NCBI GenBank assembly: GCA_937995595.1
Contig: CALKJW010000024.1
Location: 1-56,231, forward strand
DNA length: 56,231 bases
Source of the DNA: an uncultured Phycisphaerales bacterium
GTDB taxonomy: Bacteria > Planctomycetota > Phycisphaerae > Phycisphaerales > UBA1924
Direction: 5' to 3'
Below the pieces are notes generated by a model that saw only the letters and a list, made by a program, of their open reading frames with translations, ran no database searches and was not told the origin of the DNA. How positions within the stretch are numbered: the stretch's first letter is position 1; every line of letters begins with the position of its first letter. This document shows positions 1 to 56,231 of the stretch, one piece after another. The position numbers and the translations under genes were made by a program.

Positions 1-401
1 AACCCCTGGCCGTCGGGCAGCACGACGACGCGGATCGACCGCCCCTTGTACTGGCGGACGATCGCGGAGCCGGCGGCGGGGAGGCGCCGGTCCACCTTCT
101 CCCGTTGGTCGATCGATCGGATTGTGGTTCGGATCTCGCCCGGCTGGGTCGGGCAGACCAGCGTCCTCGGGGCCATCACGCGAACCTCGGCGTCGTCGGC
201 CAGTTCCGCCGCCCGCTTGCGCGCCCGATCGCTCAGGTCCCCCTCCGCGTTGGCCTGCATGCGCCAGGCGATCTTGCGGATCAAGTAGGCGCGGTGTCGC
301 GTGCGGCACGGGTGCCCGTGCAACTCCTCGTACCGCCGGACGAGGTCGCCGGTGGTCATCCGGCCCAAGTCGTCGAGTTGTCGTTGGATCGTGTCCGACA
401 T
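1..401 (-). CDS. DUF2924 family protein, 3' part cut by window edge
   Basis: Partial gene: 133 codons are visible from an ATG at 401 and the frame is open to the left edge. GAGGAG sits 6 bases before the ATG. The N-terminal half is charged and helical; the visible C-terminus contains 'YKGRSIRVVVLPDG', which resembles the small beta-rich element of DUF2924 proteins. Members of that family have no proven function. From memory they often lie next to large serine recombinase genes in mobile regions, so a recombinase may follow to the left, outside the window. It lies 31 bases downstream of the small ORF at 433-639 on the same strand and is probably co-transcribed with it. The family call rests on pattern recall, not on a search. 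Confidence 0.7.
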   Translation of the reverse strand, partial: MSDTIQRQLDDLGRMTTGDLVRRYEELHGHPCRTRHRAYLIRKIAWRMQANAEGDLSDRARKRAAELADDAEVRVMAPRTLVCPTQPGEIRTTIRSIDQREKVDRRLPAAGSAIVRQYKGRSIRVVVLPDGQG

Positions 402-432
402 GGCGTCTCCTCATCGCATCGGCCCGGAGCCC

Positions 433-639
433 CTAACCCGCGGGCCGCGCGGCGACACTGAGGCCGGCATGCGGCGGGAGTTCAAGTCCGCCATCGGAGG
501 ATTCCGCGGGCGGCTCCATGTCCCGGGTGGAACGCGAACGGGCGATGTGAACGGCGCGCATGAGCCCGCAAGCCAGGATGCTCGCGACCTCGGCGTCCCG
601 CTCCGCCGGCGTCATCGTCTCCGGGTCCTTCGTGTTCAC
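433..639 (-). CDS. Small hypothetical protein upstream of the DUF2924 gene
   Basis: 68 residues from a GTG at 639 with GGAG 7 bases upstream. The core 'MTPAERDAEVASILACGLMR' is an acidic amphipathic helix. Similar short ORFs, as I recall them, precede DUF2924 genes in alphaproteobacterial and planctomycete accessory modules. The C-terminal 25 residues look disordered. Translation could instead begin at the internal ATG at 615. Function unknown; the pairing with the DUF2924 gene is the main support that it is real. Confidence 0.55.
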   Translation of the reverse strand: MNTKDPETMTPAERDAEVASILACGLMRAVHIARSRSTRDMEPPAESSDGGLELPPHAGLSVAARPAG

Positions 640-1057
640 GATGCGGCTCCAGGGATGAGCGGCGCGGCCGGCGGGCCGCCGTCTCTGGCTACCTATGCAG
701 TCGCGGCCCGAAGTGCGCGCGACAATGAACCGCGTGCACGGGTGTCGAACGCGGTCGCGCCAGCATCGATGGTGCAACGGTGGGGTTCGCGCGCGCTTCC
801 GCACACGCGACCTCCTGATAACCCCCGCTCGTCCCCGAGAGAGATCCCGAGAGACTTTGGCCGCTTCCGGGCCGGACTCGGCCGCTGGCCATGCACGCCG
901 GTTATCGCGGAGCGCCGCGGAGAGACCTCGGTCGTGTCGGGGAGTGGCGCGCGAACCCCCGCGATTCACGTGCGGGAAAGCGAAAACGCCGCCGAGGTCT
1001 CTCGGCGGCGTTCCCTGAAAACCGAGGGGCCGGCTGCTTTCGCAACCGGCCCGGTAA
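640..1057. other. Non-coding stretch between the accessory module and tRNA-fMet
   Basis: About 420 bases with no convincing gene. Open frames here have arginine-rich, low-complexity translations typical of antisense or intergenic high-GC DNA. The right end holds two hairpins (1027-1052 and 985-1012) that serve the minus-strand tRNA. The word GAGAGACCTCGG at about 919-930 recurs in inverted form at 993-1004. If the module on the left integrated at the tRNA 3' end, its attachment site should lie at or just left of 1058; no direct repeat is visible inside the window. Confidence 0.5.
978..1012 (-). terminator. Rho-independent terminator after tRNA-fMet
   Basis: Perfect 12-bp inverted repeat (AACGCCGCCGAG, 4-base loop) at 985-1012, followed on the minus strand by TTTTCGCTTTC. 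A second stem at 1027-1052 (GGGCCGG/CCGGCCC) lies between it and the tRNA 3' end and may take part in 3' processing. Confidence 0.75.
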
Positions 1058-1131
<74 letters not shown>

Positions 1132-1142
1132 ATCAGGACCGG

Positions 1143-1171
1143 AGCATAGGGGTGGACGGGCTGTGGATCAA
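1143..1171 (-). promoter_or_regulatory. Promoter of tRNA-fMet
   Basis: On the minus strand TTGATC (1171-1166), a 17-base spacer and TATGCT (1148-1143), placing the start of transcription a few bases before the mature tRNA 5' end at 1131. Spacing and position match a housekeeping sigma-70 type promoter. Confidence 0.65.
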
Positions 1172-1463
1172 GGCGGACCAGGAAAGCGCGGACGCCGGAT
1201 CTCAGCGCGGTGGGTGTGCGGAGTTCAGCGTTCGAAATGCGGAGCGTGCCGCGAGGATCGTGGGTGGGTCGAAGGTCGTGGGCGGGCCGATGAGCGCCGC
1301 GCGGGACCCCACACCCGCAACCCGAAGCCCCGAAGCCCGGAGCAGGACCCACGCCCGGAGCCCCAAAGCCCCAGCGCCGGACGCTGAAACCCACGGTCCA
1401 GCCCAGCGCGCGCAGCCGTCCGCGGCTTCGACCCTTGCGCGCGTCCCCAACCGCCGCGCTCCC

Positions 1464-1469
1464 TACACT
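1464..1469 (+). promoter_or_regulatory. -10-like element TACACT before purD
   Basis: TACACT ends 7 bases before the purD ATG, and no Shine-Dalgarno sequence is present. The predicted transcript start would fall at or next to the start codon, giving a leaderless mRNA. The same arrangement is seen at several other genes in the window. Confidence 0.5.
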
Positions 1470-1476
1470 CCGCCCG

Positions 1477-2790
1477 ATGACGCAGAATCGCGAATCGGTC
1501 AACGTCATGCTCGTCGGTGGCGGCGGGCGCGAGCACGCGCTGGCGTGGAAACTCCGCCAGTCGCCGCGGCTGGGCAACCTGTTTGTCACCAACCCGGAGA
1601 ACCCCGGCCTTGCCGCGCTGGGCCGGCCTGTCGATGCCCCCATCGACATCCGCGCGCCATTCCAGATCCAGCGTTTCTGCGACAAGAACCGCATCGGGCT
1701 GGTGGTCATCGGCCCTGAAGAGCCGCTCGCGGCGGGCCTTGCCGACGTCCTCGCCGCGCCGGGCCGCGCGGTCTTCGGCCCCACCGCCGCGGGCGCGCGG
1801 CTCGAAGCCGACAAGGCCTGGGCCAAGCAGTTGATGCGTGCGGCCAGCGTGCCCATGGCCGACGGCCGCACGTTCACCGACCCCGCCGCGGCGAAGATGT
1901 ACATCGAGACCCGCGAGGACCCGCCGGTGGTCAAGGCCTCGGGCCTGGCCAAGGGCAAGGGCGTGATCGTGCCGCAGACGATGGCCGAAGCGCTCGACGC
2001 GATCGACCGCATCATGATCAAGCGCGAGTTCGGCGACGCGGGCCGTTCGGTCGTGGTCGAGGAGCGCCTCGAAGGCCACGAGGCCTCGGTGCTCGCGCTG
2101 GTCGACGGCCGCACGATCTACGTGCTCGAAGCGTGCCAGGATCACAAGCGTCTGGGCGACAACGACACCGGCCCCAACACCGGCGGCATGGGCGTCTACT
2201 GCCCCGGCGGCATCACCGACGACGCGACCATCGCGCAGGTGCAGGCCGAGGTGCTCGTGCCGACGCTCGACGCGCTGCGGTGCGACGGCGTCGACTTCCG
2301 CGGCGTGCTGTACGCGGGGCTGATGATCACGCCCGGCGGGCCCAAGGTGCTGGAGTTCAACACGCGCTTCGGCGACCCCGAGTGCCAGGCGCTCATGGCG
2401 CGCTTCGACGCCGACCTGCTCGAGGTGCTGCTGGCCACGGCGACGCGACGTCTGGACGAGGTCGAGATCAACTGGAAACCCGCCGCGAGTTGCTGCGTCG
2501 TCATCGCCAGCGAGGGCTACCCGGTCAACCCGCGCACGGGCGTGCCGATCGAGGGCATCGACGCCGCGGCGGCGGTCCCCGGCGTGCAGGTCTTCCACGC
2601 GGGCACGAAGCGCGACGCGACCGGCGCGATCGTGACGGCGGGCGGGCGCGTGCTGAACGTGGTCGGCGCTGGCGACAGCCTCGCCGAGGCGCGTGCGCTG
2701 GCGTACCGCGCGGCGGACCTGATCCGATTCACCGGCAAGGTGATGCGGCGCGACATCGGCGCGCGGGCGCCCGCGCTCGCCGGGCAATGA
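1477..2790 (+). CDS. purD: Phosphoribosylamine-glycine ligase
   Basis: 437 residues, the usual length for PurD (GAR synthetase), which joins 5-phosphoribosylamine and glycine with ATP hydrolysis in the second step of de novo purine synthesis in the cytosol. The N-terminal motif 'VGGGGREHAL', the ATP-grasp segment with 'KASGLAKGKGV', 'NTGGMGVYCP' and 'LEFNTRFGDPECQ' are all present and intact. The start at 1477 is chosen because TACACT lies 7 bases upstream and the longer TTG-initiated frame would only add a low-complexity tail. It stands alone; the next gene begins 146 bases downstream with its own ribosome-binding site. Confidence 0.95.
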   Translation: MTQNRESVNVMLVGGGGREHALAWKLRQSPRLGNLFVTNPENPGLAALGRPVDAPIDIRAPFQIQRFCDKNRIGLVVIGPEEPLAAGLADVLAAPGRAVFGPTAAGARLEADKAWAKQLMRAASVPMADGRTFTDPAAAKMYIETREDPPVVKASGLAKGKGVIVPQTMAEALDAIDRIMIKREFGDAGRSVVVEERLEGHEASVLALVDGRTIYVLEACQDHKRLGDNDTGPNTGGMGVYCPGGITDDATIAQVQAEVLVPTLDALRCDGVDFRGVLYAGLMITPGGPKVLEFNTRFGDPECQALMARFDADLLEVLLATATRRLDEVEINWKPAASCCVVIASEGYPVNPRTGVPIEGIDAAAAVPGVQVFHAGTKRDATGAIVTAGGRVLNVVGAGDSLAEARALAYRAADLIRFTGKVMRRDIGARAPALAGQ

Positions 2791-2936
2791 CCCGCGACGC
2801 CCCGCGACGCCCCGCGCAACGCCGCGGGGGCGGCGATCGGGCCTAGCATCCGCCGCGGCGTGCCGCGCGTTCGTGGACGGGTCTGTCAACGCTTCCCCCC
2901 GGGCGAGAGCCCGGGCGCTCGAGGAAGGATTCGCCG

Positions 2937-3905
2937 ATGCTCCCCAAGCCTCCCGCCCGAGAGGGTTCGCTCGGTTTTCTCTATCTGCCGCCGTACCGTG
3001 TGCAGGGCACGTCGGTCGCGGGGGAGGCGACCGTCATCGCCGTGCCGGAACTGGACCTGTGCTTCGACATGGGCTGCTGCCCGCGCGCGGTGCTGTCGAG
3101 CAAGATGGTCTGCGTCTCGCACGGCCACATGGACCACGTCGGCGGGCTGGCGTACTACTGCTCGCAGCGGTACTTCCAGGGCATGGGCGAGGGCACGATC
3201 GTGTGCGACGCGCGCATCGCGCCCGCGATCGAGCGCATGATGGCCGGCTACGTCGAACTCGAGCGGCAGAACACGCCGTACAAACTGGTCGCGCTCAAGA
3301 ACAACGACGAGATCCCGCTCAAGGCCAACATCGTGCTCCGCGCGGTCGAGGTCGAGCACACCGTCCCCGCGATGGGCTACGTCGCCGTCGAGAAGCGCAG
3401 CAAACTCAGGGAAGAACTGGTCGGCACGCCACAGGAGAAACTCCGCGAACTCAAGGACCGAGGCGTCGAGATCACGCGGCAGTTCCAGATCCCGCTCGTC
3501 GCCTACATGGGCGACACCGCGCCCGGCCCGCACCTGGTCCGCGAAGACGTCCGCAAGGCCCAGATCGTCATCTGCGAGTGCACCTTCACCGAAGAGGACC
3601 ACGCCGAACGCGCCAAGGTCGGCATGCACATGCACGCGGAGGCCATCGCCGAGTGGCTGGGCGTGCTGGAGTGCCAGCACCTTGTGCTCGTGCACATCTC
3701 GCGGCGGACAAACCTCGCCGTCGCGCGCAAGCGCATCATGGACCTTATCGGCCCCGAGAAGGCCGCGAAGGTGCACCTGCTCATGGACCACCGCTTCAAC
3801 CGAGAGCGCTACGAGCGGCAGGTGGCCGAGGCCGGCGGGGCGCAAGCCGCTGCCAAGGACGCCGGCACCGAGCCCGCCCCGCGGCAAACCAAGCAGCGGG
3901 CCTGA
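2937..3905 (+). CDS. RNase Z-like metallo-beta-lactamase-fold hydrolase
   Basis: 322 residues with a strong GAGGAAGGA ribosome-binding site. The zinc motif is H62-G-H64-M-D66-H67. Further ligands expected for the RNase Z branch are visible: H141 in 'EHTVPAMGY', D193 in 'YMGDT' and H253 in 'LVHISRR', the last corresponding to the conserved HFS/RY motif of tRNase Z. A tRNA 3'-end processing role would fit, and tRNAs in this window lack encoded CCA, but the long insert around residues 150-185 and the overall divergence leave another hydrolase function possible. The C-terminal 25 residues are Ala/Pro/Lys rich and likely disordered. Confidence 0.8.
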   Translation: MLPKPPAREGSLGFLYLPPYRVQGTSVAGEATVIAVPELDLCFDMGCCPRAVLSSKMVCVSHGHMDHVGGLAYYCSQRYFQGMGEGTIVCDARIAPAIERMMAGYVELERQNTPYKLVALKNNDEIPLKANIVLRAVEVEHTVPAMGYVAVEKRSKLREELVGTPQEKLRELKDRGVEITRQFQIPLVAYMGDTAPGPHLVREDVRKAQIVICECTFTEEDHAERAKVGMHMHAEAIAEWLGVLECQHLVLVHISRRTNLAVARKRIMDLIGPEKAAKVHLLMDHRFNRERYERQVAEAGGAQAAAKDAGTEPAPRQTKQRA

Positions 3906-3969
3906 CCAAGTGCGCGTGTGGGTCACCGCCACATTCAGTCGGGGTCGGCTTTCCGATTTCTGTGCATCC

Positions 3970-3997
3970 GGTGGGGCAGGCGTCTCGCCTGCCCACC
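3970..3997. repeat. REP-like palindrome
   Basis: Inverted repeat of 12 pairs with one bulged G and a TCT loop: left arm GGTGGGGCAGGCG, right arm CGCCTGCCCACC. No T-tract follows, so it is not a plain terminator. Palindromes of this type (GGCAGGCG...CGCCTGCC) are, to my recollection, dispersed in planctomycete genomes; copy number cannot be judged from this window. Confidence 0.55.
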
Positions 3998-4051
3998 ACA
4001 CCCGCACCCCGCGCTCGCGTTGATGACCGAGTCTCATCCCCAACGGGGAGA

Positions 4052-4068
4052 GGTCGGCAACGCCGACC
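4052..4068. repeat. Short perfect palindrome
   Basis: GGTCGGC, AAC loop, GCCGACC. It lies 54 bases from the larger palindrome at 3970-3997 in the same intergenic region, suggesting a mosaic of palindromic units. Confidence 0.45.
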
Positions 4069-4115
4069 CTCGGGGCCCGACTCTCCCCCGACGGCCGAAC
4101 ATGCCGCCCGTGCAG

Positions 4116-4146
4116 TTGCCAACAGGCGCCCCTCGCCGCCTATACT
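4116..4146 (+). promoter_or_regulatory. Promoter of tRNA-Ala
   Basis: TTGCCA (4116-4121), a 19-base spacer, and TATACT (4141-4146). The mature tRNA starts 56 bases after the -10 element, so a 5' leader must be trimmed by RNase P. Confidence 0.55.
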
Positions 4147-4202
4147 CCGGCCCCGTCGCGGCGAGCCTGCAAGGGCGACCCGCGCCGGGCACAACCAGAC
4201 AC

Positions 4203-4275
4203 GGGGCGGTAGCTCAGTTGGTAGAGCGCATCGTTCGCAATGATGAGGTCGGGAGTTCGACTCTCCTCCGCTCCA
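4203..4275 (+). tRNA. tRNA-Ala (anticodon CGC)
   Basis: 73-nt cloverleaf with acceptor stem GGGGCGG/CCGCTCC, D-loop AGTTGGTA, anticodon loop TTCGCAA (anticodon CGC at 4236-4238) and T-loop TTCGACT. The G3-T70 wobble pair, the universal alanine identity element, is present. Discriminator A, no encoded CCA. Confidence 0.95.
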
Positions 4276-4285
4276 CTTGCCCGTA

Positions 4286-4316
4286 AACCCCTGCGAAAGC
4301 AGGGGTTGTTCGTTGT
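4286..4316 (+). terminator. Rho-independent terminator after tRNA-Ala
   Basis: Nine-bp stem AACCCCTGC with a GAAA tetraloop, followed by GTTCGTTGTTG. It lies 10 bases after the tRNA 3' end. Facing it from the other side is the 3' end of flgH. Confidence 0.75.
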
Positions 4317-4347
4317 TGACCGGCGACTTGGCCGGGGCCCGGGCCGC

Positions 4348-5139
4348 TCAGAAGTTGAAGATCGCGTCCAGCACGCGCGGGATCAGGCCCTTTTCGCCCG
4401 CCTTCTTCACCTGTCCGTCGTGCTCGATCTTCATCACGAAGTTGGCCAGTTGGGTCGACTGGATCGTGTTGCTCTTGGTGATGTCGTCGGCGCGGCACAG
4501 GCCCGAGAGGACCATCGTCTTGGTCTCCTCGTCGGTCTGCGTGTGCCGGCGCGCTTCGAGCAGCAGCGTGCCGTTGGGCTTCACCTCGATCACCGTCGCC
4601 GCGATGCGCATGGTCAGCCGGTCCTTGCGCTCAAACTCGCCCTCGCCCTTGAAGTTGTTGCCCGCGCCGGCCTCTACGCCGACGGGCAGCCCCGTCGAGT
4701 CGCCCTCGCGCAACTGCGCTTCGAGCAGGTGCCGAAGCGACGGGAACCGCTTGAGTTCGGCCTTCAGGTCGAACTTCTTCTTGGTGTCCAGCGTCTGTTC
4801 GAGTTTCTGCGTGCTGACCTCGTTGATGATGATCTCGACCAGGTCGTGCTTGGCCCACTGGCGCGGCGGCGGGGGGGTCACGGCGAAGAGGCTCACGCTC
4901 TCGAGCACCTGCGCCGCGGGCTGCGCCCCGGCGCGCGGCGTCGCGGCGACGCCTGGCGTCGCGGTCGGCGGTTGCTGTCCCTGTGGCGTGCCGTCCGGCG
5001 CGGGGTGCGACGCCGGCGCGGGCGGCACGGGCGCGTTGGGACGCGGAGCGGAACGGTCCAGAAGCCCCTGCGCAGAGGCGGGCGATGCGAGCGCCGCGGT
5101 CATGCACGCCGCGGCGAGAAGTGAAGGTGTGTGCCGCAT
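4348..5139 (-). CDS. flgH: Flagellar L-ring protein FlgH
   Basis: 263 residues from ATG 5139, with AGAGGA upstream. An N-terminal secretion signal ending 'SPASAQG' is followed by a Pro/Ala-rich linker (about 25-75) and the FlgH core, which includes 'VSLFAVTP', '[11 protein letters not shown]', '[13 protein letters not shown]', '[16 protein letters not shown]' and the aromatic end 'AIFNF' typical of the family. FlgH forms the outer-membrane ring of the basal body. There is a Cys at residue 12 but no good lipobox, so unlike enterobacterial FlgH it may not be a lipoprotein. It is the last gene of the minus arm, 83 bases after flgA. Confidence 0.92.
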
Positions 5140-5222
5140 GGTCTGTTCCTCTTGGCGCCGAGTGAGCGGGCCGGGTTGGTGCGGGCGCGCGTGGCTGCGT
5201 GCGTGTTCACGAGTGGGGGAGA

Positions 5223-6326
5223 TCAGTCCGTCGCGCCGGGTCCGGCGAGCATCACGGCGCGCCCGGGGCCGGCGATCCGCGCGGCGAACGAGTCCTCCGC
5301 GCCGTCCATGCGAAACGTGATGACCTCGCCCTCGCGTCCGGATTCCAGCGCGCGGGCCCGCGCCTGCACCGCCACCGCGCCCGAGAGGCAGTGCACGTAC
5401 ACCACGTCGCCGCGCCGGACGACGATCGGGGCCTCGACGTCCGAGGGCGCGACGATGTCGCCGTCCTTGATGCGGTTCCGCGCGACGGCGCCGACGATGC
5501 TCTCGCGCGGCGGCGAGGCCGAGCGCGTCGCCCCCGGCGCGAGCCAGCGCCGCTCGGGGCGGATGTCCGAGTCGCTGATCGTCTCGCGCCGGTCGATGGT
5601 GCGCTGCGCGACGAACACCTCGCGCAGCACGAGCACGTCGAGCGTGACGCGGTGCTCGGCGACGACGCGGTCGCCGTCGTAGACGGTGGCACGCACCGGC
5701 ACGCGGGACGAGGAAGGCGACGCCGCGGGCCGCACCTCGACCGCGTGCTTCTCGGCGACACCGGCGTCGAGCGCCGCGGCGTCGGCGGGGTCGATGGCCA
5801 GTTGCAGTTCGGCGGGTCGAACGCCGTAGTGCGCGGCGAGCCGCCGCGCGACGGCCTTGGCGATCGTCGGGGGGCCGGAGACGTCCACGACGGCGTAGCG
5901 CGGGCCCTCGCGCTGCGGGCGGGCGGGCGCGGGCTGCGCCGGCGGGGCCGGCCGTTGGAGCACGCACGCCGAGCCGTGGAGCGTCACGCGGCCCCAGTTC
6001 GCGCCGGCGCGGTCGAGCGCGGCGCGAACCTCGGCGACGGTCACCCGCTCTCGCCCGGCCGCGCTGTCGGCGACGACGACCGCGCCCCACCCGGCCGCGT
6101 CGTCGCCAATGACGTCGGCCACGTCGGCGAGTCTCACGGCGCTCGTCGCGTCGGGCAGCAGCGCCGCTGCGCGGAGCGAGACGGTGGTCTGGGCGTGGGC
6201 CGTGCGCGCCGGCGCGAGCAGCGCGAGCGCGCCGGCGACCAGCGCGATCAGCACGCGGAGCAGTGGCCGAAGCGGCACGCGTGCGGCAGAACTGTGATGG
6301 GCCGCGGCGGTGGTGGGGGTGGTCAC
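5223..6326 (-). CDS. flgA: Flagellar P-ring assembly chaperone FlgA
   Basis: 367 residues. A hydrophobic signal (about 20-42) ends 'ARTAHAQ'. The C-terminal half carries the SAF/ChapFlgA core, with 'IDRRETISDSDIRPERRWL', 'VGAVARNRIKDGDIV', 'VVRRGDVVYVHCLSGAV' and 'ARALESGREGEVITFRM'. FlgA is a periplasmic chaperone for P-ring assembly by FlgI, which is encoded in the divergent arm. It is longer than the roughly 220-residue enterobacterial protein because of an N-terminal region (45-190) with a Pro-rich stretch. It starts 4 bases after the flgG stop, implying translational coupling. Confidence 0.9.
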   Translation of the reverse strand: MTTPTTAAAHHSSAARVPLRPLLRVLIALVAGALALLAPARTAHAQTTVSLRAAALLPDATSAVRLADVADVIGDDAAGWGAVVVADSAAGRERVTVAEVRAALDRAGANWGRVTLHGSACVLQRPAPPAQPAPARPQREGPRYAVVDVSGPPTIAKAVARRLAAHYGVRPAELQLAIDPADAAALDAGVAEKHAVEVRPAASPSSSRVPVRATVYDGDRVVAEHRVTLDVLVLREVFVAQRTIDRRETISDSDIRPERRWLAPGATRSASPPRESIVGAVARNRIKDGDIVAPSDVEAPIVVRRGDVVYVHCLSGAVAVQARARALESGREGEVITFRMDGAEDSFAARIAGPGRAVMLAGPGATD

Positions 6327-6330
6327 GGCG

Positions 6331-7137
6331 TCACCTCCTCAACTGCGCCACGGCGCGGAGCACTTCGTCCGCCGCGCGGATGGTGTTCGAGTTCATCTCG
6401 AACGCCCGCTGCACGCGGATCAGGTGGATCAGTTCGTTCGTCGGATCGACGTTCGAACTCTCGTAGTACCCCTGCAGGATGGTGCCGAACGCGTCGGTGC
6501 CCGGCTCGCCCTCGATGGGCGGCCCGCTCGCGGCGGTCTCGACGAACAGGTTCTCGCCGACGGACTTCAGGCCCCACGGGTTGACGAAGTTGGCCAGTTG
6601 CAGCTGGCCGACGTCCTCGGGTTCGGCGACGCCGGGGCGCTTCACGAGCACGCGTCCGTTGGCGTCGATCTGGATGTCCTCGACGTCGCCGTCGATGGTG
6701 ATGCCGTCGGCCAGCCGTCGGCCCTGGTCGGTGGCGAGGACCAGTTCGCCGTCGGAGTTGAGCGCCAGTTGCCCGCTGCGCGTGTAGGCGACGCCGCCGA
6801 CCCCGCGCGCGTCCTCGACCTGCACCCGGAGAAAGCCGTTGCCCTGAATGAAGATGTCGAGCTTGTTGCCCTTGATGGGGTTGCCGGAGGTGAAGTCGAA
6901 CTCCGTGCCCGAGACCTTCACGCCCAGGCCGACCAGCAGGCCGGTGGGCCGCTGGTCGTCGTTGGCGTTGCGTACGCCCGGCTGGCTCTGCTCGATGTAG
7001 AGCAGGTCCTGGAAGTTGGCGCGGCTGGCCTTGAAGCCCGCCGTGTTCACGTTCGCGAGGTTGTTCGAGATGACGTCCAGCGCGGTGTTGAGCGCCGAGA
7101 GGCCGGACGCGGCGGACTGGAGGGAAACAAGGGCCAT
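6331..7137 (-). CDS. flgG: Distal rod protein FlgG
   Basis: 268 residues, close to the standard 260. The N-terminal rod motif 'LDVISNNLANVNTAGFKASR' and C-terminal 'GYYESSNVDPTNELIHLIRV' with 'RAFEMNSNTIRAADEVLR' are the signatures of FlgG-type axial proteins. The body has the FlgG-specific 'LGVKVSGTEFDFTSGNP' and 'DIFIQGNGFLRV'. FlgG polymerises as the distal rod crossing the periplasm inside the P and L rings encoded nearby. It lies 27 bases downstream of flgF. Confidence 0.95.
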   Translation of the reverse strand: MALVSLQSAASGLSALNTALDVISNNLANVNTAGFKASRANFQDLLYIEQSQPGVRNANDDQRPTGLLVGLGVKVSGTEFDFTSGNPIKGNKLDIFIQGNGFLRVQVEDARGVGGVAYTRSGQLALNSDGELVLATDQGRRLADGITIDGDVEDIQIDANGRVLVKRPGVAEPEDVGQLQLANFVNPWGLKSVGENLFVETAASGPPIEGEPGTDAFGTILQGYYESSNVDPTNELIHLIRVQRAFEMNSNTIRAADEVLRAVAQLRR

Positions 7138-7164
7138 GTGGGTCTCACAACAGAGTGACTGCTC

Positions 7165-7935
7165 TCAGTTCACGCGGCCGAGCGAGGAGATCGCGCGGCC
7201 CGCCAGTTCGTCGTGCATCTGCATCATGCGCAGGCTCGCGCTCGCGGCGTTCGCGGCGTCCTGCACGGCCATCATCGCCGCGACCGGGTCCACCGCGGAG
7301 TTCTCCACCGCGTGCTGCACCACCTGCCCGGCGGCGCGCACGCGACCCGCGGCCGACGACGCGGCGAACAGGTTGTCGCCCTGCTTGCGGAGCGTGCGGC
7401 GGTCGGCAAAGTCGGCAAGGCCCAGGCGCGCGATTTCGCGGCCGCCCTGGATCACCGAGCCGTCGCCGTCGATGACCACCTTCTGCCGCGGGTCGAGTCG
7501 GATCGGCCGGTCGTTGTCGTCGAGCACCTGCGCCCCTCCCGCGGCCATGACGAGGTACCCGTCGCGCCCGCGGACAAACCGCCCGTCGCGCGTGAAGCGG
7601 ACGTCCTGCGGGCCGTCGCGCCCCGAGCCGACAACGAAGAACCCGTCGCCCCGGATGGCCACGTCGAGTTCGTTGCCGGTGGTCTGCAGCGCGCCCTGCT
7701 TGAAGGAGGTCCGCGTCGGCGCCAGCAGCACGCCCGCGCCCAGCCGCTCCAGCAGTTTGTTCGAGGGCAGGTGGAAGAGGTGGTCCTCGACTCGCGACGC
7801 CTCGCGCGGCACGGTCGCGCCCACGTCGAGTTTGAAGCCGACGGTGTTGATGTTGGCGAGGTTGTTGGCCGCGACGTCCTGGCGGTGCATCGCCGCGAGA
7901 ACCCCGGAAGCGCCGATCGCGTAGCCGTAGTTCAC
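7165..7935 (-). CDS. flgF: Flagellar hook-basal body protein, FlgF type
   Basis: 256 residues with the axial-protein N-terminus 'QDVAANNLANINTVGFK' and the core 'FKQGALQTTGNELDVAIRGDGFFVV'. The C-terminal helix is less canonical ('ENSAVDPVAAMMAVQDAANA') than in FlgG. Position before flgG supports a proximal-rod role (FlgF). Its start codon overlaps the stop of the preceding 69-aa gene by ATGA, so the two are translationally coupled. The FlgF rather than FlgG-paralogue name is inference from position and length. Confidence 0.85.
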   Translation of the reverse strand: MNYGYAIGASGVLAAMHRQDVAANNLANINTVGFKLDVGATVPREASRVEDHLFHLPSNKLLERLGAGVLLAPTRTSFKQGALQTTGNELDVAIRGDGFFVVGSGRDGPQDVRFTRDGRFVRGRDGYLVMAAGGAQVLDDNDRPIRLDPRQKVVIDGDGSVIQGGREIARLGLADFADRRTLRKQGDNLFAASSAAGRVRAAGQVVQHAVENSAVDPVAAMMAVQDAANAASASLRMMQMHDELAGRAISSLGRVN

Positions 7936-8141
7936 GGCGCGCCCCCTTCCCGCGCGGCCGCGCCGGGCGCGGCGGCGTTGCGCGTTTCGGGCGAAACCTG
8001 CGCCACGTGCAGCGCGGCGGCTGCGCGGGCCAGCACGATCAGCCGCAGGCCCAGCGCCTGGTCGCGCGGCAGGTCGCGCAGCAGCGCGGCGGTCGGCGCG
8101 CCGTCAAAGTCCAGCGTTTCACGCGGTTCGGCGTAGCACAT
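7932..8141 (-). CDS. Small unknown protein heading the flgFGAH operon
   Basis: 69 residues from ATG 8141 (GAGGT about 9 bases upstream). It overlaps flgF by four bases (ATGA), strong evidence that it is translated. The sequence has an acidic N-terminus, a leucine-rich helix 'LPRDQALGLRLIVLARAAAALH' shortened here to residues about 24-44, and an Ala/Gly/Pro-rich tail. No signal peptide, cysteine pair or known domain is recognised. A role in rod export or assembly is suggested only by position. Confidence 0.6.
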   Translation of the reverse strand: MCYAEPRETLDFDGAPTAALLRDLPRDQALGLRLIVLARAAAALHVAQVSPETRNAAAPGAAAREGGAP

Positions 8142-8268
8142 CGTTGCGGCACCTCGTCGCCGCGGCGCGGTGCGCACAAGCGCGCACCCGCCGGGCGAAG
8201 GGCCGGCAGATCAATCGGTGTGCCAGTTCGCCGCCCGCCGCCGACGCAGCGTGCCAGAAATGAAGGGC

Positions 8269-8508
8269 CTACGCCCGCCCGCCGCCGCCGCCGCACCCGC
8301 CGCCCGGCTTGCCGCACGGGCAGCACGCGCCCAGCGAAACCCCGCCGACCGTGCCGCCCGAGGTCTTGGCGTTCGGAGCCGAGATCGCCCGCTTGAACAC
8401 GCGGCCCTTGCCCTCGGGGTCGGGCACGGGCGCATCGGCCTCGGCCATCGGGCGCATCAGTTCGAGTCGGGTCCCGTCCTGCTCGCAGATGTACTCATAG
8501 ATCGGCAT
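8269..8508 (-). CDS. FmdB-like small protein with degenerate zinc ribbon
   Basis: 79 residues beginning 'MPIYEYICEQDG', the usual FmdB family opening, and containing 'FKRAISAP', which resembles the family's conserved 'R.ISAP' end. FmdB proteins normally carry two CxxC pairs; here the first is C-E-Q-D and the second region reads 'PVPDPEGKG', so the ribbon cannot bind zinc in the normal way. Four cysteines instead cluster in a Gly-rich tail ('ACCPCGKPGGGCGGGG'). Start at 8508 has TACACT six bases upstream and no Shine-Dalgarno, suggesting a leaderless mRNA. It sits between the two flagellar arms but need not be flagellar. Confidence 0.75.
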   Translation of the reverse strand: MPIYEYICEQDGTRLELMRPMAEADAPVPDPEGKGRVFKRAISAPNAKTSGGTVGGVSLGACCPCGKPGGGCGGGGGRA

Positions 8509-8514
8509 ATGGAA

Positions 8515-8520
8515 AGTGTA
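8515..8520 (-). promoter_or_regulatory. -10-like element TACACT of the fmdB-like gene
   Basis: TACACT on the minus strand ends 6 bases before the ATG at 8508. It is in the 87-base divergent region shared with flgI. Confidence 0.5.
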
Positions 8521-8595
8521 TGGGCGGCGCGCCCGCCCGCGCGTCGGCGTCCGCGCGCCCCGCGCCGCGGCACGGCATTCGCGTTCGCTCACGCC

Positions 8596-9774
8596 ATGCG
8601 TTCGAATCACCCATTCGCCGCGGCGTTCTTGCGCCTCGCGCTCGCAACCGCGGCCATCGCTGCGCCTGTCAGCGAGACTCTTGCGCAGCCAGCCCCCGCG
8701 CCGGCGCCCGCGGCCCGCTCCGCTCCGCCGCGGCGCGACAACCCCGCGACCAGCATTCAGGACTTCGTCCGGCTGGAGGGCCAGTCGGCCTCGCCGATCC
8801 GCGGCGTGGGGCTGGTCAACGGCCTGAAAGGGACGGGCGATTCGGGCGGCGACCTGACACTGGCCTTCCCGCTGGCGGAGATGTACCGCAACAACGGGAT
8901 CACCATCCCGGATGTGAAAGCTCTCAGCAAGTCCAAGAGCGTGGCGTTGGTCAACCTGTGGTGTGAAATCCCCGAAGAAGGGGGCCGCAAGGGCGACAAG
9001 TTCGATGTCTACGTGAGCGTGTCCCACTCGGCTTCGAGCCTTCGGGGCGGGATGCTCCTGATATCCCCACTTCTGGGGCCATATCGCGGCGACCCGGTGA
9101 TCGCCGTCGCCTCCGGGCCGCTGGAGATCGAGCAGACCGACGTGCCGACCGTCGCGCGGGTTCGCGGCGGGGCGCAACTCATCGAAGACGTCCGGATGCG
9201 TCCGCCGGGCAACGAGTTCAACCTGATCGTCCGGCCGTACTTCCGGTCGTATTCGACGACGCGGATGCTCGCCAGCGAGATCAACGGGATCACCGCCGAC
9301 CTCGAGGCCGGGCCGGAGGCGTCCGAGCCGATCGCGACCGCGATGGACGACATGACGGTGCGCGTAGTCGTGCCCGAGCACGAGCGGGCCAACCCGGCGA
9401 ACTTCATCGCCTCGGTGCTGACCAAGCGCTTCAGCCCGACGCTGCTCGACCTGCCGGCGCAGGTGATCGTCAACGAGCGCACCGGCAACATCATCATCAC
9501 CGGCGACGTCGAGATCTCGGCGGTGACGGTCGGGTCGGACCTGCTGACGGTCACGACCATCGTGCCCCCGCCGACGCCCACGCCGCAGGACCCGCTCGTC
9601 ACGCGGTCGAACGTGACCGACTTCGGCTCGACCGCCTCCAACGCCGACCGCGCGCGCATCCAGGACCTGCTGCAGGCGTTCCGACAGTTGCAGGTGCCCG
9701 CGCGGCAGCAGATCCAGATCCTCGCGCAGATCCACGCCAGCGGTCGGCTGCACGCGCGGTTCATCAGGGAGTGA
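8596..9774 (+). CDS. flgI: Flagellar P-ring protein FlgI
   Basis: 392 residues from ATG 8596. Signal peptide (about 1-28, ending 'ETLAQ'), a Pro/Ala linker, then the FlgI core: 'LVNGLKGTGDSG', 'VKALSKSKSVALVNL', 'GDKFDVYVSVSHSASSLRGGMLL', 'AVASGPLEI', 'IVNERTGNIIITGDVEISAV'. FlgI forms the ring in the peptidoglycan layer around the distal rod, with FlgA as chaperone. The C-terminus matches the family by ending in a helix predicted to contact neighbouring subunits. First gene of the plus flagellar arm; the next gene starts 3 bases after its stop. Confidence 0.93.
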   Translation: MRSNHPFAAAFLRLALATAAIAAPVSETLAQPAPAPAPAARSAPPRRDNPATSIQDFVRLEGQSASPIRGVGLVNGLKGTGDSGGDLTLAFPLAEMYRNNGITIPDVKALSKSKSVALVNLWCEIPEEGGRKGDKFDVYVSVSHSASSLRGGMLLISPLLGPYRGDPVIAVASGPLEIEQTDVPTVARVRGGAQLIEDVRMRPPGNEFNLIVRPYFRSYSTTRMLASEINGITADLEAGPEASEPIATAMDDMTVRVVVPEHERANPANFIASVLTKRFSPTLLDLPAQVIVNERTGNIIITGDVEISAVTVGSDLLTVTTIVPPPTPTPQDPLVTRSNVTDFGSTASNADRARIQDLLQAFRQLQVPARQQIQILAQIHASGRLHARFIRE

Positions 9775-9777
9775 GCG

Positions 9778-10227
9778 TTGAACCAGCCGGGCCTCATCTC
9801 GGGACTTGGTCCGCCGCGGCTCGTGCCGACCACCGCGGCGACGTGGCCCGACGTGCGCGCCGACCTGCCCGCCGACCCGCGCACGGTCGAGCGGCAGCGC
9901 GACTTTGCAGGCATTCTGTCGCGCCGTTTCGACCGGCCCGGCCGGGCGGCCGACCCGGAGGCCGAGGCGCTCGACGCCGCGCGGCAGCTGGTGTCGATCA
10001 CGCTGGTGCAGCCGCTGCTGGCGCAGTTGCGGGCGACCAGCGCCGCCGCCCCGCCCTTTGCCCCGACGCCCGCGGAGCGTCAGTTCCGCGCCATGTCGGA
10101 CGCACATCTTGCGCAGGAGATCGTCAAAGCCGCGCGTTTCCCGCTGGTTGATCGGCTGGCACGCGACATGCTGTCGCGCTCCGCGGCGGGCCGCGCCGCC
10201 GCCACGGACACGGAGGTCCGACCTTGA
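9778..10227 (+). CDS. flgJ: FlgJ-type rod-binding protein, rod-cap domain only
   Basis: 149 residues starting at TTG 9778, supported by AGGGAG six bases upstream inside the flgI end. Residues 65-135 ('ARQLVSITLVQPLLAQL', 'AERQFRAMSDAHLAQEIVKA', 'FPLVDRLARDM') match the N-terminal rod-scaffold domain of FlgJ. The C-terminal peptidoglycan hydrolase domain found in enterobacteria is absent, as in many other phyla, so a separate muralytic enzyme must open the cell wall. Its stop overlaps the flgN start (TTGA). Confidence 0.75.
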   Translation: MNQPGLISGLGPPRLVPTTAATWPDVRADLPADPRTVERQRDFAGILSRRFDRPGRAADPEAEALDAARQLVSITLVQPLLAQLRATSAAAPPFAPTPAERQFRAMSDAHLAQEIVKAARFPLVDRLARDMLSRSAAGRAAATDTEVRP

Positions 10228-10766
10228 GCACGATGCGACCCAGCACGACCGACCCCGCCCGCGCCGCCGGCGAACTCGAAGCCGCGGTGCGCGAACTGGT
10301 CGTCGAGCACGAGCGACTCATCGAGGCGGTGGCCGAGCAGCGCGCGGCGGTCGCGGCGGCCGACGCCGCGGCCATGAACCGGGCCATCGTCCGCCAGGGC
10401 GAGAGCGCGCAGCGGATCGCGGAGATCGAGCGAAGGCGGATCGCGGCGGTGGGGGCCCTGTCGTCGCCCGCCCGCGCCGGCAACCGGCCCGACCCCTCGC
10501 GCGTGCGCGTGTCGGAACTGGCCGCGACGTTGCCCGAGCCCAGCCGCTCGCGCATCACCGACGCCGCGTGCGCGCTCAAGGCCGCGCTGGAGCGTCTGCA
10601 CCACGAGTACGCGGTGCTGCGCGACGCGGCGTCGCAACTGGCCGCGCACCTGGAGGGGATCACGCGGCAGGTGTACGCCCGCGTCTCCCACACCGGCGCG
10701 TACGCGCGCTCCGGCGTGGTGGGCCCGCCGGTGCAGGTCGTCTCGTCGCTCGACCTTCGGACCTGA
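10224..10766 (+). CDS. flgN: FlgN-like flagellar export chaperone
   Basis: 180 residues. A long alpha-helical protein with heptad-like pattern ('ELEAAVRELVVEHERLIEAV', 'ALKAALERLHHEYAVLRDAA') matching FlgN in size and character. FlgN holds FlgK and FlgL in the cytosol for type III export, and those two genes follow directly. The start is TTG 10224 (four-base overlap with flgJ) or ATG 10233. Sequence identity to FlgN is weak, so position is the main evidence. Confidence 0.75.
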   Translation: MSTMRPSTTDPARAAGELEAAVRELVVEHERLIEAVAEQRAAVAAADAAAMNRAIVRQGESAQRIAEIERRRIAAVGALSSPARAGNRPDPSRVRVSELAATLPEPSRSRITDAACALKAALERLHHEYAVLRDAASQLAAHLEGITRQVYARVSHTGAYARSGVVGPPVQVVSSLDLRT

Positions 10767-10779
10767 AGCAGGAACCGCC

Positions 10780-12528
10780 ATGAGCCTCACCGCCGCGTTC
10801 CAGATCGGCCGCTCGGCGCTCTCCGCCAGTTCGCTGGCGCTGCAGGTGACGGGCAACAACTTCGCCAACGCGGCGACGCCGGGGTACTCGCGCCAACTGG
10901 TCAACCTCGCGGGCATCGGCGACGCGCGCTCGGGCTCGTTCCTGGTCGGCCGCGGCGTGGGCGTGCAGGGCATCAACCGCCAGATCGACGCCGCGCTGCA
11001 GGCCCGCCACTGGGCCGGGCTCTCGGGCGAGGGGCACGCGGGGATCAACTTCCAGGTGCTGTCGCAACTGGAATCGACGCTCAACGAACTGACGGACAGC
11101 GACCTCTCCAGCGAGTTCGGCAGGTTCTTCAACGCCTGGAGCGAACTGGCCAACAGCCCCGGCGCCGAGGGGGCGCGGTCGCTGGTGGTGCAGCAGGGCC
11201 GCACGCTCGCGTCGAGCATCCGCGCGCTGCGTTCCGACCTGGTCTCGATGCGCTCGCAGATCGACCGCCAACTCGAGGCCTCCGCGCAGCGGGCCGACAC
11301 CATCCTGACGCAGATCGCCGACCTCAACCGCGCAATCCTCGACGCCGAGGGCGGCGGCACCGGCGGGCAGGCCGGCAACCTGCGCGACCAGCGCGACCAA
11401 CTCGTCGCCGAACTCTCGACGCTCATGGACGTCTCGGTCATCGAGCAGCCCTCGGGCGCGGTGAACGTGCTCGTCGGATCGACGCCCGTCGTGCTCGGCG
11501 CGCAGAGCCGCGGCGTGCAACTGGTCCGGCAGACCGTCGCGGGCCGCATCGAGGTCTCGGTGCGCGTCCGCGCCGACGACACCGTGCTGAGCGTGTCCTC
11601 GGGCTCGATGGCCGGCCTGCTCGAGCAGCGCGGCCAGACCATCGACAGCACGATCGAGCGGCTCGACCGCGTCGCGGCCCAGCTCATCTTCCAGGTCAAC
11701 CGCGTGCACTCGTCCGGCCGCGGCTCCTCGCCGCTCACGTCGATCCGCGGCACGCAGGCCGTAGCCGCGGCGGACCAGTCGCGCTCGCTCAACAACCCGG
11801 CCAACTCCACGATCGCCGGGCTGCCCTTTGCCGCGACGACGGGCAGTTTCCTCGTCTCGGTCACGAACACCGCCACGGGTCAGACCCAGACGGTGCGGAT
11901 CAACGTCGATCTGGACGGCATCAACAACGCCGGCCAGCCGGGCTTCGGCGACGACACGTCGGTCGCGTCGCTCGCGGCGGACCTCGACGGCATCGCGAAC
12001 CTGAGCGCGTCGGTCAACCCGGACGGTACGCTGAGCCTGACCGCCGGGCCGGGACACACCTTCGAGTTCGCCGAGGACACCTCGGGCGTGCTCGCGCTGC
12101 TGGGGATCAACACCTACTTCACCGGGACCGGCGGGCGCGACATCGACGTGCGCGCCGAACTGGCCACGCGCCCCGAACTGCTCGCGACCGGCCGGACCGT
12201 GAACGGCGAGCCGAGCGACAACGGCGCGGCGCTGGCGATCCTGGGGCTGCGCGATTCGGCCAACAGCGCGCTGGGCGGGCGGTCGATCGCCGGCGCGTGG
12301 CTCGACACGGCGCAGTCGATCGGCGCGCAGGCCAGTTCGGCCCGCAACCGCGCCGAGGCGGCCACGCTGGTCCGGCAGAGCCTGGAGGCGCAGCAGGCCG
12401 CGGTGTCGGGCGTCTCGATCGACGAGGAGTCCATCAACCTGATGAACTTCCAGCGGCAGTACCAGGGCGCGGCGCGGTTCATCACCGTGATCGATCAGTT
12501 GACGCAGGAACTGCTGAGGATCGTGTAG
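10780..12528 (+). CDS. flgK: Hook-associated protein 1, FlgK
   Basis: 582 residues with AGGAA before the ATG. The N-terminus 'LQVTGNNFANAATPGYSRQ' and C-terminus 'SGVSIDEESINLMNFQRQYQ' are diagnostic of FlgK. 'GVQGINRQID' and the helical segment 'LNELTDSDLSSEFGRFFNAW' add support. FlgK forms the hook-filament junction with FlgL. The central region (about 300-480) includes a beta-rich insert with 'GTLSLTAGPGHTFEFAEDTS', resembling the flagellin-IN type fold. It is 13 bases downstream of flgN. Confidence 0.95.
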   Translation: MSLTAAFQIGRSALSASSLALQVTGNNFANAATPGYSRQLVNLAGIGDARSGSFLVGRGVGVQGINRQIDAALQARHWAGLSGEGHAGINFQVLSQLESTLNELTDSDLSSEFGRFFNAWSELANSPGAEGARSLVVQQGRTLASSIRALRSDLVSMRSQIDRQLEASAQRADTILTQIADLNRAILDAEGGGTGGQAGNLRDQRDQLVAELSTLMDVSVIEQPSGAVNVLVGSTPVVLGAQSRGVQLVRQTVAGRIEVSVRVRADDTVLSVSSGSMAGLLEQRGQTIDSTIERLDRVAAQLIFQVNRVHSSGRGSSPLTSIRGTQAVAAADQSRSLNNPANSTIAGLPFAATTGSFLVSVTNTATGQTQTVRINVDLDGINNAGQPGFGDDTSVASLAADLDGIANLSASVNPDGTLSLTAGPGHTFEFAEDTSGVLALLGINTYFTGTGGRDIDVRAELATRPELLATGRTVNGEPSDNGAALAILGLRDSANSALGGRSIAGAWLDTAQSIGAQASSARNRAEAATLVRQSLEAQQAAVSGVSIDEESINLMNFQRQYQGAARFITVIDQLTQELLRIV

Positions 12529-12533
12529 GAAAA

Positions 12534-12589
12534 CAGCAAAGCAGCAGAACAGCAGAACAGCAGAGCAGCAGAGCGGCAGGGCAGTCAAG
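12534..12589 (+). repeat. Octamer tandem repeat between flgK and flgL
   Basis: Seven tandem copies of an 8-bp unit, best form CAGCAGAA or CAGCAGAG, with decayed copies at both ends (CAGCAAAG first, CGGCAGGG and CAGTCAAG last). It starts 6 bases after the flgK stop. It is followed by an AT-rich patch (12592-12620) unlike the surrounding DNA, containing TATAGATAAC, which could be a promoter element. Eight-bp units change spacing in steps that are not multiples of a helical turn. Confidence 0.85.
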
Positions 12590-12668
12590 CGACAAAATAC
12601 TTATAGATAACGAACAACGTAGTGCCTGACCTTTCCCATTCCCACTTCTCACTTCACACAGAAGACCC

Positions 12669-14762
12669 GTGGCCTCCATCCCGTCCAACATCTCCCGCGT
12701 GCCGAACCTGCTCGCTTCGCAGGTGCTGCTGTCCAACCTGAACAGGACCAATCTCAGCCTGTTCCGCACGCAGGACCAGATGGCCACCGGCTCGCTCATC
12801 AACCGCTTCTCCGACGACTCCATCGGCGCGTCCGCCGTGTCGGTGCTGCGTCAGCGGCTGGCTCGCGGCGAGCAGCAACTCGGCAACCTCACGCAGGCCG
12901 ACGGCACGCTCAGCCTGCTCGACTCCTCGCTGGGCGACCTGTCCGGGCTGCTCGAACAGGCCCGCTCGATCGCATCCGAGCAGATCGGCGTCGGCTCCGA
13001 CACCCAGACCCGCGCGGCACAGGCGGTCGTCATCGACGGCATGATCCGCCAGATGTTCGACCTGGCCAACCGCCAGAGCAACGGCCTGTACCTCTTCGGC
13101 GGCAGCACCGCCTCGCGCCGGCCCATGCTCGAGGTCCCGCAGTTCGGCGGCTACCGCTACGTCGCGCGGGGCGAGGGGATGACCGCCGACCTGGGCCCCG
13201 CGTTCGGCGTGCCCGTCACGCTCGGCGGGAACAACGCCATCGGCGCGACATCGGCGCGGGTCCGCTCCACGCGCGACCTCGACCCCGAACTGACCGCCGA
13301 CACGCGACTGGCCGACCTTCGCGGCGCGCAGGGCCTGGGCGTTCGTTCCGGCGTGCTGAGTTTCGCCTTCAACGGCGGGCCCGCCGCGACCGTGGACCTC
13401 TCGGGCGCCGAGGACGTTCAGGACGTGCTCGATGCGCTCACCAGCGCGCTGCGCCAGTACGAAACCGATCACGGCGTGACGATCCTCGGCGCGGGCGGCG
13501 TCTCGCTCAACGGCGGCTCGCTCAGCATCGACGTGGTCTCGGGCGCGCCCGACCCGGACCCGCAACTCACCTTCGCCGATGTGTCCGGCGGCACGATCGC
13601 CGCGGACCTTGGCCTCTCGCAGTCGGCCTTCGAGAACACCGCGCCCGACGGCGCGGACCTCGACCCGCGCCTCACGTTCCTGACGCCGCTGAGCGCGCTG
13701 CCGGGCCTGACGCTGCCGATGGACGGCGTCCGCATCAAGTTCCAACTCGGGGCGAACACGGCGGTCCGCCAGGTGGACCTGTCCGGCGCTCAGACGATCG
13801 GCGACGTGCGGTCGCTGATCGAGGCCGCCGCGCCCGGCGTCCGCGTGCTCATCAACGAGAACGGCCGCGGCATCGACATCGTCAGCGAGGTCTCCGGCCC
13901 GGCCATGTCCATCGAGGAGATCGCCGGCGACCCCGACACCGCGACCGAAATGGGCATCCGCTCGCTCGACCTGGGCACGCTGGTGTCGGACTTCAACCAC
14001 GGCCGCGGCGTGCACATCGTGCACGGGTCGGTCGACCCGGTGACGGGCCTGCCCGACCCCACGCGCGACGTGGACTTCCGCATCACCCTCGGCAGCGGGC
14101 AGTCGTTCGACGTGGACCTGCGCCCGCAGGACCTGGTCAACGTCCAGTCGCTGCTCGATCGGATCAACGCGGCCTTCGCCGCGGCGGTGCTCGCGCCGCC
14201 CATCAACCCCGATGCGCCCCCGCTCGAGGACGGCGACTTCGAGGCGACGCTCACCGACGGGGCCAACGGCATCGCGTTTGTGCAGTCGTCGGCGCTCGCG
14301 GCCGACGGGCCCATCGCGGTGGTCGGCCGGAACAACTCCGGAGCGGCGGAGGACCTCGGGCTGTTGGCGGGCACGTATGACGCCGGAAGCGCAACTTTGG
14401 TCGCGCAAGATCGTGCATCGATCAAGGTGGACAACCTGTTCACCGCGCTGATCGAACTTCGCGAGGCGCTGCGGAGCGACAGCACGACTGGCATCACCTT
14501 TGCTGGAGAGCGACTGGAACGCGCGGTCAACCACCTGTCTCAGACGCGCGCCCTCGTGGGCGCGCACGCGAACCGGGTGGCCCGCGCGATCACGAGGCTT
14601 GAGGATTCACAGGTGCTCGACGAGAAACTCCGCTCGCAACTGCAGGACCTGGACTACGCCGAGGCGGCGACCAGGTTCACCATGCTGCAGACGCAGTTGC
14701 AGGCGGCGCTCGCGTCGGGCGCACAGACAAACCGGCTGAGTCTGCTCGACTTCCTCCGCTAG
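12669..14762 (+). CDS. flgL: Hook-associated protein 3, FlgL, greatly enlarged
   Basis: 697 residues from GTG 12669; typical FlgL is about 300. The conserved ends are present: 'NLNRTNLSLFRTQDQMATGS' and 'INRFSDDSIGASAV' at the N-terminus, and 'LRSQLQDLDYAEAATRFTML' with 'RLSLLDFLR' at the C-terminus, which form the D0/D1 coiled coils. Residues about 180-570 are a beta-rich insert with at least two flagellin-IN like units ('DVRSLIEAAAPGVRVLINEN', 'NVQSLLDRINAAF'), likely forming outer domains at the junction. Ribosome-binding site is weak. Separated from flgK by the octamer repeat. Confidence 0.9.
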   Translation: MASIPSNISRVPNLLASQVLLSNLNRTNLSLFRTQDQMATGSLINRFSDDSIGASAVSVLRQRLARGEQQLGNLTQADGTLSLLDSSLGDLSGLLEQARSIASEQIGVGSDTQTRAAQAVVIDGMIRQMFDLANRQSNGLYLFGGSTASRRPMLEVPQFGGYRYVARGEGMTADLGPAFGVPVTLGGNNAIGATSARVRSTRDLDPELTADTRLADLRGAQGLGVRSGVLSFAFNGGPAATVDLSGAEDVQDVLDALTSALRQYETDHGVTILGAGGVSLNGGSLSIDVVSGAPDPDPQLTFADVSGGTIAADLGLSQSAFENTAPDGADLDPRLTFLTPLSALPGLTLPMDGVRIKFQLGANTAVRQVDLSGAQTIGDVRSLIEAAAPGVRVLINENGRGIDIVSEVSGPAMSIEEIAGDPDTATEMGIRSLDLGTLVSDFNHGRGVHIVHGSVDPVTGLPDPTRDVDFRITLGSGQSFDVDLRPQDLVNVQSLLDRINAAFAAAVLAPPINPDAPPLEDGDFEATLTDGANGIAFVQSSALAADGPIAVVGRNNSGAAEDLGLLAGTYDAGSATLVAQDRASIKVDNLFTALIELREALRSDSTTGITFAGERLERAVNHLSQTRALVGAHANRVARAITRLEDSQVLDEKLRSQLQDLDYAEAATRFTMLQTQLQAALASGAQTNRLSLLDFLR

Positions 14763-14869
14763 AGGGCGGGGCGTCGGGCGGCATGGAAGGAGCCGCAAGA
14801 GGACCCTGCCCCGCACCGGCCGCGGCGGCAGGAGGGCAAGACAGGACGTCGCCCGGCGAGTGTCGCCGG

Positions 14870-14890
14870 GGCTGGTCCGGATGACTGGCC
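14870..14890 (+). promoter_or_regulatory. Candidate CsrA-binding stem-loop in the fliW leader
   Basis: Eight-pair stem (GGCTGGTC with GACTGGCC, including two G-U pairs) closing a CGGAU loop, 21 bases before the fliW ATG. GGA in a hairpin loop is the core of CsrA sites. This is the weakest of the four candidates because of the wobble pairs. Confidence 0.45.
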
Positions 14891-14911
14891 GGGGATTGCG
14901 GGAGCGCACCC

Positions 14912-15367
14912 ATGCATGTGCGGACGACAAGATTCGGAACGGTGGAGATCGCGGAGGACCGCGTGATCACCTTCCCCAAGGGCCTGTTGGGCTTTGCCGA
15001 CCAGCGTCGGTTCTGCCTGCTGGAACCCGCGGAGGACTCGGCGTTCTTCTGGCTGCAGTCGCTCGACGAGCCGGCCCTGGCTTTCGTGGTGACCGACCCG
15101 TCCTTCTTCGTGCCGGAGTATTCGGTTCCGATCCGGCAGGAGCAGATGGGCGAACTGGGCCTGGCGCGGCTCGAGGACGCGCAGGTGTTCGTGATCGTCA
15201 ACAAGGTCGAGCAGACCCTGACCGGGAACCTGCAGGGCCCCCTGGTGATCAACACCGTGTCGCGCACCGGCGAGCAACTGGTCCTGGCGGAGAAGCGCTG
15301 GCAGATGCGCCACCCGCTGGTAACGGTCGGCAAGCCGCACGCCGCGCCCCGCGCCATGTCCGCCTGA
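14912..15367 (+). CDS. fliW: Flagellar assembly factor FliW
   Basis: 151 residues. 'FGTVEIAEDRVITFPKGLLG' and 'FADQRRFCLLE' at the N-terminus, 'FWLQSLDEPALAFVVTDP' and 'LVINTVSRTGEQLVL' are family hallmarks. In Bacillus and Campylobacter FliW is a cytosolic protein that binds either flagellin or CsrA, and release from flagellin lets it antagonise CsrA, so flagellin translation tracks export. Here fliW is directly upstream of csrA and the flagellins, which fits that circuit. The start at 14912 has GGGAG upstream. Confidence 0.95.
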   Translation: MHVRTTRFGTVEIAEDRVITFPKGLLGFADQRRFCLLEPAEDSAFFWLQSLDEPALAFVVTDPSFFVPEYSVPIRQEQMGELGLARLEDAQVFVIVNKVEQTLTGNLQGPLVINTVSRTGEQLVLAEKRWQMRHPLVTVGKPHAAPRAMSA

Positions 15368-15432
15368 GTGTGTACGACCAGCGCCGCGCCGGGGCTGACC
15401 CCGCCGCGGCATGAACCAGAGAAGGGGAGGGG

Positions 15433-15456
15433 GGCCCGTTCAGGGAAGAACGGGCC
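15433..15456 (+). promoter_or_regulatory. Candidate CsrA-binding stem-loop in the csrA leader
   Basis: Perfect 9-bp stem (GGCCCGTTC with GAACGGGCC) closing a hexaloop AGGGAA that contains GGA, 53 bases before the csrA ATG. No T-tract follows, so it is not an intrinsic terminator for fliW. It would allow CsrA to repress its own translation. Confidence 0.6.
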
Positions 15457-15508
15457 GCGGGTCTCGTTGCCCTTTCACCGAGCCACGCACCGAGGAAGGA
15501 GCCGATCC

Positions 15509-15841
15509 ATGCTGGTCCTTTCCCGTCAGCGCGACGAAACGATCATGATCGGCGACGACGTGGAGATCACCGTCGTCGACATCCGAGGGGACAAGGTCCG
15601 CCTCGGGATCACCGCGCCGACGCGCATCGCCGTCCACCGCAAAGAGGTCTACGAGGCCATCAAGGCCGAGAACCAGCGCGCCGCGCAACTCTCGGGGGCC
15701 GACGCCGACCTCCTGCGCCGACGGCTCACCGGGCCTTCGACGCCCCTGCCCAGGCCGCACCTGGCCCCGGCGGCGCGCCTCCGCCCGACCGACAACCCCG
15801 CCCTGCCCCACCACGGGCTGGGCGACGCCAAGACCGCCTGA
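15509..15841 (+). CDS. csrA: Carbon storage / translational regulator CsrA with long C-terminal tail
   Basis: 110 residues from ATG 15509 with GAGGAAGGA upstream. Residues 1-60 are a normal CsrA: 'MLVLSRQRDETIMIGDDVEI', 'RLGITAPTRIAVHRKEVYEA'. The RNA-contact residues L4 and R44-equivalent (in 'AVHRKEV') are kept. CsrA dimers bind GGA motifs in mRNA leaders and block ribosome access. The tail of about 48 residues, Pro/Ala/Leu rich, exceeds the usual 61-75 residue protein. Its own leader and those of the two downstream flagellin genes contain hairpins with GGA loops. Confidence 0.95.
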   Translation: MLVLSRQRDETIMIGDDVEITVVDIRGDKVRLGITAPTRIAVHRKEVYEAIKAENQRAAQLSGADADLLRRRLTGPSTPLPRPHLAPAARLRPTDNPALPHHGLGDAKTA

Positions 15842-15858
15842 CCACCCTTCAACCCCGC

Positions 15859-15878
15859 GCGCCCGATGGATCGGGCGC
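15859..15878 (+). promoter_or_regulatory. Candidate CsrA-binding stem-loop in the first flagellin leader
   Basis: Perfect 8-bp stem (GCGCCCGA with TCGGGCGC) closing a TGGA tetraloop, 68 bases before the flagellin ATG. With the GGA in the ribosome-binding site at 15932-15940 it gives two sites, as in the B. subtilis hag leader. Confidence 0.6.
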
Positions 15879-15931
15879 CACGACGCGAACGCAGAGTCCG
15901 AAACGACCCCCGAACGCCACCTCGGCCTCAA

Positions 15932-15940
15932 TCACGGAGG
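15932..15940 (+). promoter_or_regulatory. Ribosome-binding site of first flagellin, possible CsrA site
   Basis: TCACGGAGG, six bases before the ATG at 15947. GGAGG is the Shine-Dalgarno; the CACGGA part resembles the CsrA consensus (ACARGGA). The identical nine-base word precedes the second flagellin. Confidence 0.6.
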
Positions 15941-15946
15941 ATTGCC

Positions 15947-17497
15947 ATGTCGAGGATCAACTCGAACGTCCCGAGTCTGATCGCCCGGACCAACCTGTCG
16001 CGGGCCAACCAGGACCTTGAGGTCCGGCTCCAGCGCCTGGCCACCGGTCTGAAGATCAACCGCGGGGCGGACAACCCCGCCGGGCTGATCGTCTCCGAGC
16101 GCCTCCGCTCCGAGATCTCCGGCCTGAACCAGGCGGTGAACAACTCGCAGCGGGCCTCGTCGGTCATCGCGACCACGGAGGGCGCGCTGGCCGAGATCGC
16201 CGACCTGCTCAACTCCATCCGCGGGCTGGTCGTCGAGGCCGCCAACACCGGCGCCATCTCCGCCGCGGAGCGGCAGGCCAACCAGTTGCAGATCGACTCG
16301 GCGATCGACACGATCACCCGGATCAGCAACAGCGCGAGTTTCGGCGGGCTGAAACTGCTCAACGGCTCGCTGGACTACGTGACCAGCGGCCTGGACGGCA
16401 GCGCGATCAACAAGGCCACGATCTTCGGGGCCAACTTCGCCGGCAGGCCGCAGATCCAGGTCGACGTCAACGTCATCGCCTCGGCCCAGACCGCCGCGCT
16501 GTTCCTCTCCGCGTCCAACGCGGGCAGCCCGGTCGCGCCGGGCCGGTTCGCCAGCACGACGACCCTCGAGATCGCCGGCCCGCTGGGCGTGCAGGTGCTC
16601 GAGATCCTGTCGGGCCAGTCGCTGGCCGACGTGGTCCGCGCGATCAACGCCTTCACGCAGGCCACCGGCATCTCCGCGTCGCTGCTCAACCCATCCAACC
16701 CGGCCTCGGGCATGCGGTTCAACTCCCAGGGCTTCGGGTCCAACGCCTTCGTCTCGGTGCGCCGCCTGAACGAGCCCTCCGGCGGCGGGTTCTTCCGCAC
16801 CTTCTCCATCGCCTCCAACGGCGCGGTCCCCGCGACGCCCTCGTTCTCCGACACGGCGTTCGTCTCCGCGCTCACCGCGGCCAACCGCGACACCGGGCGC
16901 GACGTCAACGCGATCGTCAACGGCGCGCTGGCCAACGGCAACGGCCTGAAACTCAGCCTGCAGAACCAGACGGCCATCTCGCTGGAACTGCAGCTGGGCT
17001 CGACGTTCGCCACCACCAACGGCTCGACCTCCACGTTCTACATCACCGGCGGCGGCGCGCTCTACCAGCTCGGCGGGCAGATCAACACCAGCCAGCAGAC
17101 CAACATCGGCATCCAGTCCATGGCCGCGTCGCGACTGGGCGGCACGCTGCTCAACGGGCAACTGCAGTTCCTCAGTTCGCTCCGCTCGGGCGGCGCCAAC
17201 GACCTGAACAGCAGGCAGTTCCAGAACGCCTCGGCGATCCTGGACACGTCGATCGACGAGGTCTCGACGCTCCGCGGGCGCCTCGGCGCGTTCGAGCGCA
17301 ACACGCTCGAGACCAACGTGCGCTCGCTCAGCACCGCGATCGAGAACCTCACCGCCAGCGAGTCGCGCATCCGCGACGCGGACTTCGCCGAGGAGACCAG
17401 CCGCCTGACGCGCTCGCAGATCCTCTCCAGCGCCAGCACGTCCATCCTCTCGCTGGCCAACCAGCAGAGCCAGCAGGTGCTCCAGTTGCTCGGGTAG
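15947..17497 (+). CDS. Flagellin 1
   Basis: 516 residues. N-terminal D0/D1: 'MSRINSNVPSLIARTNL', 'RLATGLKINRGADNPAGLI', 'SERLRSEISGLNQAVNNSQR'. C-terminal D1/D0: 'LRGRLGAFERNTLETNVRS', 'ASESRIRDADFAEETSRLTR', 'ILSLANQQSQQVLQLLG'. These form the filament core. The middle (about 170-400) is a variable surface region with a flagellin-IN type motif ('SLADVVRAINAFTQATGISA'). The ATG at 15947 follows TCACGGAGG. A terminator at 17534-17574 separates it from the second flagellin. fliC or hag would be the usual symbol; orthology between paralogues is unclear. Confidence 0.95.
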   Translation: MSRINSNVPSLIARTNLSRANQDLEVRLQRLATGLKINRGADNPAGLIVSERLRSEISGLNQAVNNSQRASSVIATTEGALAEIADLLNSIRGLVVEAANTGAISAAERQANQLQIDSAIDTITRISNSASFGGLKLLNGSLDYVTSGLDGSAINKATIFGANFAGRPQIQVDVNVIASAQTAALFLSASNAGSPVAPGRFASTTTLEIAGPLGVQVLEILSGQSLADVVRAINAFTQATGISASLLNPSNPASGMRFNSQGFGSNAFVSVRRLNEPSGGGFFRTFSIASNGAVPATPSFSDTAFVSALTAANRDTGRDVNAIVNGALANGNGLKLSLQNQTAISLELQLGSTFATTNGSTSTFYITGGGALYQLGGQINTSQQTNIGIQSMAASRLGGTLLNGQLQFLSSLRSGGANDLNSRQFQNASAILDTSIDEVSTLRGRLGAFERNTLETNVRSLSTAIENLTASESRIRDADFAEETSRLTRSQILSSASTSILSLANQQSQQVLQLLG

Positions 17498-17533
17498 TCC
17501 CACGGCAGGCCCGCACCAGTCCAGCACAGCACG

Positions 17534-17574
17534 CGCCGGCCCCGACGCACCCCGCGTCCGGGCCGGCGTTGTTT
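17534..17574 (+). terminator. Terminator after flagellin 1
   Basis: Nine-bp stem CGCCGGCCC / GGGCCGGCG with a 17-base loop, followed by TTGTTTA. It lies 36 bases after the flagellin 1 stop, so flagellin 2 probably has its own promoter in 17575-17690. Confidence 0.65.
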
Positions 17575-17694
17575 ATCGGACCAGCACCGCAAATTCCGGC
17601 TGAACGTTGCAGACGTGCGCTCAACCCGCCCCCTCGACCCTCCGATTCTGTCCGTGCACGCCCGTCCCGAAAGGGGGGCGGGCTGGCAACTCGG

Positions 17695-17714
17695 GCCCGG
17701 TACGGATACCGGGC
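17695..17714 (+). promoter_or_regulatory. Candidate CsrA-binding stem-loop in the second flagellin leader
   Basis: Perfect 8-bp stem (GCCCGGTA with TACCGGGC) closing a CGGA tetraloop. The strand around the loop reads UACGGAUA, close to the CsrA consensus. It is 132 bases before the flagellin ATG. Confidence 0.6.
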
Positions 17715-17828
17715 AGGGCCCCCAAGCCGTGTCGGCCATGGAGCCCGCACAGTCGCCGCCAGGGAAGCGGCCGGACCTCTCGCACGGGGGTCCAGGCGTT
17801 CCTCGCAGCACGAGACGCCGGTTCGAGT

Positions 17829-17837
17829 TCACGGAGG
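17829..17837 (+). promoter_or_regulatory. Ribosome-binding site of second flagellin, possible CsrA site
   Basis: TCACGGAGG, nine bases before the ATG at 17847, the same word as in front of flagellin 1 although the two leaders otherwise share little sequence. Confidence 0.6.
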
Positions 17838-17846
17838 GCACGTTCG

Positions 17847-19364
17847 ATGAGCCGCATCAACAACAACATCCAGTCTCTGATCGCGCAGCGCGTTCTGACC
17901 GCCAACAACTTCTCCCTGAGCCAGTCGCTCGAGCGGCTGAGCACCGGTCTGCGGATCAACCGCGGCAAGGACGACCCGGCGGGTCTGATTGCCTCGGAGA
18001 ACCTCCGCTCGGAGAAGGCGTCGCTGAACGCGGCGATCAACAACGCCGAGCGCGCCGACCAGGTCGCCAACATCGCCGAGGGCGGTCTGCAGGAGATCTC
18101 CAGCCTGCTGATCGACCTGCAGGGCCTCGTGACGGCCGCGGCCAACGGCGCCGGCCTGTCCGTCCAGGAGAAGCAGGCGAACCAGCTGCAGATCGACTCG
18201 ATCCTGCAGACCATCGACCGCATCTCGGGCGCGACGGCCTTCCAGGGCAAGAAACTGCTCAACGGCAACCTCGACTACACGACTTCCTCGGTCAACGCCG
18301 GCGTGACCGACTTCCGCGTCAACGGCGCGAAACTGGCCTTCGGCGGCAACATCGAAGTGCAGGCGGTCATCACGACCTCGGCCCAGCAGGCCGGCCTGTT
18401 CCTCTCGCTCGGCGGCCCGCTGAACCTCAACGGCGGCGTGAACTCCGCGTTCACGATCGAGGTCACCGGCGCGCTCGGCTCGCGCGAACTCTCGTTCGCC
18501 TCGGGCACGACGATCTCGGCCATCGTCAACGCGATCAACACCTTCACCGCCGTCACGGGCGTGCAGGCCGTCGCCTCGGGCACCACGGGCATCCGCCTGG
18601 AGTCCCAGCAGTTCGGCTCCAACGCCTTCGTCTCGACGCGCATCGTGAACCCCGCCGACATCCAGGGCACGGGCGTGGGCATCTTCCGCCTGAACAACAC
18701 CAACTTCAACACCGCCGATGCGTCGTCGGTGGTGGCGTTCAACGCCTCGGCCGCCCGCAACGGCGTCCGTGACGTCGGCCAGGACATCGTCGCCACGATC
18801 AACGGCGTCGCCGCGACCGCCAACGGCAAGACCGCCCGCATCAACACCGACTTCCTCGACGTCGAGATCACCTTCAACAGCAGCACCGCGCAGCAGCGCG
18901 GCGACCTGACGGTGTTCAACATCACCGGCGGCGGCGCCGACTTCCAGTTGGCCCCGAACGTGGACATCGCCGGCAAGGTGGCCCTCGGCATCGCCGACGT
19001 CTCCACCCGCAAGCTGGGCAACTCGACGCTGGGCTACCTGTCCGACCTCGCTTCGGGCAAGGCCTTCAACATCGTCAGCGGCGACCAGTCCGCCGCCCAG
19101 CGCGTGGTCTCCGAGGCCATCGACGCGATCTCCGCGATCCGCGGGCGTCTGGGCGCGTTCCAGAAGAACACGGTCGGCGCGACCATCCGCAACCTGAACG
19201 TGTCGATCGAGAACACGACCGCCGCCGAGTCGGTCATCCGCGACACCAACTTCGCCGCCGAGACCGCCGCCCTGACCCGCAACCAGATCCTGGTGCAGGC
19301 CTCGACCAACATCCTCTCGCTGGCCAACAGCCAGCCGCAGGCCGCCCTGCAGTTGCTCGGCTGA
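17847..19364 (+). CDS. Flagellin 2
   Basis: 505 residues, a paralogue of the preceding gene. 'MSRINNNIQSLIAQRVLTAN', 'RLSTGLRINRGKDDPAGLIA' and 'SENLRSEKASLNAAINNAER' at the N-terminus; 'RGRLGAFQKNTVGATIRNL', 'AAESVIRDTNFAAETAALTR' and 'ILSLANSQPQAALQLLG' at the C-terminus. The central domain keeps the same plan as flagellin 1 ('FNITGGGADFQL' corresponds to 'FYITGGGALYQL') but diverges strongly. It has its own long leader and its own terminator, so the two subunits can be expressed in different amounts. Confidence 0.95.
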   Translation: MSRINNNIQSLIAQRVLTANNFSLSQSLERLSTGLRINRGKDDPAGLIASENLRSEKASLNAAINNAERADQVANIAEGGLQEISSLLIDLQGLVTAAANGAGLSVQEKQANQLQIDSILQTIDRISGATAFQGKKLLNGNLDYTTSSVNAGVTDFRVNGAKLAFGGNIEVQAVITTSAQQAGLFLSLGGPLNLNGGVNSAFTIEVTGALGSRELSFASGTTISAIVNAINTFTAVTGVQAVASGTTGIRLESQQFGSNAFVSTRIVNPADIQGTGVGIFRLNNTNFNTADASSVVAFNASAARNGVRDVGQDIVATINGVAATANGKTARINTDFLDVEITFNSSTAQQRGDLTVFNITGGGADFQLAPNVDIAGKVALGIADVSTRKLGNSTLGYLSDLASGKAFNIVSGDQSAAQRVVSEAIDAISAIRGRLGAFQKNTVGATIRNLNVSIENTTAAESVIRDTNFAAETAALTRNQILVQASTNILSLANSQPQAALQLLG

Positions 19365-19411
19365 TCCGAGCGACACGCCCCGCGAAAGGGGACGAGAGTA
19401 CGTGACCCTCC

Positions 19412-19446
19412 AAGCCGCCCCGGCCACCGCCGGGGCGGCTTCTTTG
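19412..19446 (+). terminator. Terminator after flagellin 2
   Basis: Thirteen-bp perfect stem (AAGCCGCCCCGGC with GCCGGGGCGGCTT), CACC loop, then CTTTG. It ends the plus flagellar arm 48 bases after the stop codon. Confidence 0.8.
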
Positions 19447-19542
19447 CGCCCGCAGCGTGCCGACGACGCCGCGCCGGCCGTCGGCCATCGGGCCGTGCCG
19501 CCGGTCACCCGGCGCGGGCCCGCGCGCCGATGAACCTGTGCC

Positions 19543-20607
19543 ATGACCGCCCGTCCCCCCGTGCCCGCCGGACCGCCGCGACGCCGCGGACAGCGAGCGA
19601 GGCCGCGCGGCGACAGCCTACCCGCGGCCCCCGATGCGCCGCCCGCGTTGACGCGGCTCGTCCGTTCGTTCCTCACCTTCGCCCGCGTCGAGTGCGGGCT
19701 GGCCGCCAACTCCGTCGAGGCCTACGGCCGCGACCTGCGCGACCTGGTCTGCGACCTCGCCGCGGCGGGCAGGACCAGACTTGCGGAGGTTTCGGCCCGC
19801 GATCTGTCCAACCACCTCGCCGCGCTCCGCGGCGAGCGGAACATGGCCGCGTCGTCGGTCGTCCGCCACCTGGCGACGATCCGCGTGTTCTTCCGATGGG
19901 CCGAGTCGACGGGCGAACTGCCGACCGACCCCGACGGCCGCCCGCAGAACCCCGCCGACGCGCTCGACCGGCCGACACGCTGGAAGAAACTGCCCGGCGT
20001 GCTGACGCCGGCGCAGGTCCGCGCCTTGCTCGCCGCGCCGACGAAGACGGCCGCGCCGGAGGACGCCGACGGCGCGGCGAGAGTTCCGCTGCATCTGCGC
20101 GACCGCGCGCTGCTCGAACTCATGTACGCCTGCGGCCTGCGCGCCTCGGAGGTCGCGGGCCTCCGCGTTCGCGACGTGCACGAAGCGCTCGGCGTCGTCA
20201 TGGCGTACGGCAAGGGCAACAAGCAGCGGCTCGTGCCCATCGGCAAACCGGCGCAGGCGGCGGTGGGGGAGTACCTGCGCGAGTGCCGGCCTCGGCTGGT
20301 GCGCGAGGCCGACGCGCTCGAAGCCGCCGGCGACGGCCGGCTGCTGCTCTCGCGCACCGGCCGCCCGCTGGAGCGCGTGGCGGTGTGGCAGATCGTCAGG
20401 CGCTGCGCCGTCGCGGCGGGCATTCCCGGCGTCCACCCGCACATGCTGCGTCACTCCTTCGCGACGCACCTGTTGATGGGCGGGGCCGATCTGCGCGTCG
20501 TTCAGGAACTGCTCGGCCACGCCGACGTCGGCACGACACAGATCTACACGCACGTGGACTCCAAGCGCCTCCGCGACGTGCAGAGACGGTTCCACCCGCG
20601 CGCCTGA
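19543..20607 (+). CDS. Tyrosine recombinase, XerC/XerD type
   Basis: 354 residues. The N-terminal SAM-like DNA-binding domain (about 35-125) is followed by the catalytic domain with R200 ('CGLRASEV'), a lysine in 'GKGNK' (224-227), H300-x2-R303 ('HPHMLRHSFATHL'), H326 ('LGHADV') and nucleophile Y335 ('TQIYTHV'). All catalytic residues are present. It most resembles the chromosomal XerC/XerD enzymes that resolve dimers at dif, so a housekeeping role is likelier than integration. The first 35 residues are a Pro/Arg-rich extension; start at ATG 19543. It is 62 bases upstream of the DUF2325 gene on the same strand. Confidence 0.88.
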   Translation: MTARPPVPAGPPRRRGQRARPRGDSLPAAPDAPPALTRLVRSFLTFARVECGLAANSVEAYGRDLRDLVCDLAAAGRTRLAEVSARDLSNHLAALRGERNMAASSVVRHLATIRVFFRWAESTGELPTDPDGRPQNPADALDRPTRWKKLPGVLTPAQVRALLAAPTKTAAPEDADGAARVPLHLRDRALLELMYACGLRASEVAGLRVRDVHEALGVVMAYGKGNKQRLVPIGKPAQAAVGEYLRECRPRLVREADALEAAGDGRLLLSRTGRPLERVAVWQIVRRCAVAAGIPGVHPHMLRHSFATHLLMGGADLRVVQELLGHADVGTTQIYTHVDSKRLRDVQRRFHPRA

Positions 20608-20638
20608 CGCGCGCCGCCTCCGAGCCGGGCCCTGCCGG

Positions 20639-20644
20639 TACACT
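20639..20644 (+). promoter_or_regulatory. -10-like element TACACT before the DUF2325 gene
   Basis: TACACT 25 bases before the GTG start at 20670. Unlike the leaderless cases there is room for a strong AAGGAGG Shine-Dalgarno at about 20657-20663. Confidence 0.45.
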
Positions 20645-20669
20645 CGGCCAAAGCGAAAGGAGGCGCGGC

Positions 20670-22277
20670 GTGGACAACGGGCACGCGGGCACGGACGTTT
20701 CACAAGTATCTGTCAATATTGAGTTTATAGCCGATCTCGAAGCCTATCTGCGAAAGCGGACCCGGCGGGACCCGGAGTTTGCCGCGCTCGTGTCGTCCAT
20801 CGGGCGGTGGCTCACACGGTTGGTTGCCGAAGCCGCGGTCGAGCCGACCGAAGGCTCGGCCAACGGGGCCGATGCCGACGGGCTGGCGGCACCGCCGGCC
20901 GAGGCCGTCGCGACGCACACGCCCGACGCCGCGCCAACCCCGGTCGAGACGGTCCCGCCCGAGAAACTCCGCGCGCTGCTCGACGGGTTTGGAAGCGGCA
21001 AGGTCTCGCCGCAGGTCCGCCCGCCGGTCGCTCCGGCCAAGGCTGTGGCAGCCGCCGCGCGGCGGACGGTGGCGGAACTCGAGGTGTACGCGCGGCGTCT
21101 GGAACTCAAGGCCGACGCGTGCGCCTGGGCGGTGCGACGCTACGACGCCGACGCCGCGGGAGAGGGCTTCGCGCCCGCGAAGGCCGAGTACGACGCGCTG
21201 CGCGCTCGGGCCGACACGATGCAGCCGTGCTACCTGTGGATGATCCACAAGGACACGCTGTTCATCGCGCGCGACGATTGGGAACGGCTGGAGGCGTGCT
21301 ACCGCGCGTGCGCCGAAGCGCTCCGCTGCATCGTCGATTATCCGGAGGAGTACGAGCGCTCCGCCGACCTGCTCAGATTGCTGGGCGAGGCGCAGTCGGC
21401 CATCCGCGCGGCGATGTCGGCCTGCGGTGCGCACCCGGTGTGGAACGACCTGGACCAGCAGTTCGTGTTCGACTGGTGCCGCGACGAGGGCGCGCGGCGA
21501 CAGGTGTTCAACGAGTTCCTCGCGCTCAACCGCCTCGCCGACCCGTCGTTGCACGCGGGCCTCCGCGCGCGGATCGCCAACGCCCGCCGCGAGATCGCCG
21601 ACGCGCGAGAGACCAGGAGGAAGCGCCGGCGCGGCCTGAACACCATCCGGTACCACATCGGCCAGTTGCGCGACGACGCCGAGCACGCCGCGCACCACTG
21701 GCAGCGCATCGCCGAGGGCGCGGCCGAGGTGCTCGCGTCCGGCGCCGCGCCGTCGGACACGGAACTGGTCTCGGCGCTCGCGCCCGTCGCCGACGACCTG
21801 CCCGCCGAGTTCGTCGAGCACGACGGGCTGCGCGCGGTCCTGCGGCACGTGGACGACCAGCTCGCCGCGGCCGACCGGCAGGACGGGGAAGCCGCCGCCG
21901 AGCGCCGCGAGCCGACGCCCGAGATTCTCAGGGTCCGCGAGGCGCTGCGCGGCACGACGGTGGTGCTGATCGGCGGCAACCCGCGCCGCCACGCCGCGGA
22001 GACGATCGAGCGCGAGTTCGAACTGGCCAAACTCGACTGGCTCGATTCGCGCGAGCACGCGTCGATCGCGCCCTTCGAGTCGTCGATCGCGCGGCGCGAG
22101 ACGCGCCTGGTGATCGTGATGATCCGGTGGTCGAGCCACAGTTTCGAAGAGGTGCAGGAAATGTGCGAGCGCTACGGCAAGGTGTACGTCCGCCTGCCCG
22201 GCGGGTACAACCCGGCGCAGATCGCCCACCAGATCCTCGAGCAGGCCTCGGCCCAACTCGGGCTCGGCTCGCGGTGA
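20670..22277 (+). CDS. DUF2325 domain protein of unknown function
   Basis: 535 residues from GTG 20670 with AAGGAGG seven bases upstream. The N-terminal 130 residues are Ala/Pro rich. The middle (about 130-400) is helical and acidic with several Trp and Cys residues. The C-terminal 100 residues match DUF2325: 'TTVVLIGGNPRRHAAETIE', 'RRETRLVIVMIRWSSHSFEE', 'KVYVRLPGGYNPAQIAHQIL', a Rossmann-like fold with Gly-Gly and an invariant Ser-His. The family is uncharacterised. No membrane segment or signal is seen, so it is probably cytosolic. Confidence 0.75.
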   Translation: MDNGHAGTDVSQVSVNIEFIADLEAYLRKRTRRDPEFAALVSSIGRWLTRLVAEAAVEPTEGSANGADADGLAAPPAEAVATHTPDAAPTPVETVPPEKLRALLDGFGSGKVSPQVRPPVAPAKAVAAAARRTVAELEVYARRLELKADACAWAVRRYDADAAGEGFAPAKAEYDALRARADTMQPCYLWMIHKDTLFIARDDWERLEACYRACAEALRCIVDYPEEYERSADLLRLLGEAQSAIRAAMSACGAHPVWNDLDQQFVFDWCRDEGARRQVFNEFLALNRLADPSLHAGLRARIANARREIADARETRRKRRRGLNTIRYHIGQLRDDAEHAAHHWQRIAEGAAEVLASGAAPSDTELVSALAPVADDLPAEFVEHDGLRAVLRHVDDQLAAADRQDGEAAAERREPTPEILRVREALRGTTVVLIGGNPRRHAAETIEREFELAKLDWLDSREHASIAPFESSIARRETRLVIVMIRWSSHSFEEVQEMCERYGKVYVRLPGGYNPAQIAHQILEQASAQLGLGSR

Positions 22278-22312
22278 ACCGCGGCGCGACCCGCCCCGCC
22301 GTGCCGCCGCGC

Positions 22313-22351
22313 TCGCGAACGAACAAGACCCCCGGGCCGGCCCGGGGGTCT
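22313..22351 (-). terminator. Terminator after tRNA-Ser
   Basis: Eleven-bp perfect stem AGACCCCCGGG / CCCGGGGGTCT with a CCGG loop at 22326-22351. On the minus strand it is followed by TGTTCGTTCG. It begins 7 bases after the tRNA 3' end and may also stop transcription of the DUF2325 gene from the other side. Confidence 0.7.
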
Positions 22352-22358
22352 GTTCAAG

Positions 22359-22445
22359 CGGAGAGGGGGGGATTCGAACCCCCGATAGAGTTACCCCTAT
22401 ACAGCATTTCCAGTGCTGCTCCTTCAACCACTCGGACACCTCTCC
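22359..22445 (-). tRNA. tRNA-Ser (anticodon GGA)
   Basis: 87-nt class II tRNA with a long variable arm (TATAGGGGTAACTCTATC region), acceptor GGAGAGG/CCTCTCC, anticodon loop CTGGAAA (anticodon GGA) and discriminator G73, the serine identity base. No encoded CCA. TAGACT at 22467-22462 on the minus strand, inside the end of the PAP2 gene, is a possible -10. Confidence 0.95.
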
Positions 22446-22464
22446 GGGATGTCAGGGGCCAAGT

Positions 22465-23409
22465 CTACGCCTCTATCGGCGGTCTTTCAGGCAAGGATTG
22501 GCCGTTGACCGGGGCCGCCGCGCCGGGCGGCGCGTTCTCGGCCCGGCGCGCCGCCGGCGCGGGTTCGAGCGGAGGCGGCCAAGCCGATCCCCGGCCAAAC
22601 TTCGCCGCCAGCTCGGGGTACGCCGGCCGGGCGCGGCGGTCGATCAGCCGCAGCCAGAGCCAGTCCAACCCCCGCACGCCCCACCAGCCGTCGATCGCCG
22701 CGCGGGCGACCGCGACACCGACCAGCGCGCCGACCGCCACGTCGCTGGCCCAGTGCGCGTGAAAGACGACTCGTGCCGTGCCCACGACCACCGCCGCGCC
22801 GACGCACAGCGGCGCGAGTTTCGGGTACATCCGCCACAAAAACCACGCGAGAATCACCGCGAACATGGTGTGGCTCGAGGGCATCGACCACAGTTCGGCG
22901 CCCGCTTCCCACGCGTGCTTCACGCCGCGGCCGGGCCCGAGCGGGTACGCGCCCCACGGCCAGAGCACGGTGTCCGGGTCGCCGAACTTGGGCCGTGGCC
23001 GGCCGATGCCCACTTTCAGCGCGGTGAACGCCGCGAGCCCGAGCAGCGACGCCGCGAGCAGATCGAGCAAACGCCGCGCGCGCGAACGATCGGCCAGCCA
23101 CACCGCCGCGGCGACAAACACCAGCGAGCCCGCCGCGCCGAACTGCTGCCACGCGTTCCACTCGCGTGCAAGATCGCCGCGGAAGAACGGCTGCGCGGCG
23201 AACGTCCTCGCGGCCTCGTCGATCATCGCGTCGAACGGGTGCACCAGCCAGAACACCGGCAGCGTGAGCAGCAGGGGGATGGTCCAGCGGCGTCGGACCG
23301 GCGCGACGAGCCACGCCCACAGCGGCCCGACCCAGTCCATCACGCCCGCCACGACGACATGGACCATCCGGACCGGCCATGCCAGCCCGCGGTTATAGTC
23401 GATCGCCAT
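22465..23409 (-). CDS. PAP2-family membrane phosphatase
   Basis: 314 residues with about six membrane segments. The three phosphatase motifs are intact: 'KVGIGRPRP', 'SMPSSHTMFA' and 'ARVVFHAHWASDV', supplying the catalytic His and Asp. Such enzymes act on lipid phosphates, for example undecaprenyl pyrophosphate or phosphatidic acid, at the outer face of the inner membrane. The C-terminal 40 residues are Pro/Ala rich. The start at 23409 lies in a CATG shared with the start of the divergent glycosyltransferase; a longer frame upstream would be Arg-rich and unlikely. Confidence 0.88.
   Translation of the reverse strand: MAIDYNRGLAWPVRMVHVVVAGVMDWVGPLWAWLVAPVRRRWTIPLLLTLPVFWLVHPFDAMIDEAARTFAAQPFFRGDLAREWNAWQQFGAAGSLVFVAAAVWLADRSRARRLLDLLAASLLGLAAFTALKVGIGRPRPKFGDPDTVLWPWGAYPLGPGRGVKHAWEAGAELWSMPSSHTMFAVILAWFLWRMYPKLAPLCVGAAVVVGTARVVFHAHWASDVAVGALVGVAVARAAIDGWWGVRGLDWLWLRLIDRRARPAYPELAAKFGRGSAWPPPLEPAPAARRAENAPPGAAAPVNGQSLPERPPIEA
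23394..23399 (+). promoter_or_regulatory. -10-like element TATAGT before the GT-C gene
   Basis: TATAGT ends 8 bases before the ATG at 23408, with no Shine-Dalgarno between them, consistent with a leaderless transcript. It lies inside the 5' end of the divergent PAP2 gene. Confidence 0.45.
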
Positions 23410-25171
23410 GCGGACCGCTCGGCTGGGCATCCTGCGTTTCATCCTCCGCGACACCGCCGCGCCGGCGGGCAACCGGGCGCACGACTTGCGCCCCTGGTGC
23501 CGCCGATGGAGCGGGGCCGGGCTCGGCCTCGTCCTGCTGTGCATGGCAGTCTATGTCCCCGGCCTGTGGAGCATCCCGCCGGTCGATCGGGACGAGGCCC
23601 GCTTTGCGCAGGCTTCGCGGCAGATGTGGGAATCGGGCGACTTCGTCGTGCCGCGCGTGCAGGACCGGCCGCGACTCAACAAGCCGCCGCTGGTGTACTG
23701 GCTGCAGTGCGCCGCGATCGCGGTCCTTGGCGACGGCGCGGGGCGGTGGCCGCACGGGAACATCTGGGTCTTCCGCGTGCCGGGCGCGTTGTGCGCGCTG
23801 GCGAGCGTCCTGCTGACGTGGCGCATCGGCCTGCGGATGCTGGACCCGCGCGCGGCCGCGCTCGGCGCCGCGATGCTGGCCGCGTGCCCGATGGTCGCGT
23901 GGGACGCGCACCAGGCGCGCGCCGACCAGTTGCTCCTGCTGACCGTCGTCGGCGCGCAGGGCGCGCTGTGGTCGTGCTGGTCGGACCTCCGCCGCGGCCG
24001 GCGCGCCCGCGCCGGCGCGTGGGCGGGCCTGTGGGTGTGGGTCGGTATGGGCGTGCTGGCCAAGGGCCCGATCACGCCGATGGTCGCGCTGCTCACAATC
24101 GGCGCGCTCTGCTGGTGGTCGCGCTCGTGGCGGTGGGTCGGCGGGCTTCGTCCTCTGCCCGGCGTGGCGGTCGTGTGCGCGATGGTCGCGCCGTGGGTGG
24201 TCGCCGTCGCGTCGCAGGTCGGCTGGTCCGTGTACCTGCACACAATCTGGGACGAGACGGTCGGCCGCTCCGCCGGCGTTAAGGAGGGCCACTGGGGCCC
24301 GCCGGGGTACCACCTCGTCCTGCTGTGCGTGCTGTTCTGGCCGGGGGTGATGATGACGGGTCTGGCGGTCCGTCGGGCGTGGGGCCTGCGCCGGCGCGGG
24401 CCGGAGATGTTCCTGCTCGCGTGGGCCGTGCCCGCGTGGCTGGTCTTCGAGGCGGTGTCGACCAAACTCCCGCACTACACCTTGCCGCTGTACCCGGCGG
24501 TCGCGCTGCTCTCGGCCCGCGCGGCGCTCGCGGCGGACACGCGCCGCCTCGCCGGCCTGCGCGCGTTCGGCACGCGCGCCGGTCTGGTGCTGTGGGTGCT
24601 GATCGGCGCGGGCGTCATGGCCGCGGGCGTCGCGCTGCTGGAAGTGCTGGCCCGCCACGGCGAGGACGTGCGCGAGGAACTGCTGATCGCCATGCTGTGG
24701 TACCTGTGCATCGGGGCCGCGCTGGCGTGGTCGGTGCGTGCGCTGTGGCGCGGCCGGTACGCGCAGGCGCAGGCGCGGTCGCTGCTCGCGGCGGTGCTGC
24801 TGCTGGTCCTGTTCATGCAGACGATCGCGCCCGCGGCCAACCAACTCAGTTCGCGCGTCGTCGGCGCCATCCGCGTGGCCGACCCGCACCGCGCGCGACC
24901 GCTCGCCGCCGCGGGGTACGTCGAGGACAGCCTGATCTTCCTGACGCGCGGGCGCGTCCGGCGGATCGAGCAGGAACAGGCCGCGCCGTGGCTGGAGGCC
25001 AACCCGGACGGCGTCCTCGCCGCGCTGGCCGGTCCGGACGCCGATCTCGACGCGCTCGGGCACGAGATGGTCGCCGAGGTCTCGGGCCTGAACTATTCGC
25101 GCGGCAGGTTCGAGACCGTCCGCGTCTGGCGCGCGGGACGCGACGCGCGCGGCACGGGGGCGAGCCCATGA
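23408..25171 (+). CDS. GT-C fold glycosyltransferase, ArnT/PMT-like
   Basis: 587 residues with about 11-12 membrane segments. After the first segment comes 'VDRDEARFAQASRQM', the acidic motif of lipid-linked sugar transferases of the ArnT (GT83) type, then 'RPRLNKPPLVYW', the conserved loop following it. Such enzymes move sugars from polyprenyl phosphate onto lipid A or other acceptors on the outer face of the inner membrane. The C-terminal periplasmic part (about 480-587) is poorly conserved. Its stop overlaps the truB start by ATGA. Donor and acceptor are unknown. Confidence 0.85.
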   Translation: MRTARLGILRFILRDTAAPAGNRAHDLRPWCRRWSGAGLGLVLLCMAVYVPGLWSIPPVDRDEARFAQASRQMWESGDFVVPRVQDRPRLNKPPLVYWLQCAAIAVLGDGAGRWPHGNIWVFRVPGALCALASVLLTWRIGLRMLDPRAAALGAAMLAACPMVAWDAHQARADQLLLLTVVGAQGALWSCWSDLRRGRRARAGAWAGLWVWVGMGVLAKGPITPMVALLTIGALCWWSRSWRWVGGLRPLPGVAVVCAMVAPWVVAVASQVGWSVYLHTIWDETVGRSAGVKEGHWGPPGYHLVLLCVLFWPGVMMTGLAVRRAWGLRRRGPEMFLLAWAVPAWLVFEAVSTKLPHYTLPLYPAVALLSARAALAADTRRLAGLRAFGTRAGLVLWVLIGAGVMAAGVALLEVLARHGEDVREELLIAMLWYLCIGAALAWSVRALWRGRYAQAQARSLLAAVLLLVLFMQTIAPAANQLSSRVVGAIRVADPHRARPLAAAGYVEDSLIFLTRGRVRRIEQEQAAPWLEANPDGVLAALAGPDADLDALGHEMVAEVSGLNYSRGRFETVRVWRAGRDARGTGASP

Positions 25172-25926
25172 CGGCGCAGGGCCCCGGCCCGGTCGGTCTG
25201 CTGCTGATCGACAAGCCCGCTGACGCGCGGGTTTCGTCGGCGCGCGTGGTCGCGGCGGTCAAGCGGCGGCTGATCGCCGCGGGCGCGCCAAGGCGCGTCA
25301 AGGTCGGCCACGCAGGGACGCTGGACCCGCTGGCGTCGGGTCTGCTCGTCGTGCTGGTGGGGCGCGGCGCGACGCGCCTGTGCGGCGAACTGATGGCCGG
25401 CGAGAAGGAGTACGAAGCGCGGGTCGATCTGTCGCACGCCTCCGCGACCGACGACTACGAGGGCCCGCTGGTCGCCAACCCTGCGCCGCCGTGCGAGCCG
25501 ACGCGGGCCGACGTGGAGCGCGTGCTGGCGGGATTCGTCGGCACAATCATGCAGCGGCCGCCTGCGTTCTCGGCGATGAAGGTCGGGGGCAAACGGGCCT
25601 ACGCCGAGGCCCGGCGCGGGCGAGAGGTCGAACTGGCAGCGCGCCCGGTCGTCGTGCACGCGGTGGAGGCGCTCGAATATCGGTACCCGATGCTCGACGT
25701 GCGAATCCGGTGCGGGAAAGGCACCTACATCCGATCGATGGCGCGCGACATCGGCGTCGCGCTCACGGGCGACGCCGCGTGCCTTGCCGCGCTGCGTCGC
25801 ACGGCCGTGGGGCCGTATCGCGTGGAGCGGGCGACCCGGCTCGACGCGCTGCCCGAACGCCTGACGCAGGCCGACCTGCTGCCTGTGCCGACGGTCAGTG
25901 CGCCGGGGGATCAATGGCCCACGTGA
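25168..25926 (+). CDS. truB: tRNA pseudouridine(55) synthase TruB
   Basis: 252 residues. 'GLLLIDKPADARVSSARVV' and 'KVGHAGTLDPLASGLLVVL' identify TruB; D53 in the latter is the catalytic Asp that isomerises U55 in the T-loop of tRNAs. 'RPPAFSAMKVGGKRAY' and 'CGKGTYIRSMARDIG' are also typical. The protein ends soon after the catalytic domain, without a full PUA domain. Translationally coupled to the glycosyltransferase gene by ATGA. The last 32 bases overlap the convergent small gene at 25895-26128. Confidence 0.95.
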   Translation: MTAQGPGPVGLLLIDKPADARVSSARVVAAVKRRLIAAGAPRRVKVGHAGTLDPLASGLLVVLVGRGATRLCGELMAGEKEYEARVDLSHASATDDYEGPLVANPAPPCEPTRADVERVLAGFVGTIMQRPPAFSAMKVGGKRAYAEARRGREVELAARPVVVHAVEALEYRYPMLDVRIRCGKGTYIRSMARDIGVALTGDAACLAALRRTAVGPYRVERATRLDALPERLTQADLLPVPTVSAPGDQWPT

Positions 25927-26128
25927 TCGAGTCGGCCCGAACCTCCGCCGCGCCGCCGGGCCAGACGATCCGCGTGCCGACGGGCGCGGTGCGCAGCAGG
26001 CCGGGCAGATCGGTCTCGCGTGCGTGCAGCGCGCGGCGCGAGCCGTCGGGTTCGACCAGTTCGACCCGCGCCACGCCGTGCTCGGCGAGCCGACCGGCGA
26101 ACGCGACCGCGTCGTGCTCCCGCGTCAC
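25895..26128 (-). CDS. Small hypothetical protein, last gene of the DUF4340 operon
   Basis: 77 residues from GTG 26128, three bases after the stop of the membrane-protein gene, so translation is probably coupled. The sequence alternates short beta-like stretches ('ARVELVEPDGSRRALHA', 'TRIVWPGGAAEVRADSITW'). No known domain recognised and no signal peptide. The gene overlaps the truB 3' end on the opposite strand. Function unknown. Confidence 0.55.
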   Translation of the reverse strand: MTREHDAVAFAGRLAEHGVARVELVEPDGSRRALHARETDLPGLLRTAPVGTRIVWPGGAAEVRADSITWAIDPPAH

Positions 26129-26131
26129 GGT

Positions 26132-27334
26132 TCAGTTCTCGTCGGCGGGCCCGTTGTCCTGCACGGACTCGGCGGGCGCCGCGCCCGTGGCGGGGGCGCG
26201 GCGCTGCGCGGCCGTGCCGGGCACGACCGTGTCGACCCACACCTCGCTGATGTCCTGCCCGTCGCAGATGCGCCGCATGCACAGGTACAGCACGGTCGCC
26301 GCGCACCAGAAGTAACTCACCGCGAACGCGCCGCCGAGCAGCGCGGGCAGCGCGCTCCAGAACCGCACGAAGCCCGAGGCGACCGCGCCGGTGCCGCTCA
26401 GGCCCGTCTGGCCGGCGATCACGCGGTCCGCGGCGTCGCCGGCGAAGACCCCCGCGGCGTGCTGCGAGAAGTGCCCGACCAGCCAGACCACCGCCGCGAC
26501 GACGACCCACAGCACCAGGAACTGCGCCGCGAGCACGGCCATGTAGACCAGCAGGCGCAGCGGCTTGGCGAAGACGTAGGAGTACGCGTGCTGCACGGAG
26601 TCGATCGCGTCGGTGCCCTCGCACGCGACGCCGGGCACCAGCATCGGGCCGCCGAGCGCCATGGCGATCATGACGACCGTGCCGACCAGCGCGCCGACGA
26701 GGAAGAAGACCCACAGCAGCCCCCCGATCACGTCGAGCACCGGCACGCTGAAGAGCACGAACCCGCCCACGGCCATGGCCAGCGCGATGCCGTAGAGCAG
26801 CGCGAGCGGGCCCATCACGCTGCCCGCGAACGAGGCCCACCGGCCCAGCGCGTAGCCCACGCCCTCGGGCCACGACAGCCCGACGCCCTGCGCAAAGTCC
26901 ATCGCCGCCATGCGAGAGATCGCCCCGCCCATGACCGTCGTCCACAGCAGAACGGCCGGGATGAACAGTACGCCGACGAGCGGGTGGTCGCGCACGAGGT
27001 TCCACACCGCCGAGATGAACATGCCGTTGACGGCCTGCCCCGCGTCCGCGCCGTCGAGCCGGGCGCACGCGTGGACGAGCCCCAACAGGTGCGTGAGCCA
27101 CTCCTGCCACGCGGCGACGAGCACGCTGTGCTCGGACCCGTCGATCCAGTCGGCAACCTCCAGCAGCACCATCAGGCCGATGAGGTAGAAGAACGCCACC
27201 CCGAGGCGCGACGGGCGCAGCGCGAGCGCGCCGGCCCGCAGCAGGCGCGGCCACACCAGATCGGCCGTCAGGTCCGAGAGGGTCAGCGGCGAGCGCCACG
27301 ATTCGGCGTTCCGTGCTTGTGCCATGGACGACAT
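26132..27334 (-). CDS. Polytopic membrane protein of unknown function
   Basis: 400 residues with about six to seven hydrophobic segments, including 'LGVAFFYLIGLMVLLEVADW', 'GVLFIPAVLLWTTVMGGAIS', 'VVMIAMALGGPMLVPGVACE' and 'FLVLWVVVAAVVWLVGHF'. The motif 'ISRMAAMDFA' after the second segment and 'EGTDAIDSVQHAYSYVF' are features I associate with planctomycete membrane proteins of unknown function. It lies 54 bases downstream of the DUF4340 gene. The start could instead be the ATG at 27325, which has TAGCAT seven bases upstream. Confidence 0.7.
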   Translation of the reverse strand: MSSMAQARNAESWRSPLTLSDLTADLVWPRLLRAGALALRPSRLGVAFFYLIGLMVLLEVADWIDGSEHSVLVAAWQEWLTHLLGLVHACARLDGADAGQAVNGMFISAVWNLVRDHPLVGVLFIPAVLLWTTVMGGAISRMAAMDFAQGVGLSWPEGVGYALGRWASFAGSVMGPLALLYGIALAMAVGGFVLFSVPVLDVIGGLLWVFFLVGALVGTVVMIAMALGGPMLVPGVACEGTDAIDSVQHAYSYVFAKPLRLLVYMAVLAAQFLVLWVVVAAVVWLVGHFSQHAAGVFAGDAADRVIAGQTGLSGTGAVASGFVRFWSALPALLGGAFAVSYFWCAATVLYLCMRRICDGQDISEVWVDTVVPGTAAQRRAPATGAAPAESVQDNGPADEN

Positions 27335-27388
27335 GCTACCGCGCCCGGGGGCGCGCGTGCAAAGCGCACAACCGCGGCGGCGATGGGA

Positions 27389-28819
27389 TCACTTGTTCGG
27401 GTCGGCCTCGGGCTGCTCGCCCCTGGCCGGGGGCGTGACCAGCGGCGAGGAACGCATCACGCGGTCGATCAGGCGCGGCAGGCGGTCCAGCGGGTACTCG
27501 CGATAGACCGGGCCGGTGCGCACGACCGCGAGCGCCGAGACCCCGCTCACGCCCACCTCGACCGACTCCAGCGGCTGGCCGCCGATGTCGCGCAGCGAGA
27601 CACGCGCGCCGGGGCGGTACGCCTCAGGCTCGGTCAGTCGCGCCTGCGGCCGCGGCGCGCCCGCGCCGGTCAGGAACGCCAGCGCCTCGTCGACTTCCCT
27701 GAGTTCCTGCTCAACGACGGGCTCTTCGCTCCCCTCGCGGATCTCGATCCAGCGGTCCAGCGAGCGCTTGAACACGCGCCCGTCCTCGGGCACGCGCGAG
27801 GCGTCCAGCCGTTCGATCACGATCATCCCCACGTCGGGCTGCGCGACGGCCGTCGGGTGCGGCCAGAGGTATGCCGCGGCGTCCATCGTCTGCCCGAGGT
27901 TGCGGGCGTCGATCTTGACGGTGCGCTGCCCGTCGATGAGGGCGAACATGCGTTCGCCGCGTGCGTCGGCGGCGGCGCCGATGTCGAGCGTGTGGCGGAT
28001 CGGCGCGCCCTCGGGCCGGTCGATCTCGACCAGCACGCGCGCGTTGGGCGCGTCGAGGCCCGTGTTCACGCCGGGGCCGGGGGTCTCGTCGACGAACTCG
28101 ACGATCTGCGCCTCGGCGAGCGTGCCGAGCAGGCGCTGCACGGCGGGGCCGTCGGCCGGCGCCTGCACCGGCTCGCGCAGCGACCAGCGGTTGCCGATGC
28201 GGCCGAAGGCGATGGCGCGGTCCTTGTTCTCGAGTCGGATGCGCGACGCGTCGGCGCGGGCCCACGGCATCGCGGTCCGGTCGCGCCACTGGCGGATGTT
28301 GCGGTCGCGCACCATCTGGTGCAGGCGGTCATCGACGATCGCGAACGACGTGCCCGCGCCCGACTCGATCTGGACCGGCCCCGTGCCGCCGAGCGAGCGC
28401 TGCGCGAACCGCAGCGTGAGCGTCGTGCCGTCGGCCAACGTCAGCGCGGCGATGGTCGGCTTCTCGCCCAGATCCGGCGCCTTGGGAGCCGCGGCGACCG
28501 ACCGCGCCTCGCTCAGCGCCAGCAGCAGCCCGTCCACCGTGCGCCCGGGGACGGGCCAGTCGGTCGGACGCGAGGCGTCGCCCAGGCGCAGCAGCCAGTC
28601 GCCCGCGGCGTTGTCGGCCCGGGTCAGCGTGTCGGCCCGCTCGTTCAGCGGGTTGATCGCGATGCTCCGCACCGCCGAGGGCGAGAGGTTCAGCACGAGG
28701 CTGCCGACCGCCGGCCCCGATGCGCCCCCGGCCGTGTTCGGCCCGCGCAGGGCGAAGATCACGCCGATGCCAAGGACGACCGCGACAACCAGCCAACCGA
28801 TGACGGCTTTGGTGGACAT
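27389..28819 (-). CDS. DUF4340 domain protein
   Basis: 476 residues. An N-terminal membrane anchor (about 5-25, 'VIGWLVVAVVLGIGVIFAL') is followed by a periplasmic beta-rich region with repeats of the DUF4340 type: 'DWLLRLG...WPVPGRTVDGLL', 'RDRNIRQWRDRTAMPW', 'ASRIRLENKDRAIAFGR'. DUF4340 proteins often occur with ABC-2 type exporters related to the gliding Gld system, but no such exporter gene is in this window. Start 28819: TACAGT on the minus strand ends five bases upstream and no Shine-Dalgarno is present. First gene of a three-gene operon. Confidence 0.75.
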   Translation of the reverse strand: MSTKAVIGWLVVAVVLGIGVIFALRGPNTAGGASGPAVGSLVLNLSPSAVRSIAINPLNERADTLTRADNAAGDWLLRLGDASRPTDWPVPGRTVDGLLLALSEARSVAAAPKAPDLGEKPTIAALTLADGTTLTLRFAQRSLGGTGPVQIESGAGTSFAIVDDRLHQMVRDRNIRQWRDRTAMPWARADASRIRLENKDRAIAFGRIGNRWSLREPVQAPADGPAVQRLLGTLAEAQIVEFVDETPGPGVNTGLDAPNARVLVEIDRPEGAPIRHTLDIGAAADARGERMFALIDGQRTVKIDARNLGQTMDAAAYLWPHPTAVAQPDVGMIVIERLDASRVPEDGRVFKRSLDRWIEIREGSEEPVVEQELREVDEALAFLTGAGAPRPQARLTEPEAYRPGARVSLRDIGGQPLESVEVGVSGVSALAVVRTGPVYREYPLDRLPRLIDRVMRSSPLVTPPARGEQPEADPNK

Positions 28820-28824
28820 GCCGA

Positions 28825-28830
28825 ACTGTA
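28825..28830 (-). promoter_or_regulatory. -10-like element TACAGT of the DUF4340 operon
   Basis: TACAGT ends 5 bases before the ATG at 28819, consistent with leaderless transcription. The divergent zinc-ribbon gene starts 133 bases away with its own element at 28939. Confidence 0.45.
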
Positions 28831-28938
28831 GCGGCGGCCGGTGCGCCGGTTGCGGCCCGAATCCGCGGGGGCCGGATTCCCAACACCACCCGTGCCGCCC
28901 CGCGCGGCCGCGGCGTGGTGGAGGGGGCCGCGTTCGGA

Positions 28939-28944
28939 TAGGCT
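28939..28944 (+). promoter_or_regulatory. -10-like element TAGGCT before the zinc-ribbon membrane gene
   Basis: TAGGCT ends 7 bases before the GTG at 28952, and there is no Shine-Dalgarno. A leaderless GTG start is unusual, so this assignment is tentative. Confidence 0.4.
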
Positions 28945-28951
28945 CTGGCCC

Positions 28952-29632
28952 GTGCGGATCGCTCACACCTGCGCCCGGTGCGGATTCGACCTTTCGCGCA
29001 TCCACGCGCCGGTGGAGCCGATCTATGGGTTGCCGGTGGTGGTGTGCCCCAACTGCCGCGAGGCGGTGGTGCGACGCCGGCACCCGGTGCAGGCGCGGTG
29101 GCGGCAGGCGCGGGCCGCGACGGTGTCGATCGTGCTGCTTGGGGCGACGGTCGTCGTCGCGGCGATCTTCGCCGGCCTGTTGATCGGCCTCTCCGTCGGT
29201 CTCAGGACGGTGATTGGCCGCGCTGAGTCCCGGGGCGACGTGTTCTGGCTCGACGAGGAGGTGATCCTGATCGGCGGGTTGTGGAGCGGCGCGGCCGTGC
29301 TCGCCGGCGCGTGGCTGGGGGTGATGCTCCCGCACTGGCGGTGGTGGGCGGTTCTGCCGCTGTGGGTCGTTGCGCTGTGGTCGGCGATGGTCGTCAGCGG
29401 CGCGGCGGAAATGATGCGCATCGTCGCGCGGGGCGAGTCGGTGGATCTTGTGTCGCTCGCGTGGTTGAGGTGGCTCGAACAGCGCGGGGCGATGGCGCTC
29501 ATGGGCGCGTCCATCGTGCCGATGACCGCCGGCTACATGGTCGGTCGGCTGGGCGCGTGGCACGCCGGGCGTGTGCGAGTGCGGAGGAAGTGGCGGCACC
29601 GCACCGCCATGCGTCAGAGGAGGCACACGTGA
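28952..29632 (+). CDS. Zinc-ribbon membrane protein, copy 1
   Basis: 226 residues from GTG 28952. The N-terminus has a zinc ribbon, 'CARCGFDLSR' and 'VVCPNCRE', separated by about 25 residues. Four membrane segments follow ('TVSIVLLGATVVVAAIFAGL', 'LWSGAAVLAGAWLGVMLPHW', 'AVLPLWVVALWSAMVV' and a weaker last one), and the C-terminus is strongly basic. It overlaps the next gene by GTGA. The pair are likely paralogues with the same order of ribbon then membrane domain. Function unknown. Confidence 0.7.
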   Translation: MRIAHTCARCGFDLSRIHAPVEPIYGLPVVVCPNCREAVVRRRHPVQARWRQARAATVSIVLLGATVVVAAIFAGLLIGLSVGLRTVIGRAESRGDVFWLDEEVILIGGLWSGAAVLAGAWLGVMLPHWRWWAVLPLWVVALWSAMVVSGAAEMMRIVARGESVDLVSLAWLRWLEQRGAMALMGASIVPMTAGYMVGRLGAWHAGRVRVRRKWRHRTAMRQRRHT

Positions 29633-30567
29633 GCGAGCGGTTCATCAGCCCGTCGAAGTCGCCCCCCGCCACGCCGCCCACAGCGCCGCCCGCCGCGGCG
29701 CCGGACGACGGCGCGTCGGCGGCCGCGAGCGACGATCGCGTGTCGATGCTCTCCGCCGACCGCGCCTGCACGCGCTGCGCGTTCAACCTGTTCGGGCAGC
29801 CGGTGGTGCGCGAGCGGCACTACGGCCTGCTCATCATCCGCTGCCCCGAGTGCGGCACGGTCGCCTCGCTGCAGGAGTACCCGTTGCTGGGCCGGTGGGC
29901 CAACCGCTGGGGCGCGCTGCTGGCGGGCCTGTGGTTCCTGCTGATCACCGCCGCGACGCTCTCGGTCGCGGGGATCATCGCCGGTTTCACGGTCGGAACG
30001 ACGCTCCAGACCAGCGATCGACTCGTCAACGCGATCAAGGACGCGTACATCGCGCACGAGGCCGCGCTGGGGAAGGCGGCCGATCAGGTGAGTTGGTGGT
30101 GGATCACCGACATGAACTGGTGGAACGCACAGGACAGATCGAAGTTCATCGCCGACGCGGGCGGTTGGATGCGCGCGGTCCGCTGGCGCGGGTTCGCGCT
30201 GTGGATCATGGCCGGGTGCATCCTCTTCCCGATCGCCGCGGCGTGGAGCGTGATGATGGCGCACCGGCGCGGTCTGCGACTCGTGCTCACCCTGCTCCCG
30301 ATGCTCGGGTTCGCGCTGGTCTTCAACCTGTTCAGCCGCTTCGGCGTTTCGACGTTCACCAGCGTTCAGGACCTTGCGGCGAGCCTCGTGTGGAACGTCG
30401 TCATGCCCCTGTCGCTGCTGTGCGCTTCGGTTTCGCTCGTCGCCGGCGTGCTGCTGGGTCGGCCGCTGGCGAGGCTGGTGGTCCGGGCCGCGATGCCGCC
30501 GCGGCTGCGCGTGCCCTTGAGCTGGCTCTGGACCTGCGACGGCCTGCCGCCGCCAAGGACGTCATAA
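29629..30567 (+). CDS. Zinc-ribbon membrane protein, copy 2
   Basis: 312 residues from GTG 29629, with AGAGGAGG upstream. A disordered Pro/Ala/Ser N-terminus (1-45) precedes a zinc ribbon 'CTRCAFNLFG' and 'IIRCPECGT', then about four membrane segments with a periplasmic-type loop rich in Trp ('QVSWWWITDMNWWNAQDRSK'). It shares the ribbon spacing and the following hydrophobic pattern with copy 1. Four-base overlap with copy 1 implies coupled translation and perhaps a hetero-complex. Function unknown. Confidence 0.7.
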   Translation: MSERFISPSKSPPATPPTAPPAAAPDDGASAAASDDRVSMLSADRACTRCAFNLFGQPVVRERHYGLLIIRCPECGTVASLQEYPLLGRWANRWGALLAGLWFLLITAATLSVAGIIAGFTVGTTLQTSDRLVNAIKDAYIAHEAALGKAADQVSWWWITDMNWWNAQDRSKFIADAGGWMRAVRWRGFALWIMAGCILFPIAAAWSVMMAHRRGLRLVLTLLPMLGFALVFNLFSRFGVSTFTSVQDLAASLVWNVVMPLSLLCASVSLVAGVLLGRPLARLVVRAAMPPRLRVPLSWLWTCDGLPPPRTS

Positions 30568-30576
30568 ACAGAAGTT

Positions 30577-31311
30577 ATGGATCAGACCCGACCCATCATC
30601 GGCATGACGCCCGACCTGACCGAGCCGCGGTCGGGATCGGTGCGATTGGAGTGCTCGCTCGCCTACGCGCGGGCCGTTGTCGCGGCGGGCGGCGTGCCGG
30701 TCGTGCTGCCGCCGATCGTCGAGCAGATCCCGCAGCACCTGGCGATCTGCCGCGGGTTCGTGCTCACCGGCGGCGACGACCCGCGAACGGAGATGTTCGG
30801 CGAGCCGACGCACGCCGCGGCAAGGCCGATGCACGCCGCGCGTCAGGAGTACGAGGTCGCGCTGCTGCGCGCGCTCGACACACGGCCCGACATGCCCGTG
30901 CTGGGCGTGTGCCTGGGGATGCAGCTGATGGCGCTGTGCGCCGGCGGGAGGCTGAACCAGCACATGCCCGACGACGTGCCGACCGCCGCGCAGCACGCGG
31001 CGAACGCGACGCACTCGCTGCGGATCGAGCCGGGCGGGCACGTGCTGGCGCGGTGCGTTTCGGAACAGGGCGGCGAGCTGTGTGTCACGAGCCACCACCG
31101 GCAGGCGGTGCGCGACCCCGGTCGGCTGCGCGTGACCGCGCGCGCGCCCGACGGCGTGATCGAGGCGATCGACGACCCGTCGCGCGTGTTCTATCTCGGC
31201 GTGCAGTGGCACCCGGAGCGCACGGCGCACCGGGGCGCGGGGCAGGCGGTGTTCGGCGCGCTGGTCGCCGCGGCGAGCGCGATCAACGGGCGGGACAGAG
31301 CCCGACGCTGA
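30577..31311 (+). CDS. Class I glutamine amidotransferase-like hydrolase (peptidase C26, PuuD type)
   Basis: 244 residues. The opening 'PIIGMTPDLTE' and 'VAAGGVPVVLPP', 'FVLTGGDDPR', nucleophile elbow 'GVCLGMQLM' (C112) and 'GVQWHPERT' (H212, E214) are those of gamma-glutamyl-gamma-aminobutyrate hydrolase family proteins, which cut gamma-glutamyl amides in polyamine or related breakdown. The full triad is present. No other putrescine-pathway genes are nearby, so the substrate is uncertain. ATG at 30577, nine bases after the preceding gene. Confidence 0.85.
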   Translation: MDQTRPIIGMTPDLTEPRSGSVRLECSLAYARAVVAAGGVPVVLPPIVEQIPQHLAICRGFVLTGGDDPRTEMFGEPTHAAARPMHAARQEYEVALLRALDTRPDMPVLGVCLGMQLMALCAGGRLNQHMPDDVPTAAQHAANATHSLRIEPGGHVLARCVSEQGGELCVTSHHRQAVRDPGRLRVTARAPDGVIEAIDDPSRVFYLGVQWHPERTAHRGAGQAVFGALVAAASAINGRDRARR

Positions 31312-31355
31312 GCCGACGGCACCGGCCCGGCCGAGAAGATTCACACTTCGTGGGG

Positions 31356-31384
31356 TTGCGTTGGCCCGACCCATCGGGCATACT
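31356..31384 (+). promoter_or_regulatory. Promoter of the VCBS-repeat dockerin gene
   Basis: TTGCGT (31356-31361), 17-base spacer, CATACT (31379-31384). Transcription would start near 31391, giving a leader of about 48 bases with GGAGG at 31427-31431. Confidence 0.5.
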
Positions 31385-31438
31385 GCGCTCCATGGTCCGG
31401 TGCTGCCTGTCCGCGCGCGCACGCCCGGAGGCAATCCC

Positions 31439-33061
31439 ATGAACCCCGCGTACGCGCTCTGCGCTGCTGCGACGCTCGCCGCGGTCTCGGCGGCGTCGGC
31501 CCAGCCGCTCACCGTCGTTTCGACATCGCCGGCGCGGCACACGCTCGCGCCGTACACCACGCCGATCTCCGTCACCTTCGACCGGCCGGTGGATCGTTCG
31601 ACGATCACCGCTCGATCGTTCTGGGCGTTCGGCCGCTGGAGCGGAGCGGCCGACGGCGTCGTTGAGTTCTCGGACGACGACCGGACGGTCACGATTCGTC
31701 CGGCGCGTTCGCTGAGCGTCGGCGAGCCGGTCATGGTGACGGTTGCGAACACGGTTCGCGCAGCGGACGGGCAGTTCCTGCGTCCGCAGGGCTATCAGTA
31801 CCAGTTCATGACGGCGGTGCGACCGGGGCGCATGCAGTTCACGCAGATCGCCAGCATGACGACCAAGTCCTTCCCGGAGGAGTTCACGCGCATCTACGGC
31901 GCGGCCGGATCGGACGTGGACGGCGACGGGTGGCTGGACCTCGTGGTCGTCAACGAGGTGTCGTCGGACCTGCGAGTGTTCCGCAACCGGGCCGACGGGA
32001 CAGGCCTTTATCACCCGTTCCTCACGCCGCCCACCGCCAACGAGTACGAGGCCAGCCCGAACGAGCCGAGCGACTTTGACCGCGACGGAATGGCGGACAT
32101 TGCGACGGGCAACAGCGACGGCTCGACGGTTTCGATCCACCTCGGCAACGGCGACGGGACGTACAGGCCGCGACAGGTGGTCGCGGTGGGCGCCGGGCCG
32201 CACGGCCTGGCGGTCCTGGATGCCGATGGCGACGGTGACATCGATATCGTCACCAGCAACACGGGCGGGAACAACGTCTCGCTGCTGCTCAACAACGGGC
32301 TGGGCGTGTTCGCGCCGCCGGTCAACTTCGACGGCGGTTGCAACGGCGAGTACGCCGTCGGCGCGGCGGACATGGACGAGGACGGCATCCTCGACCTGGT
32401 CGTCGGCTGCATCACGTCGCAGACGGTGCGTGTGCTGCGCGGCAACGGGAACGGCACGTTCACGCCGATCGGCTCCGCCGCGGCCAACGGCAGCGTGTGG
32501 ATGATCGCGCTGGGCGACGTGAACGGCGACGGGCACGTCGACGTGGCGACCAGCAACGCGGGGTCGCAGACCGGGTCGATCCTGCTTGGCAACGGCGCGG
32601 GCGGGCTGGCGGCGGGCGTGACGTACCCCATACCCGGGCACGTGGTCGCGACCGATCTGGGCGACTTCGACGGCGACGGCGACCTCGACTGGGTGCTCTC
32701 GAGTTTCGGCGGTGGACGCTGGCGAATGTACCGGAACAACGGGAACGGGACCTTTGCCTTTGTTCAGGACTGGACCGCCGACAGCAACCCGGCGTGCGCG
32801 GTGATCCTTGACTTTGACAACGACAGGGACGTTGACCTGGTCTTCACCGACGAGATCGCCGACACGATCCGGTTGATGCGGAACAACAGTTACTGCCGCG
32901 GCGACTTCAACGCCGACGGCGCGGTCGGTGTGGACGACATCTTCGTCTTTCTGTCGGCGTGGTTTGCGGGCAACTGGCTGGCGGACTTCAACGAATCGGG
33001 CGCGAGCGACGTCCCGGACATCTTCGACTTCCTCGCGGCGTGGTTCGCCCCGTGCGTGTGA
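31439..33061 (+). CDS. Secreted FG-GAP/VCBS repeat protein with GC-type dockerin
   Basis: 540 residues with GGAGG before the ATG. Signal peptide (1-22, ending 'AASAQP'), then a SbsA-type Ig-like domain (about 23-125), then seven or so FG-GAP/VCBS units with calcium motifs such as 'DVDGDGWLDLVV', 'DADGDGDIDIVTS', 'DMDEDGILDLVVG', 'DFDGDGDLDWVLS'. These form a beta-propeller. The end has two dockerin-like repeats, 'GDFNADGAVGVDDIFVFLS' and 'DFNESGASDVPDIFDFLA', each followed by AWFA. Likely exported to the periplasm or cell surface. The partner of the dockerin is not known. It converges with the acyl-CoA dehydrogenase gene, 15 bases apart. Confidence 0.88.
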   Translation: MNPAYALCAAATLAAVSAASAQPLTVVSTSPARHTLAPYTTPISVTFDRPVDRSTITARSFWAFGRWSGAADGVVEFSDDDRTVTIRPARSLSVGEPVMVTVANTVRAADGQFLRPQGYQYQFMTAVRPGRMQFTQIASMTTKSFPEEFTRIYGAAGSDVDGDGWLDLVVVNEVSSDLRVFRNRADGTGLYHPFLTPPTANEYEASPNEPSDFDRDGMADIATGNSDGSTVSIHLGNGDGTYRPRQVVAVGAGPHGLAVLDADGDGDIDIVTSNTGGNNVSLLLNNGLGVFAPPVNFDGGCNGEYAVGAADMDEDGILDLVVGCITSQTVRVLRGNGNGTFTPIGSAAANGSVWMIALGDVNGDGHVDVATSNAGSQTGSILLGNGAGGLAAGVTYPIPGHVVATDLGDFDGDGDLDWVLSSFGGGRWRMYRNNGNGTFAFVQDWTADSNPACAVILDFDNDRDVDLVFTDEIADTIRLMRNNSYCRGDFNADGAVGVDDIFVFLSAWFAGNWLADFNESGASDVPDIFDFLAAWFAPCV

Positions 33062-33076
33062 GCGTCGGCTGGCTTG

Positions 33077-35071
33077 CTACACCGTCGCCGCGCTCTGGGC
33101 GTGAAGGCGCGAGGCCGCGCCGTCGCCGGGGAACTGCTTGATGCCGTCCTGGTTGGGCGTGCGTCCCGTGCCCTTGGCGATGGGGCTCTTCTCGGGGATC
33201 ACGAAGTCGGAGTTGGGCAGCGTCTCGGTGTGCCTGAGGGCCGCGGCGGCGCCGGCGAGCATCGAGTCGTCGGCGTTCTCGTAGAGCGAGCGGAAGCGTT
33301 CGTGGATCTCGGCCTCGGCCAGGTCGAGGAAGTGCAGCGCGGCGGTGCGGTCGCGCTCGAACTCGGCGTCGGCGGCGCGGCCGGCGCCCTGGCGGGCGCG
33401 GAGGTCGGCGTCGAGTTTGGAGAGCGTGCAGAGCATCGCGTGCAGCAGGATCGCCGCGTCGGCCAGCCGGGCCTGCACGGCCTGCCGGTCGAGGATCTTC
33501 ACGTCGAACTTCTTCGACATGATCTTGAACTGGTAACTGTGCTCGCGCACCAGCCGCGCGACGCGGTCGGCGTGCTCGCGCAGGTCGGCGGAGATGTTCT
33601 CGACGCGCGGGAGGGCGCGGCGGACGCCGAAGTAGACCTCCAGCCCGAGCGGGATGGCGATCTTCATCAGTCGGGCGTTGAAGGCGTTCCTGAGCGCCTT
33701 GGCGACAAACGCGCCGACGGACTCGTCGGGCTCCTTGAGCAGCGCCTGCTTGACGCCCAGCATCTGCTCGGCCAGTTGCTTGCCGCCGTAGCCGAAGATG
33801 TAGGACTGCATGACCTCGTTGGCGCCCTCGACGATGAGGTTGATGCGCGAATCGCGGAAGATGCGCTCGACCTCGTTCTCGGTCATGTACGACTCGCCGC
33901 CCATGATCTGCAGGGCGTCGTTGACGGCTCGCCAGCCGTACTCCGAGCAGAACACCTTGCACATCGCCGTCTCGACCTGGATGTCGTCGTCCTTGCGGTC
34001 GAGCATGCCGGTGGTCATGTAGAGCACCGCGTCCATGGCGTAGCAGTACGCGGCCATGCGGGCGATGCGCAGCTGCACGAGTTCCTTGTGCGCCAGCGGC
34101 GCCTGGAACTGGAAGCGGGTCATGGCCCACTTGGTGGCCTGGTCGCGCGCGTGCCGCGCGCCGCCGAGCATGCCCGCCGAGAGCGTGCAACGCCCGTAGT
34201 TCAGGCACGACAGGGCCATCTGGAAGCCGCGTCCCTCCTTGCCCAGCAGGTGGTCCGGCGGCACGCGCACGCCGTGGAAGCGGATGCGGGCCTGCCACGT
34301 GCCGCGGATGCCGCACTTGCTCCGGTTCTTCTGGTAGATGTCGACGCCGGGCATGTCGGGGTGCATGACGAACGCGGAGACCTTGCCCTTGCCGTCGGGG
34401 GTCTTCTCGCGGGCCATGACGGTGAACAGGCCGGAGAGCGCGCCGCTGGTGGCCCACTTCTTCTCGCCGTAGACGACGTAGTGGTCGCCGTCGCGCTCGA
34501 AGTAGGTCTCCTGCCCGCCCGCGTCGCAGCCGACGTTGGGCTCCGACAGGCAGAACGCGCTGAGCCAGTCCTTGGCCAGGTGCGGGAGCCACTTCTTCTT
34601 CTGCTCCTCGGTGCCGAAGAGCATCACGGCCTTGCAGCCGATCGACTGGTGGGCCGAGACCATGACCGCCGTGGAGCCGCACGAGTAGCCGATCCGCTCC
34701 AGCACGCGGTTGTAACTGGTGATGCCCATGCCCAGCCCGCCGTACTCCTTGGGGATGGTCATCCCCAGCACGCCGAGGTCGAAGAGTCTGTCGACCACCC
34801 AGCGCGGGATCTCCTGGTCCTGGTCGATCCTGATCGCGGGGTGCTCGTTGGTCAGGTACTCGTCGAGCCGCGCCAGCAACTGGTCGCACTCGGCCTGCTC
34901 GCGCGGGTCGCACTTGGGGTAGGGGAAGTAGAACTCCTGCTTGATGTTGCCCCAGAACAGGTTCTTCACGGGGCCCATCTTCGCGGGCTCGGCGCCGAGC
35001 CATTCCTCCGCCTCTTCCAGCAGTTTGCGGTCCGCGGCGGAGATGCCCTTGAGGTTCTTGAGGTCGGCCAT
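33077..35071 (-). CDS. Acyl-CoA dehydrogenase, VLCAD/ACAD9-like
   Basis: 664 residues, about 260 longer than a short-chain dehydrogenase because of the C-terminal helical domain found in the very-long-chain branch. FAD-binding 'AFCLSEPNVGCDAG' and 'YVVYGEKKWATSG', the 'YMTENEVERIFRDSRI' segment and the catalytic Glu (E415 in 'IVEGANEV') are present. It oxidises acyl-CoA to enoyl-CoA and passes electrons to ETF. A crotonase gene is 63 bases upstream on the same strand, so the pair covers the first two steps of beta-oxidation. Thiolase and hydroxyacyl-CoA dehydrogenase are not in the window. Confidence 0.9.
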   Translation of the reverse strand: MADLKNLKGISAADRKLLEEAEEWLGAEPAKMGPVKNLFWGNIKQEFYFPYPKCDPREQAECDQLLARLDEYLTNEHPAIRIDQDQEIPRWVVDRLFDLGVLGMTIPKEYGGLGMGITSYNRVLERIGYSCGSTAVMVSAHQSIGCKAVMLFGTEEQKKKWLPHLAKDWLSAFCLSEPNVGCDAGGQETYFERDGDHYVVYGEKKWATSGALSGLFTVMAREKTPDGKGKVSAFVMHPDMPGVDIYQKNRSKCGIRGTWQARIRFHGVRVPPDHLLGKEGRGFQMALSCLNYGRCTLSAGMLGGARHARDQATKWAMTRFQFQAPLAHKELVQLRIARMAAYCYAMDAVLYMTTGMLDRKDDDIQVETAMCKVFCSEYGWRAVNDALQIMGGESYMTENEVERIFRDSRINLIVEGANEVMQSYIFGYGGKQLAEQMLGVKQALLKEPDESVGAFVAKALRNAFNARLMKIAIPLGLEVYFGVRRALPRVENISADLREHADRVARLVREHSYQFKIMSKKFDVKILDRQAVQARLADAAILLHAMLCTLSKLDADLRARQGAGRAADAEFERDRTAALHFLDLAEAEIHERFRSLYENADDSMLAGAAAALRHTETLPNSDFVIPEKSPIAKGTGRTPNQDGIKQFPGDGAASRLHAQSAATV

Positions 35072-35134
35072 TGGTGTCTCACCGGTTGGGGTCGGTTGTG
35101 CAATCCGCCGACGTGTCGCGCCGGCAGTCAGGTT

Positions 35135-36040
35135 CTACTTCTTCGCGCTCTTCTCGAAGAACGCCTCGATCGCCGCCTTGCCCGCCGGCGTCGAGCGCAG
35201 ACGCACCAGTTCGCGCCGTTCCACGTCCAGCGCGGCCGGCCAGCCGCGCTCCAGACCCGCGCTCACGGCGTCCAGCACGGCCCGCGACGACTCGGTGTGC
35301 GGCACAGCGTCGCGCACCGACGGCAACGCCGCGGCCACGCGGTCGCGCACGCCCGGCCTGCCGATCCATCGCGACGGCGCGCCGTCGCGAGCGGGGGTGC
35401 CGCGCGCACGCCGCTCGACGACCCACTTCTTGCAGGTCTCGATGAGCGACCCGGCGTCGGGCGCGACGGCGTCGAACAGGCGCGCCGACACCGCCTCGTC
35501 GAAGGTCATCGGCTTGCCGCTCGCGGTGCGCGTAATCGCGTCGGCCGGGTCGATCCGCGCAGGCAGCAGGTTGGTCCCGCCCCAGCCGGGGCAGATCGAC
35601 AGCCCGGCCTCCGGCAGGCCGACGGGGTACGGCTTGCCCGTGGGCGACGGCGCGCCGATCAACGCGTCGCAGTGCATCGCGATCTCGAGCCCGCCGCCGA
35701 GCGCGGCCCCGTTGATCGCCGCGGCGGTGGGGCAGGGCAGCGCGGCGAGCATGCCGAACACGCGCTGGCCGAAGGCGAGGTAGCGGTCGAGGTCCGAGTC
35801 CGAGAGCGCCTGGATCGACTTGAGGTCCGCCCCCGCGATGAACACGCGCTGGCTGGCGGAGGCGAGGACGAAGCCCGCCGCGTTCTTCGGCACGGCGAGC
35901 AGCGTCGCCTCGATGCGCCGGATCAGCGGCTCGTCGAGCACGACCATCGGCGAGCCGGGCTGTTCCAGCCGCACGACCGCCACGCCCGAGAACGGGCCGG
36001 ACGAATCGGTCTCGATCGGGAATGGCGTCGTGTCGCTCAT
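35135..36040 (-). CDS. Enoyl-CoA hydratase/isomerase family protein
   Basis: 301 residues. Crotonase fold motifs: oxyanion-hole segments 'IAGADLKSI' and 'INGAALGGGLEIAMHCD', and 'GLPEAGLSICPGWGGTNLLP' with the catalytic-position Glu. The C-terminal part (about 190-301) is longer and more helical than in short hydratases, resembling the N-terminal half of the multifunctional FadB/J proteins. Probably the second step of fatty-acid oxidation. Leader of about 45 bases; TATGAT at 36089-36084 on the minus strand could be its -10. Confidence 0.85.
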   Translation of the reverse strand: MSDTTPFPIETDSSGPFSGVAVVRLEQPGSPMVVLDEPLIRRIEATLLAVPKNAAGFVLASASQRVFIAGADLKSIQALSDSDLDRYLAFGQRVFGMLAALPCPTAAAINGAALGGGLEIAMHCDALIGAPSPTGKPYPVGLPEAGLSICPGWGGTNLLPARIDPADAITRTASGKPMTFDEAVSARLFDAVAPDAGSLIETCKKWVVERRARGTPARDGAPSRWIGRPGVRDRVAAALPSVRDAVPHTESSRAVLDAVSAGLERGWPAALDVERRELVRLRSTPAGKAAIEAFFEKSAKK

Positions 36041-36165
36041 GCGTCGGTGCGGCGGCCGGTCGGACAGGCGTGATTGCCAATCATACCGAGGATTGACGCT
36101 GCCGCCACGTACAAACCCCTTTCGCGGCGGGCACGACGGGCACAGAAGCGGCCGGGAAGGGCCGA

Positions 36166-36171
36166 TATACC
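36166..36171 (+). promoter_or_regulatory. -10-like element TATACC before the methyltransferase gene
   Basis: TATACC about 67 bases before the ATG at 36239, in the divergent region shared with the crotonase gene. Confidence 0.35.
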
Positions 36172-36238
36172 ATGGCCCGCAGGGCCGCGGGAGCCGGGGC
36201 CTGCGGGCGGGAGCAGTATTGCACGGGAGCGGCGTCGG

Positions 36239-36970
36239 ATGGAAGTGGTCATCGCACCTCGGGTCGGGCTGGCGGGCAACTTCGCCGCGCTGGACGCGGA
36301 CCGTCCGTCGTCGTCGGTCTACTTCGCATCAGTGATCAACGCCGATTCCCGGCTGACGGGCAAGGTGCTGGACGTGGGGTGCGGCAGGTCGGGGCCGACG
36401 GTTCCGGCGTACGCGACGACGCTGCGTCGCGCGGCGCAGATCGACGGCATCGACCCGTTCCCGGAGGTGAAGGACAACCCGATGCTGACCCGGCGCTGGG
36501 TCGGCGGGCTGGAGGACGTGCCCGAGGTTCCGTCGAACGAGTACGACGCGGTGGTGTCGTTCTTCGTGGCCGAGCACGTGGCGAACCCGGCCGCGTTTCT
36601 GGCCGCGGTGCACCGCGTGCTCAGGCCCGGGGGCGTGTTCTACGCGTGCACGCCGCACAGCCAGCACCCGTTCGCGTGGTGCGTGCGGCTGGTCGAGACG
36701 CTGCACCTGAAGGGGAAGATGGAGGACCTGGCGCAGCGCGGCTGGAACCGCTACCCGGCGTACTACCGGCTCAACTCGCGCCGTGCGGTGCTGCGCGCCG
36801 CGCGCGGGCTGGACTTTGCGCGGGCCGAGTTCCACTATCACCCGTGCGTGCAGTGGGACGAGAACTTCCCGCGCGTGCTGCGGTGGGCGCCGCGCCTGTT
36901 CGACCGGCTGATCGGCGTGCACGTCACGGCGATGGCGCAGCAGATGATGTTCAAACTCGAAAAGGCGTGA
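36239..36970 (+). CDS. Class I SAM-dependent methyltransferase
   Basis: 243 residues. SAM-binding motif I 'KVLDVGCGRSGP', motif II region 'YDAVVSFFVAEHVANP' and motif III 'VHRVLRPGGVFYACTPH' define a Methyltransf_11-like fold. The C-terminus contains 'HLKGKMEDLAQRGWNRYPAY', unlike small-molecule enzymes I can name. GGGAG nine bases before ATG 36239 supports that start over a longer low-complexity frame. Substrate unknown. Converges with the OppC-like gene, three bases apart. Confidence 0.85.
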   Translation: MEVVIAPRVGLAGNFAALDADRPSSSVYFASVINADSRLTGKVLDVGCGRSGPTVPAYATTLRRAAQIDGIDPFPEVKDNPMLTRRWVGGLEDVPEVPSNEYDAVVSFFVAEHVANPAAFLAAVHRVLRPGGVFYACTPHSQHPFAWCVRLVETLHLKGKMEDLAQRGWNRYPAYYRLNSRRAVLRAARGLDFARAEFHYHPCVQWDENFPRVLRWAPRLFDRLIGVHVTAMAQQMMFKLEKA

Positions 36971-36973
36971 CCG

Positions 36974-38212
36974 TCAGCCGCGCCGGGCGCGCTTGGGGTC
37001 GAACGCCTCGCGCAGGCCCTCGCCGACGAAGTTGAGCGCCAGCAGCGTGCTGCCCAGCAGCAGGCAGGGGAACAGCAGCAGCCACCAGTGCGAGCGGTAG
37101 GGGTTGAGTTCGGTCAGCCCGTCGGCCGCGAGGTTGCCCCACGAGGGCATCGGCGGCTTGACGCCGATGCCCAGAAAACTCAGGAACGACTCCTGCAGGA
37201 TCGCCTGCGGCACGGTGAGCGTGGCGTAGACGATGATCGGCCCGAGGATGTTCGGCAGCAGGTGGCGCACGAAGATGCCGGTGGTCCCGACGCCCGTCGC
37301 GCGCGCGGCCTCGATGAACGGCTGGGCCTTGAGCGAGAGCACCTGCCCGCGGATGACGCGCGCCATCGTCAGCCACGACACGCCGCCGATGGCCACGAAC
37401 AGCGTGACGATGCTGATCGTCTGTCGCTGCGCGGGCGTGATCTCGCGGGAGGGAACGGCCGCGATGGCGCGCAGGCGAAGGGCCTGCAGCGCGTCGGCGG
37501 TCCGCTGGGCCTCGGGAAGAGCGGCGGCCTCGCGCTCGACCCACTCGGCCCGCAGGCGCGCGGTCTGCGCGGTCATGCGCGACTGGTGGTTCTCGACCGC
37601 CGCGTCCGCCGCGACCGCCAGCAGCACCACCAGCAGCACGTACGGCAGGCCGTAGAGGATGTCGACGATGCGCATCATCACGGCGTCGGTGCGGCCGCCG
37701 ACGTAGCCGGCGATCGCGCCGTACATCGTGCCGACCAGCACCGAGAGCAGCGCGGCGGACAGGCCGATGGTCAGCGAGATGCCGCCCCCGGCCAGCACGC
37801 GGACGAACAGGTCGCGCCCGAGGATGTCCGTGCCCAGAACGTAGAACGGCCGGGCGCGGCGGAGGGCGTCATCGGTCGGCGGGGGAGCGCCGTCGTCGCC
37901 CGCCCCGGCGCGACGCCGGGTGACCTCGACGAACCGGCGGAACGTGTCGTCGGGGAGCGTTTCGGGATCGAGGCTCGCCGGGACCTGCGGCCGGTAGAGC
38001 CAGCCGGGCGGCAGATGGCGGCCGTGCCGCTCCTGCGCCGCGTAGCGCGGCGACTCGCCCTCGGAGCCGAAGGTGTACGGCATCGACCCGAGGCAGGCCA
38101 GCAGCATCGCGACGAGGAACACGATGCCCGCCACGCCCGCCCAGGAGCGCGTCAGCGGGTTGTCGCGTGCCGGTGGCGGCGCCATCAACGCCGGGATCGA
38201 GCGCTCGGTCAT
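36974..38212 (-). CDS. Lone OppC/DppC-like ABC permease
   Basis: 412 residues. 'LGTDILGRDLFVRVLAGGGI', the EAA loop region 'EAARATGVGTTGIFVRHLLP' and 'FLSFLGIGVKPPMPSWGN' place it in the OppC family. Compared with about 300 residues for OppC, there is a charged, helical insert of about 65 residues (roughly 210-275) between the third and fourth membrane segments, predicted periplasmic, and an extra loop near 60-115. No partner permease, ATPase or binding protein is adjacent; the complete opp-like operon at 44637-51074 encodes a different OppC. TATGCT on the minus strand ends six bases before the ATG. Confidence 0.85.
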   Translation of the reverse strand: MTERSIPALMAPPPARDNPLTRSWAGVAGIVFLVAMLLACLGSMPYTFGSEGESPRYAAQERHGRHLPPGWLYRPQVPASLDPETLPDDTFRRFVEVTRRRAGAGDDGAPPPTDDALRRARPFYVLGTDILGRDLFVRVLAGGGISLTIGLSAALLSVLVGTMYGAIAGYVGGRTDAVMMRIVDILYGLPYVLLVVLLAVAADAAVENHQSRMTAQTARLRAEWVEREAAALPEAQRTADALQALRLRAIAAVPSREITPAQRQTISIVTLFVAIGGVSWLTMARVIRGQVLSLKAQPFIEAARATGVGTTGIFVRHLLPNILGPIIVYATLTVPQAILQESFLSFLGIGVKPPMPSWGNLAADGLTELNPYRSHWWLLLFPCLLLGSTLLALNFVGEGLREAFDPKRARRG

Positions 38213-38218
38213 CGGGCC

Positions 38219-38224
38219 AGCATA
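38219..38224 (-). promoter_or_regulatory. -10-like element TATGCT of the lone permease
   Basis: TATGCT ends 6 bases before the ATG at 38212 and no Shine-Dalgarno is present. The same hexamer is at the -10 position of tRNA-fMet and tRNA-Val. Confidence 0.5.
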
Positions 38225-38246
38225 GGCGTTGCCGACGCGGGCGCGC

Positions 38247-39086
38247 TCAGCACGGCGCGAACCACGCCGCGAGGTACGCGAAGATGTCCGGCACGTCGTT
38301 GCCGTTCATGCCGTCGAAGTCGGCCGACGGGAGGCCCGCGAACCACGCCGCGAGGAACGCGAAGATGTCCGGCACGGCGACCGACCCGTCCTGGTCGAAG
38401 TCGCCCGGGCAGTAGGGCACGGTGCCGCTGCCGACAAACATCCCGGAGATCGTGAGCGATCCGAGGCTCGGGTTGGCCGGGTCGATCGGTCCGCTGATGT
38501 TGATCGAGCCCGAGAGCGTCGCCACGCGGTTGTTCACGGTGATCGTGCCGGGGAGCGTCGACGCGGTCTGCGTGCCCGTGTCCGCGAGGTTGAACGCACC
38601 GCTGCACGCAAGCGGCGGGCTCTGGCTCTGCAGGAGCGTGCAGACGATGCCCGTCGCGGTGTAACTCGCGTTGCCGCGCGAGTCGGCGGGAACGTTCGCG
38701 AACGAGAAGGCGTTGGACGTGATCGGCACCGGTCCCATCGGCGTGCCGAGGTTGGCGTACTCGACTCCCACGCCCGTGGCGTTCACGGTCAGCCGTCCGA
38801 CTTCGATGAACACGATGTAGCGCAGCACGAGTTCCAGCGGTTCGGTCGCGGCAAAGTCGAAGTCGTGCAGTTCGATGCTGCTCGGCGCGCTCGCGGCGTT
38901 GAGTTTCACGCGGATGTACCCGGTCACCGGCGAGGTGTCGGTCCCCGTGACGCCGTTGACGGTCAGCGACGCGGTCACGCTCGACTGCGCCTGGTTGAGC
39001 ACGACGTTGAACGCGGGCTCGGCCACCGCCGTCGAGGCAAGAATGGCCAACCCGGCGGCGGAGGTCATGGAACGTGTCAGGCGCAT
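38247..39086 (-). CDS. Secreted beta-rich protein with GC-type dockerin
   Basis: 279 residues, GGGAG before ATG 39086. Signal peptide (1-22, ending 'STAVAEP'), a beta-sandwich-like region of about 180 residues rich in Ser/Thr/Val without recognised family, and two C-terminal dockerin repeats 'GDFDQDGSVAVPDIFAFLA' and 'DFDGMNGNDVPDIFAYLA', each with AWFA. TATATT at 39148-39143 on the minus strand is a possible -10. It is 34 bases upstream of the lone permease gene but probably separate. Confidence 0.8.
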   Translation of the reverse strand: MRLTRSMTSAAGLAILASTAVAEPAFNVVLNQAQSSVTASLTVNGVTGTDTSPVTGYIRVKLNAASAPSSIELHDFDFAATEPLELVLRYIVFIEVGRLTVNATGVGVEYANLGTPMGPVPITSNAFSFANVPADSRGNASYTATGIVCTLLQSQSPPLACSGAFNLADTGTQTASTLPGTITVNNRVATLSGSINISGPIDPANPSLGSLTISGMFVGSGTVPYCPGDFDQDGSVAVPDIFAFLAAWFAGLPSADFDGMNGNDVPDIFAYLAAWFAPC

Positions 39087-39227
39087 CGGCGGTCTCCCTC
39101 TGTGGCGGGCGTGGGCGGGCCGGGCGGGTGGCCCGCTCCCCGAATATACCACAACGCGGCCGAAAGCCCCGTCTCGCGTGTGCAGATTGCCGAGATTGAC
39201 GCTGATGGCGGGTTCCGGTCGCGCCCG

Positions 39228-40463
39228 CTACGCCCGCCGCCAGAACGCCAGCCGCGGCTGCACCCGGGCGGGCTGGGGATGGGCATCGGGCGTCGGTCGG
39301 ACCCACAGGCTCGTCTCCGCCGCCGCGTGGGCGTGCTTGACCATCGCCAGACAGATGACCGCCCCGGAGAGCATGGGGCTGACGGCCGAGGAGGTGACGG
39401 CGCCGATGGCCTGCCCGGTCGGATCGGCCAGCACGTGCGAGCCGGTGACGGGCTGCGGGCCGTCCGACGGGGCATCGACGCGCAGCGCAACCAGTTGCTG
39501 CTTGGGATGGCCCAGCGACTCCATCCGGGCGACGACTTCCTGCCCGAGGTAGCAGCCTTTCTTGAAACTCACGCGGTCGCGGAGCGTCTCGGGCCCGGTC
39601 TCGTGAGGGAGCGAGGACGGGCCGAAGTCCACGTTGTACAGCGGCGTGCCAGCTTCGAGCCGCGCCACGTTGAAGGCGTGCCAGCCGATGCGCCGCGCGC
39701 GGCGCGGACCCGGCGCGGGTCGGGCCAGCGCGCCCTCGGGCTGGTCGGGCACCGGCGGGAGTTCGGAGATGGTCTCGTAGACCGCGCGCACGTCGCCCGC
39801 CGCGGCGATGATCGAAAGGCCGATCTCGCCGGTGGTGTCGGCGCGAGCGACCAGCACGCGGCGCGGGCCGCCGGGAGTTGCGATGTCCGCAACGCACGCG
39901 CGGTCGCGGGCGAGGTCGAGCGCGGCGTCGGCCCCGCTTGTGCAGTGCGCCGCCAGCACGGCGCACGCCGCGGGGCCGTGCAGTTGCACGGCGTGCGTGC
40001 GCTCGGTCAGGTCCTCGATCTCGACGTCGTCGGCGATGACGAACGCGCCGAGCGTTTCGACCGTGCGCGCCGCGGCGTGCACGTCGACGACAAGAAGCGT
40101 GCACGCGGCGTCGCCCGCCAGCGCGGGCGAGGCGCCGGCGGGCAGTTCGATGATCTCAAGGTCCGCGTCGATGCGTCCCTTGCGGTTGAGCCAGAAGCCG
40201 CGGCGGATGGACCACGCCTCCATGCCGCGAACGTCCTGCGTGATCATGCGCTGCAGGAAGGCGTGCCGGTCGGCGCCGCGCACCGCGACAAGCCCGCGGT
40301 GGGGGGCGTCGAGCGCGCCCGCGCCGGTGCGGATCGCGGCGTATTCCAGGGCAAAGGGCGCAAAGCCGACGGCGACCTGTACGCCCGCGTCCTCCGGGCC
40401 GTAGACCAGGCACGGCGCGCCCGCCGCGGCGTGCAGATCCAGCATGGGGGTGTTCCGGGCCAT
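39228..40463 (-). CDS. ygfZ: YgfZ/GcvT-family folate-binding protein
   Basis: 411 residues. The signature 'SFKKGCYLGQEVVARMESLG' contains the K-G-C-Y-x-G-Q-E motif of YgfZ, the tetrahydrofolate-dependent protein that supports Fe-S cluster enzymes such as MiaB. N-terminal 'GLVAVRGADRHAFLQRMITQDV' is also typical of the GcvT/YgfZ fold. 'IGWHAFNVARLEAGTPLYNVDF' precedes the signature as expected. Start 40463 has TACCCT eight bases upstream and no Shine-Dalgarno. Diverges from the M42 peptidase gene. Confidence 0.85.
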   Translation of the reverse strand: MARNTPMLDLHAAAGAPCLVYGPEDAGVQVAVGFAPFALEYAAIRTGAGALDAPHRGLVAVRGADRHAFLQRMITQDVRGMEAWSIRRGFWLNRKGRIDADLEIIELPAGASPALAGDAACTLLVVDVHAAARTVETLGAFVIADDVEIEDLTERTHAVQLHGPAACAVLAAHCTSGADAALDLARDRACVADIATPGGPRRVLVARADTTGEIGLSIIAAAGDVRAVYETISELPPVPDQPEGALARPAPGPRRARRIGWHAFNVARLEAGTPLYNVDFGPSSLPHETGPETLRDRVSFKKGCYLGQEVVARMESLGHPKQQLVALRVDAPSDGPQPVTGSHVLADPTGQAIGAVTSSAVSPMLSGAVICLAMVKHAHAAAETSLWVRPTPDAHPQPARVQPRLAFWRRA

Positions 40464-40600
40464 GACGCGGGAGGGTAGGGAGCGCCCGGCGCGGCTCGGA
40501 CGGACAGCGTACTGGGGGAATAGGCTTGGCTCGATCGTTCGTTGCGCACGGCCGCCACGCGGGCGGCCCGAAGAGGATTCCGCACTGAAGGAGAGCCCTC

Positions 40601-41674
40601 GTGGCCAAGTTGAACATCGATCTGTTGAAGCGGTTGTGCGAGACCCCCGGCGTTCCGGGGCGCGAGGAGCGTGTGCGAGCCCTGATCCAGAAGGAGATCA
40701 AGGGGCTGTTCGACGACGTGCGGACCGACGCGATGGGGAACCTGATCTGCCGGCGCGACCCGCGCGGGAAGAAGGGCAGGAAGGGCGGCGGCCGGCCGAC
40801 GCGCGTGCTGGTCCTGTGTCACATGGACGAGATCGGCTTCTACGTCAAGGGCGTGGACGAGAAGGGGTTTGTCCGGCTCAACAACGCGGGCGGTTTCGAC
40901 GCGCGGAACCTCTTCAGCCGGCGCGTGCTGGTGTGCACGGAGAACGGCGACTTCAAGGGGGTGATGAACCCCGGCGGGCGGCCGGTCCACATCGCGACCG
41001 AGGAGGACAAGAAGAAGATCCCGGAGGTCAAGGAGTTCTTCGTCGATCTGGGCATGAAGCCCGACAAGGTGAAGAAGACGGTGAAGGTCGGGGACTTCGT
41101 GGTGATGGACGAGCCGGCGATCGAGGTGGGCGACAAGTTCGTCTCCAAGGCGCTGGACAACCGCGTGGCGTGCTGGCTGGGCATCGAGGCGGTCCGCGCG
41201 ATCGACGACGCGCGCGCCGCGCACGACTGCGAGATCTATGTCGCGTTCACGGTGCAGGAGGAGGTCGGGCTGCGCGGCGCGCACACCTCCAGTTTCGGCG
41301 TCGAGCCCGACATCGGCGTGGGCATCGACACCACCCTCGCGTGCGACACCCCCGGCGTGCCCGAGGACGAGTGCGTCAGCGTGCACGGCAAGGGCGTGGT
41401 GCTGCACGTCATGGACTCGTCGTTCATCTCCGACTACCGGCTGATCCGCGAACTGGAGGCGCTGGCCGAGAAGCGCGGTATCCCGTCGCAGCGGTCGATC
41501 CTGGCGCGCGGCGGGCAGGACGGCGCGGCGGCGCAGCAGGCCCGCGCCGGCGCCCGCGCCGTCGGCATCACCGTCGGCACGCGGTACATCCACACCGTCA
41601 CCGAGATGATCGACAAGGGCGACCTCGGCGCGGCGCGCGACCTGCTGGCCGCGTGGCTGCCGACGATCCACTGA
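40601..41674 (+). CDS. M42-family metallo-aminopeptidase
   Basis: 357 residues from GTG 40601, with GAAGGAGAG upstream. Metal ligands and catalytic residues of the M42 family are visible: H74 in 'CHMDEIGF', D186 in 'ALDNRVA', E220-E221 in 'TVQEEVGLRGA', D243 in 'GIDTTLA', and a late His in 'RYIHTVTEMI'. These di-zinc enzymes, related to glutamyl aminopeptidase and TET, trim peptides in the cytosol. A Lys/Gly-rich insert at about 55-66 is unusual. It precedes fabI by 46 bases, perhaps in one transcript, though their roles differ. Confidence 0.9.
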   Translation: MAKLNIDLLKRLCETPGVPGREERVRALIQKEIKGLFDDVRTDAMGNLICRRDPRGKKGRKGGGRPTRVLVLCHMDEIGFYVKGVDEKGFVRLNNAGGFDARNLFSRRVLVCTENGDFKGVMNPGGRPVHIATEEDKKKIPEVKEFFVDLGMKPDKVKKTVKVGDFVVMDEPAIEVGDKFVSKALDNRVACWLGIEAVRAIDDARAAHDCEIYVAFTVQEEVGLRGAHTSSFGVEPDIGVGIDTTLACDTPGVPEDECVSVHGKGVVLHVMDSSFISDYRLIRELEALAEKRGIPSQRSILARGGQDGAAAQQARAGARAVGITVGTRYIHTVTEMIDKGDLGAARDLLAAWLPTIH

Positions 41675-41720
41675 GAGGCGACGCGGCGCGCACCGCGCGC
41701 CCGCGACACGGAGAACAGTC

Positions 41721-42515
41721 ATGAAACTGCTCGAAGGGCGCACCGGCCTGATCGTCGGCATCGCCAACGACCGTTCCTACGCGTGGTACATCGCGCAGGC
41801 GCTGCTCGAGGCCGGCGCGCGGTGCGCCTTCACGCACCTGCCCGGCGAGAAGAACGAGCGGCGCACCCGCCGCGCGCTCGAGGAACTCGGGCTCAAGGAC
41901 CCGTGGCTGGTCCCGATGGACGCCTCGAAGGACGAGGACCTCGACGCGGCGTTCGGCCGGTACGCCGAGTCGTTCGAGAAGATGAACTTCCTGGTGCACT
42001 CGATCGCGTTCGCCGACCGCGAGTGGCTCGCGCCCGGCAAGTTCGTCGAAACGCCGCGCGGGGCGTACCTGTCGGCCGTCGACGTGTCGGCGTACACGCT
42101 GGTGGGCATGTGCCGGCGGGCGCGGCCGATGCTGGCGCGCGGCGCGGCCTCGGGCGGCGCGGCGGTCATGGCCATGTCGTACTACGGCGGCGAGAAGGTC
42201 GTCCCCGGCTACAACGTCATGGGCGTGGCCAAGGCCGCGCTGGAGTGCTCGGCCCGCTACCTGGCGTGGGAACTGGGCGCCGAGGGCATCCGCGTCAACG
42301 TCATCTCGGGCGGCTACCTGCGCACGCTGGCCTCGTCGGCGGTGGGGGGCGTGTCGGAGATGGAGGAGGCCGTGCCGAAGCGCGCCCCGCTGCGGCGGAA
42401 CGTCGAGGGCGCCGACGTCGGCCGCACCGCCGTCTACCTCGCCAGCGACCTGTCGTCCGGCGTCTCGGGCGAGACGATCTACGTCGATTGCGGCGTGAAC
42501 ACCGTGGGCCTGTGA
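41721..42515 (+). CDS. fabI: Enoyl-[acyl-carrier-protein] reductase (NADH) FabI
   Basis: 264 residues. 'LIVGIANDRSYAWYIAQAL' is the FabI nucleotide-binding opening. The catalytic set is Y154 ('MSYYGGEK'), Y164 and K171 in 'YNVMGVAKAALE', with the FabI Y-x6-K spacing. 'LGAEGIRVNVISGGYLRTLA' and 'SGETIYVDCG' complete the family. It performs the last reduction of each fatty-acid elongation cycle and is the target of triclosan in other bacteria. The usual 'GPIRTLAASG' loop is replaced by 'GGYLRTLASS'. Confidence 0.95.
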   Translation: MKLLEGRTGLIVGIANDRSYAWYIAQALLEAGARCAFTHLPGEKNERRTRRALEELGLKDPWLVPMDASKDEDLDAAFGRYAESFEKMNFLVHSIAFADREWLAPGKFVETPRGAYLSAVDVSAYTLVGMCRRARPMLARGAASGGAAVMAMSYYGGEKVVPGYNVMGVAKAALECSARYLAWELGAEGIRVNVISGGYLRTLASSAVGGVSEMEEAVPKRAPLRRNVEGADVGRTAVYLASDLSSGVSGETIYVDCGVNTVGL

Positions 42516-42612
42516 CGGCCGCGCCCCGGCCCCGCGCCGCGGGCGCACCCGATAACCCGCCGAACGCGGCGCCGAGTGCACGTTCCGGCCCTGCGCGGCC
42601 GATGCTCAGTGC

Positions 42613-42906
42613 ATGAGCACGCTCGGGACAGGCGTGGCCCAGTCGGTCGCCGGCATCTCGCAGGCCGAGCACAAGGCCGTGCGCGACGCCGAGCGTGCCC
42701 GCCCGCAGCCGCGGCAGACCCGTGCCGAGCGGCTCCTCCGCGGCGAGGACGAGGTCGAACTCAACCAGGCCCAGACCGACGAGGCGGTCCGCAGCCTGAA
42801 GGACAACACCGACCAGGAAACCGACCTCGACCGCCGCAGGCACGACCACTACCGCCCGGCGGGCAACGCGCCGGAGCGTCCGCCGCGGCTGGACGTGCAG
42901 GGCTGA
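42613..42906 (+). CDS. Small charged hypothetical protein
   Basis: 97 residues, highly charged and probably helical or disordered. The opening 'MSTLGTGVAQSVAGISQAEH' is shared, as I recall, by small planctomycete proteins of unknown function. 'DEVELNQAQTDEAVRSLKDN' follows. No signal, cysteine or membrane segment. GATGCT lies six bases before the ATG and no Shine-Dalgarno is visible. Converges with the next gene, nine bases apart. Confidence 0.65.
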   Translation: MSTLGTGVAQSVAGISQAEHKAVRDAERARPQPRQTRAERLLRGEDEVELNQAQTDEAVRSLKDNTDQETDLDRRRHDHYRPAGNAPERPPRLDVQG

Positions 42907-42915
42907 ACGTTGGCG

Positions 42916-44397
42916 CTACGCCGCCTCGGCACGCACACCGGTGCGCCGGTCCTCGTCGCGCGCCAGTTCGTCGAGCACCTCCGCCAGAACCTTGCAGTCC
43001 TGCTCGCGCTGGGCCAGCCAGCCGGAGTGCCGCAGGTCGTCCAGCAGGTCGTCCCGCAGGTAGTGGGCGCTGTCGGCGGGCGTGGTGGCCCACAGCAGCA
43101 CCAGCCCTGCGGCGACGCGGCCGAGCGTCAGGCCGTTGGGTGCGCCGAGTTCGATCTCGCTCTGGATGAACGCCAGCGGGTCGGTCGGGCACGCGCGCCC
43201 GTCGGCCCGCAGCATGTCGCGGGCGCGCCGGAAGGTCGCCATCGCTGCGCGGTCCTCGAACGCGGCGATCTGCGTCGCGCCCAGCCGCAGCGCGGCCTCG
43301 GGCTCGTCGTCGAGGATGTCCGCGGCGAGTTGTGCCAGGCGGCAGCGCTCGTGGTGGATCGGCGGCGTACCGGGCTGGTTCTGCCAGGTCGTGAGCCAGG
43401 CCGAAAGCACCCGCGCCGCGCCGCGCGCCGCGGGCGGGACGGATGTCTCGTTGCGGTCCGCCGCGGCGGCAAGGTCTTCGAGCGTTCCGGCCAGTCGCAG
43501 CATGGCGACCTCGGTCGCGGCGCGCGCGGTCTCGGCGTCGAGCGCGCCGCCGCGGACCACCGATCGGAGCCCGCCCGGCCTGCGCGCCGGGCCCGCGCCC
43601 AGCGCGGCGGCGAGCACGATGATGTCGGCCGCGAGCCGCGCGTGCATCGGGTCGGCCAGGTCGCACTGGTCGAGGCGGATGGCGGACGGGTCGAGGCGTG
43701 CGGGGAACGTCTGCGCGTAGCCGGGCGAGTTGGGCGCGGCCCAGTCCTTCCACGCGGCGCGGAACTCGCCGTGCTCGGGCACGAACACCGCCGCCGCGCC
43801 GCTCCCGCCGCGGCTCTCGGGCTCGCGGCGGACAAGGGCGTCGAAGGCCGCGGCGTCGCGCGGGGCGTCGGTCATCAGCCCCGCCGGTGCGCGGACCCAT
43901 TCGACGGCCAGGCCCGGGGCGAGGCCGCTTGCGCCGGCGGCGCACAGCCGTTCGTGGTCGCGCTGAGACAGATCGAGGCCGATGCGGATCGCCCGCGGCG
44001 TGAGTTTCAGGCCCGCGTGGTCGGCCAGTTCCTTCACGCGCCGCCGGGCCGACTCCACCGAGCGTGCCGGCACGCCGGAGAGTTCCATGACCGTGGCGAT
44101 GACGTTGTCGGGGATCAGCGACGCGGCGAAGCCCCGCGGCACGCGAAGCCGGGCCCGGCCCGCCGCGGCGTGCAGCGACGCCCCGCGCTTCGCGTAGAGG
44201 TGTGCCGCGCCGACGCCCGCGCCGATCAGCCAGATGCCCAGGGGCAGCCCGAGCCACGGGCTTTCGAGCCACGTTGCGCCGAGCACGTAGGCGGTGCTGG
44301 CCAGTGCGCACCCGCACAGCGTGGTAACCGTTCTGGGACCGAAGCCGGGGACGAGGAGGGGGATCGCGCCGTCCTCGCTGTGCACGGAGTGGTTCAT
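42916..44397 (-). CDS. Hypothetical membrane-anchored protein
   Basis: 493 residues from ATG 44397. Two membrane segments near the N-terminus (about 25-65, 'TTLCGCALASTAYVLGA' and 'LGLPLGIWLIGAGVGAAHLY') are followed by a large soluble, Ala/Arg-rich helical domain with tetratricopeptide-like character in the C-terminal half ('EAALRLGATQIAAFEDRAAM'). No known family recognised. Diverges from the transporter operon; the function is open. Confidence 0.6.
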   Translation of the reverse strand: MNHSVHSEDGAIPLLVPGFGPRTVTTLCGCALASTAYVLGATWLESPWLGLPLGIWLIGAGVGAAHLYAKRGASLHAAAGRARLRVPRGFAASLIPDNVIATVMELSGVPARSVESARRRVKELADHAGLKLTPRAIRIGLDLSQRDHERLCAAGASGLAPGLAVEWVRAPAGLMTDAPRDAAAFDALVRREPESRGGSGAAAVFVPEHGEFRAAWKDWAAPNSPGYAQTFPARLDPSAIRLDQCDLADPMHARLAADIIVLAAALGAGPARRPGGLRSVVRGGALDAETARAATEVAMLRLAGTLEDLAAAADRNETSVPPAARGAARVLSAWLTTWQNQPGTPPIHHERCRLAQLAADILDDEPEAALRLGATQIAAFEDRAAMATFRRARDMLRADGRACPTDPLAFIQSEIELGAPNGLTLGRVAAGLVLLWATTPADSAHYLRDDLLDDLRHSGWLAQREQDCKVLAEVLDELARDEDRRTGVRAEAA

Positions 44398-44599
44398 GGC
44401 GGTGGGGATCGGCCGGGCGGTCGGGGGTGCTGAGGACCGGCCGCGGCGGGGCGGGGCCGAGGTGGCATGCTGCGCCGGACGTGCGGGTGGCGTGGCTCGC
44501 GGGGCGGCGGCTAGATCGGGCCGAGCGCAGGGAGTGCGCGGCGGCTTCGGTTTCCGGACGGGTCGCTTGGATTCTGGGGACGCCGGGCCGGGACGGCGG

Positions 44600-44605
44600 T
44601 ACACT
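44600..44605 (+). promoter_or_regulatory. -10-like element TACACT of the peptide transporter operon
   Basis: TACACT 31 bases before the ATG of the binding-protein gene, in the 239-base divergent region. The 31-base leader lacks a clear Shine-Dalgarno. Confidence 0.45.
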
Positions 44606-44636
44606 CGCACGTTTCACACCTTGCGCGGGACCAACC

Positions 44637-46661
44637 ATGCAGAACAAGTTTGGGCTCAAGGACTTCGTGCTGCTCGTGCTTGTGGTGGGCGTCGGGCTGC
44701 TGGTGCTGCTGGCGATCTTTCAGGAAGACCGGCGGTGGAACAGCATCCGGCTGCTCGACACGCGCATCCGCGACCAGGAGCGGCTGCTGAGCCGGCTCGA
44801 GGGCGCGACGCAGGAGAACGCCGAGACCATCACCGAGGCGGTCCGCGAGATCTCGGCGCGACTGGACGAACTGGCCGCGCTGAGCGCGAGGCTGTCGACC
44901 GCGGGCGCGGCCCCGCTGACCGACGAGGAACGCGCGCGGATCGAGGCGGCGCGCCAGCAGGCCGGCTCGGCGGACCGGCGGCCGTCGGCGGGCGGGCGCG
45001 ACGAGTCGTGGGCGCGTCCGGGCGTGAAGGTGCAGTGGCAGCCGCCGCTCGCGTACGCCAACGACCCGCGCTCGCATCCGAACTTCACGCCCGGCGGCGA
45101 GCTGACGGAGATCTACGAGGCGCAGTTGTCGCGGCTGACGCCGTACATCTCGTCGGACGTCTACGCGCGGCGCATCCAGGAACTGACCATCGGCTCGCTG
45201 GGCATCTACGACCCCGTGACGCTGAAGATGCGCGGGCAGATCGCCGAGGCCTGGCAGGTGGACCCCGAGGGCATGTGGATGCGGGCCCGCATCCGCGCCA
45301 ACGCGCGGTTCAGCGACGGCGCGCCCATCACCGCCGAGGACATCCGCTGGACCTACCACGACTACGTGATGAACGAGCAGATCGAGGCCGAGCGCTCGCG
45401 GTCGATCCTCCGCGATTCGATCGAGAAGGTCGAGGTCATCGACCCGCGGACGGTCGAGTTCCACTTCACGCAGCGGCTGTTCACCAACGTCGACAACGCG
45501 CTGGGGCTGTTCATCCTTCCCAAGCACGTGTACTCGCAGTTCACGCCGGCGCAGATCAACCGCGCGACCGGGCTGCTGGTCGGCGCGGGCCCGTACAAAC
45601 TCAAGGACTTCGACCCCGACCGCCAGTGGGCCCCGCCCGCCGACGTCGTGCTCGAGCGCAACGAGCAGTACTGGGGGCCCAAGCCCGCGATGGCGGGCCT
45701 GCGGATCAAGGCGATCAACGACGAACTGCCGCGGCTCAACGCCTTCAAGAAGGGCGAGGGCGACATCATCACCCCCGCCGCGACGCAGTTTGTCAGCATG
45801 ATGCAGGACCCGCAGTGGAAGGACCGGGCCCAGTACCTGAACTGGGTCAACATGCGCTCGGGCTACTCGTTCATCTGCTGGAACTGCGGGGAACGCAACG
45901 GGAAACTCACGCCGTTCCACGACGTGCGCGTCCGTCGCGCGATGACGCACATCCTCGACCGCGAGAAGATGATCCGCGACATCTGGCGCGGCATCGGGCA
46001 GGTCGCCAAGGGCAACATGCCGCTGGGCACCGCCGGCTCCAACCCCGACATCCAGCCCTGGCCCTACGACCCGGAGCGGGCGCGCCAGTTGTTCAAGGAG
46101 GCCGGGTGGGAGGACCGCAACGGCAACGGCGTGCTCGAGAACGCCGCGGGAAACGAGTTCGAGTTCGAGTTCTCGTACGCCGCCGGCGGCGAGATCGCCG
46201 AGAAGATCGCGCGGTTCGTGGTGGACTCGTGCGCCGCGGCGGGGATCCGCGTTCGGCTGCGTCCCGCGGACTGGTCGGTGTACCAGGACTACATGAAGAC
46301 GCGCGACTTCGACGCGATCACGCTCGGCTGGGGCGCCAGCGCGCCCGAGAGCGACCCCAAGCAGATCTTCCACTCCGAGTCGATCAAGAACCAGGGCGAC
46401 AACTTCGCGCAGTGGGCCAACGCCGAGGCCGACCGCCTGATCGACGAGGGCCGGCGCGAGATGGACGACGACAAGCGAGCCGCGATCTGGCGGCAACTCG
46501 AGCGCGTCCTGCACGAGGAGGGGCCGTACACCTTCATCCGCGTGCCGCCGTGGCTGCGCATCGTCGGGCAGGACATCGGCAACGTGCACACCTACCCCAA
46601 GGGCATCGAGCACCCCGAGTTCTTCCGTTCCGGCGGCGCCGTGCCGATGCGCGGCAACTGA
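44637..46661 (+). CDS. Membrane-anchored oligopeptide ABC transporter binding protein
   Basis: 674 residues, SBP_bac_5 (OppA/DppA) family: 'IAEAWQVDPEGMWMRARIRA', 'RFSDGAPITAEDIRWTYHDY', 'GPYKLKDFD', 'DVRVRRAMTHILDREKMI', 'DAITLGWGASAPESDPKQIF'. Instead of a lipobox it starts with a single membrane helix (about 9-29) followed by a predicted coiled coil (about 35-85, 'LEGATQENAETITEAVREIS') and a Pro/Arg linker. Thus the binding domain is tethered by a coiled-coil stalk, perhaps a trimer. First of four transporter genes in one direction. Confidence 0.9.
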   Translation: MQNKFGLKDFVLLVLVVGVGLLVLLAIFQEDRRWNSIRLLDTRIRDQERLLSRLEGATQENAETITEAVREISARLDELAALSARLSTAGAAPLTDEERARIEAARQQAGSADRRPSAGGRDESWARPGVKVQWQPPLAYANDPRSHPNFTPGGELTEIYEAQLSRLTPYISSDVYARRIQELTIGSLGIYDPVTLKMRGQIAEAWQVDPEGMWMRARIRANARFSDGAPITAEDIRWTYHDYVMNEQIEAERSRSILRDSIEKVEVIDPRTVEFHFTQRLFTNVDNALGLFILPKHVYSQFTPAQINRATGLLVGAGPYKLKDFDPDRQWAPPADVVLERNEQYWGPKPAMAGLRIKAINDELPRLNAFKKGEGDIITPAATQFVSMMQDPQWKDRAQYLNWVNMRSGYSFICWNCGERNGKLTPFHDVRVRRAMTHILDREKMIRDIWRGIGQVAKGNMPLGTAGSNPDIQPWPYDPERARQLFKEAGWEDRNGNGVLENAAGNEFEFEFSYAAGGEIAEKIARFVVDSCAAAGIRVRLRPADWSVYQDYMKTRDFDAITLGWGASAPESDPKQIFHSESIKNQGDNFAQWANAEADRLIDEGRREMDDDKRAAIWRQLERVLHEEGPYTFIRVPPWLRIVGQDIGNVHTYPKGIEHPEFFRSGGAVPMRGN

Positions 46662-46713
46662 CCCGCGTCGATCGTCCGTTCGTGTCCCTCTCGCCGCCGC
46701 GGCGGAGCCCCCC

Positions 46714-48255
46714 ATGGTCACCTACATCCTCAGGCGCCTGCTCCTGATGATCCCGACGCTGATCGGCATCACTTTCGTGGTGTTCATGCTGATCGCGATG
46801 TCGCCGGGCGGGATCGGCGCGGGCCTGCTGGTGAGCGGCGGGGCGATGCAGAGCCAGTCGCAGATCGCGATCCAGAAGGCCAAACTCGAGGACCGCTACG
46901 GCCTGAACGAGCCCGCCGTCGTGCAGTACGTGCGGTGGCTGGGGCGCGTCAGCCCTATCAAGTTCGGCCGGCGCGACCTGGTCAGCCCGTCGGGCGAACT
47001 GATCACGCGCCCGCGCCCGGTGCCGACGCCCTCGGTCTGGAAGTGGTTCGGCGAGGAACTGCCGCGCTCCTCGCCGCCCACGGCCGAGTGGCTGGCCGAG
47101 CGCTTCGGCGACCGTCCGCCCGAGGAGCGGGCCCGCGCCTTCCGGCTGATCGAGGGCGAGTACGTCGAGGCCCGTGCGCGGCTGGTCGCGGCCCAGGCCC
47201 TGCTGAGCGACGCCCTGAAGACCTACGCCGAGGAGACCGGCAACCGCTCGCTGCTCGACTCCAAGCGCGAGCCGCGCCTGCGGGCGTTCGAGCGCTTCAC
47301 GCCCGACCGTTCGCACGCCGCGTTCGCCGACATCGAGCGGCACGCGCGGGTCGCGATCGACGCGTACGGCGCGGCGGCGCAGGCGCGGCTGCGGTTCATC
47401 GCCGCGATGGACAGGGCCCCGTTCCCGCAGGACGGCGTCGCGATCATCCCCGGCGTCGTCAGCCTCGCGTGGCCAGACCTTGGCATCGCCTTCAGCCGCG
47501 GGCAGCCGGTGATCAAACTCATCGGCCAGGCGCTGCCCGTCACGCTGATGCTGAACCTCATCGCGTTCCCGATCATCTACTTGGTGGCGATCCCCAGCGG
47601 CATGGCCGCGGCGACGCGCAAGGGCACGTTTGTCGACGTCGGGCTGGGCGGCCTGTACCTCGCGCTGTTCTCGATCCCGACGGTGCTCGCGGGCGTGCTG
47701 CTGCAGGGCTTCCTTGCCAACCCGGACTACTTCAACCTCTTCCCGACGGCCGGCCTGTCGAGCAAGGGCGCCGAGACGTTCCGGATGCTGCCGGGCGAGG
47801 ACTTCGCGGGCCAGTGGCACCGCGGCTGGCTCTTGGACCGCGTGTGGCACGTGGTGCTGCCGGTCGCGTGCCTGGTGTACGCCTCGTTCGCCGTCATCAG
47901 CAAGCAGACCCGCGCGGCGATGCTGGAGAACTTCAACGCCGACTACGTGCGCACCGCCAAGGCCAAGGGCGTCGCGCCGCGCGACATCGTCCTGCGCCAC
48001 GTGTTCCGCAACTCGCTGCTCCCGCTGATCACGATGTTCGTGACCATCTTCCCGGCCATGCTCGCCGGCTCGGTGGTGATCGAGAAGATCTTCACCGTCC
48101 CGGGCATGGGCCTGCTGCTGATCGAGGCCATCAACCTGCGCGACCGCGAACTGATTCTGGCCAACGCGGCGATGATCGCCGTGGTGAACCTGTGCGCGCT
48201 GCTGCTGGCCGACATCCTGTACGCGCTGGCCGACCCGCGCATCACCTACCGCTGA
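46714..48255 (+). CDS. Oligopeptide ABC permease OppB-like, enlarged
   Basis: 513 residues versus about 310-340 for DppB/OppB. 'MVTYILRRLLLMIPTLIGIT' is the standard N-terminus; the EAA-loop 'YVRTAKAKGVAPRDIVLRHV' and 'GSVVIEKIFTVPGMGLLLIE' are standard at the C-terminus. Between the first and second membrane helices (about 60-250) is a charged helical insert including 'EYVEARARLVAAQALLSDAL', which should lie in the periplasm near the binding protein. GGAG before the ATG. 52 bases after the binding-protein gene. Confidence 0.9.
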   Translation: MVTYILRRLLLMIPTLIGITFVVFMLIAMSPGGIGAGLLVSGGAMQSQSQIAIQKAKLEDRYGLNEPAVVQYVRWLGRVSPIKFGRRDLVSPSGELITRPRPVPTPSVWKWFGEELPRSSPPTAEWLAERFGDRPPEERARAFRLIEGEYVEARARLVAAQALLSDALKTYAEETGNRSLLDSKREPRLRAFERFTPDRSHAAFADIERHARVAIDAYGAAAQARLRFIAAMDRAPFPQDGVAIIPGVVSLAWPDLGIAFSRGQPVIKLIGQALPVTLMLNLIAFPIIYLVAIPSGMAAATRKGTFVDVGLGGLYLALFSIPTVLAGVLLQGFLANPDYFNLFPTAGLSSKGAETFRMLPGEDFAGQWHRGWLLDRVWHVVLPVACLVYASFAVISKQTRAAMLENFNADYVRTAKAKGVAPRDIVLRHVFRNSLLPLITMFVTIFPAMLAGSVVIEKIFTVPGMGLLLIEAINLRDRELILANAAMIAVVNLCALLLADILYALADPRITYR

Positions 48256-48274
48256 TTCCCTGTTGCAACGACCA

Positions 48275-49858
48275 ATGCCCGCCCCGACCCGACCCAACCC
48301 CGCCGCGCCGATCGAAGCCGTCACCGGCGTGCAACTGGCGCGCGGCATCGGCGTGCAGCCCGCCAAGGGCTTCTGGGCCGAGGCGTGGTCGCAGGTCGTG
48401 CGCCGGCCCGCCGCGCTGCTGGCCCTGTGCTGGCTGGCGGTCGTCGCCTTCTTCGCGATCTTCGCGCCGGTGATCTCGAGCGGGCACCCGATCGTCGTGC
48501 TGCCGCCCGACTTTTCCGGCTCGTGGCTCACGGCCGAGTTCTGGCGGACCGGCGACTTCCCGCTGTGGCGTTTCCTGGCCGCGCTGGACCTGGTGCTGAT
48601 CGCCTGGGCGCTGATCGGCGTGCCCTACATCCTGATCGGCCGCGCCGACCGGCGCGCGGCGCGACTCGGCTACGCGCTGGCCGGGCTGGTCGTCGCCATC
48701 GGCGTGCTGAGCCTCTCGACCGTGGCCAAGGGCCGGCTGGACTCGATCGCCTCGGACGCGGGGCGCGAGTCGATCCGGCTCATGGCCCAGGGCGTCACGC
48801 CGCCCGAGGTCACGTCGGACTGGCGGATGCTCTCGCGCTGGCCGCGCGCGGGGCTGATCGTCGGCGTGCCCGTCGGCCTGCTGGTCGCCGGCGCGGCCGC
48901 GGTGCTGCCGTGGGGGCGCCGCAACGCGCGCGTCGCGGTGTGCGTGCTGGCGGCGGTGGTCAGCGTGTGGGCCGTGTCGGCGCGGTGGTCGCCCCCGCTG
49001 GTGAAGTTCGACTACACCCAGCGCGAGGTGCGCGGCGAGATCCGCGCCTCGTACACGCTCATCCCGTGGTCGCCCAACCAGCGGTTCAGCCAACTGTCGC
49101 GCAAGCCGCCGGGGTCGGACTTTGCGCAGGTGATGAACATCGCCCCGCCGACGCCCGTCGCGGGCCGCACGTTCATGATGGGGACCGACGCGTTCGGGGC
49201 CGACGTGCTGGCGCAGGTGCTGCACGCGTGCCGGCTGTCGATCTCGATCGGCGTGGTCTCGACGGGCATCGCGCTGCTGATCGGGGTGACGATCGGCGCG
49301 CTGATGGGCTACTTCGGCGGGTGGGTCGACCTGCTGCTGTACCGCGTCGTCGAGGTGTTCATGGCGGTGCCGGTGCTGTTCCTGCTGATCGTCGCGGTCG
49401 CCGTTCTGCCCGACGAGTTCAAGACGACCTACGTGATCATGGGCATCATCGGGTGCTTCACGTGGACGGGCATGGCGCGGTTCACGCGCGCCGAGTTCCT
49501 CAAACTCCGCAACCAGGACTTCGTGCAGGCGGCCCAGGCCAGCGGCCTGCCGCTGAGTTCGATCCTCTTCAGGCACATCCTGCCCAACGGCGTCGCGCCG
49601 GTGCTGGTGGACACCTCGTTCGCCGTCGCCGCGGCGATCTCGATCGAGGCCGTGCTGTCGTACCTGGGCCTTGGCCCGGTGGACAGCCCGTCGTGGGGCA
49701 AACTGCTCTCGATGGCGGTGAGCCAGGAGGGCGAGTTCAAGTGGTGGCTGGCGGTCTTCCCCGGCGCGGCCATCTTCCTCACCGTTCTGTCGTACAACTT
49801 CCTCGGCGAAGCGCTGCGCGACGCCATCGACCCCAAACTGAAGAAGGCCCGCGTCTGA
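48275..49858 (+). CDS. Oligopeptide ABC permease OppC-like, with extra membrane segments
   Basis: 527 residues versus about 300. The C-terminal 300 residues are a normal OppC: '[20 protein letters not shown]', '[19 protein letters not shown]', '[17 protein letters not shown]'. Residues about 30-230 hold the usual first helix plus about four additional hydrophobic stretches ('[19 protein letters not shown]', '[17 protein letters not shown]', '[20 protein letters not shown]', '[17 protein letters not shown]'). The ATG at 48275 is preferred to a TTG four codons earlier. 19 bases after OppB. Confidence 0.88.
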
Positions 49859-49880
49859 CGGCGCGCCCTCGCCCACGCCC

Positions 49881-51074
49881 ATGCACCACACCCGCGGACC
49901 CATCTTCGACGACAGTTCCGCCGCGGCGACGCCCGCCGCGGCCCCGGCCTCGCGGAAACTGCACAAGGCGCTGAACGAGCGCGAGCCTCTGCTGCGCGTG
50001 GACAACCTCGCTGTGAGTTTCGACAACGGCTCGGGCCCGCGCATCCAGGCGGTCGACGGGGTGCGCATGAGCCTCTACCCCCGTCAGACGCTGGCGGTCG
50101 TGGGCGAGTCGGGGTGCGGCAAGTCGGTCACGGCGATGAGCATGATGCACCTGGTGCCGCGCCCGCCGGGCCGGTTCGACCGCGGGCGCGCGATGTTCCA
50201 GACCGACTCGGGCGTGCGCGACCTGCTGACGATGAGCGAGCGGGAGATCCGCACCGTCCGCGGCAACGAGATCGCGATGATCTTCCAGGAGCCGATGACC
50301 TCGCTCAACCCGGTGTACACGATCGGCGACCAGATCATGGAGGCGATCCTGCTGCACCAGCACGTCACCGTTGCGGAGGCGGCGCGGATCGCCATCGAGT
50401 CCCTGCTGGCCGTGGGGATCAAGGACGCCGAGGCGCGGCTCCGCGCCTACCCGCACCAGTTCTCCGGCGGCATGCGGCAGCGCGTGATGATCGCCATGGC
50501 GCTGGCCTGCCAGCCCAAACTGCTGCTGGCCGACGAGCCGACGACCGCGCTGGACGTGACCATTCAGGCGCAGATCCTCGAACTGCTGCGCGACCTGCAG
50601 CGCACACGCCAGATGGGCATGATGCTCATCACCCACGACCTGGGCGTCGTCGCCGAGAACGCCGACGTGGTGTGCGTGATGTACGCCGGGCGCGTGGTGG
50701 AGTACGCCAACGTGTTCGAGTTGTTCGGCAACCCGATGCACCCGTACACCCGCGGCCTGTTCGCGAGCATCCCGAAGGTCGGCGAGTTGCGCGACCGGCT
50801 GGTCACCATCGCCGACGTGATCGACAACCCCGAGGCCTTCCGCTCGCTCCCGGGCGCGGAGCAGGGTGTGCGGCCGTGGTGGCCGTGGCACGACCCGCCG
50901 GCCGACCTGACCCCGCGCAACGAACCCGCGGGCGACTACTACCTGCAGGAAGTGAAACCCGAGCACTGGGTCGGCGTCTGGCGGACCAAGGCCGTGCAGG
51001 AGCACGAGAGCCGCCCGCCCGACCTTTCGTACCGCATCGCCGATGATCCCGCGCGTGCGACCGCGCAGACCTGA
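49881..51074 (+). CDS. Oligopeptide ABC transporter ATPase, OppD type
   Basis: 397 residues. Walker A 'GESGCGKSV' (75-83), Q-loop '[17 protein letters not shown]', signature '[15 protein letters not shown]', Walker B '[13 protein letters not shown]' and the C-terminal '[12 protein letters not shown]' of the oligopeptide sub-family are intact. An N-terminal 35-residue extension and a C-terminal tail of about 70 residues with '[19 protein letters not shown]' extend it. Only one ATPase gene is in the operon, whereas OppD/OppF usually come as a pair, so it may act as a homodimer or share a subunit encoded elsewhere. Confidence 0.93.
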
Positions 51075-51136
51075 ACGGGACCGAGATTTCCACAACGCTC
51101 GCTTGACTTGGACGGCGTTGCAGAGGTTCCGGCAGG

Positions 51137-51160
51137 CGAGTCGGCGGACGAGTCGGCGGA
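51137..51160 (+). repeat. Two tandem 12-bp repeats before a possible promoter
   Basis: CGAGTCGGCGGA occurs twice head to tail at 51137-51148 and 51149-51160. The following 30 bases are AT-rich for this genome and hold TATAGT at 51173-51178 and TATCGATA just after. The spacing suggests a regulator site next to a promoter for the glycosyltransferase gene at 51334. Confidence 0.6.
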
Positions 51161-51333
51161 ATCGACTGTAAGTATAGTATCGATAATGGTTTATGTCGAT
51201 CTTTCCGCGATTGGCGACTCCGCCAGTCCGAGGGCGCCTTGAGTCAAGCCGCGGCCGGATTTGTCCACACAATCTCCCCAAGACCGGGGCTATGTGTCGG
51301 CGGCCGGTCGCGAGCCGATGGAAACTCCCACCG

Positions 51334-52479
51334 ATGCGCGCCGTGATCGTCGTCGACCGTTGGATGGCCAGCCGCGAGAGCGGCCTGTTCTCCCGGCTGG
51401 AGATCGGCCTGGTGGACGAAGGCTACCGCGTGGTGCACGCGGTCCCGGTCGCGGCCCTCGGCGGCGAGCAGGGCGGCGTGTACTCGTCCGTCGCGGGGTA
51501 CGTGGACACGGGGCTGGCGTTCACGCTGCCGCGCCGCGTTGGCGTGCTGGTCGAGACGCTCGACGCGCTGGCGACCCAGCACGGGGACAAGTGCGGGGTG
51601 TCGGTCGTGCACGGCTTCGGCGCGCGGGCGTGGCCCGTGGCGGTCGAACTGGCGCGGCAGACCGGCGCGGCGCTGGTGCTCGAGGTCGATCGCGCGTCGC
51701 TGATCGCCGACGCGGCCCGGCTTGCCGCCGGGCAGGCTGGCAAGGACGCAGAGACGAGGGCGACACCGTACTTCGTGTGCGCCGCCGAGCCGCTGCGGGC
51801 GATGCTGCAGTCGCGCGTGCCGGGCGCGCGGTCCTCGCTGGCGCGCTGGGGCGTGCACGTTCCGCCCGCGCGGCGGGCCCGCGGCGAAGTGCGGGCGGTC
51901 GCGCTGTTCGTCGAGCGCGGCGATTCGCGCGCGGCCGCGGCCGCGCTCGACGCGCTGGCGAAGGTCGCGGCCGATGAGCCGACGCTGATGGTCTTCGCCC
52001 ACGTGCAGGACGACCGGAACGGCCCGTTCTGGAAGGCCGCGCGCCGCCTCAACCTGCTGGACCGTCTGTCGCTCTCGCCGGACATGGAGTCTCGGCGCGA
52101 GCCGGCGCTGCAGATGGACGCGCTGCTCCTGCCCGACGCCAGCGGCACCGTGCACTCGATCGCGCTGGACGCGATGGCCGCGGGCATGGCGGTGCTCGCC
52201 GCGCCGGACGAAGCGGTCGAGTACATCCGCGGCGGGCAGACCGCCCGGGTCGTTCTCCGCGCCGACGCGCGCGACTGGGAGGAAGCCGTGCGCGACAGCG
52301 TCCTCGACGCGCCGCGGTGGGGCGTCCTGGGCGCCACCTCGCGCGAGTACGTGCGGGAGAAGCACCCGGTCAGCGGGCAAATCCGCGCGGTGCTCGCGGC
52401 GTATGCGGACGCGGTCCGCCTGCACGCCGAGGACGCCGACCGGCGCACGCGGCCGCCCGCCGCGGCTACGCTCCGCTGA
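51334..52479 (+). CDS. GT-B fold glycosyltransferase-like protein
   Basis: 381 residues. The pattern of an N-terminal Rossmann domain ('MRAVIVVDRWMASRESGLFS', 'VSVVHGFGARAWPVAVELAR') and a C-terminal half with 'MDALLLPDASGTVHSIALDA', 'MAAGMAVLAAPDEAVEYIRGG' resembles family 4 glycosyltransferases, where this region binds the nucleotide sugar. The usual E-x7-E motif is replaced ('DASGTVHSIALDAM' region has no first Glu), so activity may be altered. The ATG at 51334 is preferred; an upstream frame to 51193 would add a low-complexity tail. Its stop overlaps the xseA start (TGATG). Confidence 0.7.
   Translation: MRAVIVVDRWMASRESGLFSRLEIGLVDEGYRVVHAVPVAALGGEQGGVYSSVAGYVDTGLAFTLPRRVGVLVETLDALATQHGDKCGVSVVHGFGARAWPVAVELARQTGAALVLEVDRASLIADAARLAAGQAGKDAETRATPYFVCAAEPLRAMLQSRVPGARSSLARWGVHVPPARRARGEVRAVALFVERGDSRAAAAALDALAKVAADEPTLMVFAHVQDDRNGPFWKAARRLNLLDRLSLSPDMESRREPALQMDALLLPDASGTVHSIALDAMAAGMAVLAAPDEAVEYIRGGQTARVVLRADARDWEEAVRDSVLDAPRWGVLGATSREYVREKHPVSGQIRAVLAAYADAVRLHAEDADRRTRPPAAATLR
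52467..52472 (+). promoter_or_regulatory. -10-like element TACGCT before xseA
   Basis: TACGCT ends 6 bases before the xseA ATG and lies inside the end of the preceding gene. It could give a leaderless xseA transcript in addition to read-through. Confidence 0.35.
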
Positions 52480-53954
52480 TGGGCAGGCTGCCGTTCAACC
52501 CGTCGCGGATGCAGGGCCCGCCGGCGCCGCCGCCTTCGCACGCGCCGTCGCGCCTGACGGTGTCGCAACTGGCCGCGCTCATCGACCGCGCCCTGCGCGA
52601 CGGGGTGCCCCCGGGCCTGAAGGTCGTCGGCGAGGTCGGGCAGTTCCGCGAGCGCACGCACTGGTACTTCGACCTCAAGGACGCCGACGCGGTGGTGTCG
52701 TGCGTGATGTGGGCCTCGGCGGCGCGGAGGGCGGGGTTCGTCCCGCGCACGGGGATGCAGGTCGTCGTCACCGGGCGCGTGGAGCATTACGCCAAGCAGG
52801 GCAGGACGACGTTCCTGGCCGAGCGCATCGAGCCCGTGGGCGAGGGCGCGCTCGACGCCGAACTGCGCCGGCTCGTCGAGGAACTGCGCGGGCTGGGCTG
52901 GCTCGACGAAGCGCGCAAGCGCCCGCTGCCCGCGCTGCCGCGGAAGGTCGCGGTCGTCACCAGCCGCACCGGCGCTGCGCTGCAGGACGTGCTGGACACG
53001 CTGCGTCGGCGGTTCCCCGCGCTGGATGTGGGGCTGGTCGATGTTCGCGTGCAGGGCGACGGCGCCGCGGCGGAGATCGCCGCGGCGGTGTGGGCCGTTG
53101 GCGCCGCGCACGAGCGGCTCGGCGTCGACGTGGTGCTGGTGACGCGCGGCGGCGGCTCGCGCGAGGACCTGTGGGCGTTCAACGACCGCGCGGTGGCCGA
53201 GGCGATCGTGCGCTGCCCGGTGCCGGTCGTCGCGGCGATCGGCCACGAGACCGACACCACGCTGGCCGAACTGGTGGCCGACGTCCGCGCGGCGACGCCG
53301 ACGCAGGCGGCGATGCGCATCGCGCCCGACGCCGGGGCGCTGCGCAGGCAGTTGTCGTCGCACGCGTCGCGCCTGGCATACCTGGCCGCGCGGGCCGTGC
53401 GGTCGCGCGCCGACGAACTGGCGAACCTCTCGCGGCACATGCGGTCGGGCGCGCGCGCGGTGGTGCAGGCGCGGCGCACCCGGCTTGAGCGAGCCTCGGC
53501 GCGGCTCGAAAGGCACCGGCCCGCGTCGCTGCACGCCCGGCGCGAGGCGGCGGTCGAGTCGCTCGCGGCACGCCTTCGGGCCGCCGCGGCGGCGATCGTG
53601 CACGACCGGCGCGCCGAGGAAGCGGCCCGCCGCCTGTCCGCCGCCATGCGTGCGCGGCTGGCCCGCGCAAGGGAGGCGGTGACCGGCGCGGCGCGGAGCC
53701 TCGATCTGGTCGCGCCCGATGCGGTGCTGCGCCGGGGGTACTCGATGACCCTCGGGCCCGATGGGCGGGTCGTCCGCTCGACCGGCGACGTGAAGGCCGG
53801 CGACACCGTGCACACGCGGCTGGCCGATGGTTCGTTCGCGTCGGTCGTGCAGGGCGGACCCGGTGCGCACGCACCCGTACCCAGCGTGCGCCGCGCAGCC
53901 CGGCCCGCACGCCGCAATGGCCCAGAGCAGCCGGGGCTGTTCGGGGGTGGGTGA
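52479..53954 (+). CDS. xseA: Exodeoxyribonuclease VII large subunit
   Basis: 491 residues. OB-fold N-terminus ('VVGEVGQFRERTHWYFDLKD'), then the catalytic core with 'VAVVTSRTGAALQDVLDTLR', 'VVLVTRGGGSREDLWAFND', 'VVAAIGHETDTTLAELVAD' and 'ATPTQAA', followed by an Arg/Ala-rich coiled-coil arm (about 290-420) and the C-terminal 'LRRGYSMTLGPDGRVVRS'. It cuts single-stranded DNA from both ends together with XseB, whose gene is not in the window. 'WYFDLKDADAVVSCVMW' replaces the usual 'GH.YF.LKD'. Start overlaps the previous stop. Confidence 0.92.
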   Translation: MGRLPFNPSRMQGPPAPPPSHAPSRLTVSQLAALIDRALRDGVPPGLKVVGEVGQFRERTHWYFDLKDADAVVSCVMWASAARRAGFVPRTGMQVVVTGRVEHYAKQGRTTFLAERIEPVGEGALDAELRRLVEELRGLGWLDEARKRPLPALPRKVAVVTSRTGAALQDVLDTLRRRFPALDVGLVDVRVQGDGAAAEIAAAVWAVGAAHERLGVDVVLVTRGGGSREDLWAFNDRAVAEAIVRCPVPVVAAIGHETDTTLAELVADVRAATPTQAAMRIAPDAGALRRQLSSHASRLAYLAARAVRSRADELANLSRHMRSGARAVVQARRTRLERASARLERHRPASLHARREAAVESLAARLRAAAAAIVHDRRAEEAARRLSAAMRARLARAREAVTGAARSLDLVAPDAVLRRGYSMTLGPDGRVVRSTGDVKAGDTVHTRLADGSFASVVQGGPGAHAPVPSVRRAARPARRNGPEQPGLFGGG

Positions 53955-53991
53955 ACGCTTCAAACGCTGTTGGGACGGGTGAGGGGGGAAG

Positions 53992-54065
53992 TGGGCGATA
54001 CTGGGCTCGAACCAGTGACCTCAGCTATGTGACAGCTGCGCTCTAGCCAACTGAGCTAATCGCCC
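53992..54065 (-). tRNA. tRNA-Val (anticodon CAC)
   Basis: 74-nt cloverleaf: acceptor GGGCGAT/ATCGCCC, D-arm AGCTCAGTTGGCTAGAGC, anticodon stem CAGCT/AGCTG with loop GTCACAT (anticodon CAC), T-loop GTTCGAGCC. Discriminator A, no encoded CCA. The G32 in the anticodon loop is unusual but all stems pair. Its 3' end is 37 bases from the xseA stop. Confidence 0.93.
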
Positions 54066-54076
54066 CTCGGGGCATG

Positions 54077-54105
54077 AGCATAGCGCGGTCGGGCGCTGCG
54101 GTCAC
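54077..54105 (-). promoter_or_regulatory. Promoter of tRNA-Val
   Basis: On the minus strand GTGACC (54105-54100), a 17-base spacer and TATGCT (54082-54077), 11 bases before the mature tRNA 5' end. The -10 hexamer is identical to that of tRNA-fMet. Confidence 0.6.
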
Positions 54106-54117
54106 GGCGACGCGGGT

Positions 54118-54154
54118 CCAAAGAGAAACGCCCGGGCCAAGGGGGCCCGGGCGT
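54118..54154 (-). terminator. Terminator of the large Ig-repeat dockerin gene
   Basis: Eleven-bp stem ACGCCCGGGCC / GGCCCGGGCGT at 54128-54154 followed on the minus strand by TTCTCTTTGG. It is 39 bases after the stop codon of the upstream gene and separates it from the tRNA-Val promoter. Confidence 0.75.
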
Positions 54155-54193
54155 CATCCCGTCAAGTTCCCTCGCCGGAGGGGTCAGGCGCTG

Positions 54194-56231
54194 TCAGGGG
54201 CAGCCCGCGAACCAGGCCGAAAGGAAGTGGAAGATGTCGGCCACGTCGACCACGCCCGAGCCGTCGGCGTCGGCCGTGCAGTGGATCGGGTTGGACTGGG
54301 TCCCGCCCGTCAGGCCGGTCATCATGCTCGGCTCGTAGACCGCGACGCGGAACGCGAAGTCGCGGCTGACCGGGTACCACTGGTCACCAAGGACCGGCGC
54401 GAGGTTCCGCTTCATGCCGGTGTAGCCGTGCGGCACGACGCAGTCGCGGCACAGGTCCGCGGCGTAGGCGAAGAACGCGTTGGCCGCGAACGCGCCGCCG
54501 GAGTGGCCGCCCATCGAGATCCAGTATGTGCCGGGCTCCAGGTGCAGGCTGAGGTTGCACAGTTCGAGCCGGTACAGGCGGTAGGTGTAGAAGCCGTCGT
54601 TCCACGTGTCCTTCAACGGCGTGACCTTGGTCGGCGTCGCCGAGAAGATCAGGTTGCTGGGCACGCGGCACTCGTTGTCGTAGATCTCGATGAAGGCCAG
54701 CAGCGGGTCGCAGTTGGTCCAGACGTAGCCGTCGATATAGCAGACCTCTCGCCCGTCGCACGGCGGGATGGTGAAGTTGTCGGCCGAGCGCAGGGTCCGG
54801 TCGTGGCTCACGCCCGAGGCCGAGCCGCCGCGGTTCGAGGACAGATCGACCGGGCCGTTGTCCCAGAGGATCTTGCACGAACTGCCCTCGATCTTGAAGG
54901 CAAAGCCGATGCAGCCGATGCAGCAGTCGGAGATGGTCTCCCACGGCTCGGTGAACGAGAACTGGTTCCACGGCTGTCCGGGGTCGCCGCGGCGCTTGCA
55001 GGGCACGCTGCCGGCGATGGCGTCGGGCTGGCGCGGGTCGCCGGCGACGGCCCAGAAGGACATGTCGTTGGTAACGTTGTCGTGGATGCCGATGAGCGAG
55101 ACCCAGTAGGCCCTGCCGCCTTCGAGCCAGAGTTCCTGATCGCAGAAGTCGAAGCGGTAGGTGACGAGCGTGAAGCCGTCGGGCGCGGGCTGCTGGCTGA
55201 CGATGGTGAACTGCGTGAGGGTCTTGAAGGGCTCCTCTTCGGGCTTGCCGTTGCAGTCGTAGTAGAGTTCGAGTTTGGCGCGCCGCAGGCCGGGCCAGGA
55301 GTTGGTGAGCATCTGGCCGGTGAACGACGAGATCCGGTGCACAAGGCCCGGCATCAGGTAGAAGTCGTCGGCCGCCTTGGCGCCCCAGGGCGCGCCGCCG
55401 CCCAGGTGCGACAACTGCCCGTCGGGGTTCACCGACAGGATGTCCATCGGCTCGCCGTTGTCCCACAGGCACTGGCAGGAGTCGGGGATGCCGTCGCCGT
55501 TGCAGTCCGCGGCGGTGCCGTCGGCGATCTCGCACGCGTCGGGGATGCCGTTGCGGTTGCAGTCGTTGGCCAGCACGGTGACCGTGGCGTTGCAGGTGTC
55601 GGTCAGGCCGAAGGAGTCCGTGACGGTGAGCGTCACGGTGGTCTGGCCGATCTGGAACGGTCCGGTGAAGTTCAGCGAGAGCGTGATGAAGTCGCCGGTG
55701 CCGATGTCCGGGTCGGTCGAGCCGTTGTCAACCTGCGCGGGGGTGACGAAGAAACTCGGCGGGCAGGTCGAGCGCGCGTCGATGACGACGTTGCGGCACT
55801 GCGCCACGGGCGGCCGGTTGCTCGGCGTCACCGTGATCGTCACGGTCGCGGTGTTGGCCGAGAGCAGGCCGTCGCCGTCGCGGGCGCGGTAGGTGAACGT
55901 GACCGGTCCGACGAACGGCGGCGGGGGCGGCGTGTAGACGAACGAGCCGTTGGTGTTGAAGTTGAGGCTGCCCTGCGACGGGCCCGCGACCAGTTGCGCC
56001 GTGAGCGGGAACGGCCCGTCGATATCCGTGTCGTTGGCCAGCACGCCCGGCGCGGTGACCGTCAGCACGTCCACGTTGCGGACGGTGTACGCGTCGTTGA
56101 CGGCGACCGGCGGGTCGTTGACCGGCGTGACGGTGATCGTCACGGTCGCGACGTTGGCCGACAGCAGGCCGTCGCCGTCGCGGGCGCGGTAGGTGAACGA
56201 GTCGTTGCCGTTGAAGTTCAGGTTCGGCGTG
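54194..56231 (-). CDS. Large secreted Ig/cadherin-repeat protein with C-terminal dockerin repeat, 5' end cut
   Basis: At least 678 residues; the frame is open through the right edge of the window, so the start and signal peptide are missing. The visible N-terminal part has tandem Ig/cadherin-like domains: 'RARDGDGLLSAN' and 'VTITVTPVNDPPVAVNDAY' recur with a period of exactly 300 bases (100 residues). Then come an HYR-like domain, 'DCNRNGIPDACEIADGT' and 'DCNGDGIPDSC' calcium motifs, a Cys-rich beta domain of about 400 residues in two similar halves each opening 'LWDNG', and a single dockerin-type repeat 'DADGSGVVDVADIFHFLS' followed by AWFA. Probably a surface or extracellular adhesin-like protein. 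Confidence 0.85.
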   Translation of the reverse strand, partial: TPNLNFNGNDSFTYRARDGDGLLSANVATVTITVTPVNDPPVAVNDAYTVRNVDVLTVTAPGVLANDTDIDGPFPLTAQLVAGPSQGSLNFNTNGSFVYTPPPPPFVGPVTFTYRARDGDGLLSANTATVTITVTPSNRPPVAQCRNVVIDARSTCPPSFFVTPAQVDNGSTDPDIGTGDFITLSLNFTGPFQIGQTTVTLTVTDSFGLTDTCNATVTVLANDCNRNGIPDACEIADGTAADCNGDGIPDSCQCLWDNGEPMDILSVNPDGQLSHLGGGAPWGAKAADDFYLMPGLVHRISSFTGQMLTNSWPGLRRAKLELYYDCNGKPEEEPFKTLTQFTIVSQQPAPDGFTLVTYRFDFCDQELWLEGGRAYWVSLIGIHDNVTNDMSFWAVAGDPRQPDAIAGSVPCKRRGDPGQPWNQFSFTEPWETISDCCIGCIGFAFKIEGSSCKILWDNGPVDLSSNRGGSASGVSHDRTLRSADNFTIPPCDGREVCYIDGYVWTNCDPLLAFIEIYDNECRVPSNLIFSATPTKVTPLKDTWNDGFYTYRLYRLELCNLSLHLEPGTYWISMGGHSGGAFAANAFFAYAADLCRDCVVPHGYTGMKRNLAPVLGDQWYPVSRDFAFRVAVYEPSMMTGLTGGTQSNPIHCTADADGSGVVDVADIFHFLSAWFAGCP

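Follow-up and report, generated by a model that had tools for sequence, protein, structure and literature searches.

In Bacillus subtilis, CsrA represses the flagellin gene hag via two leader sites, one of which overlaps the Shine-Dalgarno (SD) sequence, and FliW binds the extended C terminus of CsrA (PMC7652899). The flaA leader of Campylobacter jejuni, where binding of CsrA has been footprinted, follows a plan of two ANGGA stem-loops with hexaloops of the CANGGANG type, the second lying over the ribosome-binding site, and both fliW and csrA are present in this species (PMC4894983). Escherichia coli CsrA represses its own translation, with the sRNAs CsrB/C rather than FliW as antagonists (PMC7652899). 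Planctomycetes have been named as possible FliW users on the basis of gene content (PMC4682653), and within the literature searched, the statement of a sequence-only reading of the present DNA that no such circuit has been described in Phycisphaerae stands.

The locus considered here lies in a 56-kb window (the whole stretch of DNA analysed, 56,231 nucleotides) from an uncultured Phycisphaerales bacterium, and its plan would resemble that of the B. subtilis hag and C. jejuni flaA systems in the above respects. We read it, with a probability of roughly 0.8, as a FliW-CsrA checkpoint in which CsrA would also bind the leader of its own gene and, for most relatives, that of its antagonist. The gene neighbourhood in B. 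subtilis, which we take to be flgL-fliW-csrA, matches the order found here. Neither fliW nor csrA of B. subtilis is known to us to have CsrA sites and, to our knowledge, the csrA and fliW leaders of the Bacillus and Campylobacter versions carry no CsrA-type hairpins, whereas here the csrA leader and, in relatives, the fliW leader have GGA hairpins of their own. Unlike E. coli, the Phycisphaerales locus appears to combine sites of an autoregulatory type with a FliW system. A term search of the main text of PMC4894983 returned no mention of csrA or fliW leaders, or of autoregulation.

All genes of the module are on the forward strand. The upstream gene flgL (12669–14762), an open reading frame with Pfam Flagellin_N and Flagellin_C domains, was assigned the name of the hook-filament junction protein from its family and place (synteny), and is followed by fliW (14912–15367), csrA (15509–15841), flagellin 1 (15947–17497; Flagellin_N 107 bits, Flagellin_C 70 bits) and flagellin 2 (17847–19364; 95.8 and 61.6 bits, respectively). 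The fliW product, by family a flagellin-binding CsrA antagonist, scored 125 bits against PF02623 (cut-off 25) and matched the FliW structure 5dmb_A in PDB (E 2.2e-21), while the 110-residue csrA product scored 85.6 bits against PF02599 (cut-off 27), its top PDB match being 5dmb_D, the CsrA from an entry that also holds FliW. The window CsrA has both N55 and the extended C terminus, the part of CsrA used by FliW (PMC7652899), as expected of a FliW-dependent type. Across the order, fliW was found in 60 of 61 genomes and CsrA in all 61, and the flgL-fliW-csrA-flagellin order was kept in 52 of the 61 stretches, the other nine either having no flagellin (5) or being interrupted by contig ends (4). 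L4 and R44, which we take to be RNA-binding residues, were present in 58/58 CsrA1 proteins (first set, window included), and N55, presumably the residue used by FliW, in 57/58, the sole exception being the aflagellate G050 (L114). Rfam models matched four tRNAs in the window and nothing else.

The best-conserved candidate CsrA element of the locus is a hairpin missed by the sequence-only reading, at 15929–15944 (CAATC[ACGGAG]GATTG), which holds the flagellin 1 SD and has a predicted pairing probability of 0.99. Its loop (C ACGGAG G) is an ANGGAN hexaloop with C-G closure, the full CANGGANG form, and its position suggests a CsrA-type site overlapping the flagellin SD, conserved in relatives, as in the described homeostasis systems. 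It was the sole ANGGAG SD hairpin of at least 5 bp in 790 kb of the window genome, and the exact pattern CAATCANGGAGGATTG occurred once per genome in 43/61, always preceding a flagellin, with no occurrence of the reversed control. At least five contiguous pairs were retained in 44/53 leaders and fewer than five in 9/53; changes on both sides were seen in four of six pairs (reached by 17 of 500 shuffles), and the covariation score was 0.201 against 0.124 when shuffled (reached by 0/500). Set A1, of 53 rows, omitted L066, L107, L111, L119, L123, L219, L220 and L221 out of 61, and L219–L221 belong to the rows that pair poorly. Its specificity would suffice for marking the locus's first flagellin gene.

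The flagellin 1 site that the earlier reading had named lies further upstream (15859–15878; GCGCCCGA[TGGA]TCGGGCGC, 8 bp). Its predicted pairing probability is 0.96 in the full leader, and read as an ANGGAU hexaloop closed by G-C it agrees in part with CANGGANG; an upstream GGA hairpin of at least 6 bp was nevertheless found in only 7/53 flagellin 1 leaders, the window's included, so that it is the SD hairpin that carries the conservation. This departs from the C. jejuni flaA plan, as does the distance of about 65 nt between the two flagellin 1 sites; the C. jejuni leader is 45 nt long, and its two GGA are separated by 21 nt (PMC4894983).

Sites of this kind might be real and yet be read mainly by a FliW-insensitive paralogue, CsrA2, leaving FliW without a gating role. 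A second CsrA match was indeed present in 54/61 genomes, including the window's own (G000:C30:39131-39295), and in 17 copies inspected by eye the H/NRRE stretch was kept, with neither N55 nor a C-terminal extension. The candidate sites, however, cluster on genes of the fliW-csrA locus, whose CsrA1 retains N55 almost throughout, and CsrA2 proteins score lower (about 47–57 bits, with one contig-end copy at 67.7, versus 75–93 for CsrA1). Moreover, five of six f5 genomes have a single CsrA match, and four of these (G040, G044, G052 and G060) still possess the flagellin 1 SD hairpin, the fifth having no flagellin. We therefore regard a leading role for CsrA2 as unlikely.

In the csrA leader, a hairpin of nine Watson-Crick pairs at 15433–15456 (GGCCCGTTC[AGGGAA]GAACGGGCC) has a predicted pairing probability of 1.00 and the full CANGGANG form (CAGGGAAG), with an ANGGAN hexaloop closed by C-G (C AGGGAA G). 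The csrA SD itself (AGGAAGGAG, 15493–15501) contains two GGA in tandem, noticed by eye in many relatives as well, and is presumed to form the second site. A csrA-leader GGA hairpin was found in 31/53 flagellated genomes, the window genome included, and one of at least 6 bp was absent from 22/53.

The fliW leader was less straightforward. The hairpin given for it by the sequence-only reading (14870–14890; GGCTGGTC[CGGAT]GACTGGCC, eight pairs including two G-U) has the pentaloop CGGAU, without the A of CANGGANG, and its predicted pairing probability was 0.00 in the full leader and 0.26, 0.02 and 0.81 in shorter RNAs starting at 14821, 14851 and 14867; according to these folding models it probably does not form in the window genome. 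It shares base 14870, and thus competes, with a GTG-loop hairpin at 14852–14870 (CCCGGCGA[GTG]TCGCCGGG), identified from sequence and folding, which lies at −60 of fliW and is the positional counterpart of a hairpin with GGA in most relatives. A further short hairpin at 14897–14908 (TGCG[GGAG]CGCA) is predicted by folding to hold the fliW SD, with probabilities of 0.80–0.82 (RNA start 14821/14851), 0.00 (14791) and 0.54 (14867). GGA hairpins were present in 37/60 fliW leaders, so the proposal that fliW is a CsrA target draws its support from the relatives and not from the hairpin first named.

Upstream of flagellin 2, the hairpin at 17695–17714 (GCCCGGTA[CGGA]TACCGGGC, 8 bp) has a predicted pairing probability of 0.97 in the full leader and agrees in part with CANGGANG (hexaloop ACGGAU, of the ANGGAU type, with U-A closure). 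A second hairpin at 17755–17771 (GCCGC[CAGGGAA]GCGGC; probability 0.83), also overlooked earlier, and the SD (ACGGAGGG, 17831–17838), a presumed SD site, follow. Non-SD GGA hairpins occurred in 21/44 flagellin 2 leaders, with differing stems, and 23/44 had none. Among 27 further flagellin leaders, 12 had any GGA hairpin (9/22 once five main-locus genes on split contigs are set aside).

All four hairpins of the sequence-only reading exist with the loops it gave, and three are perfect stems without G-U (csrA 9 bp, flagellin 1 and flagellin 2 8 bp each). Most CsrA SELEX ligands have four or fewer contiguous pairs (PMC7652899), which makes stems of 8–9 bp unusually stable. Since GC-rich leaders form many stems, we considered whether intergenic DNA rich in GC could have yielded the hairpins by chance. 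When the window was scanned for stems of at least 7 bp without G-U and with GGA in a loop of 4–6 bases, the forward strand gave three hairpins, all in these leaders, and the reverse strand two. At stems of at least 8 bp without G-U, the same-genome background held nine in 2 x 373 kb, and the four leaders (744 nt) held three where 0.009 were expected, these being the csrA, flagellin 1 and flagellin 2 hairpins, while that of fliW was weak. Order-wide, leaders were enriched in strong GGA-loop hairpins and not in the antisense control TCC; after genus collapse, leaders with such a hairpin (stem of at least 7 bp) numbered 20 versus 0 for fliW (n=55; dinucleotide-shuffle mean 0.9), 22 versus 0 for csrA (n=50; 0.6), 8 versus 0 for flagellin 1 (n=46; 0.2) and 12 versus 1 for flagellin 2 (n=39; 0.6). 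The leaders had a hairpin density of 1.78/kb (sense) and 0.20/kb (antisense), against 0.087 and 0.085/kb elsewhere in the same loci. Together with the loop base preference and the covariation, these comparisons make chance extremely improbable for the set as a whole, and it was rejected; chance may still explain the single fliW hairpin at 14870–14890. The comparison with relatives thus bore out the recurrence of GGA-loop hairpins and the conservation of the flagellin 1 SD hairpin, though stems vary.

L066 (same genus) and L107, L111, L119 and L123 (the genus of L103) were dropped from the leader counts and pairing probabilities; the GGA/TCC count also left out leaders shorter than 40 nt (two of flagellin 1 and three of csrA, namely L114, L118 and L122, aflagellates with a short gap), and the density count in relatives excluded the window too. 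Counts of A at −2 and of leader GGA hairpins included L219 and L222–L225 from the second set, without L220 and L221, and for the fliW −60 hairpin copies from the L103 genus alone were dropped.

The hairpins could also act independently of CsrA, that of flagellin 1 setting SD accessibility and the others serving as processing, stability or attenuation elements of intergenic regions. For ribosome binding alone, SD sequences contain GGA and frequently an A before it, and the fliW −60 hairpin frequently persists without GGA (GTG in the window, ATG in L066, and others). However, GGA occupied the loop of 20/33 strong hairpins in fliW leaders and 23/31 in csrA leaders, compared with 127/3254 in a genome sample, and A preceded GGA at −2 in 25/35 csrA and 15/24 flagellin 2 non-SD hairpins (background 26/344), a preference that a generic stem does not need. 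The 49 flgL control leaders were not GGA-free, with a GGA loop in 2/6 hairpins. Among the non-SD hairpins counted in the leaders, not one had a T-run (at least five T in eight bases) after it, which argues against a CsrA-free role as terminators, and this candidate was rejected; one weak terminator-like site was seen on the forward strand of 14600–17900 (17554–17569), and two on both strands together against a shuffle mean of 1.4. Taken together, we consider a CsrA-independent role improbable, somewhat more so than one for CsrA2. A search for sigma-70-like promoters found none, the strict sigma-28 pattern was in none of the fliW, csrA, flagellin 1 or flagellin 2 leaders, and the strict sigma-54 pattern was in 3/53 flagellin 1, 0/60 fliW, 0/58 csrA and 0/44 flagellin 2 leaders, with looser patterns matching between 0 and 4 leaders of each gene. 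Patterns being so rare, promoters were not located, and the membership of each hairpin in its message is presumed.

For this locus we observe the hairpins, how they are conserved and which loop bases they favour, the synteny, and the protein families with the key CsrA residues, and from these we infer CsrA binding, translational repression and a FliW-flagellin partner switch. Regulation by CsrA, as the earlier reading proposed, appears well supported for csrA and the flagellins by GGA loops, A enrichment and paired changes. In the checkpoint reading, the module (flgL-fliW-csrA-fla1-fla2) would maintain FliW-CsrA-flagellin homeostasis in Phycisphaerales: a CsrA dimer would place one of its two RNA sites on the GGA loop of the upstream hairpin and the other on the SD GGA, and, bound at both, would block ribosome entry on the flagellin mRNA; FliW not engaged with unexported flagellin would then bind CsrA and relieve this repression. 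The csrA-leader hairpins (window and most flagellated relatives) suggest that CsrA probably restrains production of itself, and the fliW-leader hairpins, present in most relatives but doubtful in the window, that it probably restrains production of its antagonist as well.

Certain non-flagellated Campylobacter have neither csrA nor fliW (PMC4894983). In the present order, by contrast, both genes are retained in five genomes without flagella. None of the five has the csrA-leader GGA hairpin, against 31/53 flagellated genomes (Fisher p 0.018), a contrast that is weak because four of the five are members of a single family and the spacing between their fliW and csrA is short (12–88 nt). If fliW-csrA is kept without this hairpin after loss of flagella, FliW would answer something besides flagellin. 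A closed circuit in Phycisphaerales, with CsrA acting on the flagellin, CsrA and FliW leaders and a FliW that responds to a non-flagellin signal where flagella are lacking, is a tentative proposal that we hold somewhat less probable than its contrary.

The checkpoint would extend this mode of flagellin control to a phylum for which only statements on gene content were found. Feedback on csrA and fliW together would alter the response of the switch, the level of CsrA being buffered and its antagonist co-repressed, and the relatives in which fliW and csrA persist without flagella would offer a natural test of the role of FliW without flagellin.

The forward strand of the window encodes flgK and flgL, fliW (14912-15367), csrA (15509-15841), flagellin 1 (15947-17497) and flagellin 2 (17847-19364), and the closest record bearing a name is a genome bin of Phycisphaeraceae (96% FliW identity). 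The four stem-loops with GGA in the loop that the sequence-only reading placed in the leaders (the stretches 5' of the last four genes) were all present exactly as written, at 14870-14890 (fliW), 15433-15456 (csrA), 15859-15878 (flagellin 1) and 17695-17714 (flagellin 2). The three stems called perfect were Watson-Crick throughout (csrA 9 bp, flagellin 1 and flagellin 2 8 bp each), with pairing probabilities of 1.00, 0.96 and 0.97, respectively, when full leaders were folded; the fliW hairpin has 8 pairs, two being G-U. A further GGA hairpin in the flagellin 2 leader (17755-17771) had been overlooked. A genome scan counting stems of at least 8 pairs without G-U and with GGA in the loop gave three hairpins in the four leaders (744 nt) vs 0.009 expected; as background, the two strands of a 373-kb sample from this genome yielded 9 such hairpins (0.012 per kb). 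One point against a simple story is that CsrA SELEX ligands, as described in passages of PMC7652899, mostly had four or fewer contiguous stem pairs, so that the stems in the window are unusually stable.

The strongest element of the set is a hairpin that had also been overlooked, in which the Shine-Dalgarno (SD) sequence of flagellin 1 sits within CAATC[ACGGAG]GATTG (15929-15944, loop in brackets), with the start codon coming next at 15947. This hairpin fits the CANGGANG hexaloop, a form of high-affinity CsrA/RsmE sites described in a section of PMC4894983, and in 790 kb (the window plus the genome sample) it was the only ANGGAG-hexaloop hairpin with at least 5 Watson-Crick pairs adjoining a start codon. 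When 61 flagellin 1 leaders were compared (60 of the order Phycisphaerales and one, L180, of the same class; SD placed via GGAGG), GGAGG and an A two bases upstream of it were each found in 61/61, and 44 of the 53 SD hairpins left after removal of near copies had at least 5 contiguous pairs. Changes on both sides occurred at 4/6 pairs (equalled in 17/500 shuffles), and the covariation score was 0.201 vs 0.124 for shuffled pairs (0/500 as high), with slid registers reaching at most 0.083. The exact pattern CAATCANGGAGGATTG occurs in 43/61 genomes, one copy each, all 43 directly upstream of a flagellin (matched by eye to flagellin positions), while its reversed control gave 0 matches in the 61 genomes.

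Across the order, fliW was present in 60/61 genomes, CsrA in 61/61 and flagellin in 56/61. Sixty stretches were retrieved from 59 relatives (61 with the window), and 52/61 showed the order flgL-fliW-csrA-flagellin, the others lacking flagellin (5) or being interrupted by contig ends (4). The suggested comparison of relatives' leaders (stem of at least 7 pairs, GGA in a 4-6 base loop, same-genus copies removed) found GGA hairpins in 20/55 fliW, 22/50 csrA, 8/46 flagellin 1 and 12/39 flagellin 2 leaders, vs means of 0.9, 0.6, 0.2 and 0.6 leaders in the shuffled control, also suggested there, and 0, 0, 0 and 1 for TCC loops as antisense control (stem of at least 7 pairs). In leaders, GGA hairpins occurred at a density of 1.78 per kb on the sense strand and 0.20 per kb on the antisense strand, compared with 0.087 and 0.085 per kb in the other 863 kb of the loci. 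Of all strong hairpins, GGA loops made up 20/33 (fliW), 23/31 (csrA), 8/17 (flagellin 1) and 12/48 (flagellin 2), vs 127/3254 in the genome sample; in the 150 nt upstream of flgL (49 loci), used as an additional control, the proportion was 2/6, with just 6 strong hairpins in total. An A lies two bases 5' of GGA in 25/35 csrA, 15/24 flagellin 2, 4/7 flagellin 1 and 12/37 fliW sites (SD sites excluded) vs 26/344 background hairpins, an enrichment that is the ANGGA preference of CsrA. The loop motif is retained across genera while stems vary, and pairing probability in the full leader exceeded 0.5 for 32/35 fliW, 27/29 csrA, 39/48 flagellin 1 and 16/24 flagellin 2 hairpins. Also counting against a simple story, GGA hairpins of at least 6 bp lie upstream in only 7/53 flagellin 1 and 21/44 flagellin 2 leaders, 22/53 flagellated genomes have none in the csrA leader, and other flagellin leaders carry any GGA hairpin in 12/27 cases, or 9/22 once five genes of the main locus that lie on split contigs (L268, L269) are set aside.

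The weak link of the set is the fliW hairpin in the window genome. Its pairing probability is 0.00 in the full leader and 0.26, 0.02 and 0.81 in shorter RNAs starting at 14821, 14851 and 14867, and it competes with various other pairings as well as with CCCGGCGA[GTG]TCGCCGGG at 14852-14870. The latter hairpin starts 60 nt 5' of the fliW start codon and its loop, at -52, matches the median loop position of relatives' fliW GGA hairpins; the loop is GTG or ATG, not GGA, in the window genome and a genus-mate (L066), and the -60 hairpin is frequently retained without GGA in fliW leaders.

In the csrA product, the RNA-binding residues L4 and R44 are present in 58/58 copies, and N55, which FliW uses, in 57/58. 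Its best solved-structure match is the CsrA of 5dmb, an entry also containing FliW. A second CsrA match (CsrA2) occurs in 54/61 genomes, lying in the window genome at G000:C30:39131-39295 on the minus strand (L179); it carries an insertion close to its N terminus, and inspection by eye of the 17 copies read (L179 and 16 relatives' copies in L246-L264) showed no N55 or C-terminal extension. In several genomes the csrA2 SD lies within a short hairpin, e.g. GGAC[TGGAG]GTCC. A single ORF of genome G056 (L265:981-1457, plus strand, 158 aa from the first start codon) gave two weak CsrA matches and may represent a double CsrA that is fused or degenerate. Genome G023, of the same family, gave no fliW match and only a CsrA2-like CsrA match, and the SD hairpin was not found at its two examined flagellins (L266, L267); because L267 reaches a contig end and L266 begins about 1.4 kb from one, this absence may be an assembly gap.

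Within the phylum, fliW was present in 58/195 sampled genomes, including 20 that belong to the order. Beyond the order, a GGA hairpin was found in only 1/36 csrA leaders (L180); the fliW-csrA gap was below 100 nt in 27/36 loci, and among the 9 longer gaps L180 alone had the hairpin. Flagellin leaders there had GGA hairpins in 9/18, the SD hairpins including GAAATC[AAGGAG]GATTTC in L205 and L209. Given 9/18 vs 1/36, the flagellin sites extend more widely than the order, whereas the csrA-leader site seems to have been added in the order and its near kin. A planctomycete outside the order (G223, contig C237, L214) has three consecutive fliW matches ahead of csrA. FliW was not found in five flagellin-bearing genomes of another family in the same class (G160, G168, G187, G206, G218), a nearby lineage in which the checkpoint seems to be absent.

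Both fliW and csrA are retained in five order-mates (L106, L112, L114, L118 and L122, of G042, G048, G050, G054 and G058), and neither a flagellin N-domain nor a rod/hook N-domain was found in them; a FlhA-family gene remains in two. The csrA-leader hairpin is present in 0/5 of these vs 31/53 flagellated genomes, and one of the five CsrA proteins (G050, L114) has lost N55. FliW may have another role in these genomes, which keep both genes, unlike certain non-flagellated Campylobacter that lack csrA and fliW (a passage of PMC4894983). Beyond the order, 37/38 fliW-bearing genomes had flagellin (exception G211).

In line with the first reading, which knew of no description of this circuit in Phycisphaerae, the literature passages covered contained no leader analysis for Planctomycetes or Phycisphaerae with CsrA, FliW or flagella. 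Planctomycetes are named in PMC4682653 as possible users of FliW, a sigma-54 promoter of csrA in a Pirellula is noted in PMC12316311, and PMC11607428 only touches on these groups. Titles and abstract openings of literature on FliW-CsrA-flagellin, non-flagellated bacteria, fliW/csrA mRNA and autoregulation described no CsrA sites on fliW, and a term search of PMC6529632 gave no match.

The flaA leader of Campylobacter has a pair of ANGGA stem-loops, of which the second lies on the ribosome-binding site, with CsrA footprint and gel-shift data (section of PMC4894983). By analogy with this leader and with Bacillus hag (passages of PMC7652899), CsrA would repress flagellin translation and FliW would relieve that repression. 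The csrA-leader hairpin, together with the tandem GGA of the csrA SD, would suit repression of csrA by its own product, which is known from E. coli (abstract of PMC7652899), and relatives' fliW leaders would suit co-repression of the antagonist. We infer these functional steps; the hairpins themselves are a real, conserved set of presumed CsrA sites, and the module represents a novel version of the FliW-CsrA-flagellin system.
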